A DNA stretch of 64,000 nt from NCBI RefSeq assembly GCF_037154015.1, contig NZ_JBANRL010000001.1, positions 1,488,001 to 1,552,000 on the forward strand, written 5' to 3'. Within the stretch, counting starts at the first letter, position 1; every line of letters starts with the position of its first letter. The notes under the pieces were generated by a model. That model was not told the origin of the DNA. It saw nothing but the letters and a program-made list of their open reading frames with translations, and searched no databases. This DNA is from Altererythrobacter aquiaggeris. GTDB lineage: Bacteria; Pseudomonadota; Alphaproteobacteria; Sphingomonadales; Sphingomonadaceae. The position numbers were made by a program, and so were the translations under genes. This document shows positions 1-64,000 of the stretch, in pieces.

Positions 1-733
1 CCATAATGTCTTCGAGCGAGGATTTGGCGGGCAGCACCGTGACCCGCGCACCCGCCTTCACCAGATTGCGGAAAATGTTGTCCTTCGATCCGTAATCAAC
101 CGCGACCACGTGCGGGCGGGCATCGCGCGGGCTGCGGGCATAGCCGGTGCCCAGCGTCCAAGATCCGCCTTCCCAGCCTTCCTGCTTTTTGCGGCTGACG
201 CGCTGGGCGAGATCCATCCCTTCCAGCCCCGGCCATTCGGCAGCGCGTTTTGCCAGCGCGGCTACATCGAATTGTCCATCGGGAGAGTGCGCGATCACCG
301 CATTGGGCGCGCCCGACAGACGGATGCGGCGGGCCAGTGCGCGGGTGTCCACGCCGGACAGGCCGATCTTGCCCTGCCCGGCCAGCCAGTCTGAAAATTC
401 GTGTTCTGCGCGGAAATTGCTGCTGGGCGTCACCGCCTCGCGGGTGATACAGCCGGCCGCTGCCCCCCCGTCTTTGGCAACTGCGCTTTCCACATCTTCG
501 GCATTCGCGCCGACATTGCCGATATGGGGAAAGGTGAAGGTGACGATCTGCGCGGCGTAGCTGGGATCGGTCATCACTTCCTGATATCCGGTCATCGCGG
601 TGTTGAAGCACACTTCGCCCACCGCTTCGCCCGCTGCGCCAAAGCCCATGCCCCAGATGGCCGTCCCATCGGCCAGAACCAGCACACCTGTCGCGTCTTT
701 AGGGCGTGCAGACGAAGAGGCGGTGTCGGCCAT
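1..733 (-). CDS. carA: Carbamoyl-phosphate synthase small subunit, partial (3' end outside the window)
   Basis: Glutaminase subunit of carbamoyl-phosphate synthase. It releases ammonia from glutamine for the large subunit CarB, feeding arginine and pyrimidine synthesis. The reverse strand reads from an ATG at 733 without a stop to base 1, giving about 244 residues. The N-terminal CarA domain is clear: LVLADGTAIWG near residue 18, then FNTAMTGYQEVMTDPSYA near residue 44, then the start of the class I amidotransferase domain (VVAVDYGSKDN). The catalytic Cys-His-Glu part lies beyond the window edge. It is divergent from yqeY across about 156 bases that must hold both promoters; I could not assign either. 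The family call is secure. Confidence 0.96.
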   Translation of the reverse strand, partial: MADTASSSARPKDATGVLVLADGTAIWGMGFGAAGEAVGEVCFNTAMTGYQEVMTDPSYAAQIVTFTFPHIGNVGANAEDVESAVAKDGGAAAGCITREAVTPSSNFRAEHEFSDWLAGQGKIGLSGVDTRALARRIRLSGAPNAVIAHSPDGQFDVAALAKRAAEWPGLEGMDLAQRVSRKKQEGWEGGSWTLGTGYARSPRDARPHVVAVDYGSKDNIFRNLVKAGARVTVLPAKSSLEDIM

Positions 734-889
734 AAGAGGCGCTCCGAGTTAAGGGTTTTCCGGCGATGTCGCTAAGATGTGGCAGCTATTACCCTCCCCC
801 GATTCCGTCAAGCTGTCCAAAGCCGAATTAAGCCGCTAATCCCCGCCCAAGAACAATTTGTCTCAATTCATCGACGGGAATGCCAAATA

Positions 890-1342
890 ATGCTGCGCGA
901 CGACATCAAGACCGCCACGATTACTTCCATGAAGGCCGGCGACAAGGAACGCACTGCCACGCTGCGCCTGATCGGCGCCAAGATCAAGGATCGCGATATC
1001 GAACTGCGCACCACCGCCAAAGATGTCGATGACCAAGCGATGGTGATCGAAGTGTTGCAGAAAATGGCGAAACAGCGCCGCGAATCGATAACCATGTTTG
1101 AAGAAGGTGGCCGCACCGAACTCGCGGCAAAGGAAACCGGCGAACTGGCTGTAATCGAGGAATTTCTGCCGAAACAGATGAGCGAAGCCGACACCAGGGC
1201 CGCGATCGAACAGATAAAAACCGAATTAGGCGCTGATTCCATTAAGGATATGGGTAAAGTTATGGCGGAACTAAAGTCGCGCCACGGGACTGAACTCGAT
1301 ATGAGCAAAGCCAGTTCGCTGGTAAAGGAGAGCCTTGCATGA
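890..1342 (+). CDS. GatB/YqeY domain protein
   Basis: Small YqeY-type protein of 150 residues, the usual length for this family. It resembles the C-terminal helical tail domain of the GatB amidotransferase subunit. Its exact role is unproven, but it is often linked to tRNA-dependent amidation or to DNA replication genes by position. The open frame extends upstream to 779, but homologues begin with M-[LI]-RDDIK, so the ATG at 890 is preferred. The stop overlaps the next gene by 4 bases (ATGA), so the two are probably co-transcribed, with dnaG and rpoD following. Position upstream of dnaG-rpoD is common in alphaproteobacteria. Confidence 0.9.
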   Translation: MLRDDIKTATITSMKAGDKERTATLRLIGAKIKDRDIELRTTAKDVDDQAMVIEVLQKMAKQRRESITMFEEGGRTELAAKETGELAVIEEFLPKQMSEADTRAAIEQIKTELGADSIKDMGKVMAELKSRHGTELDMSKASSLVKESLA

Positions 1343-2064
1343 AAAGATCAGTTCCGTTTTTCGCCGTTACAGCCGCGCTGGCATTATCTGCCTGTTCGGG
1401 CGCCGACGATAACGAGGCGACCGACCTCGATACCGCCAATACAAAAAGCGAGGCCGAGGCAATCGCCGCATCCTTGCAGGCGGGCGATTTCATCGATCTG
1501 CAGCTTGGCGCAAAAATCGTCGGACCGCAGGGCCCCGAAGTTGAAGGCGCGCTGTCGAACGATGCGGGCAATTTTGCCGATATCCGGTCCTATGTCGCCT
1601 GCCCCGCAGGAATGGAAAGCTGCGACCGCAAAACCGCGCCGGAAGGGACGGTTTTCACTTATGTCCATGTGGTTTATCCCGGCGAAGACAACCAGTCCGA
1701 CACGGGTAGCGGACAGGCCAACACATCCTCCGACATCGAAGCGGCGACTGCTTTCAGGATGACGATGCCGGCCCACGGCTTCACCGGCGCAGCAGGATAT
1801 TCGAAAGCCGAAGCGATGAGCGCAATCGGCGCTAAAGCCGATGTGGTGATCACTTGCGACAAGGGTGCAATTGTCTGGACCGTCAGCGCGGGTGATGGCG
1901 GCAACCAGTGGGAACAGGCGGAGCCGCTGACGTTCTACTGGCAATCGACGCTGCCGCCTGCGGGACCGTCTGACGCCTACGCAATCCACGCCAATTACAC
2001 CACGGCGACGGGCCCCGGCCCCTATCCCGCAGCAAAAGCCGGCGCGACCAACACCTGCGGTTGA
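1339..2064 (+). CDS. Putative lipoprotein of unknown function
   Basis: Predicted exported lipoprotein of 241 residues. The N terminus is a classic type II signal peptide: KR, a hydrophobic stretch, then LSAC with the lipid-attached Cys at residue 19, followed by an acidic linker (GADDNEATD). The mature part carries several cysteines and no domain I recognise. The start overlaps the yqeY stop by 4 bases, implying translational coupling. Its place between yqeY and dnaG looks like a lineage-specific insertion in an otherwise conserved macromolecular-synthesis neighbourhood. Function cannot be assigned from sequence. Confidence 0.8.
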   Translation: MKRSVPFFAVTAALALSACSGADDNEATDLDTANTKSEAEAIAASLQAGDFIDLQLGAKIVGPQGPEVEGALSNDAGNFADIRSYVACPAGMESCDRKTAPEGTVFTYVHVVYPGEDNQSDTGSGQANTSSDIEAATAFRMTMPAHGFTGAAGYSKAEAMSAIGAKADVVITCDKGAIVWTVSAGDGGNQWEQAEPLTFYWQSTLPPAGPSDAYAIHANYTTATGPGPYPAAKAGATNTCG

Positions 2065-2130
2065 TATCCGCACCCGAAATCTGCGGATAGCAGACTTGTA
2101 AATCAGCCCGTGGCCGCCCAGAAAGCGGCC

Positions 2131-4044
2131 ATGGCGCTTTCCCCGCAATGGCTTGATGAATTACGCGCAAGGACCACGCTGTCCACGCTGATCAGCCGCA
2201 CGACCAAGCTGCAAAAGGCCGGTCATGAATGGAAAGCGTGCTGCCCTTTCCATGACGAAAAATCACCCAGCTTTACGGTCAGCGACCAAAAGGGGTTCTA
2301 CCACTGCTTCGGCTGCGGCGCGCACGGCGATGCCATCCGCTGGATGACCGACCAGCGCGGGCTCGCCTTTATGGATGCGGTAAAGGAACTGGCCGCAGAG
2401 GCCGGGATCGAAGTCCCCGCCGCCGACCCGCGACAGGCACAGCGCGCAGAACAGCGCGCCAGCCTGCATGATGTGATGGCAGATGCACAAAGTTTCTTTG
2501 AAAAATGCCTGTTGGAACCGGTTGGCGAAAAAGCGCGTGAATATCTGGACGCGCGCGGGTTTGGCCAACATACCGCGCAGCGCTTCGGGTTTGGGTTCAC
2601 GCCCGACAGCCGCAACGCAGTCAAACAGGCGCTGTCGCAGCATGATCAGGCGATGCTGGTCGAATGCGGCCTGCAGATCGCGGTAGATGACCGCGAGCCT
2701 TATGACAGGTTCCGCGGCCGTTTGATGCTGCCGATCCACGATGCCCGCGGCCGGGTCATCGCATTTGGCGGCCGCATCCTCGACGCGCAGAAAAAAGATG
2801 CGCCTAAATATCTGAATTCGCCCGATACTCCGCTGTTCGACAAGGGCCGCACGCTGTATAATCTGCACCGCGCAGGGCCCGCGTCGCGGCAGACCAGGCG
2901 GATGGTTGTGGTCGAAGGGTATATGGATGTTATTGCGCTTGCCGCTGCGGACATTCCCGATGCTGTTGCACCGCTTGGCACCGCTCTTACCGAACGCCAA
3001 CTCGAACTGCTCTGGCGGATGGTTGATGTTCCGGTGCTGTGTTTTGACGGTGATGCGGCAGGGCAGCGTGCGGCTATGCGTGCGGTCACACGCGCGCTGC
3101 CGATGCTGCAACCGGGCCGCTCGCTGTCCATCGTACGGTTGCCGGGCGGCATGGATCCGGACGATGTGATCAATCGCCGCGGCGTGAAGGCGCTTGAAGC
3201 CCTGCTCGCCAAACCTGCGTCGCTGCTGGACACTTTGTGGGAATACGAACGTGATGCACAGCCGCTGGACACACCCGAAGCCAAGGCGGGATTGAAGCAG
3301 CGCCTGATCGAACACACCGAAGCAATCGAGCAACAGGATATCAGATCGCTGTATCGGCGCGATCTGCTCGACAGATTTTCGGAGTTCGCTTTTCCGCCCC
3401 GCCAGCAGCGCGAATTCAAACCGCATGGCGGAGCAGGCGGCAGCTTTCAACGCGGTAAACAGTTTCAGCCGGCCAAACCGCGACTTTCTCCACAGGCTGC
3501 AGCGCGTCTGCGCGCGGTGGTGGATGGCGGCGCGCGCGATACGCTGTCTGCCGCCGTTTTTGCCGGACTTCTGCGCTTCCCATCGTCTATCGAACAGCAT
3601 TCCGAAGCGCTTGCGCGGCTTGCGCGGTCGGAACCTGGTCTCGCGCCCGCGATAGAAAGTCTGTTCGAAGCTGCCGAAGCCCTTGACCCTGCGGGCGTAG
3701 CGCCCATATCGGACCCAGTCGGACCATCGACGCCGCCGGATAACACCCGCTTCACCTTCCTGATGGAAGGGACCGATCCAGGCGCAGCACGAGATGATTT
3801 GGCAGAGGCTGTCGGAATGCTGGTCGAACGGCCGGCTCTGGCTGCGGCGCTTGCCGCCGCGACACAGCGGTTCGAAACCGATCCCGAAGGCGCCTTTGCC
3901 GAACAACAGCGGCTGCTCAAACGAAAGCTGGCATTCGAGTCGCGACTCGGGCAAATGGCAGGCAAACGCGCGCTTCTTGGCGCACAGGAATCAAACAGTC
4001 CCGAAGGGCCGGATAGCCGCCCCGAAGGCAGTGAAACAGATTGA
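2131..4044 (+). CDS. dnaG: DNA primase
   Basis: Synthesises RNA primers for replication at the fork together with the replicative helicase DnaB. Domains in order: CHC2 zinc-binding domain (C38, H41, C59, C62, within CCPFHDEKSPSF and YHCFGCGAHGD), the RNA polymerase-like core, a TOPRIM fold (VVVEGYMDV near residue 258 and CFDGDAAG near 305), and a variable C-terminal region expected to contact helicase. An in-frame GTG at 2110 would add seven residues. The ATG at 2131 (MALSPQWLDELRART) matches the usual family start and is preferred, though its ribosome-binding site is weak. It lies 10 bases before rpoD, so the two probably form one transcript. Confidence 0.96.
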   Translation: MALSPQWLDELRARTTLSTLISRTTKLQKAGHEWKACCPFHDEKSPSFTVSDQKGFYHCFGCGAHGDAIRWMTDQRGLAFMDAVKELAAEAGIEVPAADPRQAQRAEQRASLHDVMADAQSFFEKCLLEPVGEKAREYLDARGFGQHTAQRFGFGFTPDSRNAVKQALSQHDQAMLVECGLQIAVDDREPYDRFRGRLMLPIHDARGRVIAFGGRILDAQKKDAPKYLNSPDTPLFDKGRTLYNLHRAGPASRQTRRMVVVEGYMDVIALAAADIPDAVAPLGTALTERQLELLWRMVDVPVLCFDGDAAGQRAAMRAVTRALPMLQPGRSLSIVRLPGGMDPDDVINRRGVKALEALLAKPASLLDTLWEYERDAQPLDTPEAKAGLKQRLIEHTEAIEQQDIRSLYRRDLLDRFSEFAFPPRQQREFKPHGGAGGSFQRGKQFQPAKPRLSPQAAARLRAVVDGGARDTLSAAVFAGLLRFPSSIEQHSEALARLARSEPGLAPAIESLFEAAEALDPAGVAPISDPVGPSTPPDNTRFTFLMEGTDPGAARDDLAEAVGMLVERPALAAALAAATQRFETDPEGAFAEQQRLLKRKLAFESRLGQMAGKRALLGAQESNSPEGPDSRPEGSETD

Positions 4045-4054
4045 AGCGTAATCC

Positions 4055-6061
4055 ATGGCGACTAAACAAGAAGATGCCCCGTTGATCGAGCTCAAGGGTG
4101 CGGCAATCAAGAAGCTCATCACCAAAGCGAAGAAACGCGGCTATGTCACTTATGACGAGCTGAACGAAGCGCTGCCGCAGGATCAGATGACATCCGAACA
4201 GATCGAAGACGTCATGGCTTCGCTTTCCGAAATGGGCATAAATGTCGTGGAAAACGACGAAGAAGCCGAAGCCGAGGCTGAAAAGAAGAATAACGGACCG
4301 GCCGAAATTGTCGGCAATGAAGGTGCCGCGACCAAAAAACCTGCTGCTGCCGCGGTGAAGAAACCTGCCGCAACCGATCGCACCGATGACCCTGTCAGGA
4401 TGTATCTGCGCGAAATGGGGGCAGTCGAACTGCTCAGCCGTGAAGGTGAAATCGCGATTGCAAAGCGGATCGAATCCGGCCGCGACACGATGATCATCGG
4501 CCTGTGCGAAAGCCCGATCACGTTTCACGCAATCATCCAGTGGTCGCAGGCACTCAACGACGAAGAGATGCAGCTTCGCGAAATCCTCGATCTTGACGCG
4601 ATGCTTTCGAAAGAGCCTCCGGTCGATAAGATGGAGGAGGAAAACGAAGCCGCCGATGATGGCGAGATTTCAGAGGAAACCGCCGGCCCCACCATCCGTG
4701 ACGACGATGAAGTCGAAGACGAAGACGATATCGACGGCGACGATGGTGACGGCGAAAAGAAGAAAAAGGACGATGACGACGAGGAAGAGGACAACACGCT
4801 CTCGCTCGCGCAGATGGAGGCCGCGCTCAAGCCCGAGGCGCTCGACACTTTCGACCGCATCACCAAGCTGTTCAAGAAATTCCAGAAGATCCAGGCCGAA
4901 CGCGTCGATATCATGGGCGAAGGCGAAGACTATCCTGCGGCCAAGGAAAAGAAATACGAGGCGATGCGCGAGGAACTGACCGCCGAGGTCGAAAGCGTCC
5001 AGTTCCACGCCACAAAGATCGAATTTCTGGTCGATAATCTCTACGCCTTCAACCGCCGCCTGACCGCACTTGGCGGCCAGATGCTGCGCCTTGCTGAACG
5101 TCACAAGGTCAAGCGTTCCGACTTCCTCGCCTCGTATATCGGCAATGAACTTGATGACAGCTGGCTGAAAGACAACGCAAAAACCGACAAGAAATGGCAG
5201 GCGTTTGCCGAAAAAGAGGGCGATGCGGTCGAACGCATCCGCGCTGAAATCGCCGATATTGCCGCCAACACGGGCATGAGCCTGGAAGAATTCCGCCGCA
5301 TCGTGAACATGGTGCAAAAGGGTGAGCGCGAGGCCCGGATAGCCAAGAAGGAAATGGTCGAGGCGAATTTGCGTCTGGTTATCTCTATCGCCAAGAAATA
5401 CACCAATCGCGGCCTGCAATTCCTTGATCTTATCCAGGAAGGCAACATCGGCCTGATGAAGGCGGTCGATAAATTCGAATATCGCCGCGGTTACAAGTTC
5501 AGCACTTATGCGACCTGGTGGATCCGTCAGGCCATCACCCGCTCGATCGCCGATCAGGCACGCACGATCCGTATTCCGGTCCATATGATCGAGACGATCA
5601 ACAAGCTGGTGCGCACAAGCCGACAGTTCCTGCACGAACAGGGCCGCGAACCGACACCCGAAGAAATGGCCGAGCGTCTTTCGATGCCGCTGGAAAAGGT
5701 CCGCAAGGTGATGAAGATCGCCAAGGAACCGATCAGTCTGGAAACACCCATCGGTGACGAAGAAGATTCGCATCTGGGCGATTTCATCGAGGACAAGAAC
5801 GCGATCATTCCGGTTGACGCCGCCATTCAGGCCAACCTGAAAGAAACCGTTACCCGCGTGCTCGCCTCGCTCACTCCGCGCGAAGAACGCGTGCTGCGGA
5901 TGCGTTTCGGCATCGGGATGAACACCGATCACACGCTGGAAGAAGTCGGGCAGCAGTTCTCGGTTACTCGCGAGCGTATCCGCCAGATCGAGGCGAAGGC
6001 GCTGCGCAAGCTCAAGCACCCGAGCCGGTCGCGGAAAATGCGCTCGTTCCTGGATCAGTAA
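4055..6061 (+). CDS. rpoD: RNA polymerase primary sigma factor RpoD (sigma-70)
   Basis: Housekeeping sigma factor of 668 residues. Region 1.1 spans about residues 1-80. A long non-conserved region follows and includes a strongly acidic Asp/Glu/Lys stretch near residues 190-250. Then come regions 1.2 and 2 (including [18 protein letters not shown], which melts and reads the -10 element), region 3, and region 4.2 near the C terminus ([20 protein letters not shown], which reads the -35). The acidic tract is normal for alphaproteobacterial RpoD and is not a sign of an insertion. The start ATG follows the dnaG stop by 10 bases. Confidence 0.98.
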
Positions 6062-6063
6062 AG

Positions 6064-6079
6064 GTTAGGCGGGCCTAAC
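6064..6079. terminator. Short inverted repeat between convergent genes, possible weak terminator
   Basis: GTTAGG and CCTAAC pair around a CGGG loop just after the rpoD stop and 3 bases before the stop of the convergent gene. There is no clear run of T on either side, so intrinsic termination here is doubtful. It may instead be a 3'-end processing or stability hairpin. Confidence 0.35.
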
Positions 6080-6081
6080 GG

Positions 6082-7202
6082 TTAAACGGCCACACCAGCT
6101 GTTTCAGATAACCGTCCGGCGCGCGGCCCTGCAATCCCGTATCCCGATGGCCATTGATCATCGGGCAGGTATTTCGTGCCGAAAAGTCGGTCGAGCAATG
6201 GCAAATGCACTGTAAAGTTCTTGTCGATAGCCTTCTGTTCGCGCGCGTGATGCCAATGGTGAAATCGCGGCATCACGATCAGTCGCTCCAGCCAGGCGAG
6301 CCGCGGCGCGAAGTTGGCATGGATAAACACAGCATGGACCGATACGAAGCCGAGATAGGCAAACACCGCTCGCTTGTCGAAGCCCAGCAAAACCAGCGGC
6401 AGCAATACCAGTCCGCGCGTAACGATAACATCGACAAGATGCAGGCGCGATCTCGCCAACCAGTCCATTGATCTTACCGAATGATGTACCCGGTGAAAAC
6501 GCCACAGGACGGGGATGCGATGGAACGCGCGATGGACCCAATATTGCGTAAAGTCGGCAAGCACCAAACATATGATGAATTGCACAGGTAGCGGCATCAT
6601 GATGGCGAATTGCCGCACCTCTGCGACCGCCAACATTCCGCTTAGATTTATGACGGACAACAGCACCAGCACAGACATCAGTTGCACAAGCGCGTGGTTC
6701 ATGAAAAAATACTGGGTGTCGGTAAGCCAATCCGTCGGAATGCGCCTTGATCGCGCTTTAGCGGGAAAGCACGCTCCAGGGGCACAAACAGCGTGGCAGT
6801 GGAGAGTGTGCCAAGCACAAACCAGTCAAGACCGAAATAGATCGAATTGCCGGACGAATTGCCCAGCGGTGCATCGCCTGCACCAAGCGCTAGTGCAGCA
6901 GCGGCAAGCGATAGGCCGGTTATTCCAAGCGCCTTTTTGCGCCGCAATAGCATCGATAACCCGGCCAGCAGAAGAGCTGCGAGAATACCCAGATCAATAG
7001 CCCAGCGGACGAGTTCAAGAGGATAGCGGTCCCTCAACTCCGGCATGGTCAGCCATTGCGGAAACCGGACAGCAAATATCGAGCAAAGTGCGAGAATGCC
7101 CAGCACGACGGACAGAATCCCGCTGACCCATCCGCTGCCAAAACTGCGGCGCCGATCATCCCCGAAAAAGGAGTTGAGGTATTCTTCAAAATTAGCGGTC
7201 AA
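6082..7202 (-). pseudogene. Sterol desaturase / fatty acid hydroxylase family gene, broken by a one-base frameshift
   Basis: Integral membrane di-iron hydroxylase family. The downstream piece (6082-6702) carries the His boxes HRAFH, HRVHH and HHWHH that bind iron. The upstream piece (6699-7202) carries the N-terminal membrane segments and ends FVPLERAFPLKRDQGAFR before leaving frame. At about 6735 the frame of the first piece runs into RRIGLPTP and a stop, while the expected continuation TDWLTDTQYFFMNHALVQ is present in another frame. Adding one base there gives a single frame of 374 codons (373 residues). Length and motif order then match an intact enzyme. It is therefore either a recent pseudogene or a sequencing or assembly error. 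Substrate (sterol, carotenoid or fatty acid) cannot be told. Confidence 0.82.
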
Positions 7203-7312
7203 CCCCGGTCCCTTCGCGTGAAGCGCGATCGTCGGAGTGCCTGATCCGTGAATCGCAAGAAAACCAAAGTCCGGGGGTGGAGAGAATCAAAGCCAATGCC
7301 TATAACCCTGAT

Positions 7313-7771
7313 ATGAAAATCGCCGTTGCTTCCGATCATGCTGCGCTCGACCTGAAGGCCGAGCTTTGCGAGTGGCTTATCGAACAGGGACACGAGGTCG
7401 CTGATCTTGGCCCGAATACGCCCGGCAGCGTCGATTATCCCGACTTTGGCTACCGGCTCGCAGCTGTCGTGGCAGATGGCACGGCGGAACGCGGCGTCGC
7501 GCTATGCGGTTCGGGAATTGGCATTTCCATTTCGGTCAACCGCAATCCCGCCGTGCGCTGCGCGCTCGTGTCGGAACCGCTTTCCGCCGCACTTGCCCGT
7601 GAACACAACGATGCGAATGTCATCGCGATGGGCGCGCGCCTGACGGGCAGCGATATGGCAAAGGCGTGCCTGACTGCATTTATCGATACCGGTTTTGCCG
7701 ATTCCCTCCCCGGCGGAACCGGGCGCCACCAGCGCCGAGTCGACAAGCTCTCCAATCCAGAGGTTTCATAG
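7313..7771 (+). CDS. rpiB: Ribose-5-phosphate isomerase B
   Basis: Interconverts ribose 5-phosphate and ribulose 5-phosphate in the pentose phosphate pathway. The 152-residue protein has the LacA/RpiB fold signatures: [15 protein letters not shown] at the start, the catalytic Cys in [10 protein letters not shown], and [15 protein letters not shown]. The open frame reaches a GTG at 7277, but the ATG at 7313 begins exactly at the conserved [10 protein letters not shown] and is preferred. glyA follows after one base, so the two are probably co-transcribed; this pairing is common. Confidence 0.95.
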
Positions 7772-7772
7772 A

Positions 7773-9086
7773 ATGGCAACCCAGCCCGAAGATACAGTAC
7801 GAAGCCCTATCCATCGCTTCTGGCATGATGACCTGGCCAAAGCCGATCCTGAAATCGCTGCGGCCATCGATAACGAACTTGCGCGTCAGCAGGACAAGAT
7901 CGAGCTGATCGCTTCGGAAAATATCGCCTCGACCGCTGTTCTGGAGGCCGCCGGCAGCGTTTTCACCAACAAATATGCCGAGGGTTATCCGGGCAAGCGT
8001 TACTATGGCGGCTGCGAATATGCCGATGTGGTGGAAACACTCGCTATCGACCGGGCGAAAGAATTGTTCGGCTGCGAATTTGCCAACGTCCAGCCCAATT
8101 CGGGCAGCCAGATGAACCAGGCCGTGTTCCTTGCCCTGCTCGAGCCGGGTGATACTTTCATGGGGCTGGACCTCAATTCAGGCGGCCACCTGACGCATGG
8201 TTCGCCCGTCAACATGTCGGGCAAATGGTTTAATCCTGTCGCTTACGGCGTGCGCAAGAATGACGAACGCATCGACATGGAAGAAGTTGCGGCCACCGCG
8301 CGCGAACATAGACCCAAGCTGATCATTTGCGGCGGCACTGCATATTCGCGCGTTTGGGATTTCCCCCGTTTCCGCGAGATTGCCGATGAAGTGGGCGCTT
8401 ATCTGCTATGCGATATGAGCCATATTTCGGGCCTGGTCGCGGGCGGCGCGCATCCCAATCCCTTCCCCCACGCGCATGTTGTGACCACAACCACGCATAA
8501 AAGCCTTCGCGGGCCGCGTTCAGGCGTTATCCTGTGGAATGACGATGAATTGACAAAGCCGCTCAATATGGCGGTATTCCCCGGATTGCAGGGCGGCCCG
8601 CTGATGCACGTCATCGCCGCAAAGGCCACGGCTTTCCGCGAAGCATTACGCCCGGATTTTAAAACCTACGCTCATGCGATTGTCGAAAATGCGCGCGCAT
8701 TGGCTGCCAGTCTGGAGGAAAACGGGCTTCGGATCGTTTCCGGCGGCACGGATAACCATTCGATGCTGGTCGATCTGACTGCGAAAGATGTGACCGGAAA
8801 ATCGGCCGAAAAGGGCCTCGACCGCGCCTGGCTCACCTGCAATAAAAACGGCATTCCGTACGATACGCGCAGTCCGTTTGTCACCAGCGGCATCAGGCTT
8901 GGTAGTCCGGCCGGCACCACGCGCGGGTTTGGCCCGGCCGAATTTCGAAAAATTGGCGCTCTGATCGCGGAAGTTGTAGAAGGTCTTTCGACAAACGGCC
9001 CCGAAGGCGACGCTCAGGTGGAAGAACGCGTCCGGACCCAGGTGGCCGAATTATGCGCAGCATTTCCGGTCTATCCGGGCCGATAA
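7773..9086 (+). CDS. glyA: Serine hydroxymethyltransferase
   Basis: PLP enzyme that converts serine and tetrahydrofolate into glycine and 5,10-methylene-tetrahydrofolate, the main one-carbon source. It is 437 residues, the family norm. The PLP lysine is in [14 protein letters not shown] (about K243), and the PLP-pocket segment [15 protein letters not shown] precedes it. Substrate and folate motifs near the N terminus ([28 protein letters not shown]) are intact. An upstream extension to 7695 is an artefact of the open frame; the ATG at 7773 follows the rpiB stop. Confidence 0.98.
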
Positions 9087-9097
9087 CAGAGAGAAGA

Positions 9098-9331
9098 ATG
9101 ATGAACGACGATATGAACCGCGATCCAGACGGCAAGAATGACTGGGTCGAAACTGCAAAAACCGAACTGTCCGGCATGGCCAAGGAAGGGATGCATCATC
9201 CCTCGACCAAGCCTGTTCTGACCGGTGCTGCCGTGGGCGCCTTGGCAGGCGCTATCCTGCCTGTCATCAGCCTTCCGATCGGGCTGATCGCGGGTGCCGG
9301 CTTTATGTTTTACAAACGCATCAAGAAATAA
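9098..9331 (+). CDS. Small membrane protein of unknown function
   Basis: 77 residues. A charged N-terminal half (MMNDDMNRDPDGKNDW) is followed by a Gly/Ala-rich hydrophobic segment with glycine-zipper spacing (TGAAVGALAGAILPVIS, then a second short hydrophobic run) and a basic end FYKRIKK. It probably spans the inner membrane once or as a hairpin. Two adjacent ATG codons at 9098 and 9101 follow a purine-rich ribosome-binding site (AGAGAAG). It sits 11 bases after glyA and its stop directly abuts nrdR, so it belongs to the same operon. Function unknown. Confidence 0.75.
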   Translation: MMNDDMNRDPDGKNDWVETAKTELSGMAKEGMHHPSTKPVLTGAAVGALAGAILPVISLPIGLIAGAGFMFYKRIKK

Positions 9332-9817
9332 ATGCGCTGCCCGTTCTGCGCGCATGACGATAGCCAGGTAAAAGATTCGCGACCGACTGAAGACAACACT
9401 GCGATCCGGCGCCGCCGGCAATGTGAAGGGTGCGGGGCGCGCTTCACCACGTTCGAGCGTATTCAACTGCGCGAAGTCACCGTGATCAAAAGCGCGGCCA
9501 ATGGCGATGTCCGCAGCGAAGCATTTGATCGCGGGAAAATCGAACAGTCGGTGACCCTCGCCACGCGCAAGCGCGGCATAGCGCAGGAAAGGCTTGACCA
9601 ACTGGTGTCTGGGATCCAGCGGCAGGTCGAAACGGCTGGCGAGAACGAAATCCAGTCCACGCGAATAGGTGAAATGGTCATGGACGGCCTGCGCCAGCTC
9701 GACAGTGTTGCCTATATCCGCTTCGCCAGCGTTTATCGCGATTTTACCGAAGCCAGGGATTTCGAGGAATTCGCCAGTTCCGTACAGGAAGCTGGCACGA
9801 AGAAAAGCGATGGGTAG
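9332..9817 (+). CDS. nrdR: Transcriptional repressor NrdR
   Basis: Nucleotide-sensing repressor of ribonucleotide reductase genes. The 161-residue protein has an N-terminal zinc ribbon (C3, C6, C31, C34 in MRCPFC and CEGCGARF) that binds DNA, followed by an ATP-cone domain (about residues 49-139) that senses ATP/dATP. The start codon directly follows the previous stop. The glyA-nrdR neighbourhood is a recurring arrangement. Its targets (nrd operons) are not in this window. Confidence 0.96.
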
Positions 9818-10547
9818 CAAGGCCGATCAGCCGGTTATCGTGCTGGTTCGCCCGCAACTGGGCGAAAACATCGGTAAGGCAGCGCGCGCGATGCTCAACT
9901 TCGGGCTTACCGAAATGCGGCTGGTCACACCGCGCGATGGCTGGCCGAACCCGTCCGCCGGCCCCGCCGCTGCGGGCGCCGACGCAGTGCTGGACGGTGC
10001 AAAAGTCTATGCCACGACTGCCGAAGCTGTGGCCGATTGCGCGCATGTCTATGCGACCACAGTCCGCAAACGCGGCGTTACCAAGCCGGTCGTTACGCCC
10101 GAACAGGCCGCAAATGAAATTCGGGGAGCCGAGGGACGATCCGCCTATCTTTTCGGCCCGGAACGCAGCGGGCTGGACGTGGATGACGTGGCGCTTGCCC
10201 GGTCGATCCTGACCGTCCCGATCAATCCGGATTTCCCGTCGCTCAATCTGGCGCAGGCGGTAATCCTGTGTGCTTATGAATGGTCGAAAAATCGCGCTTT
10301 GGTGCAGCCGACCGCGGAAGATATGCTCGCCCCCGCGCCCCAAGAGCACCTTGAGGGTCTGATCACACATTTCGAAGATTTGCTGGAGCCATGCGGATAT
10401 TTTTTCCCGCAAGACCGCGAGCCGGCGACGCGCCGGACATTGCGGACCGTGCTTACAAAACCGGGCTGGAACCACCTCGAAGTGCGGACAATGCGCGGGG
10501 TGCTGAACCATCTGGGCCGGAAATTGCGCCAGAATGCGGAAAATTAG
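9810..10547 (+). CDS. trmJ: TrmJ-type tRNA 2'-O-methyltransferase (SPOUT/TrmH family)
   Basis: SAM-dependent methylation of the 2'-OH of a tRNA nucleotide, most likely position 32 of the anticodon loop if it is a true TrmJ. The SPOUT motifs are present in order: [20 protein letters not shown] (motif 1), [10 protein letters not shown] (motif 2) and [15 protein letters not shown] (motif 3), forming the trefoil-knot SAM site. It is 245 residues. The ATG at 9810 overlaps the nrdR stop by 8 bases. The 3' end overlaps the convergent chorismate mutase gene by 4 bases. Family certain, exact tRNA position inferred. Confidence 0.9.
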
Positions 10548-10855
10548 GCGCGGATCGCATCCCATTCGTCCAGTTCGTAAGCGATAGACGCTTCTACAAG
10601 CCGGTCCCATATGTCCGCAATTGCATCAGCGGGCAGGCCGCGTAATTCAGCGGTGCGGCGCACGGCGTCGATGACGGCAGCCTTGCGCGTTTCATCGCGC
10701 ACTGTACCGCGGTCCTGCTTGATCCTGGCAGCGGCGCGCATATATCCGAAACGCGTGGAAAGCAGCGCGACAAGCTCTCGGTCGAGCGCATCGACACCGT
10801 TGCGCACGTCCGCCATATCGGCACAATCTTCGGGGAGTTTGACAGCTTCTTCCAT
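10544..10855 (-). CDS. Chorismate mutase (monofunctional AroQ type)
   Basis: Rearranges chorismate to prephenate for phenylalanine and tyrosine synthesis. The 103-residue all-helical AroQ-class protein shows the expected pattern: VRNGVDALDRELVALLSTRF, AAARIKQDR, and a C-terminal helix DIWDRLVEASIAYE. The open frame continues upstream to 11053, but that part is low-complexity shadow sequence. The ATG at 10855 gives the usual family length. It is not fused to prephenate dehydratase or dehydrogenase and has no visible export signal, so it is cytoplasmic. Convergent with trmJ, with a 4-base overlap. Confidence 0.9.
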   Translation of the reverse strand: MEEAVKLPEDCADMADVRNGVDALDRELVALLSTRFGYMRAAARIKQDRGTVRDETRKAAVIDAVRRTAELRGLPADAIADIWDRLVEASIAYELDEWDAIRA

Positions 10856-11067
10856 GCGCGGTCCTGTGGCGCGAAAGCGCGCCTTTGTCGAGAGCGCCGC
10901 GCACCAAAATGCACTGCTTGACCTGAACGCCAGACAGGCTATACGCGCGCCTTCGCAATTGGTCCCGCATCCCGGTGAAGCGGTGGCCGCGCCATGCAAT
11001 ATCATGGCGGAGCGATACCGGGTTAAAGCGTTACCAACGGGTAGCGATAGCATTTTGGAGACATTCG

Positions 11068-11682
11068 ATGTCGAAGCGTAAAAGCTCGAAGCATAAACTT
11101 GACCGCCGCATGGGCGAAAACATCTGGGGCCGTCCCAACAGCCCCGTAAACCGCCGTAATTACGGCCCCGGCCAGCACGGACAGCGCCGTAAGGGCAAGG
11201 TTTCCGACTTCGGCCTTCAGCTGCGCGCCAAGCAAAAGCTCAAGGGTTATTACGGCGATGTCACGGAAAAACAGTTCCGCCGCACATATACCGAAGCGAC
11301 CAAGGTCAAGGGTGATACCGGCCAGAACCTGATCGGTCTGCTCGAGCGCCGTCTGGACATGGTGGTTTACCGTGCAAAGTTCGCTCCGACGATTTTTGCC
11401 GCCCGCCAGATCGTCAGCCACGGCCACATTCTGGTGAACGGCGTCAAATGCAACGTCGCGTCACGCCGCATCGATGTTGGTGATGTGATCAGCCTGAGCG
11501 CCAAGGCGCAGGAAATGGCGCTGGTTATCGAAGCCCAAAGCCTGCCCGAACGTGAAATTCCCGATTATGTCGCGCCCGATGGTAACGACAAAGTCAGCTT
11601 CACCCGCGTACCGAAACTTGATGAAGTGCCTTATCCGGTAACGATGGAACCCAATCTGGTTGTCGAGTTCTACTCGCGCTAA
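11068..11682 (+). CDS. rpsD: 30S ribosomal protein S4
   Basis: Primary 16S rRNA-binding protein that nucleates the small subunit body. 204 residues. The N-terminal part has [19 protein letters not shown] and the basic [12 protein letters not shown] stretch. An S4 RNA-binding domain follows ([17 protein letters not shown], then [14 protein letters not shown]). The ATG at 11068 has a good ribosome-binding site (TGGAGACATTCG before it). It lies alone here rather than in the alpha operon, as is usual in alphaproteobacteria. A strong terminator follows at 11709. Confidence 0.98.
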
Positions 11683-11708
11683 CCGGTTACGCACCAAATA
11701 CAGTCAAG

Positions 11709-11736
11709 AGGGCGGTCCTGCGGGGCCGCCCTTTTT
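11709..11736 (+). terminator. Rho-independent terminator after rpsD
   Basis: The stem AGGGCGG pairs with CCGCCCT across a short loop and is followed by a run of five T. It lies 27 bases after the rpsD stop and ends 2 bases before the stop of the convergent tgt gene. Confidence 0.88.
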
Positions 11737-11738
11737 GT

Positions 11739-12863
11739 TTAGCCCAGATAATCCGCACGGAACCTTGCCGCAAATGCGGCAAACCGCTCATCGCCGATCG
11801 CGTCCCGCATGGCCTGCATCAGTTGCTGGTAGAAAGTCAGATTGTGTTCGGTCATCAGCATCGCGCCCAATATTTCACCCGATTTTTGCAAATGATGCAA
11901 ATAGGCGCGGCTGTACCGGGAACAGGCCGGACACGGGCAGCTTTCGTCCAGCGGCGCCAGATCTTCGGCATGGCGCGCATTGCGTAGGTTGAGCGGGCCC
12001 TGCCAGGTAAACGCCTGGCCATTTCTGCCTGAACGGGTTGGCAAAACGCAATCGAACATATCGACGCCGCGTTCCACCGCGCCCACCAGATCGTCGGGCT
12101 TGCCCACACCCATCAGATAACGCGGGGCGTCCTGGGGCAGTTGTCCCGGCGCGAAATCAAGCGTCGCGAACATCGCCTCCTGCCCTTCCCCCACGGCCAG
12201 CCCGCCAATGGCATAGCCATCAAAGCCGATACCGCGTAGCGCGTCTGCACTATGCCTTCGCAAATCTTCGTCGAGCGCGCCCTGCTGGATGCCGAACAGC
12301 GCAGAAATTTGCGCATGATTGCCGCCATCATCAAACGCGTCGCGGCTGCGCTGCGCCCAGCGCATGCTCATCTCCATCGAGCGCGCGATCACATCGCGCG
12401 GTTGATCCGCGCGCGGGCATTCATCAAATGCCATGACGATATCGGACCCGAGCAGACGCTGGATCTCCATCGATCGCTCAGGCGTGAGCATATGCTTGGA
12501 ACCATCAAGATGGCTGCGGAACTGGACGCCGTCCTCGGTCAGCTTGCGCAGATCCGACAGGCTCATCACCTGATAACCGCCGCTATCGGTCAGGATCGGG
12601 CGATCCCAGTTCATGAATTTATGCAGCCCGCCCAGCTTGGCAAGCCGTTCGGCGCCCGGCCGCAACATCAGGTGATAAGTGTTGCCAAGAATAATATCGG
12701 CGCCGGTGCTGCGCACATTCTCCGGCTTCATGGCTTTCACTGTCGCAGCGGTCCCCACGGGCATAAATGCTGGCGTGCGGATCGTGCCGCGGCGCATCGT
12801 GATTGCCCCGGCGCGCGCGGCGCCATCAGTCGCCGAGATTGAAAAATTAAAGCGCGATGTCAT
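11739..12863 (-). CDS. tgt: Queuine tRNA-ribosyltransferase (tRNA-guanine transglycosylase)
   Basis: Exchanges guanine-34 in tRNAs for Tyr, His, Asn and Asp with preQ1 during queuosine synthesis. 374 residues. Catalytic Asp93 lies in [14 protein letters not shown], the second aspartate in [13 protein letters not shown] (about residue 271), and the zinc site is [11 protein letters not shown] with a following His. queA, which acts next in the pathway, is only about 2.5 kb away on the same strand (15392). The two are separated by an outer-membrane protein and an ABC transporter. Confidence 0.98.
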
Positions 12864-12935
12864 GGCCGGCGCATTAACGCGGCACGTTCGCTGCCGCCAG
12901 TGCGATCTTCAGCCAAGGCACGATACATATGACAA

Positions 12936-12966
12936 GGGCCGGTACTGCGAGTTGCAGCACCGGCCC
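12936..12966. terminator. Long stable hairpin between the outer-membrane protein gene and tgt
   Basis: GGGCCGGTACTGC pairs with GCAGCACCGGCCC with a single mismatch around the 5-base loop GAGTT. It starts 22 bases downstream of the end of the minus-strand outer-membrane protein gene. No real T run follows on either strand, so it is a likely 3'-end stabilising hairpin or a weak terminator. Confidence 0.5.
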
Positions 12967-12988
12967 CGAAATTAGCCGCTTCAGTCTC

Positions 12989-13516
12989 TTAGAACGAGAA
13001 CAGCAGGCCGGCAGTTGCGCGGGTCGAATCGAACGATACGGTGTCCACGCCAAGACGCAGCTTCATGCCGGATGCGCCAACGCCGAATTCAGCGCCAGCA
13101 CCCACAAGGAAGTCACCGTCGGATGTATCAATGCCGGCGGGAACCGGCGCACCGATGATTTCTTCAAGGTCGAGTTTGACTTCCTGATATCCGCCACGAA
13201 CATAAACCTTGGTGTTGGGGTTTACGCTGTAAGCGAGACGTCCGGCAGCGCCATATTCGCTGTCGATAGCGCCAGTACCGATGTGATAGTTCACTTCGCC
13301 GCCGATCGAAAGATCGCCGCCGATAGGAACATCAATCCCGGCGAGACCGCCGAAAATCGCGCCGTCGTCCTTGATGTCGCTTCCGATGCCAAGATCGTGA
13401 TAGCCGGCAGATGCGCCGATATAAGGTTGTGCGGGGCCGGCGTCTTGCGCCGAAGCTACTGCCGGAACAGAGGCAAGCGCCGCAGCGCCGATTGCGAGAA
13501 AAATCTTCGAGTTCAT
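12989..13516 (-). CDS. Outer-membrane beta-barrel protein (OmpA/OmpW-like small porin fold)
   Basis: 175 residues with a clear type I signal peptide ending in AVASA before QDAGPAQPYIG. The mature part alternates aromatic/aliphatic beta strands (YIGASAGYHDLGIGS, INVPIGGDLSIGG-type repeats, RLAYSVNPNTKVYVRGG) and ends in Phe (LLFSF), the C-terminal signature recognised by the BAM complex. It most likely forms an eight-stranded barrel. A long hairpin follows the gene, which fits an abundant mRNA. No ligand or precise function can be inferred. Confidence 0.8.
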   Translation of the reverse strand: MNSKIFLAIGAAALASVPAVASAQDAGPAQPYIGASAGYHDLGIGSDIKDDGAIFGGLAGIDVPIGGDLSIGGEVNYHIGTGAIDSEYGAAGRLAYSVNPNTKVYVRGGYQEVKLDLEEIIGAPVPAGIDTSDGDFLVGAGAEFGVGASGMKLRLGVDTVSFDSTRATAGLLFSF

Positions 13517-13659
13517 TGTTTATTCCAATCTTTTATCGTGGGCCGATTCTGCAGCCAAACACCTATTGCGCTTGCGCAGATTGCACAGGAGTGAATGGAA
13601 TATTGCGCTCAAATGAACGAATCGAAAAGTGTCTTACGCTTGCAACACTCTGCCGGATT

Positions 13660-14427
13660 TTACGCCCTGAGCCGCCATCCGGTTTTGAATATATAGCTGA
13701 TGACAACAATACAGACGGTCAGGAACCCGATGGTGAGGCCAAACGACACCCATATGTCGACATCCGAACTGCCGTAAAATGTCCAGCGCAGGCCATTTAC
13801 CAGATAGACGATCGGATTGAACATGGCGATCGTACCCCACGGTTCGGGCAGCATGTCGATCGAATAGAATGTCCCGCCCAGAAATGTCAGCGGGACCAGG
13901 AACAGTTGCGGGATGATGCCCAGCCGTTCGAAACTGTCCGCCCATATTCCCAGTATAAATCCGAACAGCGAAAATGCGGCCGCAACCAGCATAATATACC
14001 CGATTGCCAGCACGGGATGCGCGATGGAATAATCCACAAACAGCATGGCCGTTGTCAGGATAATTGCTGCCAGAATGAGCGATTTGGTCGCTGCTGCGCC
14101 GACAAACCCCACCAAGGTTTCGGCCACACCGACCGGGGCGGACAACAGCTCGTAAATCGTGCCGGTGAACCGCGGCATATAAATCCCGAAGCTGGCATTG
14201 GACGTGCTCTCGCTCAGCAAAGTCAAAAGCAGCAAGCCGGGCACGATAAATGCGCCGTAGCTGACGCCGTCCACCGCTTCCATGCGCGAGCCGATGGCAG
14301 CACCGAATACGATGAAATAGAGCGATGTCGTAAGCACCGGCGCCAGAATTGACTGAAATGCGGTGCGTAATGCGCGCATGACTTCCCGTTTGTATATCGA
14401 CCACATCCCGCGGAAATTGAAATACAT
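13660..14427 (-). CDS. ABC-2 type transporter permease
   Basis: Integral inner-membrane subunit of an exporter. 255 residues with about six hydrophobic segments and the ABC-2 signature region (LFGFILGIWADSFERLGIIPQLFLVP, given here in part). Its start overlaps the stop of the upstream ATPase gene by one base, so the two form one exporter. Sequence features resemble the YadH/NodJ group. Substrate unknown. The AT-rich gap to the outer-membrane gene downstream holds no other gene. Confidence 0.88.
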   Translation of the reverse strand: MYFNFRGMWSIYKREVMRALRTAFQSILAPVLTTSLYFIVFGAAIGSRMEAVDGVSYGAFIVPGLLLLTLLSESTSNASFGIYMPRFTGTIYELLSAPVGVAETLVGFVGAAATKSLILAAIILTTAMLFVDYSIAHPVLAIGYIMLVAAAFSLFGFILGIWADSFERLGIIPQLFLVPLTFLGGTFYSIDMLPEPWGTIAMFNPIVYLVNGLRWTFYGSSDVDIWVSFGLTIGFLTVCIVVISYIFKTGWRLRA

Positions 14428-15359
14428 CAGCCGCGCTCCTCCACCAGATCGACGAAAATGTCTTCGAGGCTGGATTCGTGGATATCGATCCCCGTGTAAT
14501 CGATACCCGCCAGCGTCAGCGCCTTTGTCAACGCGGCCACTTCCTCTTTTCCTTTGCCGGTCCCGTCACCGCCGCGATAGCAAATCTGCAACCCGTTATC
14601 GGCGATGGTGACGGGAAATTCGGCTATCGCAGCCGGCATTTCGGATAGCGGCATGGCGAGATCGATAATCGCCTCGGTGCGGCCAAGGCGCGCCATCATC
14701 GCCGATTTTTCATCAACCATCAAAATCCGGCCCTGCCTGATGATACCCACGCGGTCAGCCATTTCCTCGGCTTCCTCGATATAATGCGTGGTGAGAATGA
14801 TGGTTGTGCCGCCCTCGCGCAAACGGCCGATCTGCCGCCACATCTCGCGGCGCAATTCCACATCGACGCCGGCTGTCGGCTCGTCGAGGAACAGGAGTTC
14901 CGGCTCATGCGCGAGCGCCTTGGCAATCAGCACTCTGCGCTTCATGCCGCCGGACAGGTTGCGGATTTGCTCGTCACGCTTGTCCCACAGTGAAAGCGAG
15001 CGCAAAATCTGCTCGATCTTCGCAGTATCGGGCGAAAAACCGAACAACCCGCGCGAATAGGCGACTGTGCGATAAACCGGCTCGAACATATCGGTGGCCA
15101 GTTCCTGCGGGACCAGCCCGATTCGCGCCCGCGCGCGGCGCCAGTTGCGCGACAGATCGTCGCCAAACGCGGTGATCGTGCCCGACGTTGGCCTGACCAA
15201 CCCGCATACCGCCCCGATCAGCGTGGTTTTGCCCGCACCGTTAGGCCCCAGCAGTGCAAAAATTTCGCCCTTCTTGATCTGCAGATCGACACAATCAAGC
15301 GCTGTCAGCCCGCCGGAAAATGTTTTCGTCAGGCCCTGAATATCGAGGATTGTTTCCAT
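14427..15359 (-). CDS. ABC transporter ATP-binding protein
   Basis: 310-residue ATPase partner of the ABC-2 permease that follows. Walker A is LLGPNGAGKTTLIG, the signature motif is NLSGGMKRRVLIAKAL, Walker B is LLFLDEPTAGVDVE and the H-loop is TTHYIEEAEEMADR. About 80 residues after the nucleotide-binding domain form an extra C-terminal region typical of multidrug or YadG-like exporters. It lies 32 bases downstream of queA on the same strand and may be read from the same transcript. Exported compound not known. Confidence 0.92.
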   Translation of the reverse strand: METILDIQGLTKTFSGGLTALDCVDLQIKKGEIFALLGPNGAGKTTLIGAVCGLVRPTSGTITAFGDDLSRNWRRARARIGLVPQELATDMFEPVYRTVAYSRGLFGFSPDTAKIEQILRSLSLWDKRDEQIRNLSGGMKRRVLIAKALAHEPELLFLDEPTAGVDVELRREMWRQIGRLREGGTTIILTTHYIEEAEEMADRVGIIRQGRILMVDEKSAMMARLGRTEAIIDLAMPLSEMPAAIAEFPVTIADNGLQICYRGGDGTGKGKEEVAALTKALTLAGIDYTGIDIHESSLEDIFVDLVEERG

Positions 15360-15391
15360 GACACCTTGCTAAGGCAGAATGCAGCCCCCGC

Positions 15392-16423
15392 CTAGCGGGG
15401 AATAAGCAGCGACGAATCGCCGTAGGAGTAGAAACGGTATTCGCCCGCAATCGCGTGAGCATAAGCAGCCTGCATCCGTTCGCGCCCCATCAGCGCGCTG
15501 ACCAACATGAACAGCGTACTTTTGGGCAGATGGAAATTCGTCATCAGCCCGTCGATCGCGCGAAACCGGTAGCCAGGGGTGATGAATATACTCGTATCGC
15601 CTTCAAAGCTGTGGATCACGCCATGCGGATCGGCCGCGCTTTCCAGCAATCGCAGCACTGTCGTGCCCACAGCAATCAATCGCCCGCCGTTTTGTCTGAC
15701 CGCGTTGAGCCGGCGTGCAGTGGCGGCATCGATCCGGCCAAACTCGGCATGCATCAGGTGGTCGTCGGTATCGTCAGCCTTCACCGGCAGGAATGTGCCC
15801 GCCCCAACGTGCAGCGTGAGCATTTCCGTGGCGATTCCGGCATCCGCGAGTTCGGCAATCAGGTCAGGAGTGAAATGCAGCGCGGCGGTGGGGGCGGCAA
15901 CTGCGCCATCCGCCTGCGCGAACATGGTCTGATAATCGGTCAGATCACGCTCGTCCGTCGGCCTTTTTCCGGCGATATACGGGGGCAGCGGCATCTTGCC
16001 TGCCCGTTCCAGCAACACTTCGACCGGCTCGTCTCCGCCGAACGCCAGAATAAAGCTGCCATCAGCGAGGCGTGTTTCGGCTATCGCGCTGACGCCGGCG
16101 GGAAATTCGACCCGCTCCCCCAAACGTAGCCGTTTGGCGTTTTTCACGAATGCCTGCCAGCGGCGCAAATCCACACGTTTGTGCAGCGTCGCGCCGATTT
16201 TTGCATCACCGCGCCGCCCCTCCAGCCGCGCGGGAATCACGCGTGTATCGTTGAATACAAGTACATCACCGCGCCGCAGCAGGGCGGGCAAATCGCCCAC
16301 ATGGGCATCACCGAAATCGCCCTGTGCCGGCACGACAAGCATCCGCGCGGCATCGCGCGGGCTTACCGGCCGCAAAGCTATATTTTCAGGCGGGAGATCA
16401 AAATCGAACAGGTCAACACGCAT
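15392..16423 (-). CDS. queA: S-adenosylmethionine:tRNA ribosyltransferase-isomerase
   Basis: Transfers and isomerises the ribosyl part of SAM onto preQ1-tRNA to give epoxyqueuosine. 343 residues, full length for the family. Recognisable segments are [19 protein letters not shown] at the start, [28 protein letters not shown] and [19 protein letters not shown]. The enzyme that precedes it in the pathway, Tgt, is close by on the same strand. It probably begins or continues an operon running from xseB through ispA, coaD and the cyclophilin. Confidence 0.98.
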
Positions 16424-16460
16424 ACCGCGCCTTTAGACACGGTTGCCGCAACTGACCAGA

Positions 16461-17168
16461 TCAGGAACCTTGTGAATTGGTCAGCATGTCAGCGGTGATT
16501 TCCTGCACCGGGGTGATGGCCGGTCGGGCGACGGGCAGCGGCAGATTATCGGCTGCAATCGACGCCTGCACGATCCGATCCGGATTCTGCGGCGGTTCGC
16601 CCCGATTTATTGCATCGACAATTTCCATTCCGCTGATCACACGGCCAAAATTTGTGTAATTTCCATCAAGTGAAAAACGCGGATAGAAGACCAGGAAGAA
16701 CTGGCTGTTGGCACTGTCTTCGGATTGGGCACGGGCCATCGATACAGTGCCGCGAAGATGCGGCTTCTTGTTAAATTCTGCGGCGAGATCAGGGAGCGGC
16801 GAGCCGCCCTGCCCGGTCCCCGTAGGATCACCGGTTTGCGCCATGAAACCATCAATCACGCGGTGGAAAATCACGCCATTGTAAAACCCTTGGCGGGCAA
16901 GCGTTTTCACGCGTTCCACATGCGCAGGAGCCCAGTCGGGCATGAGCCGAATGGCCACGCGTCCGCCGCTCGACAAATCGAGCAGAAGCAGGTTTTCGGG
17001 GTCTTCCTGCACATTATAATTGATCGGGGCCAGCGCCCGCTGCACCTCTGCCGTTTCGACAGCAACATCGGCAGCCGCATCGGCAACAGGCACGTCCTGC
17101 GCAAAAGCGGCACCCGGCGCGAAGCACAGCGAAAGGGCAAAACCCGTTACAATCAGGCGTTTGAACAT
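16461..17168 (-). CDS. Peptidylprolyl isomerase, cyclophilin type, periplasmic
   Basis: Catalyses cis-trans isomerisation of prolyl bonds. 235 residues: a signal peptide ending AAFAQ (cut near residue 23), a short linker, then a cyclophilin domain at about 60-210 with FYNGVIFHRVIDGFMAQTGDP, SMARAQSEDSANSQFFL and NYTNFGRVISGMEIVD. Export to the periplasm is inferred from the signal peptide. It sits between queA and coaD on the same strand, an arrangement often seen in sphingomonads. Confidence 0.94.
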   Translation of the reverse strand: MFKRLIVTGFALSLCFAPGAAFAQDVPVADAAADVAVETAEVQRALAPINYNVQEDPENLLLLDLSSGGRVAIRLMPDWAPAHVERVKTLARQGFYNGVIFHRVIDGFMAQTGDPTGTGQGGSPLPDLAAEFNKKPHLRGTVSMARAQSEDSANSQFFLVFYPRFSLDGNYTNFGRVISGMEIVDAINRGEPPQNPDRIVQASIAADNLPLPVARPAITPVQEITADMLTNSQGS

Positions 17169-17248
17169 TGGATTTCCTGCAACGTTAAGAATATTTGTTG
17201 GTCATCTAGCCGTGATGCTCTGTCGCTGCAATGAACGGTTTGACGCAG

Positions 17249-17776
17249 CTAGTAATCGCCCAGGCGCCCGGTTTTCTCAACCCGCGCATTCACATCTTCA
17301 CACACCTGTTTGCTGACGAACGGTGCAATGTCACCGCCGAACAAGGCAATTTCTTTGACCAGTTTCGAAGCAATCGGCTGGAGCGACACGTCGGCCATCA
17401 GGAAAACCGTCTCGATGTCGTCATCGATCTGCTGGTTCATTCCGGCCATCTGGTACTCATATTCGAAATCGGCCACCGCGCGCAGACCGCGCACGATCAC
17501 GCTTGCGCCCTGTTTGGCGGCAAATTTCATCAGCAGCGCGTTGAAACCGACGACTTCGACGTTGTCGATCCCCAGAGCGGCCACTTCGCGGCGGACCATA
17601 TCCAGCCGTTCATCGGTTGAAAACATCGGGCTTTTTGACGGGTTTGTCGTCACGCCGATAACCAACCGGTCAACCAGTTTGGCGCCGCGGCGGATTATGT
17701 CGGCATGGCCAAGCGTTACCGGATCAAACGTGCCGGGATAAACGCCGATCCGGATTGCGTTGGAAATCTTGCCCAT
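17249..17776 (-). CDS. coaD: Phosphopantetheine adenylyltransferase
   Basis: Penultimate step of coenzyme A synthesis: 4'-phosphopantetheine plus ATP to dephospho-CoA. The 175-residue nucleotidyltransferase has the TxGH motif in VYPGTFDPVTLGHADII, the RGLRAVADFEYEYQMA stretch that binds pantetheine and ATP, and ASKLVKEIALFGGD near the C terminus. A slightly longer N terminus (MGKISNAIR) precedes the conserved IGVYPGTFDP. Its start overlaps the ispA stop by one base, so the two are translationally coupled. Confidence 0.97.
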   Translation of the reverse strand: MGKISNAIRIGVYPGTFDPVTLGHADIIRRGAKLVDRLVIGVTTNPSKSPMFSTDERLDMVRREVAALGIDNVEVVGFNALLMKFAAKQGASVIVRGLRAVADFEYEYQMAGMNQQIDDDIETVFLMADVSLQPIASKLVKEIALFGGDIAPFVSKQVCEDVNARVEKTGRLGDY

Positions 17777-18702
17777 CAGCGGTCCCTTTCGACGATATAT
17801 CTGGCCAGTGCGCGCAGCAGGTCCGCTTCCTCGCCGTAAGCTCCAAGATGGCCAACCGCCTGTTCAACCAGTGCGCGCGCCTGCCGGCGCGCATCGTCTG
17901 CGCCCATCAGTGACACGAAAGTCTGTTTGCCCTGCAATTCGTCCTTACGCAGCGCTTTACCGGCCTTTTGTTCATCACCTTCATGATCGAGCAAATCATC
18001 GGCAATCTGGAAAGCCAGCCCGATATCGCGCGCATACGCCCGCAAATGGCTGCGACCTTCAGGTGCGATTTTCCCCAGCACCGCGCCCATTTCCACCGCC
18101 GCGCCCAGCAATGCGCCGGTTTTCAACTGTTGTAGCCGGGTGACGGTATGCAGATCGTAATCCGCACCTTCCGCCGCGATATCCATCATTTGCCCGCCCG
18201 CCATACCGTCCATCCCGCTGGCAGCCGCCAACACAGAGACAAGTTCGGCGCGGGTAAACGGATCGCCGCTGGTTTCGGTTGCGGAAAGGATTTCAAACGC
18301 CAGCGCGTGCAGCGAATCGCCCGCCAACACCGCTGTCGCTTCGTCGAATTCGCGGTGCAGCGTCGGCTTGCCGTGACGCAAATCGTCATCATCCATGCAC
18401 GGCAAATCATCATGGATCAGCGAATAGACATGGATCGCCTCGATCGCGCAGCCGGCACGCAATGCGGCAGCACGGTTGACGCCGAACAATTCCGCCGTAG
18501 CAACAACCAGTAGCGGCCGCACACGCTTGCCGCCGCCGATCGCGGCGTAGCGCATGGCATCAAACAGTCTGGCACGCGAATCGTCGGGAACGGGCAGGAA
18601 ACCGTCGAAGGCGGAATCGACCTCGGCCTGGATCTTTCGCAGGCCCTCGGCCAGAATATCACTTTCGACTTCGGCTACCGGCACCGGTTCAGCCCTCCGC
18701 AT
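17776..18702 (-). CDS. ispA: Farnesyl diphosphate synthase (polyprenyl synthetase family)
   Basis: Condenses isopentenyl diphosphate with DMAPP and GPP to make farnesyl diphosphate, the precursor of carotenoids, quinone tails and undecaprenyl phosphate. 308 residues. The first Asp-rich motif is LIHDDLPCMDDDDLRHGKPT and the second is FQIADDLLDHEGD; GGGKRVRPLL precedes them. The open frame continues upstream to 18852 within xseB, but the ATG at 18702 gives the family length and overlaps the xseB end by 14 bases. Chain length (C15) is inferred from the family and the xseB neighbour. Confidence 0.95.
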   Translation of the reverse strand: MRRAEPVPVAEVESDILAEGLRKIQAEVDSAFDGFLPVPDDSRARLFDAMRYAAIGGGKRVRPLLVVATAELFGVNRAAALRAGCAIEAIHVYSLIHDDLPCMDDDDLRHGKPTLHREFDEATAVLAGDSLHALAFEILSATETSGDPFTRAELVSVLAAASGMDGMAGGQMMDIAAEGADYDLHTVTRLQQLKTGALLGAAVEMGAVLGKIAPEGRSHLRAYARDIGLAFQIADDLLDHEGDEQKAGKALRKDELQGKQTFVSLMGADDARRQARALVEQAVGHLGAYGEEADLLRALARYIVERDR

Positions 18703-18940
18703 CGAACGGCGCGGTCCCCGAAGGTTTCCCGTCCGGTCCGGTGACAATCTTGTCGATCCGTGCCTGCGCCGCGTCCAGCCGCGCCTGACAATGCCCGCGC
18801 AGTTTCTCGCCGCGTTCGTACAGCGCGATGGAATCGTCCAGCGCAACTTCACCGCTTTCGAGCTTGCGGACGACTTCCTCCAACGCGCGCAATGCGTCTT
18901 CGAAGGTCATTTGCGAAATGTCGTTCTCGGGCTGGGTCAT
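18689..18940 (-). CDS. xseB: Exodeoxyribonuclease VII small subunit
   Basis: 83-residue small subunit of the single-strand-specific nuclease XseAB. The pattern MTFEDALRALEEVVRKLESG, then LDDSIALYERGEKLRGHC is diagnostic. It lies at the head of the xseB-ispA pair found in very many proteobacteria. xseA is not in the window. It is divergent from the DUF2177 gene across 64 bases. Confidence 0.95.
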   Translation of the reverse strand: MTQPENDISQMTFEDALRALEEVVRKLESGEVALDDSIALYERGEKLRGHCQARLDAAQARIDKIVTGPDGKPSGTAPFDAEG

Positions 18941-19004
18941 TGCGGCAAAGCATTGACCAGACAGAGCCGCGCGGTCAAGCTGCGCGCTAACAGGAGAAAG
19001 ACCT

Positions 19005-19403
19005 ATGCAGTGGATTGTCGCCTATATTGCCGCAGCGATTGCCTTCGGTGTGCTGGACGCGATGTGGCTCGGTTGGGCCGGACCCAATTTCTATCGCCCG
19101 AAACTGGGCGATATGCTGGCGGAAAATTTCCGCATGGCGCCTGCGCTGGTGTTTTACGCAATCTATATTGCGGGAATGGTCTGGTTTGCGATCAAACCGG
19201 GAATTTTGTCGGGCAACGTGCTCACCGCCACGCTTAACGGCGCGCTGCTGGGGGGCCTGTGTTACGCGACTTACGATCTGACCAGTCAGGCCGTCCTGAA
19301 AACATGGTCCACCAGCATCACTGTCGCCGACATAGCGTGGGGCGCTTTTGCCACCGCGGTTGCCAGCAGCATTGGCGCGTGGGCCGCAATGAAATTGAGC
19401 TGA
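19005..19403 (+). CDS. DUF2177 family membrane protein
   Basis: 132 residues with about four transmembrane helices and the DUF2177 pattern: an N-terminal FGVLDAMWLGWAGPNFYRP, a helix with ALVFYAIYIAGMVWFAI, then GALLGGLCYATYDLTSQAVL and a final helix. Function is unknown for the family. The start has a strong ribosome-binding site (AGGAGAAAG). It is followed after 4 bases by another membrane protein, so they probably form a two-gene unit divergent from xseB. Confidence 0.85.
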   Translation: MQWIVAYIAAAIAFGVLDAMWLGWAGPNFYRPKLGDMLAENFRMAPALVFYAIYIAGMVWFAIKPGILSGNVLTATLNGALLGGLCYATYDLTSQAVLKTWSTSITVADIAWGAFATAVASSIGAWAAMKLS

Positions 19404-19407
19404 GCGG

Positions 19408-20064
19408 GTGTTTATAGGTCATTGGGCGCCCGCGCTGGCGGCGGCGGCTGTCAGCCCCCGTGCGCCAAAGCTGGGAACGCTGTTCATCGCCGCCCAGCTG
19501 GTTGACTGGGGCTTTGCCGTGTTCGCCTTACTGGGCATCGAGAAAATGCGGATCGTCCCCGGCATCACTGTGATGAACCCGATGGACCTTTATCATATGC
19601 CGTTTACCCACAGCCTGCTGGGCACCCTGGGATGGGCGGCTGCGTTTGCGGCGCTGATTTTTGCGTTTAGCAGGGACAAGCAAGCCGCACTGGTCGGCGG
19701 CGCTGTGGTCATTTCTCACTGGGTGCTGGATCTGCTGGTGCACCGGCCTGATCTGACGCTGGCGGGCGGCGGGCCCAAACTCGGCTTCGGCTTGTGGAAT
19801 TACCCTGCAATAGAAATCCCGCTTGAGCTGGCGATCACCTTTGGCGCACTGTTCTGGTATCATAAGCGCACACGCGGGCCTGTCGGACCGGTGCTGGTTC
19901 TGGGCGCCGTGCTGTTCCTGTTCCAGATGATCAGCTGGTTCGGGCCGCAACCCACCGTCATTGGACCTGCGTTGTTTATCGCGGGGATGGCGGCCTTTGC
20001 CCTGATCACGCTCATCGCGATGTGGGTGGGGAGAACCCGCAAGCATCTGGCGGCACGGGGGTAG
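19408..20064 (+). CDS. Multi-spanning membrane protein, possible YdjM-like metal-dependent hydrolase
   Basis: 218 residues, GTG start at 19408 just 4 bases after the DUF2177 gene. It has five or six hydrophobic helices. His/Asp-containing segments (DLYHMPFTHSLLGTLG and SHWVLDLLVHRPDL) resemble the metal-binding pattern of YdjM/LexA-regulated membrane hydrolases. This match is by eye and the catalytic role is not established. Coupling to DUF2177 suggests a shared membrane process. Alternative: a plain membrane protein without catalytic activity. Confidence 0.7.
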   Translation: MFIGHWAPALAAAAVSPRAPKLGTLFIAAQLVDWGFAVFALLGIEKMRIVPGITVMNPMDLYHMPFTHSLLGTLGWAAAFAALIFAFSRDKQAALVGGAVVISHWVLDLLVHRPDLTLAGGGPKLGFGLWNYPAIEIPLELAITFGALFWYHKRTRGPVGPVLVLGAVLFLFQMISWFGPQPTVIGPALFIAGMAAFALITLIAMWVGRTRKHLAARG

Positions 20065-20096
20065 CGACTCCGCGCGGGCATCGCTAAAGCCCGCGC

Positions 20097-22316
20097 ATGT
20101 CAGACAGCGCAAAGCAGATCACACCTGAAGTCGTCGAACAGCACGGCTTCAACGAAGAAGAATATCAGCGTGTGTTTCACGCCTTGGGGCGCGAACCCAA
20201 TATGGTCGAGCTTGGGATATTCTCTGTCATGTGGTCGGAGCATTGCAGCTATAAATCATCGCGCTTCCACCTGAAGAAACTGCCCACGCAGGCCCCTTGG
20301 GTAATTTGCGGTCCGGGCGAAAATGCCGGTGTTATCGATATCGGCGATAATCAGGCGGCGATCTTCAAGATGGAAAGCCACAACCACCCCTCCTACATCG
20401 AGCCTTACCAGGGCGCGGCGACGGGCGTTGGCGGCATATTGCGCGATGTGTTCACCATGGGCGCGCGGCCGGTCGCAAACCTCAACGCGTTGCGATTTGG
20501 CCGCCCCGATCACCCCAAGATGAAACATCTTGTAAAGGGCGTTGTCGCGGGTATCGGCGGATATGGCAATTGCGTGGGCGTGCCGACAGTGGGCGGCGAA
20601 ACCAACTTCGACCCCGCCTATGACGGCAATATCCTCGTCAATGCGATGACCGTGGGCGTCGCGGATCAGGACAGGATTTTCTACAGCGCGGCGACCGGCG
20701 TGGGCAATCCCATCGTCTATGTCGGCAGCAAGACGGGCCGCGACGGAATTCATGGTGCGACCATGGCCAGCGCGGACTTCGGCGACGATATCGAGGAAAA
20801 GCGCCCCACAGTGCAGGTCGGGGATCCCTTCGTCGAAAAACTGCTGATCGAAGCCTGTCTGGAATTGATGGCAACCGATGCCATCGTGGCGATCCAGGAT
20901 ATGGGCGCAGCGGGGCTGACCTCCTCCAGCGTCGAAATGGCGACCAATGGCAAGACCGGCATCCGGCTGGACATGAGCGCGGTCCCCTGCCGCGAAGAGG
21001 GCATGACGCCGTATGAAATGATGCTGTCCGAAAGCCAGGAGCGGATGCTCATGGTGCTGAAACCCGGCAAGGAAGCCATGGCCGAGGCGATCTTCACCAA
21101 GTGGGAGCTGGATTTCGCGGTGATCGGCGAAGTCACCGATACGCAGCGGATGGAGCTGATCTTCGAAGGCGAGACGGTATGCGACATTCCATTGGGGCCA
21201 CTGGCCGGCGATGCACCCGAATATGAGCGGCCTTATGTGTCCAAAGAGGAATATAAGGTGTGGGCGAAGGTCAAACCGCTGGGCGATATTCCCGAAAGCA
21301 CCGACATTGGCGCGGATTTGCTCAAGATGATGGCCAGCCCTGCGCTCGCCAGCAGGCGGTGGATCTGGGAGCAATATGACAGCCAGGTCGGCGCGGATAC
21401 GCTGCAAACCGGCGGCGACGCGGCCGTGGTGCGTGTGCATGGCACACCAAAGGCGCTGGCGATGACCACCGATTGCACCCCGCGCTATTGCTATGCCGAT
21501 CCCTATGAAGGCGGCAAGCAGGCGGTGGCAGAGGCGTATCGGAACCTGTGTGCAGTCGGCGCAAGGCCGCTGGCGATCACCAATTGCCTCAACTTCGGCA
21601 ACCCGCAGCGCCCTGAAATCATGGCGCAATTCGTCGGTTGTCTTGAAGGAATGGGCGAAGCCTGCCGCGCGCTCGATTTCCCGATCGTAAGCGGAAACGT
21701 GTCGCTGTATAACGAAAGCAAGGCCACCGGCGGCGGTAGCGCGATTTTGCCGACACCCGCGATTGGCGGGGTCGGAATTCTGGAGGATTACTCCAAAATG
21801 GCCCGCACCGGATTTGCTGCGCCCGATCTGCAAATCCTGCTGATTGGCGACGGCACGCACGATCTGGGCCAATCGCTCTGGTTGAAGGAACTGCACGGTA
21901 TCCAGGCGGGCGATCCGCCGCAGGTCAATCTTTCGCGCGAACGCGCCGCGGGCGAACTGGTGCGCCAGTTGATCGACAGCGCGCTGATCTGGTCGGTGCA
22001 CGATGTGTCCGATGGCGGGGTGGCGGTGGCCTGTGCCGAAATGGCGCTGGCGGGCGGCATCGGGTGCAAACTGGATTCGATCTACGATGTCGCTGCCGAA
22101 TGGTTCAATGAAATCCAGGGGGTTTATATCGTCACTTCGATGAACGGCGCGCAGGTTGCGGCAGAGGCCCACCGTAAGGGACTATATTGCACCGCGCTGG
22201 GCTATACCGGCGGCGATGCCATCGTTTTCGAAGGTCCGTTCTCCGCCAGTGCTGTCCCGCTCGCCGACCTCCGCGAGGCCAGCGACAGCTTCTTCCGCGA
22301 CTGGATGGCTACGTGA
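20097..22316 (+). CDS. purL: Phosphoribosylformylglycinamidine synthase subunit PurL
   Basis: ATP-dependent amidation of FGAR in purine synthesis. 739 residues is the small, PurS/PurQ-dependent form rather than the large fused gammaproteobacterial one. Hallmarks: [16 protein letters not shown] near residue 44, the ATP/Mg region [38 protein letters not shown]-type segments, and [15 protein letters not shown]. purS and purQ are not in this window. The stop overlaps the GTG of the nitroreductase gene (GTGA), so the two are coupled. Confidence 0.98.
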
Positions 22317-22999
22317 GCGAAGGCTTCCAGCCCTACCCCAAACTGCCCGAACTCTCGGACGAAGAGCGAATTGCCCGCGCCAAGGCTGCATTCGAGCGGC
22401 TGAAAATGCGCCGCTCGTGCCGCGAGTTTACCGACGCGCCGGTGCCGCGTGAAATTATTGAAAACGCTATCCGCGCCGCCGGTACCGCGCCCAATGGCGC
22501 CAACCATCAGCCATGGCATTTCGCGGTGATTGGTTCAGCGGATAAAAAACGCGCGATCCGCGAGGCGGCGGAGGCGGAGGAGCGCAGGTTCTACGGCGTG
22601 GACGGAAATGATCCCAAAGCAAGCGACGATTGGCTCGCCGCGCTTGCTCCCATCGGGACCGATGACAAAAAACCGTTTCTCGAAACCGCGCCCTGGCTGA
22701 TCGTCTGTTTTGCCCAGCGCAAGGGCGGGCTTGCGGAAGACGGCGAAACGCAGAATTACTACGTGAACGAAAGCGTCGGAATTGCCTGCGGAATGCTGAT
22801 TGCTACATTGCACGAAGCGGGCCTCGCCACGCTGACGCACACGCCCTCACCCATGGGGTTCCTGCGCGATATTTGCGAGCGCCCGAAAGATGAAAAGGCG
22901 CTGATGATCGTGGTCGCAGGCCATGCCGCAGCCGATGCGATGGTGCCCGATCATGCGCTGAAGAAAAAACCGCTGACGCAAATCGCCAGCTGGCTCTGA
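22313..22999 (+). CDS. Nitroreductase-family flavoenzyme of the iodotyrosine deiodinase (IYD) type
   Basis: 228-residue FMN enzyme with GTG start overlapping the purL stop by 4 bases. FMN-binding features are [20 protein letters not shown] and [19 protein letters not shown]. Beyond the general nitroreductase fold it matches iodotyrosine deiodinase closely, including [10 protein letters not shown] and [15 protein letters not shown] near the C terminus. The three residues that hold the halotyrosine zwitterion in the mammalian enzyme (Glu and Tyr four apart, and a Lys before the YLDTAP motif) are all present here as E90, Y94 and K120. The likely reaction is reductive dehalogenation of halogenated tyrosine or a related phenol. 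That substrate is inference. Its coupling to purL probably reflects position only. Confidence 0.82.
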
Positions 23000-23824
23000 T
23001 CAAGCCGTCAGCAGCAAATCGTAGGGGTTTATACCTTCCGATTTCCAGATTGCGTGACATTTTTCGTATGTCACCGGCGGCGTGATGTTGAATTCCTTGC
23101 GGACTTCGTCAAGCGGCCGCGCCAGCAATTCCCTGATCGACAAATCGGCGATACGCGGGCAGGCCTTGCCCTGCTTTTGCGCTTCGCGAACCGCAGCGAT
23201 TACCGGTGCCTTGCTGTTCACGGTCTTGCGCATGTTGAATCCGCCGGCATAGGCGATAAACAAATTGGCAAGCCCGCCATTCTGGCCATAGGTGAACGCC
23301 AGCACACATTGTTCGCCCAGCGCATCGCGGCTGTATCCGGTCAACACGTGCAGCAAATCATGCGTGTCACGGTAGCGGTTGAGATACCATTCGAACAAAT
23401 CGCCAAACAAGGGCCGGTCACCCATGAACTGGTCATATTCGGCTACCAGTCCGGCTGCGCTCAGCCCCTGGCTTTCCATGAAATGCAGATAGGCGTGGGC
23501 CACACTGCCTTCGGGCAATTTGCGCAAGGCGTCATGATCGTCGAGCATTGGCGGCAGATAGGGCTCGCTGGCACGGATGCGCTGTCCTTCTTCGCTCAGG
23601 TTGAATTTGCGCGCGCGCGGGATCAGGTCGCTCGAAGGCAGGGATTCGAAAATCTTGAATACCTCGGCGGTATTCTCCTTGTCCTTCAGCAATTCGCGAA
23701 AGTGGTTCCATGCCTTGATCGGGCGCTTACGCAGCAGCGGGCGGTCAGGGTGGAACAATAGCGTACCGTCCGGGCCGGTTTCAGCCGCGGTGCCGATGGT
23801 CGGAGTTGTGAGTGCCTGTGTCAT
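23000..23824 (-). CDS. Ubiquinone biosynthesis protein Coq4 family
   Basis: 274 residues. Coq4 homologues are needed for ubiquinone synthesis; in yeast and human Coq4 the role includes C1 decarboxylation/hydroxylation of the ring. The diagnostic HDxxH-x11-E metal-binding motif is present: H155, D156, H159 and E171 in RDTHDLLHVLTGYSRDALGE. The FTYGQNGGLANLF segment follows. Its stop directly abuts that of the convergent nitroreductase gene. An imperfect palindrome built on TTACAC/GTGTTAA lies 12-35 bases upstream of the start (23836-23859) and is a candidate operator. Confidence 0.9.
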   Translation of the reverse strand: MTQALTTPTIGTAAETGPDGTLLFHPDRPLLRKRPIKAWNHFRELLKDKENTAEVFKIFESLPSSDLIPRARKFNLSEEGQRIRASEPYLPPMLDDHDALRKLPEGSVAHAYLHFMESQGLSAAGLVAEYDQFMGDRPLFGDLFEWYLNRYRDTHDLLHVLTGYSRDALGEQCVLAFTYGQNGGLANLFIAYAGGFNMRKTVNSKAPVIAAVREAQKQGKACPRIADLSIRELLARPLDEVRKEFNITPPVTYEKCHAIWKSEGINPYDLLLTA

Positions 23825-23835
23825 GATGTCCTCCG

Positions 23836-23859
23836 CTTACTTACACAAGTGTTAATAAG
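23836..23859. promoter_or_regulatory. Imperfect palindrome upstream of coq4, candidate TetR-type operator
   Basis: A 24-base element with 11-base arms, 9 of 11 positions paired around a central AA; the core is ACACAAGTGT flanked by TTA/TAA. It sits just upstream of the coq4 start codon, where a repressor would block transcription or its start. It resembles the TTACAC/GTGTAA element at 31191. No cognate regulator gene is in the window. Confidence 0.45.
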
Positions 23860-23875
23860 CAATGACCGCTGAAAG

Positions 23876-24766
23876 TCAATCCTGTTTTGCAACCCATTCA
23901 TTTTGCGGGATACCAAACAGTTTCAGCACTGCGGTCAGATCACCCCGATCAATCCAGCCATCCGCCCGCGTGCGGGCCACCGGTTTCGCCATAAACGCCA
24001 GCCCGAAGTCGGCAGCCTTCAGCATCGGCACATCGTTGGCGCCGTCGCCCAGCCCCAGCGACACGGCATTGTCGCCCAGCTTCGCCATTTCGGCGCGCAG
24101 TGTCTGTTCCTTGGTCGAAGCATCGCTGATCGGCCCCTCCAGTTCGCCGGTCAATGTACCGTCCGCCACCGCCAAGCGGTTGCCCGCCACATGGTCGAAA
24201 CCAAGGTCATGTGCGACCGGATCGGCAAAATGATGAAAACCGCCTGTCACCAACACAGTGCGGCATCCCTTTGACCGCAGAGTCGCGACAAGCGTTCTGG
24301 CCCCCGTCATCGGTTCGATCCGTTCGGCCAGACATTGGCCAATTGCGCTCTCCGCCAGCCCTTCGAGCAATCCGACCCGCTCTCGCAAGGCGGCTTCGAA
24401 TTCGATTTCACCGCGCATGGCCCGTTCGGTAATGGCGGAGATTTTCTCTTTCAGTCCGGCGAAATCGGCCAGCTCGTCAATGCACTCGGCCTTGATCATG
24501 GTCGAATCCATGTCGGACACCAGCAATTGCGGAATGCGGATATCGGTTTCGCTGACCAGCAAGTCGGACGGCACGAAATTTTCGTCTATAACGCGCCGCA
24601 GCACGCCCGCGTCACCGCCGGGCAGGCTTAATTGCAGCACATCGCCGCAAAAATCGAGCATGCCGGCCTCTGCAACAACCATGCCTTCTGCGGCCAAATC
24701 ACGCACTGCTTTATCGAGCCTTGCCTCAAGCCCCCCTGCATCTGCTATCAGCCGCGCAATGAGCAT
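23876..24766 (-). CDS. serB: Phosphoserine phosphatase
   Basis: Last step of serine synthesis. 296-residue HAD-superfamily enzyme: an N-terminal ACT-like regulatory region (about 1-75), then the catalytic Asp pair D85 and D87 in [17 protein letters not shown], the Thr/Ser motif VTGGFHHF, the Lys in [10 protein letters not shown], and [12 protein letters not shown]. The upstream open frame to 24904 lies inside miaA and is not used. The ATG at 24766 shares the tetranucleotide CATG with the miaA start on the other strand, so the two genes begin back to back on the same four bases. Confidence 0.97.
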
Positions 24767-25718
24767 GTCTGAAACTCCTGAAATTCCCGGCGACCGGCCG
24801 CCGCTGGCGCTCATCGCAGGGCCGACCGCGAGCGGCAAGAGCCATTTGGCGGTCCGATTGGCGAAGGCTGTGGAAGCGCGCGGCGGAACGGCAACGATAA
24901 TCAATTGCGACAGCGCGCAGGTCTATGCCGGTCTTTCGGTCTTGAGCGCACGCCCATCTGCCGAGGAAATGGGCGGCATCGAACACCGCCTGTTCGGCAG
25001 CTGGGACGGAGCGACCGCGTGCTCCGCGGCAGATTGGGCCGCGAAGGCAAAGCGCGCAATCGCTGACGTGCAGCTTTCCGGCGGTGTGCCGATACTGGTG
25101 GGCGGGACAGGGCTGTATATACGAACCCTGCTCGACGGGATTGCGCCCATTCCGCAAATCGATCCCGCAATTCGCGCGGCCGTTCGCGCGCTGCCGCAGT
25201 CCGCCGCCCGCAAAGCGCTGGAAAGCGAAGATCCCCGATCCGCTTCGCGGCTTGCCCCGGCGGACACATCGCGCACTTGCCGCGCGCTGGAAGTGGTCCG
25301 ATCCACCGGCAGGACAATGGCGCAATGGCACGGCGAAATGGCTGGCGGCATCAGTGGTGATGTATCCCTGTACCCGCTGATCCTGCGGCCTGACCGCAGC
25401 AAATTGCAGGCCCGCTGCGACGAACGGTTTGTCGCCATGCTGGATAATGGCGCAGCCGGAGAAGTGGCCGCTCTGATGAAACGCGGTCTCGACCCCGCGC
25501 TGCCCGTGATGCGCGCCATCGGGGTGCGCGAAATTGCCGCCTGGCAGGACGGCGAACTGACGCGCGAGGCGATGATTGCCGCAGGCCAGCTTTCGACCCG
25601 GCAATATGCCAAACGGCAATATACCTGGTTTCGCAACCAGCCGCCCGCAGATTGGCCGACGGACGAGTCTCATAATTGCGCATTAGAGCTTTATTTTGAT
25701 GCATTATTACATAATTAG
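24765..25718 (+). CDS. miaA: tRNA dimethylallyltransferase
   Basis: Adds a dimethylallyl group to A37 of tRNAs that read codons starting with U. 317 residues. P-loop is GPTASGKS at about residues 19-26, [17 protein letters not shown] follows, and [14 protein letters not shown] and [14 protein letters not shown] close the core. The ATG at 24765 is preferred because it places the P-loop at the usual distance. The start overlaps the divergent serB start codon, so the promoter of each gene must lie inside the coding region of the other. The end of the gene is AT-rich, unlike its body. Confidence 0.95.
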
Positions 25719-25762
25719 GCATTGACACGATATAATAATACCCGTACCGCAGACATCCAGTT

Positions 25763-25796
25763 GGCCCGGCGTTTCCCTTTCGCCGGGCCGCTTTTT
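25763..25796 (+). terminator. Rho-independent terminator directly upstream of ilvB, probable attenuator
   Basis: A perfect 9-base-pair stem (GGCCCGGCG with CGCCGGGCC, 9-base loop) is followed after two bases by TTTTTATTT. It lies 45 bases after the miaA stop and ends only about 16 bases before the ilvB ATG. The ribosome-binding site AGGAG sits between it and the ATG. No promoter fits between the hairpin and ilvB, so ilvB transcripts should pass through it. That makes it an attenuator rather than a plain miaA terminator, though both are possible. Confidence 0.85.
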
Positions 25797-25812
25797 ATTT
25801 CAGGAGCTTCCC

Positions 25813-27596
25813 ATGTCGGGCGCCGACAATATGCCAGATGCATCGCAGCCAGCCGAATTGAGTGGCGCACAAATTCTAGTAGAAAGCCTGGTCCGGCAGG
25901 GGGTCGAATTTGTTTTCGGTTATCCCGGCGGTGCCGTTCTGCCGATATATGACGAACTGTTCGAAGAACCGCGCATCCGCCATATTCTGGTACGCGCCGA
26001 AGCGGGCGCCGCCCATGCTGCAGAAGGGTACGCCCGTTCGACCGGCAAGCCCGGCGTGGTGCTTGTGACATCGGGGCCCGGCGCGACCAACGCGGTCACC
26101 GGGATTGCCGATGCTTTCATGGACTCGATCCCGATGGTCATCATCACCGGGCAGGTTGCAACCGGCCTGATCGGGACAGATGCGTTTCAGGAAGCCGACA
26201 CGATCGGCATCACGCGCCACTGCACAAAACACAATTATCTGGTCAAAGACCCCGCTGCGCTGGGCCCCACAATCGCCGAAGCTTTCCGGATTGCAACCAC
26301 CGGCCGGCCCGGCCCCGTGCTGGTCGATATTCCCAAGGATGTTCAGGTCGCGCTGGCGGACTGGGACGGTGCAGCAGGCCCCGCCCCGCTGGCATCCTCG
26401 CGTTACCAGCCGCGTATGGCAGCAGAAGACCACGAAATTGCCGCTGCAATCGAAATGATCGCGGGCGCGGCGGCTCCGGTGTTTTATACCGGCGGCGGGA
26501 TCATCAATTCCGGCCCCGAGGCATCACGGCTGCTGCGCCGCCTTCAGCAATTGACCGGTGCGCCCGTCACATCCACCTTGATGGGGCTTGGCGCGTTCCC
26601 CGCCGATCATCCCGATTGGCTCGGGATGCTCGGAATGCATGGCACTTATGAAGCCAACATGGCGATGAACCGCTGCGATGTGATGGTGAATATCGGCGCC
26701 CGGTTCGATGACCGCGTGACCGGCCGGCTCGACGCATTTTCGCCCGATTCCAGAAAAATCCATATCGACATCGACCGGGCATCGATCAACAAGATCATTC
26801 CTGTGGAACTTGGCATCGTCGGTGATTGCGCCACTGTTCTGGAGCAGTTGATTGCCGCGTGGGGCAAACGCAAAGCGGCGGATCTTGGCGAATGGCAGGC
26901 GCGCATCGCGGGCTGGCGTGCGCGCCAGTCGCTGGCGTTTGTCGAAAAGCCCGACGAAATCATGCCGCAAAAAGCTGTCGAGCGGCTGTTTGCGCTGACC
27001 AGGGACAAAGATCCGATCATCACCACCGAAGTCGGCCAGCACCAGATGTGGGCGGCGCAATATTTCGGCTTTTTCGGGCCCAACAAATGGCTCACCAGCG
27101 GCGGGCTCGGCACGATGGGATACGGCCTGCCCGCAGCCATCGGCGCGCAATTGGGGCATCCCGAAGCGCTGGTGATCGATATCGCCGGCGAGGCGTCGAT
27201 CCAGATGAACATCCAGGAACTGGGCACCGCCAGCCAATACCGCCTGCCGGTCAAGATTTTCATCCTCAACAATGAATATATGGGCATGGTCCGCCAATGG
27301 CAGGAACTGACCTACGAAAGCCGTTATTCCAACAGCTATTCGGACAGCCTGCCCGATTTTGTCGCGCTGGCCGAAGCTTACGGGTGGAAAGGCATCCGCA
27401 TCACGAATGAAAGCGAACTCGACGCCGGTATCGAGGCGATGATGGCGCATGACGGGCCGGTAATTGTCGATTGCCAAGTGTCGAAAGACGCCAATTGTTT
27501 CCCGATGATCCCCAGCGGCGCGGCGCATACCGATATGCTGATGCCCGGCGATGTGGCCAGCGGCACGATGGACGATGAAGCAAAGGCGCTGGTTTG

Positions 27597-27597
<1 letters not shown>
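25813..27597 (+). CDS. ilvB: Acetolactate synthase large subunit
   Basis: TPP- and FAD-dependent enzyme making acetolactate or acetohydroxybutyrate, the first common step to valine, leucine and isoleucine. 594 residues. The N-terminal TPP domain has [16 protein letters not shown] and the catalytic Glu (about E63) before [12 protein letters not shown]. The central FAD-linked domain starts near 205. In the C-terminal TPP domain the usual GDG metal motif reads GEA ([16 protein letters not shown]), followed by [15 protein letters not shown]. The downstream small-subunit gene ilvN starts on the last base of the stop codon. A terminator-like hairpin just upstream suggests attenuation. The gene could equally be named ilvI. 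Confidence 0.96.
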
Positions 27598-29172
<1,575 letters not shown>

Positions 29173-29197
29173 CCTGCCCGCTCTGATCGAATGCAGC

Positions 29198-29232
29198 GCT
29201 TGCCTTTGCCGCAATTTCCGGCAAAGGTAAGC
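29198..29232. promoter_or_regulatory. Strong hairpin between ilvC and the leu leader peptide
   Basis: A 14-base-pair stem (GCTTGCCTTTGCCG with CGGCAAAGGTAAGC, one G-T pair) around a 7-base loop. It lies 26-60 bases after the ilvC stop and ends 3 bases before the leader peptide ATG, so its 3' arm includes the purine-rich AAAGG that would serve as the leader ribosome-binding site. There is no T run. It may terminate or stabilise the ilvC mRNA or control leader translation. Confidence 0.55.
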
Positions 29233-29235
29233 GGC

Positions 29236-29286
29236 ATGATCTGTAACAAACTGTCGCTGCTACGACTAACGCGCCCTTGGGCGTGA
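29236..29286 (+). CDS. leuL: leu operon leader peptide
   Basis: A 16-codon open frame encoding MICNKLSLLRLTRPWA. Four of 16 codons are Leu in a short cluster (CTG, CTG, CTA, CTA), and the CTA codon is rare in the surrounding genes. It ends in the middle of a set of mutually exclusive hairpins and lies 84 bases before leuA. This is the architecture of leucine attenuation: a ribosome stalled at Leu codons when charged tRNA-Leu is scarce changes the downstream RNA fold. Too short for standard gene finding. Its regulatory role is inference. Confidence 0.75.
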   Translation: MICNKLSLLRLTRPWA

Positions 29287-29324
29287 TCTGACGCGTGCCG
29301 AACGGGCGCGCAGTCGCCCAAGGG
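29270..29324 (+). promoter_or_regulatory. Alternative RNA hairpins of the leuA leader
   Basis: Three overlapping pairings are possible. CGCGCCC (29270-29276) pairs with GGGCGCG (29304-29310). CCCTTGGGCG (29274-29283) pairs perfectly with CGCCCAAGGG (29315-29324). GGGCG (29304-29308) pairs with CGCCC (29315-29319). They cannot all form at once and they overlap the end of the Leu-rich leader peptide. No T tract follows, so the outcome may be a translation-level or Rho-dependent effect on leuA rather than intrinsic termination. Confidence 0.65.
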
Positions 29325-29370
29325 ATTAACTCTCCGCAAGCCAGTCCAGCGAACAGTTACGAGACAATTT

Positions 29371-31053
29371 ATGCCCATGCTCAGCGATCCTTCGGTAAAG
29401 TACCGGCCGTTTCCGCAAATCCATTTGCCCGACCGCCAATGGCCGGCACGCACAATCACCGCCCCGCCCCGCTGGCTTTCCACCGATCTGCGCGACGGCA
29501 ACCAGTCAATCATCGATCCGATGGATGCGGCAAGGAAACGCCGCTTCTTCGATCTGCTGGTCAAAATCGGCATCAAGGAAATCGAAGTGGGTTTCCCCAG
29601 TGCGGGTGCAACAGAATTCGATTTCATATCCGGGCTCGTCAAGTCAGGCCGCATTCCGGATGATGTGATGGTGCAGGTGCTAACCCAGTCACGCGAAGAT
29701 CTGATCCGGACCAGTTTCGAAAGCCTGTCGGGCGCCAGTTCCGCTATCGTCCATCTGTATAATGCAGTCAGTCCTGCATGGCGGCAGATCGTGTTCAATA
29801 TGGACAAGGATCAGGTCCGCGACATTGCCGTTAAGGGCGCAAAAATAATGCGCGACGAGGCTGCAAAACGTCCGGGCACCGACTGGTATTTCCAATATAG
29901 TCCCGAAACATTTTCAACCGCCGAAATCGATTTCAGCCTCGAGGTCTGCGAAGCGGTGATGGAGGTTTTGCAGCCCACACCAGACCATCCAATTATCTTC
30001 AATCTGCCCGCCACCGTGGAAGCCGCCACGCCCAATATCTACGCCGACCAGATCGAATATTTTGGCAATAATCTGCCGAATCGCAGCTCTGCGGTGATCA
30101 GCCTGCACACGCATAATGATCGCGGAACGGGTGTTGCCGCAGCAGAGCTTGGCCTGATGGCAGGCGCCGACCGGATCGAAGGCTGCCTGTTTGGCAACGG
30201 TGAGCGCACGGGTAATTGCTGCCTGGTGACAGTCGCGCTCAACATGTACACGCAAGGCATTGATCCCAAGATTGATTTCTCCGATATCGACGATGTGATC
30301 GAGACGGTCGAATATTGTAACGAGCTGCCCGTCCACCAGCGCCATCCCTATGGCGGCGAGCTGGTTTTCACCGCATTTTCGGGCAGCCATCAGGATGCGA
30401 TCAAAAAAGGATTTGCCGCGCAGGATGCGCAGAACGACCAGTTGTGGCGGGTGCCCTATCTGCCGATCGATCCGGCCGATCTGGGCCGCGATTACGAAGC
30501 GGTTATCCGCGTCAATTCGCAAAGCGGCAAAGGCGGCTTCGCATGGGTGCTCGAACAGGGGCACGGCCTGAAACTGCCCAAGAAACTGCAATCCGATTTT
30601 GCACCGCATGTTCAGCTGACAGCCGATAAACTAGGCCGCGAGCTGGAGGCGGAGGATATCTGGCAGGTGTTCCGCCAGGCGTATCACATCCAGACACCGC
30701 ACAAACGGTTTCAGCTTGTCGAATATGAGGAAAAACGCACCGCCGATGGTGTCCGCTTGTTTGCCGGAACGATAGAGGTGGACGGCGAGGCGCAAAGCGT
30801 AACCGGACGCGGCAACGGACTGATATCATCGGTGATTGCGACGCTGCGCGACGGCTTCGGTATCGAACTCGAAGTGTCGGATTATTCGGAACACGCACTA
30901 TCGAAGGGCTCGCTGGCGCAGGCCGCAGCTTATGTCCAGTGCCAAACCGAAGATGGCCGGACAGTGTGGGGTGTCGGCATAGACGAGGACGTTTCGACTG
31001 CCAGCGTGCGTGCAGTCATCAGCGCGGCAAATTCGGCACAGATGGCCGGTTGA
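29371..31053 (+). CDS. leuA: 2-isopropylmalate synthase
   Basis: Condenses acetyl-CoA with 2-ketoisovalerate, the first committed step to leucine. 560 residues is the longer LeuA type II form. The catalytic TIM barrel begins at about residue 38 with [31 protein letters not shown] and the HTHNDRGTG metal motif follow. The C-terminal leucine-binding allosteric domain occupies about residues 430-555. A second ATG two codons in is possible. The gene follows ilvC with a leucine leader region between, so it is probably regulated separately within the branched-chain block. Confidence 0.97.
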
Positions 31054-31190
31054 GTGTGGGATTTCCTACGCACCGCATTCGGGCTAAGATCAGCATGATG
31101 ATTTCTCTCGTGCCTTACAGGAATCTGTCACCCATCGATGAAGCCAGCCAATTAACTGGGATAAATAGACAATACTGATCTTTTTGCAGA

Positions 31191-31214
31191 GTTACACGGT
31201 GTAACTAGTGTAAC
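31191..31214. promoter_or_regulatory. Palindromic operator-like element upstream of an amidohydrolase gene
   Basis: GTTACACGGTGTAAC is a perfect 15-base palindrome, directly followed by a third half-site TAGTGTAAC, so three copies of the GTGTAAC half-site lie within 24 bases. It ends 29 bases before the start codon. The layout suits a TetR- or GntR-type repressor; the regulator is not in the window. Confidence 0.6.
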
Positions 31215-31243
31215 CCTGAAGATATTTCCGGAGAGGGAAAAAC

Positions 31244-32299
31244 ATGACCGAGACGATCCTGGAACCCGAACTGGCCATTATCGATCCGCATCATCATTTG
31301 TGGGATTTGCGGCCCATGCTGCCCGCATTCCCCGAACCGCGTCATCCGTTCATCGAAACCATCGTTGGCGCACCCTATTACGGGTTTGACGCATTGCAGG
31401 CCGACACGCGCGGCGGGCTGGAAGGCGGCCACAATATAATCGCCACCGTATTCATGGAGTGCGGCGCATTTTACGATGCTTCGGCGGAAACAGCATTCAA
31501 GCCGGTTGGCGAGGTTGAATATGTCAACGGCGTCGCGGCGCAGGGCGCCAGCGGACTTTACGGTAACTATCGCCCCTGCGCGGGCATCGTGGGCCACGCG
31601 GATCTGACGCTGGGCGACAAGGCAAAGCCCGTGCTGGAGGAACTGGAAGCCGCCGGCAACGGCCGCTTCAAGGGTATCCGACACAGTGCCGCATGGGACG
31701 CCGATCCGGCAACTCTGGGCCCGCCGTTCAGCGCGCCCGAAGGGCTTTATCTGGATGCGAAATTCCGCGAGGGATTTGCGCTGCTGGGTGAAATGGGGCT
31801 GACGTTCGATGCTTGGCTGCTGGAGCCCCAGCTGGGTGACATAATCGATCTGGCGCGCGCGTTTCCCGACCAGCCCATCATGCTCGACCATTGCGGCGGA
31901 CCGCTCAACATTGCCGGATATCACGGTAAACTCGCTGAAAATTTCGATCGTTGGCGCGGTTCGATCAGGACGCTTGCCCAATGCCCCAATGTCAGTGTGA
32001 AACTGGGCGGTCTCGCCATGGCCTTTGCCGGTATGCCCGACAAAGGTCCCGCTGCCGCAACAGGTTCCGAAGTGCTGGCGGCCATGTGGCGGCCCTATGT
32101 TGAAACCTGCATCGATGCGTTCGGCACCGGACGCGCGATGTTTGAAAGCAATTATCCGGTCGATCGCTGGGGCGCGACGTATGATGTTCTGTGGAACGCC
32201 TTCAAACGTCTGTCGTCCGGCGCTTCGGATGATGACAAGGCGGCGTTGTTTGCGGGCAATGCAGCGCGGTTTTACGGCATCGAGGATTTGCCGGGCTGA
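31244..32299 (+). CDS. Amidohydrolase family protein (amidohydrolase_2, TIM-barrel metal hydrolase)
   Basis: 351 residues with the amidohydrolase_2 pattern: the N-terminal metal motif IDPHHHLWDL (H16-H18), a hydrophobic barrel strand FKGIRHSAAWD, then MLDHCGGP and a C-terminal FESNYPVDRWGATY with the conserved Asp. Such enzymes hydrolyse or decarboxylate lactones and aromatic or sugar acids; the substrate here is not known. A perfect palindromic operator lies just upstream, so expression is probably inducible. The following gene is 75 bases downstream and may be co-transcribed, suggesting a small catabolic unit. Confidence 0.85.
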   Translation: MTETILEPELAIIDPHHHLWDLRPMLPAFPEPRHPFIETIVGAPYYGFDALQADTRGGLEGGHNIIATVFMECGAFYDASAETAFKPVGEVEYVNGVAAQGASGLYGNYRPCAGIVGHADLTLGDKAKPVLEELEAAGNGRFKGIRHSAAWDADPATLGPPFSAPEGLYLDAKFREGFALLGEMGLTFDAWLLEPQLGDIIDLARAFPDQPIMLDHCGGPLNIAGYHGKLAENFDRWRGSIRTLAQCPNVSVKLGGLAMAFAGMPDKGPAAATGSEVLAAMWRPYVETCIDAFGTGRAMFESNYPVDRWGATYDVLWNAFKRLSSGASDDDKAALFAGNAARFYGIEDLPG

Positions 32300-32374
32300 C
32301 GGCGCTATCGACAAGCCGTGACCGCCGCTTTAGGGCGCGTTTAACTGAACGATTAAATCCATCCGGAGCCGCCT

Positions 32375-33340
32375 ATGTCCCTGCCTGCCCCATTCGACCG
32401 TTTGCGCATCCCCGTCATCGGTTCACCGCTGTTTATCGTCAGCGGGCCCGAACTGGTTATCGCGCAGTGCAAGGCAGGTATCATCGGCAGTTTCCCCGCG
32501 CTCAACGCACGGCCTTCGGGCGTGCTTGACGAATGGCTCAATCGGATCACCGAAGAACTTGCCGCGCATGACCGTGACAATCCTGATCGCCCTTCGGCGC
32601 CGTTCGCAGTCAACCAGATCGTCCACCGCAGCAACAACCGGCTCGGCGAAGACATGGAAGTCTGCGCCAGATGGAAGGTGCCGATGGTTATCACATCGCT
32701 TGGCGCGCGCGAAGAAATCTTCAAAGCCGTCAGTGATTGGGGCGGCATCACTTTGCACGATGTGATCAACGACCGTTTCGCGCGCAAGGCGATCGAAAAG
32801 GGCGCAACCGGGCTGATCCCTGTTGCAGCGGGTGCTGGCGGCCACGCGGGTACGCTGTCGCCATTTGCACTGATGCAGGAAATTCGCAGCTGGTTTGATG
32901 GGCTGGTCGCCTTGTCGGGCTCGATCTCGCATGGCCGATCGGTGCTCGCGGCTCAGGCGATGGGCGCGGACTTCGGCTATATCGGGTCGCCCTGGATCGC
33001 AACCAGGGAAGCCAATGCCGATCAGGCGTATAAGGACAGCATCGTTGAAAGCCGGGCGAGCGATATTGTCTATTCCAACCTGTTTACCGGCGTTCACGGC
33101 AACTATCTGCGCTCGTCCATCGAAGCGGCTGGCCTCGACCCGGACAATCTGCCCGAAAGCGACCCGAGCCAGATGAACTTCGGGTCCGGAGGGAACAGCG
33201 AGGCCAAGGCATGGAAAGACATCTGGGGATCAGGCCAGGGTGTGGGCATGGTCGATTCAATCGATAGCGTGGCTGACCGTGTGGATCGGCTGGAGCGGGA
33301 ATATAACGAAGCAAGACAGGAACTTGCGCGAAAATCCTGA
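32375..33340 (+). CDS. Nitronate monooxygenase / 2-nitropropane dioxygenase-like flavoprotein
   Basis: 321-residue FMN TIM barrel. PVIGSPLFIVSGPELVIAQ forms the first strand, IGSFPALNARP follows, and PVAAGAGGHAGTLSPF contains the His that acts as base in nitronate monooxygenases. GADFGYIGSPWIATREA then binds FMN phosphate. Many relatives are annotated from this domain but act on other substrates or as enoyl reductases, so the reaction is uncertain. It follows the amidohydrolase gene on the same strand. Confidence 0.88.
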   Translation: MSLPAPFDRLRIPVIGSPLFIVSGPELVIAQCKAGIIGSFPALNARPSGVLDEWLNRITEELAAHDRDNPDRPSAPFAVNQIVHRSNNRLGEDMEVCARWKVPMVITSLGAREEIFKAVSDWGGITLHDVINDRFARKAIEKGATGLIPVAAGAGGHAGTLSPFALMQEIRSWFDGLVALSGSISHGRSVLAAQAMGADFGYIGSPWIATREANADQAYKDSIVESRASDIVYSNLFTGVHGNYLRSSIEAAGLDPDNLPESDPSQMNFGSGGNSEAKAWKDIWGSGQGVGMVDSIDSVADRVDRLEREYNEARQELARKS

Positions 33341-33343
33341 ACC

Positions 33344-33865
33344 TTAGTCAGACGGACTCGATATGTCGGTCGCCGACCAGAGTTTCTCCGCCATATCATC
33401 GAGCTGTGCAAAATCACGCCCGGCTCGCAGCGGATCTTTGCGGTTCCGTACGATGGGATAAGGCTGCGCCAACAGCAATTGCAGCCGCAGCGCGCGTTGC
33501 AAAAGGGCCAGCTGCTGGCGAGCATCGCAGGCCGCTTGCGCCGGTTCGCGGCGCCTGGTTGCCAGCCAACGGAGTTCGACTTGCGAGACCCGCTCGGCGA
33601 CCATCACGGAATATTGCCGGTGCGGACCCCGGTGGAGCGGGAGACGCGACCTTGCCGCAGCCATTTCATTTGCCGGCAGCAGCATCCCGTTTTCGCGAAA
33701 ATCATCGAGGCGAACCGGGCAAACGCCTATCGCGCCAAACATCGCACCGAACATTTTGCGGCTCACCAATTGCCGCGGTAAAAGGTGGTGGCGTTGCAGT
33801 TCGGGATCGTGACCGGGCAACCCTGCCCGATTGACTTGGCGGAATGGAAGCCTGGTCCGCGCCAC
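33344..33865 (-). CDS. AHH (HNH/Endo VII superfamily) domain protein, putative nuclease
   Basis: About 173 residues. The segment FRQVNRAGLPGHDPELQRHH contains the paired His (H26, H27) after which the AHH family is named, and HHLLPRQLVSRKMFG continues it. DDFRENGMLLPANE and LPLHRGPHRQY give further conserved His residues expected for a metal-dependent nuclease fold. The C-terminal part is helical and basic. The start is unclear: a GTG at 33865 has a purine-rich site upstream, while a longer frame to 33952 would overlap the previous gene by 44 bases. AHH domains are known from bacterial toxins, but this looks like a stand-alone chromosomal protein common in sphingomonads. Family call is by eye. 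Confidence 0.65.
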   Translation of the reverse strand: MARTRLPFRQVNRAGLPGHDPELQRHHLLPRQLVSRKMFGAMFGAIGVCPVRLDDFRENGMLLPANEMAAARSRLPLHRGPHRQYSVMVAERVSQVELRWLATRRREPAQAACDARQQLALLQRALRLQLLLAQPYPIVRNRKDPLRAGRDFAQLDDMAEKLWSATDISSPSD

Positions 33866-33908
33866 GCCGCCGCCTTCCGAACGCGCGCCGGAAATCACGG
33901 ATTTGGTC

Positions 33909-34766
33909 TCAATCCCTGGCAAGCGTGAAATAACGCTGATTAGCCGACACATCCAGGCGCAGTCTCTCGCCGCTCATACCTTCGAACTTCAACGGCTCGT
34001 GAATCGGGCCCTCTTCGATCAGAGAATCGATCAATCGCGATGCGACTTTGGTGGCCGAAATCCGGTCAGCCGCGATTTCGGGTGCGATTCGTAACTCCCG
34101 ATCGAGAAAAAAGCTCAGCCCTTCACTTTGCAACGCGCCGTCTAACGCCGGGCGGAGCGAAACCAGGCCAAGCGAGGGGAACGGCCCACCCTTCATCCAC
34201 TCATTGACGATGGTCTGAAAATACTTGCGGCCCATCCAACTGCGCGCCGGGCGCCAACATATGCCCACGCAGCCCTCGATCTCGCTCAACTGCGCCGCGA
34301 GATCGAGCAATGCGCGGACCACCGGCAAGGTGTTTTCTGTCCCGGCAAGATGCGGACCAGCGGTGATTGGCAAGGCAGCCAGACTGGAAGTTGGCCATGT
34401 CTGATCCATCTGAAACAGATTTTCGCCGCGCGAGACCGGCAATGCATCCGCCGGGCGCAGGCCCGTAATGTCGAAAGTCATCCCCCCGTGCAAAATTTCC
34501 AGCCAACCCTGCCTGGCGCCTGCACTTTCGTTGGCAGCGTCATTGGGATTGTTGTGGGCATTTTCGTGGAGATTGTCATTGGACCGGGGATCATGGCTGA
34601 CCGACAATCGGCCAGTCGATGCGACATCCGCCATTGCGGCCATATCGGGCACCGACACAGCGTCGCAAAGGAGTGCCAGATTGTACCCGTCGTCTGCTGA
34701 GCCATGATTGACGATACGATGTTTTCTCTTCCGAGCCTGAAATGTCAGTATTTTTACTGACGTCAA
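33909..34766 (-). CDS. Conserved-looking protein of unknown function
   Basis: Frame of up to 285 residues. No domain recognised. The C-terminal two thirds looks like a real globular protein with mixed helix and strand (WLEILHGGMTFDITGLRPA, EIEGCVGICWRPARSWMG, RLIDSLIEEGPIHEPLKF). The start is doubtful: the far upstream codon at 34766 is TTG, lacks a ribosome-binding site and overlaps an 18-base palindrome, so the true start is probably an internal GTG or ATG between about 34640 and 34660. It is followed closely by the AHH gene on the same strand, possibly as an operon. Confidence 0.6.
   Translation of the reverse strand: MTSVKILTFQARKRKHRIVNHGSADDGYNLALLCDAVSVPDMAAMADVASTGRLSVSHDPRSNDNLHENAHNNPNDAANESAGARQGWLEILHGGMTFDITGLRPADALPVSRGENLFQMDQTWPTSSLAALPITAGPHLAGTENTLPVVRALLDLAAQLSEIEGCVGICWRPARSWMGRKYFQTIVNEWMKGGPFPSLGLVSLRPALDGALQSEGLSFFLDRELRIAPEIAADRISATKVASRLIDSLIEEGPIHEPLKFEGMSGERLRLDVSANQRYFTLARD
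34744..34761. promoter_or_regulatory. Perfect 18-base palindrome upstream of the unknown gene
   Basis: GTCAGTATTTTTACTGAC: 7-base arms around TTTT. On the minus strand a TTGACG at 34766-34761 adjoins it and could be a -35 element, which would place the palindrome in the promoter spacer as an operator. It has no T tract suited to a terminator. Confidence 0.45.
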
Positions 34767-34845
34767 ATTGGATACTAGTCGAGTCCATTACTGGTAATCA
34801 GGTCTGAAATGGATGCAACAAAATCAGTCACCCGTCGGCCACCAG

Positions 34846-35334
34846 TCAAAACACACCAAGTTTAAGTCCTTGCGAAAGCACAGCACCCAGCTCTTCGCAC
34901 AGCACTTTTGCAGCCGCGGGTAATTTCTTGGGTGCCAGTATTGCAGACCCTGTCTGAGCGTTGAAATTGATGATCAGGGGATCAGCCACCCGCCTCAGCC
35001 GCCAGCCGGTGGCAATCCGGTCAATCTGCCTTTGCGCCCCTTCTCCATCGGAACCGGCGGCTATCGCGGTTGCGTAAGGCCTCCCCTCGATCTGCCCGAG
35101 AAGCGGATAATAATTCCGATCGAACATCTCTTTCATTTCTCCGCTCATCGCCGCGAGGTTTTCGGGGCAGATAAATAGATAGCCCCCCGCGGCAAGCAAA
35201 TCGCCGGAATCCACGTCCGATGCCCGTAACATTATCGCGTCGCCGGCCGCTGAGCTGGCTGCAGCACGCGCCATGGCCTTGCTCGCCCCGGTTCGGCTGT
35301 GCCAGATAATCAGGAGCTTGCGGGGTCTTTCCAT
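34846..35334 (-). CDS. Flavodoxin-fold NAD(P)H-dependent oxidoreductase-like protein
   Basis: 162 residues. The N terminus KLLIIWHSRTGASKAMARAA has the phosphate-binding loop of flavodoxin-fold reductases, and GGYLFICPENLAAMSGEMKE resembles the second flavin loop of NADPH-dependent FMN reductases. A conserved hydrophobic core follows. The ATG at 35334 starts the family fold correctly; an upstream frame to 35376 is not needed. Divergent from recJ across about 80 bases. Partner and substrate unknown. Confidence 0.8.
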   Translation of the reverse strand: MERPRKLLIIWHSRTGASKAMARAAASSAAGDAIMLRASDVDSGDLLAAGGYLFICPENLAAMSGEMKEMFDRNYYPLLGQIEGRPYATAIAAGSDGEGAQRQIDRIATGWRLRRVADPLIINFNAQTGSAILAPKKLPAAAKVLCEELGAVLSQGLKLGVF

Positions 35335-35415
35335 AAGACTGAACATCGCCGTCAGCTGTCGATTGTCAACTTGCATGCACTATGCGCGCGCAGTCCGCTG
35401 CGATAGAATGAATAA

Positions 35416-37203
35416 ATGGAAACCCATCCGGCACACACCGTTCTAGGCGTCACGAGGTCCATCAGCGGCAAGGCCTGGGTATGGCGCGGCGGCAATATGT
35501 CGATGGGCGGTGATGCGGGAGGAACGGCTGACGATATCGAAGCCCAGCTGCTGATATCCCGCGGGGTAGCGCGCGAAGATCTGGACCGACATCGGAATCC
35601 GTCGTTACGCGAATTTCTGCCCGACCCGTCGCAGTTCCAGGATATGGAAGCAGCCGCCGAGCGGATTGCACAGGCCATATTGGGTCAGGAAAAAGTCACG
35701 GTTTACGGTGACTATGATGTCGATGGAGCAACCAGCGCGGCCTTGCTCGTCCGGCTGCTGGCTATGCTCGGGCTGGAGGCAGAATTTTACATTCCCGACC
35801 GCCTGCTCGAAGGATACGGACCATCCGGCGAAGCGCTGGTCAAGCTTGGCAAACAGGGGTCGAGCCTGATTGTCACGGTCGATTGCGGCGCGATGGCGCA
35901 TGATGCATTGGCGCAGGCTTACGATGCCGGCATCGATGTGATCGTGGTGGACCATCACAAATGTTCGGCCGAATTGCCCCGCGCCGCTGCACTGGTAAAT
36001 CCGAACCGGCTGGACGAAAATGATATCGCCGCATCGCATGGCCATCTGGCCGCTGTCGGGGTGGCATTTCTGCTTGCGATAGCCCTTACACGCACGCTTC
36101 GGCAGCGCGGTTTTTTCGCAGACAGAAACGAACCGGACCTGTTTTCTCTGCTGGACCTTGTCGCGCTCGGGACTGTTGCCGATGTTGCGGCACTCCACGG
36201 CCTGAACAGGGCGATGGTCGCGCAAGGGTTGAAGGTGATGGCGCGGCGCGAAAACGTCGGGTTGGCTGCCTTGATTGATGCAAGCAGACTCAACCGCGCT
36301 CCCGTTTGCAGCGATCTGGGTTTTGCGCTTGGACCGCGGATAAACGCCGGCGGGAGGGTTGGGGAATCGACTCTGGGTGTGCGCTTGCTCATTACTTCGG
36401 ACCCGGACGAGGCGCGTGACATTGCCGGCCAGCTTTCAAGCCTCAACGAAGATCGGCGCGCAATCGAGGCACTGGTCCAGCGCGAGGCAGAAGATATGCT
36501 GCCTGCGCAGCACAACCGCGCAGTTTCGATTCTGGCAGGCCGCGGCTGGCATCCTGGTGTCATCGGAATTGTCGCGGGACGGATAAAGGAAAAGACGGGC
36601 AAGCCAGCAATCGTGATCGCACTGGATAGCGTTACGGGCATTGGCAAGGGGTCTGGCCGCTCGATTTCGGGCGTGGATCTGGGCGCGGCGATTATCACCG
36701 CCCGGGAGAAGGGTTTGCTGGTCGCAGGCGGCGGTCACGCCATGGCAGCTGGCCTTACAATAAACGGCGATACATTTGATGAATTTGCCGACTGGATCGA
36801 CGACAATCTTGGAGTAGCGGTCGCACGTGCTTCGGAAAAGCAAACCATGCAGCTTGATCTGTCGCTCACACCGCGGGGTCTGGCACCGCTGCTTGTGGAG
36901 CGTTTGGAGAGTGCCGGCCCTTACGGTGTCGGTTGGCCCGGCCCGCGGATAGCAGTGGGACCAGTGCATTTGATCAAGGCAGATATTGTCGGGACGGACC
37001 ATGTGCGGTTGATCGCTGGCGGCGATGACGGGGCGTCTTTCAAAGCGATCGCATTCCGTGCGGCCGAAACCGAAATGGGACAAGCACTTCTACATGGCTC
37101 AAAAGGCCGGAAATTGTGGCTGGCAGGGCGCGCAAAGATTGATGATTGGGGCAGCCAGCCGCAGGCAGAACTGCACCTTGAAGACGCTGCTTGGGCCGAT
37201 TGA
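35416..37203 (+). CDS. recJ: Single-stranded-DNA-specific exonuclease RecJ
   Basis: 5'-3' ssDNA exonuclease in recombination and mismatch repair. 595 residues. DHH domain: VYGDYDVDGATSAALL at about residues 96-111, VTVDCGA, and VVDHHKCSAELP at about 177-188. A linker follows with GPRINAGGRVGES. The DHHA1 domain has SGRSISGVDLGAAI and GGGHAMAAGLTI, and a C-terminal OB-like region ends the protein. The ATG at 35416 gives the usual N terminus. Divergent from the flavodoxin-fold gene and followed by tRNA-Glu. Confidence 0.96.
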   Translation: METHPAHTVLGVTRSISGKAWVWRGGNMSMGGDAGGTADDIEAQLLISRGVAREDLDRHRNPSLREFLPDPSQFQDMEAAAERIAQAILGQEKVTVYGDYDVDGATSAALLVRLLAMLGLEAEFYIPDRLLEGYGPSGEALVKLGKQGSSLIVTVDCGAMAHDALAQAYDAGIDVIVVDHHKCSAELPRAAALVNPNRLDENDIAASHGHLAAVGVAFLLAIALTRTLRQRGFFADRNEPDLFSLLDLVALGTVADVAALHGLNRAMVAQGLKVMARRENVGLAALIDASRLNRAPVCSDLGFALGPRINAGGRVGESTLGVRLLITSDPDEARDIAGQLSSLNEDRRAIEALVQREAEDMLPAQHNRAVSILAGRGWHPGVIGIVAGRIKEKTGKPAIVIALDSVTGIGKGSGRSISGVDLGAAIITAREKGLLVAGGGHAMAAGLTINGDTFDEFADWIDDNLGVAVARASEKQTMQLDLSLTPRGLAPLLVERLESAGPYGVGWPGPRIAVGPVHLIKADIVGTDHVRLIAGGDDGASFKAIAFRAAETEMGQALLHGSKGRKLWLAGRAKIDDWGSQPQAELHLEDAAWAD

Positions 37204-37224
37204 AAAATTCCCTCAAAGCAGGGC

Positions 37225-37253
37225 TTGACCCAGCGCCATACCAGCCGTAGATG
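37225..37253 (+). promoter_or_regulatory. Sigma-70-type promoter of tRNA-Glu
   Basis: TTGACC, a 17-base spacer and TAGATG lie 20-48 bases upstream of the tRNA. Both hexamers match the consensus at most positions and the spacing is ideal. Confidence 0.65.
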
Positions 37254-37272
37254 CGCGGCCTGCCATCGGTAT

Positions 37273-37347
37273 GGCCCCTTCGTCTAGCGGTTAGGACGCG
37301 GCCCTTTCACGGCTGAAACACGGGTTCGATTCCCGTAGGGGTCACCA
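37273..37347 (+). tRNA. tRNA-Glu (anticodon UUC)
   Basis: 75 bases including an encoded CCA. The acceptor stem GGCCCCT pairs with AGGGGTC (one G-T). The anticodon arm CGGCC-CTTTCAC-GGCTG gives anticodon TTC. The T arm contains GGTTCGATTCC. All four stems form. It lies between recJ and phoR with its own promoter. Confidence 0.97.
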
Positions 37348-37523
37348 CGGCCATATCGGCAAATCGCCAATGGTCCCGGTCCAGACATTCCACCAAACCC
37401 AGCGCGGCTCGCTCAGAACTGGCAGGTCGCTGTCCTGCCTGAACGCCATGGCGGTGACAAAATGCCGGCTTTATCGGTTTGCAGACTGGCGAAGGCTGGT
37501 CAGCATGGCTAAGGGCGGTTTCG

Positions 37524-38708
37524 ATGATGAAATCCAGACCGTTTCCTTGGCCCGGGTTTGCCCTGGCGGTTCTGGGCGGCCTTGCCATGCTGGTGTCGGG
37601 CGTCAACATCATTCTGGTCGCTGCAATATTGATTGTCTGGACGGGGTCCCTGTGGCTGCCGTCGCCGACACCGGAAATACAGCCAACCAGCACGGCAAAA
37701 CAGGCTATCAGCCAGGCCGGCATTTCCGAATTGATCGAACCTTTCATGACTCCCCTGCTTATCCTCGAGCGGGGCAGAATTGCTGTCGCCAACCGTGCTG
37801 CCCGAGAATTACTGGGCGCGCATATTTCCGGCCAAGATGCCCGCGTGGCATTTCGCCACCCTGATGCCATCGCGATCATCGACGGGGATGATGATATCGC
37901 GATAACCGTCTCCGGAATCACAGGTCCCGGAACCGTCTGGGAAATGTCCCGCAGACGCATCAACCGGCAATATGCGATTATCGAAATGGCTGACCGGACG
38001 AGCGAGGCCGATATTAGCCGGGTGCACACCGATTTTGTTGCCAATGCCAGCCATGAACTTCGCACACCGCTCGCATCCATAATCGGGTATGTGGAAACGT
38101 TGCTGGACGAAGATGATCCGGTCGAACCGGCAACAGCAAAAAAGTTTCATACCACTGTCCTGCGCGAGGCGAAGCGGTTGCAATCACTTGTATCCGACCT
38201 GATGTCGCTATCGCGGGTGGAGGCGGAAAAACGGGATCGGCCGAATGACCAGGTCGAACTTGGCGCTTTGGTGCGGCAGGCGTCACTTGATGCGATCGGG
38301 CCCGACCGGTCGGAGCGTCTCGTGTTTGTTCTGCCCGACGAAGCGGCATTGATTGATGGTGACCGGCGCCAGCTGGAACAACTGGTCCGCAATCTGGTCG
38401 ATAATGCCGACAAATATGGTGCACCTGATAAGCCGGTTACTCTGTCGATCATTTGTGATGACCAGAAAGCTGTCCTGATCGTGACCGATGAAGGCGAAGG
38501 TATCGACTCGCGCCATATACCCCACCTGACCCGGCGTTTTTACAGGACCGATCCAGGCCGCAGCAGAGCAGCCGGCGGAACAGGCCTGGGACTGGCCATC
38601 GTAAAGCATATTGTGGAACGACACCGCGGAAGCCTCGACATCATAAGCGAGAGAGGTAAGGGCACCAGCGTAACCGTACAATTTCCCAAGTCGAAAGGCT
38701 CAAAGTAG
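37524..38708 (+). CDS. phoR: Phosphate-regulon sensor histidine kinase PhoR
   Basis: Membrane sensor kinase that phosphorylates PhoB under phosphate limitation. 394 residues: two N-terminal transmembrane helices (about 10-45), a PAS-like region (about 70-150), a HisKA domain with the phosphoacceptor His177 in NASHELRTPLASIIGYV, and a HATPase domain with NLVDNADKYG, DEGEGIDSRHIPHLTRRFYR and GGTGLGLAIVKHIVERH. The ATG at 37524 (a second ATG follows) fits a ribosome-binding site AAGGGCGG. It heads the phoR-pst-phoU-phoB locus, and phoB closes it. Confidence 0.94.
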   Translation: MMKSRPFPWPGFALAVLGGLAMLVSGVNIILVAAILIVWTGSLWLPSPTPEIQPTSTAKQAISQAGISELIEPFMTPLLILERGRIAVANRAARELLGAHISGQDARVAFRHPDAIAIIDGDDDIAITVSGITGPGTVWEMSRRRINRQYAIIEMADRTSEADISRVHTDFVANASHELRTPLASIIGYVETLLDEDDPVEPATAKKFHTTVLREAKRLQSLVSDLMSLSRVEAEKRDRPNDQVELGALVRQASLDAIGPDRSERLVFVLPDEAALIDGDRRQLEQLVRNLVDNADKYGAPDKPVTLSIICDDQKAVLIVTDEGEGIDSRHIPHLTRRFYRTDPGRSRAAGGTGLGLAIVKHIVERHRGSLDIISERGKGTSVTVQFPKSKGSK

Positions 38709-38711
38709 CGC

Positions 38712-38729
38712 GTGTCATGAAGCTGTCAC
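38712..38729 (+). promoter_or_regulatory. Pho box upstream of pstS
   Basis: Two direct heptamers GTGTCAT and CTGTCAC spaced by 4 bases match the PhoB consensus (CTGTCAT-N4-CTGTCAY) at nearly every position. The site lies 77-94 bases upstream of the pstS ATG and is the expected binding site of PhoB, encoded at the end of this same locus. Confidence 0.88.
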
Positions 38730-38761
38730 ATTACTCCAACAACGGGCGACGAGACAGTTGC

Positions 38762-38778
38762 AGTGACGCGGCGTCACT
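38762..38778. promoter_or_regulatory. Perfect palindrome in the pstS 5' region
   Basis: AGTGACGCGGCGTCACT: 8-base arms around one G. It lies between the Pho box and pstS and ends 27 bases before the ATG, so it falls in or near the 5' untranslated region. It could be an operator or a stable short hairpin. Confidence 0.5.
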
Positions 38779-38805
38779 CTATTTGGGCTATCACAGGATT
38801 ACATC

Positions 38806-39852
38806 ATGAAAACCACAAAAATGCTCGCGTTGTCTGCGCTCGCAGCAACCACCATGCTCGCCGCTTGCGGGCAGGACAGTGAAGGCGGTTCGCGCGACGG
38901 TGTTCGCGCAGTCGGCTCATCAACAGTTTATCCGTTTGCCAAAGCGGTGGCCGAATCGCTCGCGCGATCAAACCCGGGTATCAACTCGCCGATTATCGAA
39001 TCGACAGGCACCGGCGGCGGTATGAAACTGTTCTGCGCGGGTGTCGGACCTCAAACGCCAGATATGGCCAATGCTTCGCGCCGCATGAAAGCTTCCGAAT
39101 TCGCCGATTGTCAGGCCAATGGCGTCAAGGACATCATCGAATTGCAAGTCGGGCTCGACGGTATCGCATTTGCTTCGGCCAAGGGCGGCCAGACATTCAA
39201 CCTGACGCCGAAAATCGTTTATGAAGCACTGGCGGCAGCGCCGTACGGCAAGGAACAGACCGCCAAGACATGGGCCGATGTGGACCCTTCGCTGCCAGCC
39301 GATCCAATTCTGGTTTACGGACCGCCGTCAACTTCCGGAACGCGTGATGCGCTTAAGGAACTCGTCCTCGAAGCGGGTTGCCAGTCCAATCCTGACATGA
39401 AGGCGTTGAAGGACAGCGACGAAGACAAATACGACCAGATCTGCACCGAAGTCCGTTCGGACGGCGCATATGTCGATCAGGGCGAACAGGACAATCTGAT
39501 AGTTCAGAAGATTGAAAACAACGCCAAAGCAGTTGGCGTTTTCGGTTATTCCTACCTTGAAGAAAATGCCGACAAGGTGAACGGGCTGCCGATGAACGGT
39601 GTCGCGCCGACCTATGAAAACATCTCGACCTTTGCCTATCCCGGTGCGCGACCACTGTTTGTTTACGTCAAGAAAGCGCATCTCGATGCTATTCCGGGCC
39701 TGCGCGAATTTGTCGCGGAATGGACCAAGTCGTGGGCAAAAGGTGGCCCGCTTGCCAAAATCGGTCTGGTCACTTCGCCTGACGATGTGATGGCTGCCAA
39801 TATGAAAGCGGCTACCGAATTCACATCGCTTTCTGCCGATCAACTCAAGTAA
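38806..39852 (+). CDS. pstS: Phosphate ABC transporter substrate-binding lipoprotein PstS
   Basis: 348-residue periplasmic phosphate-binding protein. The N terminus has a lipobox LAAC with Cys21, so it is anchored rather than freely soluble. The phosphate-binding loop pattern VGSSTVYPFAKAVAE and IESTGTGGGMKLFC is typical of the alphaproteobacterial PstS group; VYGPPSTSGTRDALKE gives the other loop. A Pho box and a palindrome lie upstream. In some alphaproteobacteria pstS is encoded away from pstCAB; here it is the first transport gene of the locus. Confidence 0.95.
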   Translation: MKTTKMLALSALAATTMLAACGQDSEGGSRDGVRAVGSSTVYPFAKAVAESLARSNPGINSPIIESTGTGGGMKLFCAGVGPQTPDMANASRRMKASEFADCQANGVKDIIELQVGLDGIAFASAKGGQTFNLTPKIVYEALAAAPYGKEQTAKTWADVDPSLPADPILVYGPPSTSGTRDALKELVLEAGCQSNPDMKALKDSDEDKYDQICTEVRSDGAYVDQGEQDNLIVQKIENNAKAVGVFGYSYLEENADKVNGLPMNGVAPTYENISTFAYPGARPLFVYVKKAHLDAIPGLREFVAEWTKSWAKGGPLAKIGLVTSPDDVMAANMKAATEFTSLSADQLK

Positions 39853-39867
39853 AAGCGGCACCCGCAC

Positions 39868-41253
39868 ATGTCGCCAGTCATCCTGCTTCTCCTGGCCCTC
39901 GGGTTGGGCCTTGCTGGATGGCTGGCGGCCCGCGCACGTGCGTGGAGCTTTAAAACCGCAGCCAAGAACGGTCGCATAGCAGCGCTGCCGAATTACCACG
40001 CGTGGTATGTCGCGTTGTGGATCGTCATTCCGGTTGTCGGATTCATCGCAGTCTGGAGCGTTATCGCGCCGCAACTGGTCACAAATTCGGTTCTGGCCAG
40101 TCCGGCTGCTAGCGAGCTGCCGGCATTCGGCATGGAACGGCAGCAAATTCTTTCCGAAGCACGTGCGGTTGCATCGGGAAACTCGAATGCCGTCTTCAAC
40201 GCAGCATCACGTGACTTTGTCGAGCCTTATCGCGAGGCTATTTCGCGAACGAACTGGATCGGTATCGTCGCCACGCTGGCAATCGCGCTGCTGTGCGGAA
40301 TATGGTCTTTCCTACGCCTGAAGCCCGACTTTACCGCGCGCACGCGCGTCGAACGCACGGTGATGATTGTATTGCTGCTCGCGTCACTGGTCGCAATCCT
40401 CACCACCGTGGGTATTCTGGTCAGTCTGATTTTCGAAACCGTCCGTTTTTTCGGTATGGTCGATCCATGGGCATTTCTGACAGGCACGCATTGGGGCCCA
40501 GACCCGATGGCCAATCCCGACAATCCTGATCCCACGCGGTACGGGGCAATTCCGCTATTCTGGGGCACGATTTTTATTGGCGCGATAATCGCGATGATTG
40601 TGGCAATTCCGCTTGGTTTGATGAGCGCGATATACCTGACCCAATACGCCAAACCATCCTGGCGCAGATGGCTCAAGCCAATGCTGGAAATCCTCGCCGG
40701 TGTACCGACCGTGGTTTACGGATATTTCGCAGCGCTGACAGTCGCTCCGGTGGTCCGCGACGCCGCCGTGGCTATCGGCATCACCAATGCATCCAGTGAA
40801 AGCGCACTGGCGGCGGGTCTGGTTATGGGTGTGATGATCATCCCGTTCGTGTCATCGATGGCAGACGATTCCATTGCCGCCGTTCCGCAGGCCATGCGCG
40901 ACGGCAGCCTTGCAATGGGCGCTACTACGTCAGAGACAATCAGCAAGGTTCTTGTGCCGGCAGCCCTGCCCGGCATTGTGGCCGGTATCATGCTCGCAAT
41001 CAGCCGAGCGATTGGCGAAACGATGATCGTGGTGATGGCAGCCGGGGCGGCCGCAAATCTAACTGCCAATCCGCTCGAAGCGATGACCACCGTAACTTTC
41101 CAGATTGTCGCGATGTTGACCGGCGAGGGCAGCTTCGATCACCCCGCCACGCTGAGCGCGTTTGCACTCGGCTTTGTCCTGTTTATGGTGACGCTTGGTC
41201 TGAATTTTGTTGCCCTGCGCGTCGTCAAACGGTTCCGTGAGGCGTATGAGTAG
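39868..41253 (+). CDS. pstC: Phosphate ABC transporter permease PstC
   Basis: Inner-membrane permease. 461 residues, much longer than the roughly 320 of enteric PstC. The first 200 residues hold extra hydrophobic segments and a large loop with no similarity I recognise. The canonical permease domain starts near residue 225 with PLGLMSAIYLTQYA, then EILAGVPTVVYGYFA, and the ABC-contact loop SLAMGATTSETISKVLVPAA near 350. Such long forms are usual in alphaproteobacteria. The stop overlaps the pstA start by 8 bases. Confidence 0.94.
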   Translation: MSPVILLLLALGLGLAGWLAARARAWSFKTAAKNGRIAALPNYHAWYVALWIVIPVVGFIAVWSVIAPQLVTNSVLASPAASELPAFGMERQQILSEARAVASGNSNAVFNAASRDFVEPYREAISRTNWIGIVATLAIALLCGIWSFLRLKPDFTARTRVERTVMIVLLLASLVAILTTVGILVSLIFETVRFFGMVDPWAFLTGTHWGPDPMANPDNPDPTRYGAIPLFWGTIFIGAIIAMIVAIPLGLMSAIYLTQYAKPSWRRWLKPMLEILAGVPTVVYGYFAALTVAPVVRDAAVAIGITNASSESALAAGLVMGVMIIPFVSSMADDSIAAVPQAMRDGSLAMGATTSETISKVLVPAALPGIVAGIMLAISRAIGETMIVVMAAGAAANLTANPLEAMTTVTFQIVAMLTGEGSFDHPATLSAFALGFVLFMVTLGLNFVALRVVKRFREAYE

Positions 41254-42496
41254 GTCGCACGCCCCGACGCGCACACCGGAATTCGAAGCCCGGCTAAAGA
41301 AGCGCTACGCGTCAGAGAAGCGGTTCAAATCGCTTGGTCTTGGCGCAATTGTGTTCTCGGTTCTGATCCTGGCATTTCTGCTGGTTTCGATGACGATGAA
41401 TGGGATAGGCGGGTTTCAGCGCGCAGAACTGTCTGTGCCGATCGATTTCACGCAAACCGGGATTGCGGCCGACGCGGGCACACTGTCACAGCCAAACGCT
41501 GCGCAATCACTGGAAGCCCAGGGCCTCCCTCAGGTTGTCGAGTTTGCAGCCCAGCAAAGTCTCGGTGATGAAGGCGCCGCACAGCTGGGCACTCAGGCGT
41601 GGCGTGTCGTTGCCAACGCCATCATCGCGAACCCGGCAATTCTGTCACGCACTGTGAGTTTCGATCTTCCCGCAACGGAAGATCTGGCTGCTGCCTATTC
41701 GGGTGACGGTCAGGCTGCTCTGCAACCGCTGGCGAAACGATTGTCCGAGCAAGGGCATCTGTCGAAAAACTTCGACATGGGTTTCCTGACCCGCTCAGAT
41801 GCGACCAATCCGCAGCAAGTTGGCATCTGGGGCGCATTGAAAGGGTCGATCCTTACGATGATCGTCACATTGGCTCTGGCCTTTCCAATAGGTGTGCTGG
41901 CCGCGCTCTATCTGGAAGAATACGCGCCGAAGAACCGCTGGACCGACCTTATCGAAGTATCGATCAACAATCTCGCAGCGGTGCCATCGATCATTTTCGG
42001 CCTGCTGGGGCTGGCGGTTTTTCTCTGGCTGTTTCCCAATATGCGTTCCGCACCGCTGATCGGCGGTATGACATTGGCGCTTATGACCATGCCCGTGATC
42101 GTGATCGCCGGGCGTAATGCGATCAAGGCTGTCCCGCCTTCGATCCGCGACGGCGCATTGGCAATCGGTGCATCGCCGGTGCAGGTTGTGTTTCATCACG
42201 TGTTGCCGCTTGCCCTGCCGGGTATATTGACCGGTACGATTATCGGAATGGCCCGTGCGCTGGGCGAAACAGCGCCGCTGCTGATGATCGGCATGCGCGC
42301 ATTCGTGGCAACCCCACCCGATGGTTTTACCTCGCCAGCAACCGTATTACCCGTGCAGATATTCTTGTGGTCGGACGAAATCGACCGCGGCTTCGTCGAA
42401 CGCACATCTGCAGCAATTATTGTGCTATTGCTGTTCCTATTGCTGATGAATGGCCTGGCCATTTATCTGCGCAACCGATTTGAGAAGAGCTGGTGA
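41246..42496 (+). CDS. pstA: Phosphate ABC transporter permease PstA
   Basis: 416-residue second permease subunit, paired with PstC. After a single N-terminal helix (about 32-55) there is a long soluble loop to about residue 195. The permease core follows: [35 protein letters not shown], then [20 protein letters not shown], which contacts the ATPase. The ATG at 41246 overlaps pstC by 8 bases; the longer frame to 41207 is not used. The stop overlaps the GTG of pstB. Confidence 0.94.
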
Positions 42497-43281
42497 CCGA
42501 AGTACATAGCAATCTGGACAAGACTGACCGGAAGATGACCGCGCGCGGCGTTTCGGTTTACTACGGCGACAAAATGGCGATCGATGACGTTTCGATCGAT
42601 ATTCCAACCGAATATGTCACGGCGTTTATCGGCCCATCAGGGTGCGGAAAATCGACTTTTCTGCGAACCATGAACCGCATGAATGATACAATCCCATCTG
42701 CCCGGGTCGAGGGAGAAATTACACTCGACGGGGAAGACATTTACAAGTCCGGCATGGATGTGGTGCAGCTGCGTGCACGGGTGGGAATGGTATTCCAGAA
42801 GCCTAATCCCTTTCCAAAATCGATCTTCGACAACATCGCTTATGGCCCGAAAATTCACGGACTTGCCGAAACCAAGGACGAAATTGCCGAAGTTGTCGAA
42901 CGGTCACTGCGGCGTGCCGGCCTTTGGGAAGAGGTAAAGGATCGCCTGGACGATAGCGGCACCGCGCTTTCGGGCGGCCAACAGCAGCGGCTGTGTATTG
43001 CGCGCGCTATTGCGGTCGATCCCGAGGTTATCCTGATGGATGAGCCCTGCTCTGCCCTGGATCCGATTGCGACGGCAAAGATCGAAGAACTGATCGACGA
43101 GTTGAAAGGCCGCTACGCCATCGTCATCGTCACGCACTCAATGCAGCAGGCTGCGCGCGTTTCCGAACGGACGGCCTTCTTCCATCTTGGCAAGATGGTG
43201 GAATATGGTCGCACCAGCGACATTTTCACTAATCCCCGTGAAACGCGCACGAAGGATTATATTACGGGACGGTACGGCTGA
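42493..43281 (+). CDS. pstB: Phosphate ABC transporter ATP-binding protein PstB
   Basis: 262-residue ATPase that powers phosphate uptake. Walker [20 protein letters not shown] at about residue 46, Q-loop [15 protein letters not shown], signature [15 protein letters not shown], Walker [19 protein letters not shown]-loop [15 protein letters not shown]. The GTG start overlaps the pstA stop by 4 bases and the stop overlaps the phoU start by one base. Confidence 0.98.
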
Positions 43282-43952
43282 TGGCCTCCGAACATACAGT
43301 TAAAGCCTTTGACGAGGATATTACCCGGCTACGCGGTCTGATCGCGGAAATGGGAGGACTGGCAGAAGTCGCTATCCAGGAATCGCTCGAAGCCATGGTC
43401 AACGGTGACGAGGAGCTTGCGAGAGCAGTTGTCAAACGGGATAAGAAGATTGACGCTTTGGAGGCGGAGGTTGACCGGCTTGCAGTGCGGGTGATCGCCT
43501 TGCGCGCGCCAATGGCCGACGATTTGCGCGAAGTCATTGCCGCGCTGAAAATTGCCGGGGTGGTCGAGCGGATCGGTGATTACTCGAAAAACATCGCCCG
43601 CCGCGTTGGCGAGATCGAGGACCGCAAGCGCTTCGAGCCGCTGACGCTGCTGTCTGCAATGGGCGAAGTCGCTGCTGAAATGGTCCACGACGTATTGACC
43701 GCATATGCCGCACGCGACCCGGTTATCGCGCGCGACGTAATCAGGCGTGATGACAAGGTCGATGCATTTTACGATAGTATCTTCCGCAATCTGGTCAGCT
43801 ATATGGTCGAAAACCCGGCGACGATCAGCAGCGCTGCACAATTGTTGTTCGTTGCGCGCAATATCGAACGCATCGGCGACCACGCAACCAATGTGGCGGA
43901 AATGGTCCATTTTGCAGCAACTGGCGATTATCCGCCCGATGACGAAGCCTGA
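43281..43952 (+). CDS. phoU: Phosphate signalling protein PhoU
   Basis: Links the Pst transporter to PhoR and turns off the regulon when phosphate is plentiful. 223 residues in two similar helical bundles (about 5-105 and 115-215). Each has the metal-binding pattern of acidic residues (IKIAGVVERIGDYSKNIAR and VARNIERIGDHATNVAE). Start overlaps the pstB stop by one base. Confidence 0.96.
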   Translation: MASEHTVKAFDEDITRLRGLIAEMGGLAEVAIQESLEAMVNGDEELARAVVKRDKKIDALEAEVDRLAVRVIALRAPMADDLREVIAALKIAGVVERIGDYSKNIARRVGEIEDRKRFEPLTLLSAMGEVAAEMVHDVLTAYAARDPVIARDVIRRDDKVDAFYDSIFRNLVSYMVENPATISSAAQLLFVARNIERIGDHATNVAEMVHFAATGDYPPDDEA

Positions 43953-43977
43953 TTGTCTCTAAAGTGTAACATCAGGC
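43947..43977 (+). promoter_or_regulatory. Inverted repeat at the end of phoU, before phoB
   Basis: GCCTGAT, including the phoU stop codon, pairs with ATCAGGC over a 17-base loop and is followed by GGGTTTGG. It lies 46 bases before phoB and could lower readthrough from pst-phoU into phoB; there is no good T tract. Confidence 0.35.
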
Positions 43978-44022
43978 GGGTTTGGCTATTTGATAATAAG
44001 CGATTTCGCAGGATGACAGATT

Positions 44023-44718
44023 GTGAGCCACGCTAAATTACTGCTCGTCGAAGATGATCCGGCGCTATCCGAATTGCTCGAATTCCGTTTCCAGAAAGAA
44101 GGATACGACGTCCGTTCGACACCGGACGGCGATGAAGCCATGTTGCTTGCCAGCGAAGATGTGCCCGATCTGATCATTCTGGACTGGATGATCGAAGGCA
44201 CCAGCGGGATCGAGGTTTGCCGCCGCCTGCGGCGGAACGAGCACACCAGGCACGTACCGATCATCATGCTGACCGCCCGCGAAGATGAAGATGACCGGAT
44301 CCGCGGCCTTGAAACGGGGGCAGACGACTATCTGACCAAACCGTTCAGTCCGCGCGAACTGATTGCACGCGTATCGGCAGTCATGCGCCGCGTAAGGCCC
44401 GCCCTGGCAGGAGAGATCATTGTCGTCGGCGATCTGAAACTAGATCCGGTTGCCCATCAAATCGAGCGTGGTGGCAAACGCCTGCAGTTGGGACCAACCG
44501 AGTACCGGCTGCTCAAGTTTTTTATGGAAAGTCCGCGCAGGGTTTTTTCACGCGGGCAATTGCTTGATGGTGTCTGGGGGACAGATAGCGACATCGAGCT
44601 GCGCACAGTCGATGTACATATCCGCCGCTTGCGTAAAGCAATCGAGATCGATGGTTCAAACGATCCCATCCGCACTGTGCGCTCAGCCGGCTATGCGCTG
44701 GAGCCTGGACAGATCTAG
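44023..44718 (+). CDS. phoB: Phosphate-regulon response regulator PhoB
   Basis: 231-residue OmpR-family regulator with GTG start. Receiver domain 1-120: acidic pair LLVEDDPALSE, phosphoacceptor D54 in LIILDWMIEG, and Lys in DDYLTKPFSPREL. The winged-helix DNA-binding domain (about 130-228) has GPTEYRLLKFFMESPRRVFS and VDVHIRRLRKAIE. It is paired with PhoR at the other end of the locus and binds Pho boxes such as that before pstS. Its end overlaps the convergent extensin-like gene by 4 bases. Confidence 0.97.
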   Translation: MSHAKLLLVEDDPALSELLEFRFQKEGYDVRSTPDGDEAMLLASEDVPDLIILDWMIEGTSGIEVCRRLRRNEHTRHVPIIMLTAREDEDDRIRGLETGADDYLTKPFSPRELIARVSAVMRRVRPALAGEIIVVGDLKLDPVAHQIERGGKRLQLGPTEYRLLKFFMESPRRVFSRGQLLDGVWGTDSDIELRTVDVHIRRLRKAIEIDGSNDPIRTVRSAGYALEPGQI

Positions 44719-45503
44719 CGGCACACACCGCGATATCCGCGGCGGGCCTGATCAAAGTGAAAATGGTCGCGGTGCGCGGAATTATAGTCAGGCGATAGGA
44801 CTGTTCCGAAAATTGCGCAGGCGTCATCGCGTACAGCACGCAGAAATTTCGCTTCAGCCCCCTCGCCTCCCCAAGCATCAATCAGCGCGATACGCCGGCC
44901 ATCGGCCAGCACGAACGCGGCAATGTCGAGCGCATTTCCGGTGGCATGTTCGCTCCACCCACCCGTCCCCCGCCCGTAAAGTCTGCGGCAGCTATAGGCG
45001 CCAAAATGCTCGACCTTGGATAAGTCGCTGCCGAGGATCTCGCGGGCTGCCGGCTTGACCGAGCGAACGAGCCAGTGATGCGCCGCAGCCCCGATGGCAC
45101 AGGTTGTAGCCGGAGTTTGCGGAGACATGACAAGCCCGTCAACGATCACTCTATCTTCGCGCCGACACGGCCCTTCCCCGGCAGGCGCAAGCGTTTCGAA
45201 TGCGACCTGGCTGCGCGCAAGAACGGCGCGGCACTGTTGCGGCTCTGCGCGCAAAGTCACCAACTTCATTGCGGTTGCACGGCCGGGCGGATCGCGCAGA
45301 TCAAGCGGTGCCCACGGATTGTGTTGCGGGTTTTCGTCCAACCACACCAACGCCGCAACGGCGGCAGCCAAAAGCACCAGAATGCCGACCAGCACCCTAT
45401 CCAATCGAAATTGGCCTACGTAACGGCGGATATCCAAATTCAATCCTTCACTGGCTAATCCCCGACACTTGCCTAACAGGGTCCGCTTGCTCGACCAGTG
45501 CAT
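44715..45503 (-). CDS. Extensin-like (LAS-type) cell-wall domain protein, membrane-anchored
   Basis: 262 residues: an N-terminal membrane helix (DRVLVGILVLLAAAVAALVW), a region beginning NPQHNPWAPLDLRDPPG, then an extensin_C domain with the metal and active-site pattern GGWSEHATGNALDIAAF and HRDHFHFDQ, resembling D-Ala-D-Ala peptidases of the LAS superfamily. A role in peptidoglycan cleavage in the periplasm is likely but not proven. The start is uncertain; a GAAGGA site precedes TTG codons near 45437-45443 that may be the real start. Confidence 0.82.
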   Translation of the reverse strand: MHWSSKRTLLGKCRGLASEGLNLDIRRYVGQFRLDRVLVGILVLLAAAVAALVWLDENPQHNPWAPLDLRDPPGRATAMKLVTLRAEPQQCRAVLARSQVAFETLAPAGEGPCRREDRVIVDGLVMSPQTPATTCAIGAAAHHWLVRSVKPAAREILGSDLSKVEHFGAYSCRRLYGRGTGGWSEHATGNALDIAAFVLADGRRIALIDAWGGEGAEAKFLRAVRDDACAIFGTVLSPDYNSAHRDHFHFDQARRGYRGVCR

Positions 45504-45539
45504 ATTGCGGCTGGCGTGGTTGTGTTTCCGCCAATTGGT

Positions 45540-46982
45540 TCAGGCTGCTTGTTTCGCAAAATTTTCAAGCCGGGATTTCACTGCCGCAAGATCCGCGTCG
45601 AACAACCGGGCTTGTTCGGCTCGCGCAGTACCTTCAAGCCTGAGCAGGTAGGATGGATGTGCTGTAATCCAGAGTTCGCTACCATCGTCGAGCTCGTGCG
45701 GGATGCCGCGGGCGCGAGTAATACTCACCGTCTTTCCCAACATCGAGCGGGCAGCACTCGCACCAAGTGCGAGAATAATTTTCGGACTCACAATCGCGCG
45801 CTCCGCCTCCAGCCACCAGCGACAGGTATCAATTTCCTTCGCGGCCGGAGACTGATGAATACGTCTTTTTCCGCGCATGGTGTATTTAAAATGCTTTACG
45901 GCATTCGTGACATAGGCGGCGCTGCGGTCGATGCCGGCTTGTTCAAGATGCAGATCAAGCAATTGCCCTGCCGGCCCCACGAATGGCCGGCCCTGCAAAT
46001 CTTCATTATCGCCGGGCTGTTCGCCCACGATCATCAAATCTGCATCAGCCGGGCCCTCGCCCATAACCGGACGATTATCCAATTGGCTGATCGGGCAATT
46101 GCCGCATCCCGACACTGCCTGTTTCACGGCCTCTAGTGTGACAGGCATGGGGTCAGTTTCCTGTTCTCCGGCAGTTACCATCTGCGCTTCTCTTGATTGG
46201 GCTCCGGCTATCAACTCGGGTATCAGGGCCGCCTCAGGCATATTTTTCCAATATCGTTTTGGCATTTCCTTCACCATGGCGCCGACTTTCAGCCGTGCGG
46301 GATTGAAGGTGGAAGCATAGTATTTCAGCCATAATTCTTCGGCCGGATCATCGCCCGGCGCGTCCGATTTTTGCGCCGGTGGCCCCTCTCGCATAACTTC
46401 CCCGTCCCAGTGCAAGCAGCCACGCGGAGTGAGGATCGACCATTTCATATTCGCAAACCGGCGGCGGAAAAAACCGGCATTTGCGCGAACGATATGATGG
46501 TCCGGTTCGAACCAGGCAACATAATGGTCATCTTCGCGTGTTCCGCTTTCAATCAACCGGAACCGGACGAATGCGTGCATTTTGTGACTGTCCCGGCGAA
46601 CTGTCCGGTCCAGTTCTTCCACTCTACGCACATCGCTGTCGGTTTTATCCTCCATGATGCGCGGATTGGATTGGAGCCTCCATAATAGGCGATACAAAAG
46701 CGCAAAACGCTCAGCGTCGGAATGCAGGGCTGCGTTTTTTGCCAGCGTCAGAAAACGCCGGCTCGCCCGAGGCATTGGCGCATCAGCATCGGGCTCAGGC
46801 AACTCATTGCCTCCTCCAAACAAATCACCCACCGTGTCAGTTTCCAGCCACGCTATCCGTTCAGGCGCAATCCCGCACTGGACTGATTGCCGCGCCCGCT
46901 CGCGCCAATGGGAAAAATCGTCCGGTGCCGGCATCACCACGCTGAAATAGGCCGCTGTATCGGAACTGCGCGCAGATATCAT
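45540..46982 (-). CDS. DUF4130-UdgX fusion: uracil-DNA-binding/glycosylase protein
   Basis: 480 residues. About residues 75-235 match the DUF4130 (SAM_7-linked) domain found beside radical SAM DNA-repair proteins. About 285-480 is a UdgX-type uracil-DNA glycosylase: GEQPGDNEDLQGRPFVGPAG (320-339), the insert KRRIH with His376, which in mycobacterial UdgX becomes covalently bound to the abasic sugar after uracil removal, and AHPSYLLRLEG near 441. Three iron-sulfur Cys are visible (C293, C296, C387), as in mycobacterial UdgX. The ATG at 46982 follows the radical SAM gene by 7 bases, so they form one operon controlled by the upstream LexA box. Elsewhere the two domains are often separate genes. 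Confidence 0.92.
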   Translation of the reverse strand: MISARSSDTAAYFSVVMPAPDDFSHWRERARQSVQCGIAPERIAWLETDTVGDLFGGGNELPEPDADAPMPRASRRFLTLAKNAALHSDAERFALLYRLLWRLQSNPRIMEDKTDSDVRRVEELDRTVRRDSHKMHAFVRFRLIESGTREDDHYVAWFEPDHHIVRANAGFFRRRFANMKWSILTPRGCLHWDGEVMREGPPAQKSDAPGDDPAEELWLKYYASTFNPARLKVGAMVKEMPKRYWKNMPEAALIPELIAGAQSREAQMVTAGEQETDPMPVTLEAVKQAVSGCGNCPISQLDNRPVMGEGPADADLMIVGEQPGDNEDLQGRPFVGPAGQLLDLHLEQAGIDRSAAYVTNAVKHFKYTMRGKRRIHQSPAAKEIDTCRWWLEAERAIVSPKIILALGASAARSMLGKTVSITRARGIPHELDDGSELWITAHPSYLLRLEGTARAEQARLFDADLAAVKSRLENFAKQAA

Positions 46983-46989
46983 AGCGCCC

Positions 46990-48234
46990 TCACGCAGCAA
47001 ACAGTTCAAGCTGCTCCTGCTTGGGCGCGAGCAGATTGCGGAGATCGGCACGATCAGTCAAGGCAGTTGGACGCCAGTCGATTGCGCAAATGAAAGGGCG
47101 CACCTTTGCGATTGAAACTGTCAATTTCGCGACGTCGTCCAGCCTCAGAGTCCGGTGACGCCGGGCTGAAATAATCTGGTTCACCGCCCGCACGCCCAAG
47201 CCCGGCACGCGCAGCAATTGTTCGCGCCCTGCCCGGTTTACATCGAGCGGAAATGCGTCCCTGAATTTCAGCGCCCAAGCAAGTTTGGGATCAATATCGA
47301 GCGGCAAATTCCCCGCAGCGTCAGTCGCCGCCATAACTTCCGTTGCCTGATAACCGTAAAACCGCATCAGCCAATCCGACTGATACAATCGATGTTCGCG
47401 AATCAGCGGCGGTCGCTTCAACGGCAAAACCGCACTGGCATCGGGGATCGGACTGAACGCTGAATAATAGACCCGCCGCAAGCCAAACCCGCTGTACAAT
47501 AAGCTTGCCTTCTGCACTATATCCGCATCGGACGCAGCATCCGCGCCAACAATCATCTGTGTCGATTGTCCTGCCGGGGCAAACTTCGGAGCATTTTTGA
47601 AGTGCTTTCGCGCATCCTTGTTTTCGGTAATTGCAGCCTTCACTTCGCCCATCGCACCTTCGATCTGGAGAGAGTTCTTGTCCGGCGCAAGGCGGGCCAG
47701 ACCAGCCTTGGTCGGGAGTTCTACGTTGATTGACACACGATCCGCATAAAGCCCGGCCTGATACGCAAGTTCGGGATCGGCTTCCGGGATCGATTTCAGG
47801 TGGATGTACCCGCGAAAATCATGTTCTTCGCGCAGGATTCGTGCAGTCTCTACCAATTGCTCCATCGTAAAATTCGAACTTTTGATAATGCCCGAAGAAA
47901 GAAACAGACCCTCGATATAATTGCGCCGGTAAAAGTTCAGCGTCAGGTCGGCAACCTCCTGCGGAGTAAAGCGCGCTCGGCGCACATTCGAACTTTTCCT
48001 GTTGATGCAATAATGACAATCGAAGATGCAGTGATTGGTAAGCAAAATTTTCAGCAGCGAGATACATCGTCCATCGGGGGCATAGGCATGGCAGATGCCC
48101 ATGCCTTCGGTTGAACCGATACCCTTGCCGCCAAGACTGTTCTTTTTCGCGGTTCCTGACGAAGCACACGATGCATCATACTTTGCGGCATCCGCGAGGA
48201 TTCCCAATTTTTCCAGTGTCGAGATCTGCTTCAT
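46990..48234 (-). CDS. Radical SAM protein, putative DNA modification/repair (UDG-linked family)
   Basis: 414 residues. The radical SAM cluster motif is CIFDCHYC (C69, C73, C76). The N terminus has other conserved Cys and Gly residues (SCASSGTAKKNSLGGKGIG). RVSINVELPTKAGLARLAPDK and STQMIVGADAASD belong to the barrel. A helix-hairpin-helix DNA-binding segment LLRVPGLGVRAVNQIISARR lies near residue 341. The final residues are QLELFAA, close to the sliding-clamp pentapeptide QL[SD]LF. This family is defined by its pairing with UDG-like proteins and has no known reaction. It is first in the operon, 2 bases downstream of a GTTC-N7-GTTC LexA box. Confidence 0.9.
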   Translation of the reverse strand: MKQISTLEKLGILADAAKYDASCASSGTAKKNSLGGKGIGSTEGMGICHAYAPDGRCISLLKILLTNHCIFDCHYCINRKSSNVRRARFTPQEVADLTLNFYRRNYIEGLFLSSGIIKSSNFTMEQLVETARILREEHDFRGYIHLKSIPEADPELAYQAGLYADRVSINVELPTKAGLARLAPDKNSLQIEGAMGEVKAAITENKDARKHFKNAPKFAPAGQSTQMIVGADAASDADIVQKASLLYSGFGLRRVYYSAFSPIPDASAVLPLKRPPLIREHRLYQSDWLMRFYGYQATEVMAATDAAGNLPLDIDPKLAWALKFRDAFPLDVNRAGREQLLRVPGLGVRAVNQIISARRHRTLRLDDVAKLTVSIAKVRPFICAIDWRPTALTDRADLRNLLAPKQEQLELFAA

Positions 48235-48236
48235 GT

Positions 48237-48251
48237 GTTCCTTATATGTTC
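48237..48251 (-). promoter_or_regulatory. LexA (SOS) box upstream of the radical SAM gene
   Basis: GTTCCTTATATGTTC: GTTC-N7-GTTC, the direct-repeat LexA site of alphaproteobacteria. On the coding strand it reads GAAC-N7-GAAC and ends 2 bases before the ATG, so bound LexA would cover the transcription start region or ribosome-binding site. Confidence 0.85.
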
Positions 48252-48479
48252 TTTTATATGACTTGCATAGGTGCGAGTAAAATTATTTCGTTCGGGAACC
48301 ACGCTGCTTACCGGGCATTTCTGAAATACGGCCCGGGCCCCTCTGGCGAGCAAATGCTCGCGATGTCGGACGTATCGCAATGGCCGGCCCGCAATTCTGG
48401 ATTGGCACGATATTTCGCTAAATGCGAAAGAGGCTGTCCACTGGCAACTTCTTCGCACATCGAACGAACGGAGTTTTAC

Positions 48480-49202
48480 ATGAGATTGATCGCCTCACTC
48501 GCCATGATTACCATGGCTATTTCGCCTGTTGCCAGCGCGAAGGATTGGACTTTCGGCGATGGCCAGATGCCTGAACGCTGGTCGCTGATAAACAGTGATT
48601 ACGCATTATGTGACAGCGGCCTGATGCAATCGCCGATCGACCTGGGTAATGCCAACGCAATCGGTAATGTATCCCTCAGCACGAATTATGGATCTACGAC
48701 CGGCCAGGTCAAACTCGGCACTGAGAAGGTCCAGGTGGATTTTCCTGCCGGAATGGGCATGATGTCCGGCGACAAGGCGTTTGCACTCATCCAGGTCCAC
48801 TTCCACACGCCTGCCGAACACGCGATCGATGGGAAACGTCATCCGCTGGTCGGCCATTTTGTGCACGCGACCGAAGCGGGTGAGCTTGGCGTGTTAGGCA
48901 TCATGTTCGAGGAGGGCGAAGCCAACCCCGCGCTGCAAACAATTATCGACGCAAGCGCAGCGGGAGACGGTACAGACGTGTCGTTTGACATCAACGATAT
49001 GCTGCCTGACGACATATCTGTCTTCCGGTACATGGGTTCGCTTACAACGCCGCCTTGCAGCGAAGGGGTAAACTGGCACGTGTCGAAGGGCACGATGACA
49101 GCAAGCGGGGCGCAGATTGCCGCGCTGTATAATTTGCTCGGAGATACTTCACGCTCGCTGCAACCATTGGGTAGCCGCTTGCTGGTAGCTCCAGCCGACT
49201 AG
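48480..49202 (+). CDS. Alpha-type carbonic anhydrase, periplasmic
   Basis: Hydrates CO2 to bicarbonate. 240 residues with a signal peptide cut near ASA-KDW (residue 20). Zinc ligands are H107 and H109 in QVHFHTPAEH and H126 in VGHFVH. The threonine gate is in GSLTTPPCSEGVNW. The ATG at 48480 is chosen over the long open frame beginning at 48111 because it starts at the signal peptide and follows a GGAG site. Periplasmic location is inferred. About 245 bases between the divergent radical SAM gene and this gene hold the LexA box and otherwise nothing I could assign. Confidence 0.95.
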   Translation: MRLIASLAMITMAISPVASAKDWTFGDGQMPERWSLINSDYALCDSGLMQSPIDLGNANAIGNVSLSTNYGSTTGQVKLGTEKVQVDFPAGMGMMSGDKAFALIQVHFHTPAEHAIDGKRHPLVGHFVHATEAGELGVLGIMFEEGEANPALQTIIDASAAGDGTDVSFDINDMLPDDISVFRYMGSLTTPPCSEGVNWHVSKGTMTASGAQIAALYNLLGDTSRSLQPLGSRLLVAPAD

Positions 49203-49342
49203 TCACTCTCGGGCCCGGCCGGTTGACGGATTTTTTCCTGACAAAGCTGGCAGGGCCCAATCCAATCGCAAGATTCTGCGTGTGTACCGGTGAGTTCATA
49301 ATCGGCTGTCTGTCAGGTTTGCCGGTCCGCGGGACGACTGCC

Positions 49343-49368
49343 GGAACCAAACTCCATCCCGTCCCGTT
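49343..49368 (+). promoter_or_regulatory. Sigma-EcfG-type general stress promoter
   Basis: GGAAC, a 17-base spacer, then CGTT: an exact match to the alphaproteobacterial general stress response promoter. It ends 30 bases before the ATG of a general-stress-protein-like gene. Confidence 0.85.
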
Positions 49369-49398
49369 GGTAAACTAAACTCAGACAATGGAGACATC

Positions 49399-49881
49399 AT
49401 GAAATACGCCGATGCAAATGCCGAAGAAATCAAAACGGAATTCTGGGAATCACTGGCCTCTTCATCCTTTCTGATGCTGCAGCTGGATAGCGACAACAAG
49501 ACCGCCGTCCCGATGACTGCGCAGCTGGATAAAGACGCCAACAGCTCGATTTGGTTCTTCACGCAGAAAAACAGTTCGTTTGCCGCGCTGGGCGATGCAA
49601 CTGCGACCTTTGAGAGCAAGGGTCATGACATATTTGCCAGGTTCCACGGGAAGTTGCGCGTCGAAGACAGCAAGGAGCGCTTCGATCAGTTCTGGAACAA
49701 CTTTGTCGAAGCCTGGTACGATGGCGGAAAAGACGATCCGGACATCCTGTTTCTGCGGATGGACCTGGGCGATGCGGAAATCTGGAATGGCGACATGGGT
49801 CTGCTGAACGTGGCGAAGATGGCGCTGGGCATGAATGTCCATGACGAGGCTGAAAAACAGCACACCGAAACGACGCTTTAG
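49399..49881 (+). CDS. Pyridoxamine 5'-phosphate oxidase-family (general stress protein 26-like) protein
   Basis: 160 residues of the split-barrel flavin/PLP-binding fold. SSSFLMLQLDSDNKTAVPMTAQ, then SIWFFTQKNSSFAAL and FHGKLRVEDSKERFDQFW show the pattern. It is too short and lacks features of a true PdxH, and is closer to the YdaG/GS26-type proteins that bind FMN or heme. An EcfG-type promoter immediately upstream makes it a member of the general stress regulon. A strong terminator follows. Confidence 0.88.
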   Translation: MKYADANAEEIKTEFWESLASSSFLMLQLDSDNKTAVPMTAQLDKDANSSIWFFTQKNSSFAALGDATATFESKGHDIFARFHGKLRVEDSKERFDQFWNNFVEAWYDGGKDDPDILFLRMDLGDAEIWNGDMGLLNVAKMALGMNVHDEAEKQHTETTL

Positions 49882-49903
49882 GCGATATCAGGTTCAACAA
49901 TGA

Positions 49904-49938
49904 GGGGCCGCTCCCGCAAGGGATGCGGCCCCATTTTT
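49904..49938 (+). terminator. Rho-independent terminator with GNRA-type tetraloop
   Basis: GGGGCCGCTCCC pairs with GGGATGCGGCCCC (one bulged T) around the loop GCAA, then ATTTTTA. The T run overlaps the stop codon of the convergent transporter gene. On the other strand the T run is absent, so it mainly serves the stress-protein gene. Confidence 0.88.
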
Positions 49939-51373
49939 ATGCCCGGTTACCCAGAAGACCTGGCAGCAGACCGAAGACCAGAACCAGCGTCACCGCGATC
50001 GGAGCAGCCCAGGCGACCAGGAAGCGCCAAATTACAAACATACCGTCCGACAGACCCGACTGCGCCTTCACCATATTTGCATCGGCTTTCCATCCCACGA
50101 ACACCGAAACCAGCAGCGCGCCAAGCGGCAACATAATCTTGCCTGTGAATCCGTCCAGTGTGTCCAGGATGTCGGTATCAGCGAAGATATTCCAGAAACC
50201 GAGCAGCCGGACATCCGACCAGACATTGTAGCCCAAAGCACATGCAACGCCGATCAGCCACGCCACCGCACCAACGATCACGGCAGCTTTCTTGCGGCCC
50301 CATCCAAACCGGTCGATTGTCCAGGCAGTCGGCCCTTCGAGCAGCGAGATCGAACTGGTCAGAGCGGCGAAGAAGATCAATATGAAAAACACGAAACCAA
50401 CCAACGCGCCGCCGGGCATTACATTGAATGCCACAGGCAAAGTCTGGAAGATCAGCGCAGGTCCGCCAGCCGGATCAAGCCCGACCGCAAACACAATCGG
50501 AAAGATCATCAGCCCTGCCAGAATAGCCACTGTCGTATCCGCCAGGGCGATCAAGCCTGCCGTGGGAGCAAGGTTCACATCTTTGCCGACATAGGCGCCG
50601 TAAGTAAGCAATCCGCCTGCCGCGAGGCTGAGCGAGAACAACGCTTGTCCGAGTGCTTCATTCAGCACAACCGGAGTAATCTTGCTAAAGTCGGGCGTAA
50701 ACATGAACGATACCGCGCGAGCGAAATCGCCGGTGAACGCGCCGTAAATCGTGATCACCACCAGCAGGACAAAGAATGCCGGCATCAGCCATTTGGCGGC
50801 TTTTTCGATACCGTCGTGCACACCGCTGGCCACGATCCCCACCGTCGCGCCCATAAACAGAACATGCAGAAAAATCAGGCGAACCGGATCAGCAAACAGT
50901 GCCCCCATGTGGCCGGTAATCTGCTCCTGATTTTCGCCATTGAATGCAACTGCAAAGGGATCGCCGGAAATCAGGGCGCCCAGAAAATCAGCGCCGGACA
51001 GATACACGTAGTTGATGACCCAGCCCGCCACGACCGAATAAAATGACAGGATCAAAAAGCCGGCCGTAATCTGCAGCGCGCCGACACCTGACCAGCGGGA
51101 CGACTTGCCCGATTGCGCCGCGACATTGCGCATGGAATTGATCGCATCGGATCCTCCCGCTCGGCCAAGCATGATTTCGGACAGAACCAGAGGTAGCCCG
51201 AGAAGCACGACAAATCCGATATAGACGAGAACAAATGCCCCGCCCCCGTTTTCACCGGCCAGCGTTGGAAAACGCCAGATGTTGCCGAGACCGACCGCAG
51301 CGCCGACCGCTGCCAGAATAAATGCTGTGCGCGATGACCAGCCTTGTTCGCCCGATGCGGTTGCACCTGCCAT
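49937..51373 (-). CDS. Sodium-dependent transporter, neurotransmitter:sodium symporter (SNF) family
   Basis: 478 residues with about 11-12 transmembrane helices. The N-terminal signature FILAAVGAAVGLGNIWRFP forms the sodium and substrate site seen in LeuT, and GGGAFVLVYIGFV follows. Bacterial members import amino acids or related amines with sodium; the substrate here is unknown. It has its own start at 51373 and no obvious operon partner. The stop overlaps the T run of the neighbouring terminator. Confidence 0.95.
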   Translation of the reverse strand: MAGATASGEQGWSSRTAFILAAVGAAVGLGNIWRFPTLAGENGGGAFVLVYIGFVVLLGLPLVLSEIMLGRAGGSDAINSMRNVAAQSGKSSRWSGVGALQITAGFLILSFYSVVAGWVINYVYLSGADFLGALISGDPFAVAFNGENQEQITGHMGALFADPVRLIFLHVLFMGATVGIVASGVHDGIEKAAKWLMPAFFVLLVVITIYGAFTGDFARAVSFMFTPDFSKITPVVLNEALGQALFSLSLAAGGLLTYGAYVGKDVNLAPTAGLIALADTTVAILAGLMIFPIVFAVGLDPAGGPALIFQTLPVAFNVMPGGALVGFVFFILIFFAALTSSISLLEGPTAWTIDRFGWGRKKAAVIVGAVAWLIGVACALGYNVWSDVRLLGFWNIFADTDILDTLDGFTGKIMLPLGALLVSVFVGWKADANMVKAQSGLSDGMFVIWRFLVAWAAPIAVTLVLVFGLLPGLLGNRA

Positions 51374-51494
51374 GTAAATACCCCTCTGCGGGCCCTGGTT
51401 GGGCCTTCCCGAAATCTGGCAGCTTTCTGCACGGAATCGTCGCTCCAGTCGAGGCAGGAATTGCGCAAATCCACCACGCCGCTACACAGGGCGG

Positions 51495-52367
51495 ATGTCC
51501 ACGACTTTCCAGCTCGATACGAGTACCAGCCGCGCCAACCCCACACCGCAGCCGCGCAAGCGCCTGACCGTGCCCGCAATCAGGGCGCGCAAGCAGGATG
51601 GCCAGACCAAAGAACCGCTGGTGATGCTGACTGCATACACAGCGCGGCAGGCGCAATTGCTCGACGCGCATTGCGATATTCTGCTGGTCGGGGATTCGCT
51701 TGGCCAGGTTATCTACGGCTTGCCTTCGACGCTGTCGGTCACACTCGACATGATGATCGCGCATGGCGCGGCGGTCGTGCGCGGCAGCTATCACAGCCTG
51801 GTCGTCGTCGATATGCCGTTCGGATCTTACGAAACTTCGAAGGAACAGGCCTTCGCGAACGCAAGCAGGATCATGGCCGAAACGGGTTGCGCTGCGGTAA
51901 AACTCGAAGGCGGCCAAGCCATGGCCGACACGATCGAATTTCTGAACTCGCGCGGCATCCCCGTGATGGCGCATGTCGGACTGACCCCCCAGGCTGTCAA
52001 CGTGCTGGGCGGATATGCCGCACGCGGCCGCAGCCAGCAGGAACACGACAAGATTGTCAGCGACGGCCAAGCTATAGAAAAAGCGGGCGCATTCGCAGTC
52101 GTTATCGAGGGGGTGATCGAACCGATTGCGATTGCGCTGACCAAATCGGTCGAAATTCCGACCATCGGGATCGGCGCATCCGCCCTGTGCGATGGTCAGG
52201 TGCTGGTTACCGAAGATATGCTGGGAATGTTCGACAGGGTCCCGCGCTTCGTCAAACGCTACGAAGATATCGGCTCGCTTATCGAACGAACCGTTGCGAC
52301 CTACGCTTCCGAAGTTCGTGATCGGACCTTCCCCACCAAAGACCAGACATATCAACCCAAGACCTAG
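51495..52367 (+). CDS. panB: 3-methyl-2-oxobutanoate hydroxymethyltransferase
   Basis: First step of pantothenate synthesis, using 2-ketoisovalerate and methylene-tetrahydrofolate. 290 residues. [19 protein letters not shown] and [18 protein letters not shown] hold the Mg2+ Asp, and [31 protein letters not shown] and [15 protein letters not shown] follow. The ATG at 51495 gives a slightly extended N terminus (about 35 residues before the fold). It uses an intermediate of the valine pathway encoded at 25813-29172. panC is not in the window. Confidence 0.97.
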
Positions 52368-52448
52368 CCGGCCGCTTGCCGTTCAGCAGTAAAGGCACTA
52401 GCGAGCGCCATCAATTTCCAAGCCGGCAATTTCCGAAAAGGCCCCCGA

Positions 52449-53504
52449 ATGGCTACGCTGCTCAAATATTATAAGTTTTCGCTCGTCTTTACCATGCTGT
52501 GCCTTGGCCTGGCGGGCTGGTATGGGTGGGAAAGCAGCGGCACCGTTGGCGGCACGCTTTCACTGCTGTGGATCGTGATTGTTCTGTCTGTATTGGAAAT
52601 CTCGCTCAGTTTCGACAATGCGGTGGTAAATGCTTCGGTGTTGAAGGAAATGAGCGATGTCTGGCAGCGGCGCTTCCTGACGTGGGGCATCGCTTTTGCG
52701 GTGTTTGGTATGCGGGTGATCTTCCCGTTGGCGATTGTCGCAATTGCCGCTGGGCTTGGCCCGCTTGAAACCATCAACCTGTCGCTGAACGAACCTGAGG
52801 AATACGAGCGTATAGTAAGCAGCGCGCACGTGGGTATCGCAGGTTTTGGCGGGGCGTTTCTGGCTATGGTCGGGCTCAAGTTCTTTTTCGACATGGACAA
52901 GGAAATCCACTGGATCCGCGTCGTGGAGGAATTTCTCGCCAAATTTGCCGCACTTCCGGCGGCTGAAATCGCTTTGCTTCTGCTGGCCATGTGGGGAATT
53001 TCCACGCTTTTGGCCCCCGCCGATGCGCTGACTTTTCTGGTTGCGGGCATTCTTGGATTGATCACTTTCATCGCGGTCGAAGGGATCAACACGATCCTGG
53101 AACTGAAAGAAGAAGCCGCGCGGTTGCAGGGCGCAGTCGTACGCAGCGGGCTTGGCGGATTTCTTTATCTCAACGTGCTCGATGCGTCGTTCAGCTTCGA
53201 CGGCGTGATCGGCGCATTTGCCTTGTCAAATAATATGATCGTGATTGCCTTGGGACTGTCGATCGGGGCGATGTTCGTGCGTTCGATGACCATCCATCTG
53301 GTCAAGCAAGGAACACTTGCCCAGTACCGCTTCCTCGAACATGGCGCATTTTATGCAATAATCGTGCTGGGCGGCATCATGCTTCTGTCGGCCAAGTTCC
53401 ACATTCCCGAAACGATCACCGGCCTGATCGGTGCGACACTGATCGGGATATCTCTGTGGTGGTCTGTGCGGCATAACAATAAAGAAGCAGCGATTTCGGT
53501 CTAG
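52449..53504 (+). CDS. DUF475 / TerC-like integral membrane protein
   Basis: 351 residues with about nine transmembrane helices. LEISLSFDNAVVNASVLKEM and VLDASFSFDGVIGAFALSNN are the two Asp-containing repeats that define the TerC/DUF475 group, thought to handle metal ions. Tellurium resistance as such is not implied. No operon partner is evident. Confidence 0.9.
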   Translation: MATLLKYYKFSLVFTMLCLGLAGWYGWESSGTVGGTLSLLWIVIVLSVLEISLSFDNAVVNASVLKEMSDVWQRRFLTWGIAFAVFGMRVIFPLAIVAIAAGLGPLETINLSLNEPEEYERIVSSAHVGIAGFGGAFLAMVGLKFFFDMDKEIHWIRVVEEFLAKFAALPAAEIALLLLAMWGISTLLAPADALTFLVAGILGLITFIAVEGINTILELKEEAARLQGAVVRSGLGGFLYLNVLDASFSFDGVIGAFALSNNMIVIALGLSIGAMFVRSMTIHLVKQGTLAQYRFLEHGAFYAIIVLGGIMLLSAKFHIPETITGLIGATLIGISLWWSVRHNNKEAAISV

Positions 53505-53515
53505 CCGTTCGGTGG

Positions 53516-53539
53516 CCATCCGGGGCGCCATCCGGGGCG
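53516..53539. repeat. Tandem 12-base repeat, two copies
   Basis: CCATCCGGGGCG occurs twice in direct succession, just after the DUF475 stop, in the gap before the convergent prsT gene. The rest of this 160-base gap shows no gene or terminator that I can support. Confidence 0.7.
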
Positions 53540-53663
53540 GCCGTCGAAGGAAAATCGGATTGCAGAACGATTGTTACTATCAACATTCGAACCACAGGAT
53601 CGATTTCGACCGCGTCCGGGCAATCATGAATTGTGCTGTGCGAAAGTCGCTGCGGGTCAGGCG

Positions 53664-55436
53664 TTATTTGGCCATGCGCCGCAGGGGCGCGAGAACCGCC
53701 TTGCTTTCGCCCCTGGCTTTATAGGCCAGCATCAATGCACGCGCCGCATTCCGGCTGGCGGGTTGCAATTCAAAGGCGTCTTGCGCCAGATCGATTGCCA
53801 GCTCCACATCACCGGATTTCAAAGCCGCGCCCGAATACAGAACAAACTTTTCGGGATCTTGCTGACTGCTGCTTTGCTTTGATGCGTGCGCGAAATATTG
53901 CAGCGCCAGCGCATATTCTCCGTCTGCAAAAGCCCATTCACCGGCGGCAAAAGCAGCTGCTGCGTTTAGCGGATTGGAGTTTAGAAAATTACCGAGTTGC
54001 AAGCGTGCGTCATCACGGCGACCAAGGGCACCCAATGCGGCCGTGATCCGGCCGACCAGCGAGGCATTCGACCGAACCTTCGCGGCCTGACCATAGTGAA
54101 TTAAGGAGCCGGACGCATTGCCGTTAGCGAAAAACGCGTCCCCTGCCAAAATCCTCACATCTGCCGAACCCGGATATCTTGGCACCAAACCGGCCGCAAG
54201 CTCGGCCGCCCGCCTGGTTTGCCCCGATCCGGTAAGCGCGCGTAACAGGTCACGTGCGCGGTCAATACTGCCGGGTCGTTCGCGCAAAAGGGCTTCGGCA
54301 ACCGGCGCTGTGGCCGCGCTTTCCAATGCGAATATCCGGCGGTCGGACGAACCGGCGGCGCGGTCAAGGTAAGCGGCTGCCTTACCGCGTTCGTCCAGTT
54401 CCTCGTGTGCCCGTGCAACCAGAGTGAGCAAATATGGCGCGGCGTCAGCCCTGTCGGCATGGCTCCCGAACCGCTCTATCAGTTCGCGGTGAGCTCCTGC
54501 TTGCGAAAGGGCGCTTGCCAGCAAATTTCTGACTTGCGGGTTCTGCGGCTGCAGCGTGAACAATTGATCAAAGGTTTGGGCAGCATTACCGTGATTACCC
54601 GTCTTCAGATCGATTATGCCGGACAATAACAGACCTGCCGGCGTATCGCGGTGGTGCGCGGAGGTTTTCCAGAGTAACCTTTGGGCCAAACCATCCTTGC
54701 CAGCCCGTGCAGCGAGCACGGCCTGCAGAAAGTGCGCCTGCGGGTTCTCGGGATCGCGCGATATCATAGCGCGGGTGACGGTAAGCATTTTTGAAGCAGC
54801 GCCCGTTTCGCCCAGCACCGCAGCATATTCGCCCATCAGCGCCAGATCGTCCGGGTGATTGGCCAGGGCTTTTTCGAACAGGGGAATGGCCGCAGCCGGG
54901 CCAGCCGAATCGCGCAGCAGCTGACCGCGGAATTGCAATGCACCGGGATTGTCGGGACCAAGCCGAACGGCAAAATCGCTTGCTTCGACTGCCTGTATCT
55001 GGGCACCCGTTTCGTATCTGAGCCTTCCGATATCTACCCACAAATCCGGATCCGAGGGTATGAGAGTATTGGCCCGGTCATAGGCGTTGGCCGCTGCGTC
55101 AAAGTCGCCTTCCAGTTGGTTCAGGCGTCCCAGTTGCCGATAACCGGACCCGGCGGTCGCTTTGCTGAAGTCCCCCGGTCCAAGCCATTTGCGCGCTTCG
55201 ACGAGGTTGCGCTTGAGCAGCTGCGCTTCGCCCATATAGGCCGCTATTTCGGAGCGAGGTCTGCCGGCTTTCAATAAATTCGCGGCTTCGGCTTCGGCCG
55301 CAATACCGTCGTTTGCTTCAAGAGCCGCGACGATACGATTAATCCCGCTATCGCCTTCAGCCCAAACCGCAGCGGGAAGGATTGAAAGCAGAAGTGCCGC
55401 CAAAACCGGTTTCTGCTGGCTAGCCCTGAAGGTCAT
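53664..55436 (-). CDS. prsT: TPR-repeat protein, PrsT type (XrtA/PEP-CTERM-associated)
   Basis: 590 residues with an N-terminal signal peptide (hydrophobic run then AVWAEG) and many tetratricopeptide repeats from about residue 35 to the end (such as GRLNQLEGDFDAAANAYDRA). PrsT proteins of PEP-CTERM/exosortase systems are usually longer, around 900 residues, and many are lipoproteins. This one lacks a lipobox Cys and is shorter. Position directly after prsR and prsK is the main reason for the name. The start overlaps the prsR end by 17 bases. Probable role: periplasmic scaffold for exopolysaccharide or protein sorting. Confidence 0.8.
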   Translation of the reverse strand: MTFRASQQKPVLAALLLSILPAAVWAEGDSGINRIVAALEANDGIAAEAEAANLLKAGRPRSEIAAYMGEAQLLKRNLVEARKWLGPGDFSKATAGSGYRQLGRLNQLEGDFDAAANAYDRANTLIPSDPDLWVDIGRLRYETGAQIQAVEASDFAVRLGPDNPGALQFRGQLLRDSAGPAAAIPLFEKALANHPDDLALMGEYAAVLGETGAASKMLTVTRAMISRDPENPQAHFLQAVLAARAGKDGLAQRLLWKTSAHHRDTPAGLLLSGIIDLKTGNHGNAAQTFDQLFTLQPQNPQVRNLLASALSQAGAHRELIERFGSHADRADAAPYLLTLVARAHEELDERGKAAAYLDRAAGSSDRRIFALESAATAPVAEALLRERPGSIDRARDLLRALTGSGQTRRAAELAAGLVPRYPGSADVRILAGDAFFANGNASGSLIHYGQAAKVRSNASLVGRITAALGALGRRDDARLQLGNFLNSNPLNAAAAFAAGEWAFADGEYALALQYFAHASKQSSSQQDPEKFVLYSGAALKSGDVELAIDLAQDAFELQPASRNAARALMLAYKARGESKAVLAPLRRMAK

Positions 55437-56784
55437 ACTGTTTCAGCAGATCGTACAATGTCGGCCGGCTGATACCCAGCATTCGGGCGGTGCTCGAAAT
55501 ATTGCCTTCCGCTCGTGCCAGCGCGTGGCGGATCACTTTTCGATCGGCTTCTTCACGGGCAGTTTTCAGGTTGAGCGGCTGGTCATCTGCGCTGTCGGCA
55601 TTGGTCATATCAAGGTCTTCGGCACTGACCAATTTGCCTTCTGCCATAATGACAGCGCGTTTCACCCGGTTTTCAAGTTCACGCACATTTCCCGGCCAGT
55701 TCCAGCTGTCGATGATCGCAATCGCTTCCGGTGAAAAGCCACTGATTTTCGGGTTCATTTCGGCTGCGAAACGGTTCAGAAATGCTTTGGCAAGCAGGGG
55801 TGCATCGCCGGGCCGGTCAACCAGTGAGGGGATCGTTACGACGATTTCGGCAAGCCGGTAAAACAGATCTTCGCGAAACTGCCCCTTGGCAATCATCGCT
55901 TCCAGGTCCTGATGAGTGGCGCAGACAATGCGGGTATCAACAGCGATATGTTTACGCCCGCCGATCCTCTCGAATGTTCGCTCTTGCAAAAACCGCAGCA
56001 ATTTAACCTGTAACGGCAGGGGAATATCACCGACTTCATCGAGGAACAGCGTCCCGCCGTCCGCCAGTTCGATCTTTCCTTCGGTTGTTTTGACTGCGCC
56101 GGTGAAAGATCCCTTTTCGTGGCCGAACAATTCGCTTTCGAGCAGGTTTTCGGGGATGGCTGCACAGTTTATCGCCACGAAAGCATTGCCGTGCCGGTTA
56201 CTTGCATCGTGCAGACCACGCGCGAGCAATTCTTTACCCGTCCCGCTCGCGCCGAGCAGCATGACCGACACATTCGTATTGGCGACCCTTTCAATCGTGC
56301 GGGCCACCTTCACCATTTCGGGTGCAGCAGTGATCATCCCCCCCAATACGGTGTTTTCAGCACCGACCTTGCGCGACAGGACCCGGTTTTCCTGCTCGAT
56401 CTGATGCAGGTTTAGCGCTCTTCGGACTATCAATCCCAAATCCTCGATATCGACCGGCTTCTGGTAGAAATCATACGCCCCGCGTTTGATCGCCTCGAGC
56501 GCGCTTTCACGGGCGCCATGTCCTGATGCGACGACGACTTTTGTGTCCGGCTTCAATTCCATGATAGCGTCGAGCGCGGCAAAGCCTTCGGTCGTACCGT
56601 CCGGATCGGGTGGCAGGCCAAGATCGAGTGTTACAACAGCAGGTTCGTCAGCCCGCAGCGCCGTAAGCGCGCTCTCACGATCACCGGCGATGATTACGTC
56701 GAAATCCTCATAGGCCCATTTCAGCTGCGCTTGCAGACCCGCATCATCCTCGATGATCAGCAGCTTGGGTTTTTTCTCGGCCAT
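55420..56784 (-). CDS. prsR: PEP-CTERM-box response regulator PrsR (sigma-54 activator)
   Basis: 454-residue NtrC-type regulator. Receiver domain with D54 in VVTLDLGLPPDPDG and K in GAYDFYQKPVDIEDL. The AAA+ domain has Walker A LLGASGTGKELLARG, the sigma-54 contact loop GSFTGA (in EKGSFTGAVKTTEGK) and GGTLFLDEVGDIPLPLQ. A C-terminal Fis-type HTH is NISSTARMLGISRPTLYDLL. Start is the ATG at 56784, which overlaps the prsK stop by one base; a TTG just upstream is not needed. It is phosphorylated by PrsK and activates sigma-54 promoters of PEP-CTERM genes, by family knowledge. Confidence 0.93.
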   Translation of the reverse strand: MAEKKPKLLIIEDDAGLQAQLKWAYEDFDVIIAGDRESALTALRADEPAVVTLDLGLPPDPDGTTEGFAALDAIMELKPDTKVVVASGHGARESALEAIKRGAYDFYQKPVDIEDLGLIVRRALNLHQIEQENRVLSRKVGAENTVLGGMITAAPEMVKVARTIERVANTNVSVMLLGASGTGKELLARGLHDASNRHGNAFVAINCAAIPENLLESELFGHEKGSFTGAVKTTEGKIELADGGTLFLDEVGDIPLPLQVKLLRFLQERTFERIGGRKHIAVDTRIVCATHQDLEAMIAKGQFREDLFYRLAEIVVTIPSLVDRPGDAPLLAKAFLNRFAAEMNPKISGFSPEAIAIIDSWNWPGNVRELENRVKRAVIMAEGKLVSAEDLDMTNADSADDQPLNLKTAREEADRKVIRHALARAEGNISSTARMLGISRPTLYDLLKQYDLQG

Positions 56785-58886
56785 CAAGCAACCTCTGGTT
56801 TGATAGTTTTTCGGGCAGGCTTTTCGTAATTGGAAAGCGCAACAGCACCGGCCAGCGGGATTCGTATCACAAAGCGGGTCCCCAGACCTTCCCGTGAATC
56901 GACATCGAGCCGCCCCCCCATTGCGCGGACCAATTCACGCGCCTCGAATGCACCGATCCCGAAACCGCCCGGTTTCGACGAAACGAAGGGCTTGAACAGA
57001 CCGCTGCGCAAAAACTCCGCGCTCATCCCCGGCCCGGAATCACTGACCTCGACAATGCCGAACATTCCGTCGCTACTGCAGCTGACGAACACAGGCTCGC
57101 CATCCTCGCTCGCATCCAGCGCATTTTGCACAAGATGGACAATCGCCTGTTCAAGCGCATCACGGTTGGCTGCGACGCTGATGTCAGCGGATTGCGCAAG
57201 CTCGATGCGCATCCGTCTGGCAATGATTTTGGTCATCTTACCCAGATCAACCGTTTGCATGGCGTCCGTCCCGACAGCACCGTATCGGCCCAGACGTGCG
57301 AGCAATGTGTTCAGCTTGTCAGCGCTGCTGCGCAAGGTGAGCAACATATCTGCGCGAAAATCGGGATTTTCGGCGTGCTTTTCGGCATTTCTCGCGAGCA
57401 GCGATAGTTGGCTGGCGAGGTTCTTTATGTCGTGCATGACAAACGCAATCCGGCGATTGAATTCATCGAACCGGCTTGATTCCATCAGTGCTTCCTGCCC
57501 GGCCTGTTCTGCAAGATAGCTGGCCAGCTGCTGTCCCGCCAGCCGCAGCAGATCGAAATCTTCCCAATCCAGTTTTCGCTCGAACACCGGGCGGGCCAAC
57601 AAGATTACGCCGACCAGCCTTTCGAAATGTTCGAGCGGAACGATCGCCCAGGCATTGGGGTCATCCAATATCCAGCCAGGCAGCGGACGTTCTGACGTTG
57701 CGCCTCGTTCTCGCAACGGGTCGATCTCGATAAGATTGATTTCACGGTCGAGCAGTTGAAATACAGATTTTTCCGCTAGCGGCGTTTTGACTTCCATAGA
57801 CGGCCAATGCCACCGCGCCGCCAGATGAAGCTCGTCATCGCCGTCCGGCACCATCAGGAGCCCTGCCGGGCTGTCGGTAATGTCCGCCATCGCCTGGACC
57901 ACGCGTTCAGGCAGGGGGGACGCTGCTTCACTGCCGCGAGCCAGCGTTTCGTTGAACCGCAACCATTCCTCGCGGTAGTCGAACCTGTGCTGGAAAAGAT
58001 GCTTGGTCACCCCGTCCCGCAATGTCGCACGCATTTTTGGTGACGGGAGCGAAATCAATGCCAACGCGGATGCAGCCACAACAAATACCACTTGCATCAG
58101 CCGACCGAAATCACCGGCAATCACCGATAATGCCTGGCCAACCGCGACCATTCCAAGCAGGTATCCGCCAATTATGAGCAAAGACACCGACTGGAACGCG
58201 ACGGAGCGCGATGGACGAAACGGTGCGGTTGATCTCTCTCCGGTGGCGCCAATGCCGATAAACAGCACCATCACCAAAGGCACCAGACTGCGAAGTAATC
58301 CCAGCGCGGTCGGCAATTCGCCGGAAATATACGCCACCGTCGCATAATTCATATCGAACAACCACAAGGTGCTCATTGCCGCAGCGGGCCAGCGTAACAC
58401 CGGGCGCGCCACCTTGGCTGCCCCGACATAAAGGTTGTGTACCAACACCAATGCACCTGCCGCGGTTAACAGGCGCAGGCTGATCGAAGCGAGGACAACC
58501 GCTTTCTGATTTTCGGCGGATAAATCGTAATAGGGGATGACCAGCAACAAACATGGCTGGACCAGTTCGACCAGCGTGATCACGATTACCACCGGCCGGA
58601 TTGGCGTGAGGCTGCGATGGCGCCCGTCTTTGGCGAACAGGCAATACAGCACCCAGTACCAGCTTATCTGGCTGGCGCTGAACGCCAGAATGGCAAACGG
58701 ACTATCGGCGCTGATTGCGGGAACGGACAATGCCCACAAAGCGGTGATAAACAACGCCAAGGAAACCGCAGTCTTGACCGGGATACTTTTGGCTCTTGCG
58801 CTGATGGTGAACACAGCAAGCGCGAGACAGGCCGATGCGCTGGCCAGATAGGCGGCTATTCCGAGCAGTTCACCCCATGCGCTCAT
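56784..58886 (-). CDS. prsK: PEP-CTERM system sensor histidine kinase PrsK
   Basis: 700 residues. The N-terminal third has about eight transmembrane helices, then a GAF-like region (about 320-470), a DHp segment with the phosphoacceptor region FVMHDIKNLASQLSLLARNA, and a HATPase domain with HLVQNALDASEDGEPVFV, SDSGPGMSAEFL and GGFGIGAFEARELVRAMGG. The ATG at 58886 overlaps the stop of the sugar-transferase gene by one base; the longer frame to 58907 is rejected. Partner of PrsR. Confidence 0.93.
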   Translation of the reverse strand: MSAWGELLGIAAYLASASACLALAVFTISARAKSIPVKTAVSLALFITALWALSVPAISADSPFAILAFSASQISWYWVLYCLFAKDGRHRSLTPIRPVVIVITLVELVQPCLLLVIPYYDLSAENQKAVVLASISLRLLTAAGALVLVHNLYVGAAKVARPVLRWPAAAMSTLWLFDMNYATVAYISGELPTALGLLRSLVPLVMVLFIGIGATGERSTAPFRPSRSVAFQSVSLLIIGGYLLGMVAVGQALSVIAGDFGRLMQVVFVVAASALALISLPSPKMRATLRDGVTKHLFQHRFDYREEWLRFNETLARGSEAASPLPERVVQAMADITDSPAGLLMVPDGDDELHLAARWHWPSMEVKTPLAEKSVFQLLDREINLIEIDPLRERGATSERPLPGWILDDPNAWAIVPLEHFERLVGVILLARPVFERKLDWEDFDLLRLAGQQLASYLAEQAGQEALMESSRFDEFNRRIAFVMHDIKNLASQLSLLARNAEKHAENPDFRADMLLTLRSSADKLNTLLARLGRYGAVGTDAMQTVDLGKMTKIIARRMRIELAQSADISVAANRDALEQAIVHLVQNALDASEDGEPVFVSCSSDGMFGIVEVSDSGPGMSAEFLRSGLFKPFVSSKPGGFGIGAFEARELVRAMGGRLDVDSREGLGTRFVIRIPLAGAVALSNYEKPARKTIKPEVA

Positions 58887-60274
58887 CAGCGCGCGCCTTC
58901 GCTCCACAAAACAACGCGCAATGTCTGGAGTAGGATCAACAGATCAAGAAACGGCGTGTAGTTTTTCGCGTAATACAAATCATACTCCAGTTTCTGGCGG
59001 GAATCGTCGAGCGATGCGCCATATGGAAAGTTGATCTGGGCCCATCCCGTAATCCCCGGCTTTACCATATGCCGTTCTGCGTAATATGGAACCTTATCTT
59101 CAAGATCGGTTACGAATTGCGGCCTTTCGGGGCGCGGTCCGACGAAGCTCATTTGACCCTTGAGGACGCTCCAGGTCTGCGGCAATTCATCAATCCGGAC
59201 CTTGCGGATAAACTTTCCGACACGGGTAACGCGCGGATCGTTGTCCGTTGCCCATTGCGCCTCGCCGTTCTTTTCGGCGTCATTACGCATCGACCGCAAC
59301 TTGATGACTTCGAAGTTTTGCCCGAACAGCCCGACGCGGGTCTGGCGATAAAAGGCCGGCCCCCTGCTCTCCAGCTTCACGAGAACTGCAAACAGGACAA
59401 TCAGCGGGAACGTGATCAGCAGAAGCAGCAGGCTTGCGGCGATATCAAAAATACGCTTCGTGACTGTCGAAATCGCCCGGCCAGAGGAAAATCCGTCCGA
59501 AAAGATCAGCCAGCTGGGATTGACCGTATCCAGATCTACGCGGCCTGTCTCGCGTTCGAGAAATGTCGAAAAATCATTGACATGAACGCCGTGCGTCTTG
59601 ATCCTGAGCAAATCTTTAAGAGGTAGCGCATTACGCCGCTCCTCAAGCGCCAGAACAACTTCGCTAGCACCGATATTTTCGACAAACCTTCCAAGATCGT
59701 GGATTGCGCCGCGAGGGATGGCCTCCTCGACGATTTGGACGCCCTCGTTCATCCCGATATAGCTGACGATGGCGAAACCGCTTTCGGGCTTTTCACCCAA
59801 TAGTTTGAGCCGCTGTGCGCGGTCCCCCGACCCCAGCACGATGACCCGGCGCCGGAAAGCCTGCGCCCCCAAAATCCCGCCGACGATCAATCGGTTGAGC
59901 ATCAACAGAATTATCGCAAAAACCATCGCGTAAAACAGGGTTGAACGCCAGAATGTATCGCCCGGCAGGACAAAATCGATAAATGAAAGCGCCAGAATAC
60001 CCATGCTGACGGCGACAAGAATCCTCGCACATGCGAACCGCATTGATCGCAGCGCATCTGATCCGTAAACGCCGACTGCCACCATCGCGACCAGCATGAC
60101 CACCGCCAGCGCGGCGAGCCCGTCAAACCGGTCGCCGAAATGCCCGGGATCGATAAAAATCTGCGATGCGCGCAATTGCCACGCCAGTTCGCCCGACAAA
60201 ACCAGCAGGAATATGTCGAACAGGCCCAGCAGCAATACCGCATGGGGAATATAATGTTTGAAAAGCCGTATCAT
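58886..60274 (-). CDS. Undecaprenyl-phosphate sugar phosphotransferase (EpsB-type, XrtA-associated)
   Basis: 462 residues. Four N-terminal membrane helices and a CoA-binding-like domain (about 140-260) are followed by a bacterial sugar transferase domain from about residue 270: KRIFDIAASLLLLLITFPLI, ESRGPAFYRQTRVGLFGQNF, then IDELPQTWSVLKGQMSFVGP and GITGWAQINFPYG. It starts exopolysaccharide assembly by loading the first sugar onto the lipid carrier. It is first in the operon with prsK, prsR and prsT. A 9-base inverted repeat lies just upstream of its start. Confidence 0.93.
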   Translation of the reverse strand: MIRLFKHYIPHAVLLLGLFDIFLLVLSGELAWQLRASQIFIDPGHFGDRFDGLAALAVVMLVAMVAVGVYGSDALRSMRFACARILVAVSMGILALSFIDFVLPGDTFWRSTLFYAMVFAIILLMLNRLIVGGILGAQAFRRRVIVLGSGDRAQRLKLLGEKPESGFAIVSYIGMNEGVQIVEEAIPRGAIHDLGRFVENIGASEVVLALEERRNALPLKDLLRIKTHGVHVNDFSTFLERETGRVDLDTVNPSWLIFSDGFSSGRAISTVTKRIFDIAASLLLLLITFPLIVLFAVLVKLESRGPAFYRQTRVGLFGQNFEVIKLRSMRNDAEKNGEAQWATDNDPRVTRVGKFIRKVRIDELPQTWSVLKGQMSFVGPRPERPQFVTDLEDKVPYYAERHMVKPGITGWAQINFPYGASLDDSRQKLEYDLYYAKNYTPFLDLLILLQTLRVVLWSEGAR

Positions 60275-60279
60275 CCAAC

Positions 60280-60328
60280 CCCGCTAATCGCGGCCCCATG
60301 TTTTCTCTCAGGGTTCGCAATTAGCGGG
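60280..60328. promoter_or_regulatory. Inverted repeat upstream of the sugar transferase gene
   Basis: CCCGCTAAT and ATTAGCGGG, perfectly paired arms spaced by 31 bases, with the near arm 5 bases from the start codon. It may be a 5' leader hairpin or a pair of half-sites for a regulator of the exopolysaccharide operon. No sigma-54 -24/-12 element was found here. Confidence 0.45.
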
Positions 60329-60384
60329 AAGGTGTGAAATGCCGGTAAATTTTACAGCAATTGGTAAACGGTCCGGAAACCGGC

Positions 60385-60663
60385 TTATTCGGTGATCGTT
60401 TCGGCCGCATCCTGCGCTGCTTCGCCGACCTGGTTCGCTGCCTGACCGACATCGGTTGCGGCATCGGCAATCGCATTATCTTTCGCGACTTCCGAACCGC
60501 TCATTTGGGTGAAGAAGAATATTGCTGCGGCTGCAACTAAAACCAGCAGCAAGATCATGAACATTCCTGGTCCGCTTTTGCGCGGTTCATCGGTCACCAC
60601 TGTGGTCGTGGTGTGCGTGTTACCGTCAGGCGTACGGGTTTCTGTGGTGCGTTCTTGGGTCAT
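60385..60663 (-). CDS. Small single-pass membrane protein, stress-type
   Basis: 92 residues. A Thr-rich hydrophilic N terminus (TTETRTPDGNTHTTTTVV), one transmembrane helix (FMILLLVLVAAAAIFFFTQ), then an Ala-rich amphipathic tail (AATDVGQAANQVGEAAQDAA). It resembles the small membrane proteins often found under EcfG control. The EcfG-type promoter at 60690-60714 lies 26 bases upstream. A long upstream open frame in the same reading phase is not coding. Function unknown. Confidence 0.82.
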   Translation of the reverse strand: MTQERTTETRTPDGNTHTTTTVVTDEPRKSGPGMFMILLLVLVAAAAIFFFTQMSGSEVAKDNAIADAATDVGQAANQVGEAAQDAAETITE

Positions 60664-60689
60664 TATTATCTCCCTGATAATAACCCGGA

Positions 60690-60714
60690 AACGAACTGTT
60701 CCCGATCCGGTTCC
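60690..60714 (-). promoter_or_regulatory. Sigma-EcfG-type general stress promoter (minus strand)
   Basis: On the minus strand GGAAC, a 16-base spacer and CGTT, within the accepted 16-17 spacing for EcfG promoters. It lies between the end of the upstream regulator gene and the small membrane protein gene and drives the latter. Confidence 0.78.
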
Positions 60715-60725
60715 AAGGACATCGA

Positions 60726-62117
60726 CTAGGTGGGGATATTCTCGCCAAACCGGAACGGCGTAACGCCGCGCGACAGATCGTCGAAACCCAGACCCGCTCC
60801 GCGCGGCGGCAGCGACCGCTGCTGACAGGCTGGCCGGTGGCACAGCGAACACCCCGGTCCGATCCGCTGCGCCGCCTCGGGCCGGAGATTGGTATCGCGA
60901 GCTTGCGCCAGGTCGTCGGCAAATCTGGCCTCGAGTCCCAGCACAACGACGAATTTGGCATCCCCGCCACTCCCGGTCCCTTCTACGGTTTGCGCCATGG
61001 TGAACCAGTGACGCGGCCCCGCGCTCGCGTCTTCGAGCGTAACCGGCTGCGACAGTAGGCTGCCGGGCCGCTCGAACGCGAGATGCGCCGCCCAGAGCGG
61101 ACAAGAATTCTCGCTGTCCAAAAATATCGCGCCGCTCGCACCGGCGAACCGCTTCGAAAATTGTCCCGCACGGTCGAGACGGGCCATGAAAAAGGGAAGC
61201 CCCCTCTGGCCGACCCTTTGCAGCGTTGTCAGTCGGTGGGCGACCTGTTCGAAACTGACACCGAACCTTCTTTGTAAAATCTTGAGGTCGTATCCGGTCG
61301 CATCGCAAGCGCGCAAGAAACGGGCATAAGGCATTAGCAAGGCGGCGGCGAAGTAGCCCGCCAGATGACGTTCAAGCAACCTTGTCGCGGCAGGTTCTGC
61401 AAAGTTCGCCCCTGCCGCAAGATTGCGGATTTCATCGTGTCGTTCGAGCAATGCGAGCTGCAGTGCGATCTGGAAATTTCGCGACGCTGGTTCGAGCATT
61501 TCCGACAGCTGCAATTGTCGGGAATGCAAATCCAGCCGCCGGAGCAACTCAGGCATCACTTCGCGGGGTAAAATTCGCAGGGATAGCTGGTGCCTTTCGC
61601 GCAGCCTCTCGGCCAGGGCAACTCCGATATCTCCGCGCGACAGACGGAGTTCGTCCGCCAATTCTTCGGCTGCCGTGTCCAGATCTGCGAAATGGTTTCT
61701 CCAACGCTCGATAGCGTGGCGCGAGGTGACAAGCGGATCGGTGCTGTTTGTATGCAATGCACCCGCTGTATCGAAAAGCTTAACAAACGCGGAGGCTGCG
61801 TTAGGCGCTGCGGAAAGCCATTCCGCTATCTCGTCGCGGTCGATATCGATTTCGGCAAAGCGTTCGTCGGCCAGCCTTCGCTGCATACCGTCGATCCCGC
61901 CGATCGCCTCGTCCTGGCGCAGTGAGCGGGGATCAAAGTCGAATTGTTCGACCAATTGCATAACAACGCGCGCTGACAAAGCACGCTGATTGCGTTCGAT
62001 CAAATTCAGATAGCTTGGCGAGATGGACAACCTAGTCGCCATAGCGGCCTGTGTGAGGCTTTCACGGCGACGCAAACGCCGGATAGCGGCACCGGCCAGT
62101 AATGATTTTTCGCTCAT
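60726..62117 (-). CDS. XRE-family transcriptional regulator with IrrE-like and ScfR-type C-terminal domains
   Basis: 463 residues. N-terminal helix-turn-helix (about 10-65): RESLTQAAMATRLSISPSYL, then LNLIERNQRALS. A middle region resembles the IrrE/ImmA peptidase fold but without a proper zinc HExxH (RHLAGYFAAALLMPY instead). The C-terminal domain ends with a Cys cluster, CSLCHRPACQQRS. This architecture matches the short-chain-fatty-acid/acetate regulators (ScfR, RamB, PccR type). It is divergent from aceA over 177 bases containing TTTACA palindromes. A role in control of the glyoxylate shunt in response to acyl-CoA is likely. Confidence 0.88.
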   Translation of the reverse strand: MSEKSLLAGAAIRRLRRRESLTQAAMATRLSISPSYLNLIERNQRALSARVVMQLVEQFDFDPRSLRQDEAIGGIDGMQRRLADERFAEIDIDRDEIAEWLSAAPNAASAFVKLFDTAGALHTNSTDPLVTSRHAIERWRNHFADLDTAAEELADELRLSRGDIGVALAERLRERHQLSLRILPREVMPELLRRLDLHSRQLQLSEMLEPASRNFQIALQLALLERHDEIRNLAAGANFAEPAATRLLERHLAGYFAAALLMPYARFLRACDATGYDLKILQRRFGVSFEQVAHRLTTLQRVGQRGLPFFMARLDRAGQFSKRFAGASGAIFLDSENSCPLWAAHLAFERPGSLLSQPVTLEDASAGPRHWFTMAQTVEGTGSGGDAKFVVVLGLEARFADDLAQARDTNLRPEAAQRIGPGCSLCHRPACQQRSLPPRGAGLGFDDLSRGVTPFRFGENIPT

Positions 62118-62133
62118 GTCCTGTCAGCTCCAT

Positions 62134-62149
62134 TGTAAATTTCTTTACA
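62134..62149. promoter_or_regulatory. Palindromic operator between the XRE regulator and aceA
   Basis: TGTAAATTTCTTTACA, a perfect palindrome with 6-base arms, followed by another TTTACA at 62152 and TTTGTAA at 62196. Several such sites in one divergent region suggest the regulator binds here to control itself and aceA. Confidence 0.65.
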
Positions 62150-62294
62150 TCTTTACACACGTTTTTAGATGGAACGACTGAAATAGACAATAAAGTTTGT
62201 AAGTTTTTCTGTCAATTTAATGCTGCGACTGCGAAATAGCTTGGCAAGGCGGGCCGCCAAAAACTGGCAGCCAAACTGATTTCGGAGTTTTTCT

Positions 62295-63893
62295 ATGTCC
62301 TACCAGAGTAAAATCGACAAACTAGCAGGCACAATCAACGCGCAAGGTTCGCCCTGGAACGCAATCGACGCTGAAGCTGCCGCGCGGATGCAGTTGCAGA
62401 ACCGGTTCAGCACCGGGCTCGATATCGCGCGCTATACGGCGCAAATCATGCGTGACGACATGGAAGCCTATGACCACGATCCCGCCAATTACACGCAGTC
62501 GCTGGGTTGCTGGCACGGGTTTATCGCGCAGCAAAAGATGATTTCCATCAAGAAGCATTTTGGCAGCACCAAACAACGCTATCTGTATTTGTCCGGCTGG
62601 ATGATTGCAGCGCTGCGTAGCGAGTTTGGCCCCCTTCCCGACCAGTCCATGCACGAAAAAACCAGCGTCCCCGCCCTGATTGAAGAGATTTACACCTTCC
62701 TCAAACAGGCTGACGCCCGCGAACTTGGCGGAATGTTCCGCGATCTGGATGCGGCGCGCGAGAGCGGCGATGAAGTAGAGGCGAAGCGTATCGAAACCGC
62801 GATCGACAATTACGAGACACACGTTGTCCCGATTATCGCTGACATCGATGCCGGTTTCGGTAACGCCGAGGCGACTTATCTTCTCGCCAAGAAGATGATC
62901 GAAGCGGGTGCCTGCGCGTTGCAAATCGAAAACCAGGTTTCCGATGAAAAGCAATGCGGCCATCAGGACGGTAAGGTTACCGTTCCCCACGAGGATTTTC
63001 TGCAGAAAATCCGCGCAATCCGTTATGCATTCCTCGAACTGGGCGTCGAAGACGGCATCATCGTCGCCAGAACCGACTCGCTTGGCGCAGGCCTGACGAA
63101 ACAAATTGCGGTCACCAAAGAAGCCGGAGATCTGGGCGACCAGTATAACAGCTTTCTTGATTGCGAGGAGGTGGACCCTGCCAATATGCACAATGGCGAC
63201 GTGTTCCTCAGCCGCGAGGGCAAATTGCTGCGCCCCAGGCGTCTGCCGTCCAACCTGTTCCAGTTCCGCAGCGGAACCGGCGAAGACCGCTGCGTGCTGG
63301 ACAGCATCACCTCGCTCCAGAACGGTGCGGATCTGTTGTGGATTGAGACCGAGAAGCCGCATATCGGACAGATTGGCGGCATGGTTGACCGTATCCGCGA
63401 GGTTATTCCTAATGCAAAGCTGGTGTATAATAATTCGCCAAGTTTCAACTGGACGCTCAACTTCCGCCAGCAGGTTTACGATGCATGGGAAGCGGACGGC
63501 CGCGATCTGACGTCCTATGACCGTGCGGGCCTGATGAGCGTGGATTACGATGCAACCGATCTGGCGCAGGAAGCGGATGAAAAAATCCGCACGTTCCAAC
63601 GTGATGCCGCAGCACAGGCGGGCATATTCCACCATCTGATCACTCTGCCGACATACCACACCGCTGCGCTCAGCACCGACAACCTCGCCAAGGAATATTT
63701 CGGAGACGAAGGCATGCTTGGCTATGTCAAGGGTGTCCAGCGCAAGGAAATCCGTGAAGGGATTGCTTGCGTCAGGCACCAGAATATGTCGGGTAGCGAC
63801 ATTGGTGACGACCACAAGGAATCGTTTGCCGGTGAAGCAGCACTGAAGGCCGGTGGCTCGAACAATACCATGAACCAGTTCGCTGCTGCGTGA
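62295..63893 (+). CDS. aceA: Isocitrate lyase (long form)
   Basis: First enzyme of the glyoxylate shunt: isocitrate to glyoxylate and succinate. 532 residues, the longer subfamily known from pseudomonads rather than the roughly 430-residue enteric form. The catalytic Cys is C221 in SDEKQCGHQDGKVTVPHED, where enteric forms have KKCGH. Other conserved segments are PIIADIDAGFGNAEATYLLA and NNSPSFNWTLNFRQ. The start follows a GGAG site. The divergent XRE regulator probably controls it. Malate synthase is not in this window. Confidence 0.97.
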   Translation: MSYQSKIDKLAGTINAQGSPWNAIDAEAAARMQLQNRFSTGLDIARYTAQIMRDDMEAYDHDPANYTQSLGCWHGFIAQQKMISIKKHFGSTKQRYLYLSGWMIAALRSEFGPLPDQSMHEKTSVPALIEEIYTFLKQADARELGGMFRDLDAARESGDEVEAKRIETAIDNYETHVVPIIADIDAGFGNAEATYLLAKKMIEAGACALQIENQVSDEKQCGHQDGKVTVPHEDFLQKIRAIRYAFLELGVEDGIIVARTDSLGAGLTKQIAVTKEAGDLGDQYNSFLDCEEVDPANMHNGDVFLSREGKLLRPRRLPSNLFQFRSGTGEDRCVLDSITSLQNGADLLWIETEKPHIGQIGGMVDRIREVIPNAKLVYNNSPSFNWTLNFRQQVYDAWEADGRDLTSYDRAGLMSVDYDATDLAQEADEKIRTFQRDAAAQAGIFHHLITLPTYHTAALSTDNLAKEYFGDEGMLGYVKGVQRKEIREGIACVRHQNMSGSDIGDDHKESFAGEAALKAGGSNNTMNQFAAA

Positions 63894-63916
63894 TCAATTG
63901 AAGCGGAGAGAATATC

Positions 63917-64000
63917 ATGACCGAAGAGACAAGCGAAACCAGCGGCACACCAAGCACCGAACCCAGTCGCGCGCGGGCACTGTTTTCCACCGCTGACCTT
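63917..64000 (+). CDS. Unknown protein, partial (5' end only)
   Basis: Starts with ATG after a good ribosome-binding site (GGAGAG) 23 bases past aceA and runs off the window after 28 codons. The visible part is a Thr/Ser/Glu-rich tail (TEETSETSGTPSTEPS) followed by RARALFSTADL. It is probably in the aceA transcript. Too short to identify. Confidence 0.6.
   Translation, partial: MTEETSETSGTPSTEPSRARALFSTADL

Follow-up and report, generated by a model that had tools for sequence, protein, structure and literature searches.

The radical SAM and DUF4130-UdgX genes of this locus form an operon that very probably belongs to the SOS response, since the direct repeat immediately ahead of its first gene has the position and conservation of a LexA operator that would keep both genes off until DNA is damaged. 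The motif scan located this repeat at positions 48237-48251 of the window, by which we mean the whole stretch of 64,000 nucleotides analysed here, and on the forward strand it reads GTTCCTTATATGTTC. Because the radical SAM gene lies on the reverse strand, the box is read as GAACATATAAGGAAC in the direction of that gene, followed by AC and then by the ATG. The original prediction had placed a GTTC-N7-GTTC site at precisely these coordinates, 2 bases ahead of the start codon of a gene pair in which a radical SAM gene is followed by a UdgX gene, and each of these points is exact, the two products being assigned to TIGR03916 and to a DUF4130-UdgX fusion, respectively. The proposal made on this basis, that the operon is under SOS control, is supported by the conservation of the box, by the manner in which its type follows the LexA box of each lineage and by the occurrence of the same motif upstream of lexA and recA. 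Coordinates of the features discussed below are collected in Table 1.

Table 1. Positions in the window of the LexA-type box, the putative promoter elements and the neighbouring genes.
Feature	Position	Strand	Evidence or remarks
LexA (SOS) box	48237..48251	-	exact motif match; conservation in 78/80 orthologues; information profile
Probable -10 element, TATAAG	48241..48246	-	inside the box, between the half-sites; 5/6 match to TATAAT
-35 position, TATGCA	48264..48269	-	3/6 match, weak here; relatives have TTGRCA, 17 bp upstream of the -10
Radical SAM gene, TIGR03916 (rSAM_link_UDG), 414 aa	46990..48234	-	ATG at 48232-48234; 570.9 bits
DUF4130-UdgX fusion gene, TIGR03915 and TIGR03914	45540..46982	-	starts about 7 nt past the radical SAM stop codon
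DUF4130 part of the fusion	46170-46982	-	model pLDDT 88
Divergent carbonic anhydrase gene	48480-49202	+	start 228 bases from the box, on the opposite side

The bare motif occurs at or near the frequency expected by chance. The window contains it twice, where shuffled sequences give an expectation of 1.76 (53 of 100 shuffles have at least 2), and in the genome as a whole 74 matches compare with 55 for the reversed control; the second copy in the window (28504-28518) falls within long open frames. Rarity of the motif was therefore dropped as evidence. At such a frequency a lone copy near a start codon would be weak evidence by itself, and the case consequently rests on the position of the site and on its conservation.

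Conservation at this position is far beyond chance. In a set of 80 orthologues from other public genomes, mostly Sphingomonadales, 78 carry the exact repeat immediately ahead of the radical SAM gene and the remaining two (L047 and L059) each have one mismatch, so that the comparison which the original prediction had proposed, a scan upstream of orthologous operons, came out in favour of the site. Additional relatives carry the exact repeat in 15 of 17 cases (the spacer is one base shorter in L220 and there is one mismatch in L230), and as the orthologue sets share taxonomy, these counts do not represent independent samples. When the relatives are aligned on the box, each of the eight half-site bases contributes 2.0 bits and most flanking columns only 0-0.2 bit; since the flanks are randomised and the half-sites invariant, the box is held by selection and not by mere shared ancestry. 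The gap between box and start codon is exactly 2 bases in 58 of 78 relatives, and in about 20 the ATG is farther away. These include about ten loci of the Erythrobacter/Porphyrobacter type, with the ATG up to 27 bases from the box. At L016, L018-L020, L022, L025, L027, L029 and L030, all of this type, an inverted repeat lies between the box and the ATG, for example GGAACAC-GAAAG-GTGTTCC, with a GAAAGG-like loop and a 5′ arm that overlaps the second half-site.

The type of box was compared across the Pseudomonadota, using 41 further alphaproteobacterial genomes representing 13 families and 17 other genomes representing 7. Of the 41 alphaproteobacterial genomes, 40 have the direct repeat ahead of their radical SAM gene (shuffles give at most 2); it reads GAAC-N7-GAAC in 33 and has the opposite orientation in 7, and G198 (L102) is the only genome without it in either orientation. 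In the other Pseudomonadota the E. coli-type box CTGT-N8-ACAG is found instead, exactly in 12 of the 17 genomes and in 15 if one mismatch is allowed (shuffle means of 0 and 0.85, respectively), and exact GAAC or GTTC repeats are absent from all 17. Exact matches of the two box types show no cross-over between alphaproteobacterial and other genomes. The region upstream of lexA was inspected in eight of these genomes, and in five it carries an exact box of the type proper to the lineage, namely CTGT-N8-ACAG at L210, L212 and L214 and the alphaproteobacterial repeat at L216 and L217. Two looser CTG-N10-CAG sites precede lexA at L213, a partial site only is seen at L211, and L215 has a different palindrome.

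Three genomes, G198, G303 and G320, lack either box on the radical SAM gene. Full-length LexA is missing from both G198 and G303, whose matching proteins are UmuD-like and align with the LexA model over its C-terminal half only. G320 does possess LexA, and its lexA gene carries TTAGTAGTAATACTACTAA, the different palindrome; we considered whether a different LexA box might explain the absence in this genome and rejected the idea, as no TTAGTAGTAATACTACTAA-type site is seen ahead of its radical SAM gene. G320 is therefore a true exception to the pairing of box and LexA. Nothing in this analysis argues more strongly for LexA as the reader of the site than the way in which the box type follows the regulator.

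Within this genome the motif is found upstream of lexA itself (L090; 174 bits for its product), recA (L153), uvrA (L099), a PcrA/UvrD helicase gene (L098), rmuC (L100), a dinB-like Y-family polymerase gene (L083) and mmcB (L091), the genes listed coming from inspected stretches around motif sites that form part of the 74. It also precedes an ImuA-like open reading frame (L082) that was recognised by eye and has no model match. Since the motif is shared by lexA, recA and further well-known SOS genes, it can be regarded as the working LexA box here. The arrangement on lexA, recA, uvrA, rmuC, mmcB and dinB is that of the alphaproteobacterial LexA regulon, with the same direct repeat (GTTC-N7-GTTC), and nothing sets the radical SAM/UdgX operon apart from the regulon, of which it would be one more member. 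In addition, GTTC-N7-GTTC lies 28 and 37 bases upstream of two genes encoding C5-cytosine DNA methyltransferases (L088 and L134), which may also be SOS controlled.

The box coincides with the probable core promoter of the operon. Columns 5 and 6 of the box are an invariant T-A in the alignment of relatives, in which a TTGRCA -35 element peaks sharply at one offset, 17 bp ahead of a TATA-type hexamer enclosed by the GAAC half-sites. In the window copy the -10 is good and the -35 poor, and a strict sigma-70 promoter was not found, so the induced level of expression may be lower or may need upstream A/T. LexA bound to both GAAC half-sites would cover the enclosed -10 and thereby block RNA polymerase, until RecA on single-stranded DNA triggers self-cleavage of the repressor and the promoter opens. 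Judging from spacing only, the first transcribed base would then be the A of the ATG or lie no more than about one base away, to give a leaderless or nearly leaderless mRNA from which the radical SAM and DUF4130-UdgX genes would be expressed together.

The best PDB sequence match of the DUF4130-UdgX protein is UdgX of Mycobacterium smegmatis (6ail, E=2.3e-44; PMC10359453), with which it shares motif A (GEQPG), the R-loop KRRIH that contains the covalent histidine, and motif B (HPS, within HPSYLLR). The histidine is retained in 110 of 111 aligned relatives. Because these motifs are conserved, the SOS-controlled protein is predicted to cross-link to abasic DNA as mycobacterial UdgX does (PMC10359453). 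Unlike the M. smegmatis enzyme, it is fused to DUF4130 and encoded next to a radical SAM gene. No PDB fold match at E<=0.001 was obtained for the DUF4130 domain despite its good model (pLDDT 88). The pair is not adjacent in every genome, since five loci that carry the box (L049, L067, L071, L073 and L077) show no UdgX gene in the 3 kb of sequence covered past the radical SAM gene. In about 15 loci, mostly of the Sphingomonas type, the radical SAM gene is followed by a hemerythrin (HHE) gene (for example L049:4285-4758 and L058:4291-4794), which usually separates it from the DUF4130-UdgX gene.

The radical SAM protein exceeds the curated cut-off of its NCBIfam model, TIGR03916, by a wide margin (570.9 bits against 343.5); we take this radical SAM/HhH family to be the same as COG4277. 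The CxxxCxxC motif occupies residues 69-76, and ahead of it stand a further three invariant cysteines (C23, C48 and C57). The predicted structure has a pLDDT of 84 and is poor at residues 22-50, and its PDB matches, among those listed, are radical SAM enzymes such as MiaB, HydE/HydG, BioB and lipoyl synthase, several of which carry a second iron-sulfur cluster. Together with the extra cysteines, these fold relatives suggest that a second iron-sulfur cluster may be present here too. Solved structures were also considered as a guide to function, an approach that was set aside as it returned general radical SAM matches and none that was specific. Membership of the spore photoproduct lyase (SplB) family was not found: apart from TIGR03916, only Radical_SAM and Fer4_12 (below cut-offs) were matched in Pfam, and the listed PDB fold matches, the 50 best, do not include SplB. 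A C-terminal stretch of the protein weakly resembles the DNA-binding protein ComEA (E=0.5). Two genomes of the same genus, G519 and G520, lack a TIGR03916 gene, and the operon is hence patchy even among close relatives.

Two other accounts of the site itself have to be weighed. That the repeat is a chance match, or simply a -10 element combined with an AAGGA ribosome-binding site, seems highly improbable. The absence of enrichment of the bare motif in the window, and of strong enrichment in the genome, would fit such an account, as would the -10-like TATAAG in the middle of the box and the closeness of AAGGA to the ATG. A -10 element, however, leaves unexplained why the outer GAAC half-sites are invariant at an 11-base period (78/80) and why CTGT-N8-ACAG takes their place outside the Alphaproteobacteria, and AAGGA is not conserved, the variable columns 9 and 10 having 0.34 and 0.13 bit. 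Alternatively, the box might be genuine and serve the divergent carbonic anhydrase gene, which does begin on its other side (Table 1), or be read by another regulator that recognises GAAC repeats. We give this next to no credence, because in most relatives the box stays 2 bases away from the ATG of the radical SAM gene, and because its type varies with that of the box on lexA.

If the site is indeed a LexA operator, as we consider very probable, it could still control products that are not classical repair proteins, for instance a damage-induced tolerance or anti-parasite function in which the radical SAM enzyme acts on RNA or protein. This is unlikely, if more probable than the two accounts above. 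In its favour, SOS regulons do include genes of non-repair function and the radical SAM fold is nearest, among the matches listed, to enzymes whose substrates are tRNA, proteins and cofactors; the lack of a known fold for DUF4130 and the patchiness of the operon point the same way. Against it stand the resemblance to ComEA at the radical SAM C-terminus, weak as it is, and the chemistry of UdgX on uracil-DNA, which is established for relatives (PMC10359453) and whose motifs are conserved here. The claim in the original prediction that the gene pair handles DNA damage is consistent with the conservation of these motifs in an SOS-controlled protein, evidence that concerns the UdgX half of the pair. 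Our best guess is that the radical SAM protein acts on the lesion or on the UdgX-DNA adduct. A more detailed scheme, to which we attach rather little probability, would be a dedicated pathway for uracil and abasic-site cross-links: made from a leaderless mRNA once LexA leaves the -10, the damage-induced UdgX-DUF4130 protein would cap abasic sites covalently, and the radical SAM enzyme, with a second iron-sulfur cluster held by C23, C48 and C57, would reverse or process the UdgX-DNA adduct.

SOS control of this gene pair is not new, and the operon adds a further case to those already reported. In a study of LexA in Bacteroidetes, a two-gene uracil-DNA glycosylase (UDG) operon, COG1573-COG4277, was found to carry LexA-type motifs in that phylum (PMC8565304), and that paper states, citing the Caulobacter regulon, that SOS regulation of the operon had been reported in Verrucomicrobia and Alphaproteobacteria. 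The SOS-regulated operon named there as a 'uracil-DNA glycosylase base excision repair' operon resembles ours in having a UDG-family gene and a partner under the LexA box of the lineage. It is described from Bacteroidetes, Verrucomicrobia and Caulobacter, whereas the present cases are from Sphingomonadales and many Pseudomonadota, with the UDG fused to DUF4130, the radical SAM gene in first place and the box inside the -10 region. In addition, a 2013 analysis assigned DUF4130, an SplB-like radical SAM protein and a UDG to the SOS network (PMC3765255); its domain partners are identical to those described here, and it rests on gene neighbourhood, whereas our analysis tests the LexA box itself. 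The UdgX papers searched, among them PMC10359453, which calls the role of UdgX in physiology largely unknown, contained no mention of SOS or of the operon, and nothing in the literature covered treated UdgX jointly with a radical SAM protein.

As the regulation had been reported for the same pair in other groups, our result is mainly a confirmation with stronger comparative evidence. What it adds is the conservation footprint of the box, its turnover with the type of LexA box and its matching loss in two LexA-less genomes, together with the placement of the -10 within the box and the tie between SOS control and a UdgX whose catalytic residues are intact. A box that is kept through a change in the LexA recognition sequence implies that selection wants these proteins in the SOS response. 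For experimenters this sets the timing, in that the proteins should be looked for after RecA activation and both genes deleted together, and it connects DNA damage with a radical SAM enzyme that is as yet uncharacterised.
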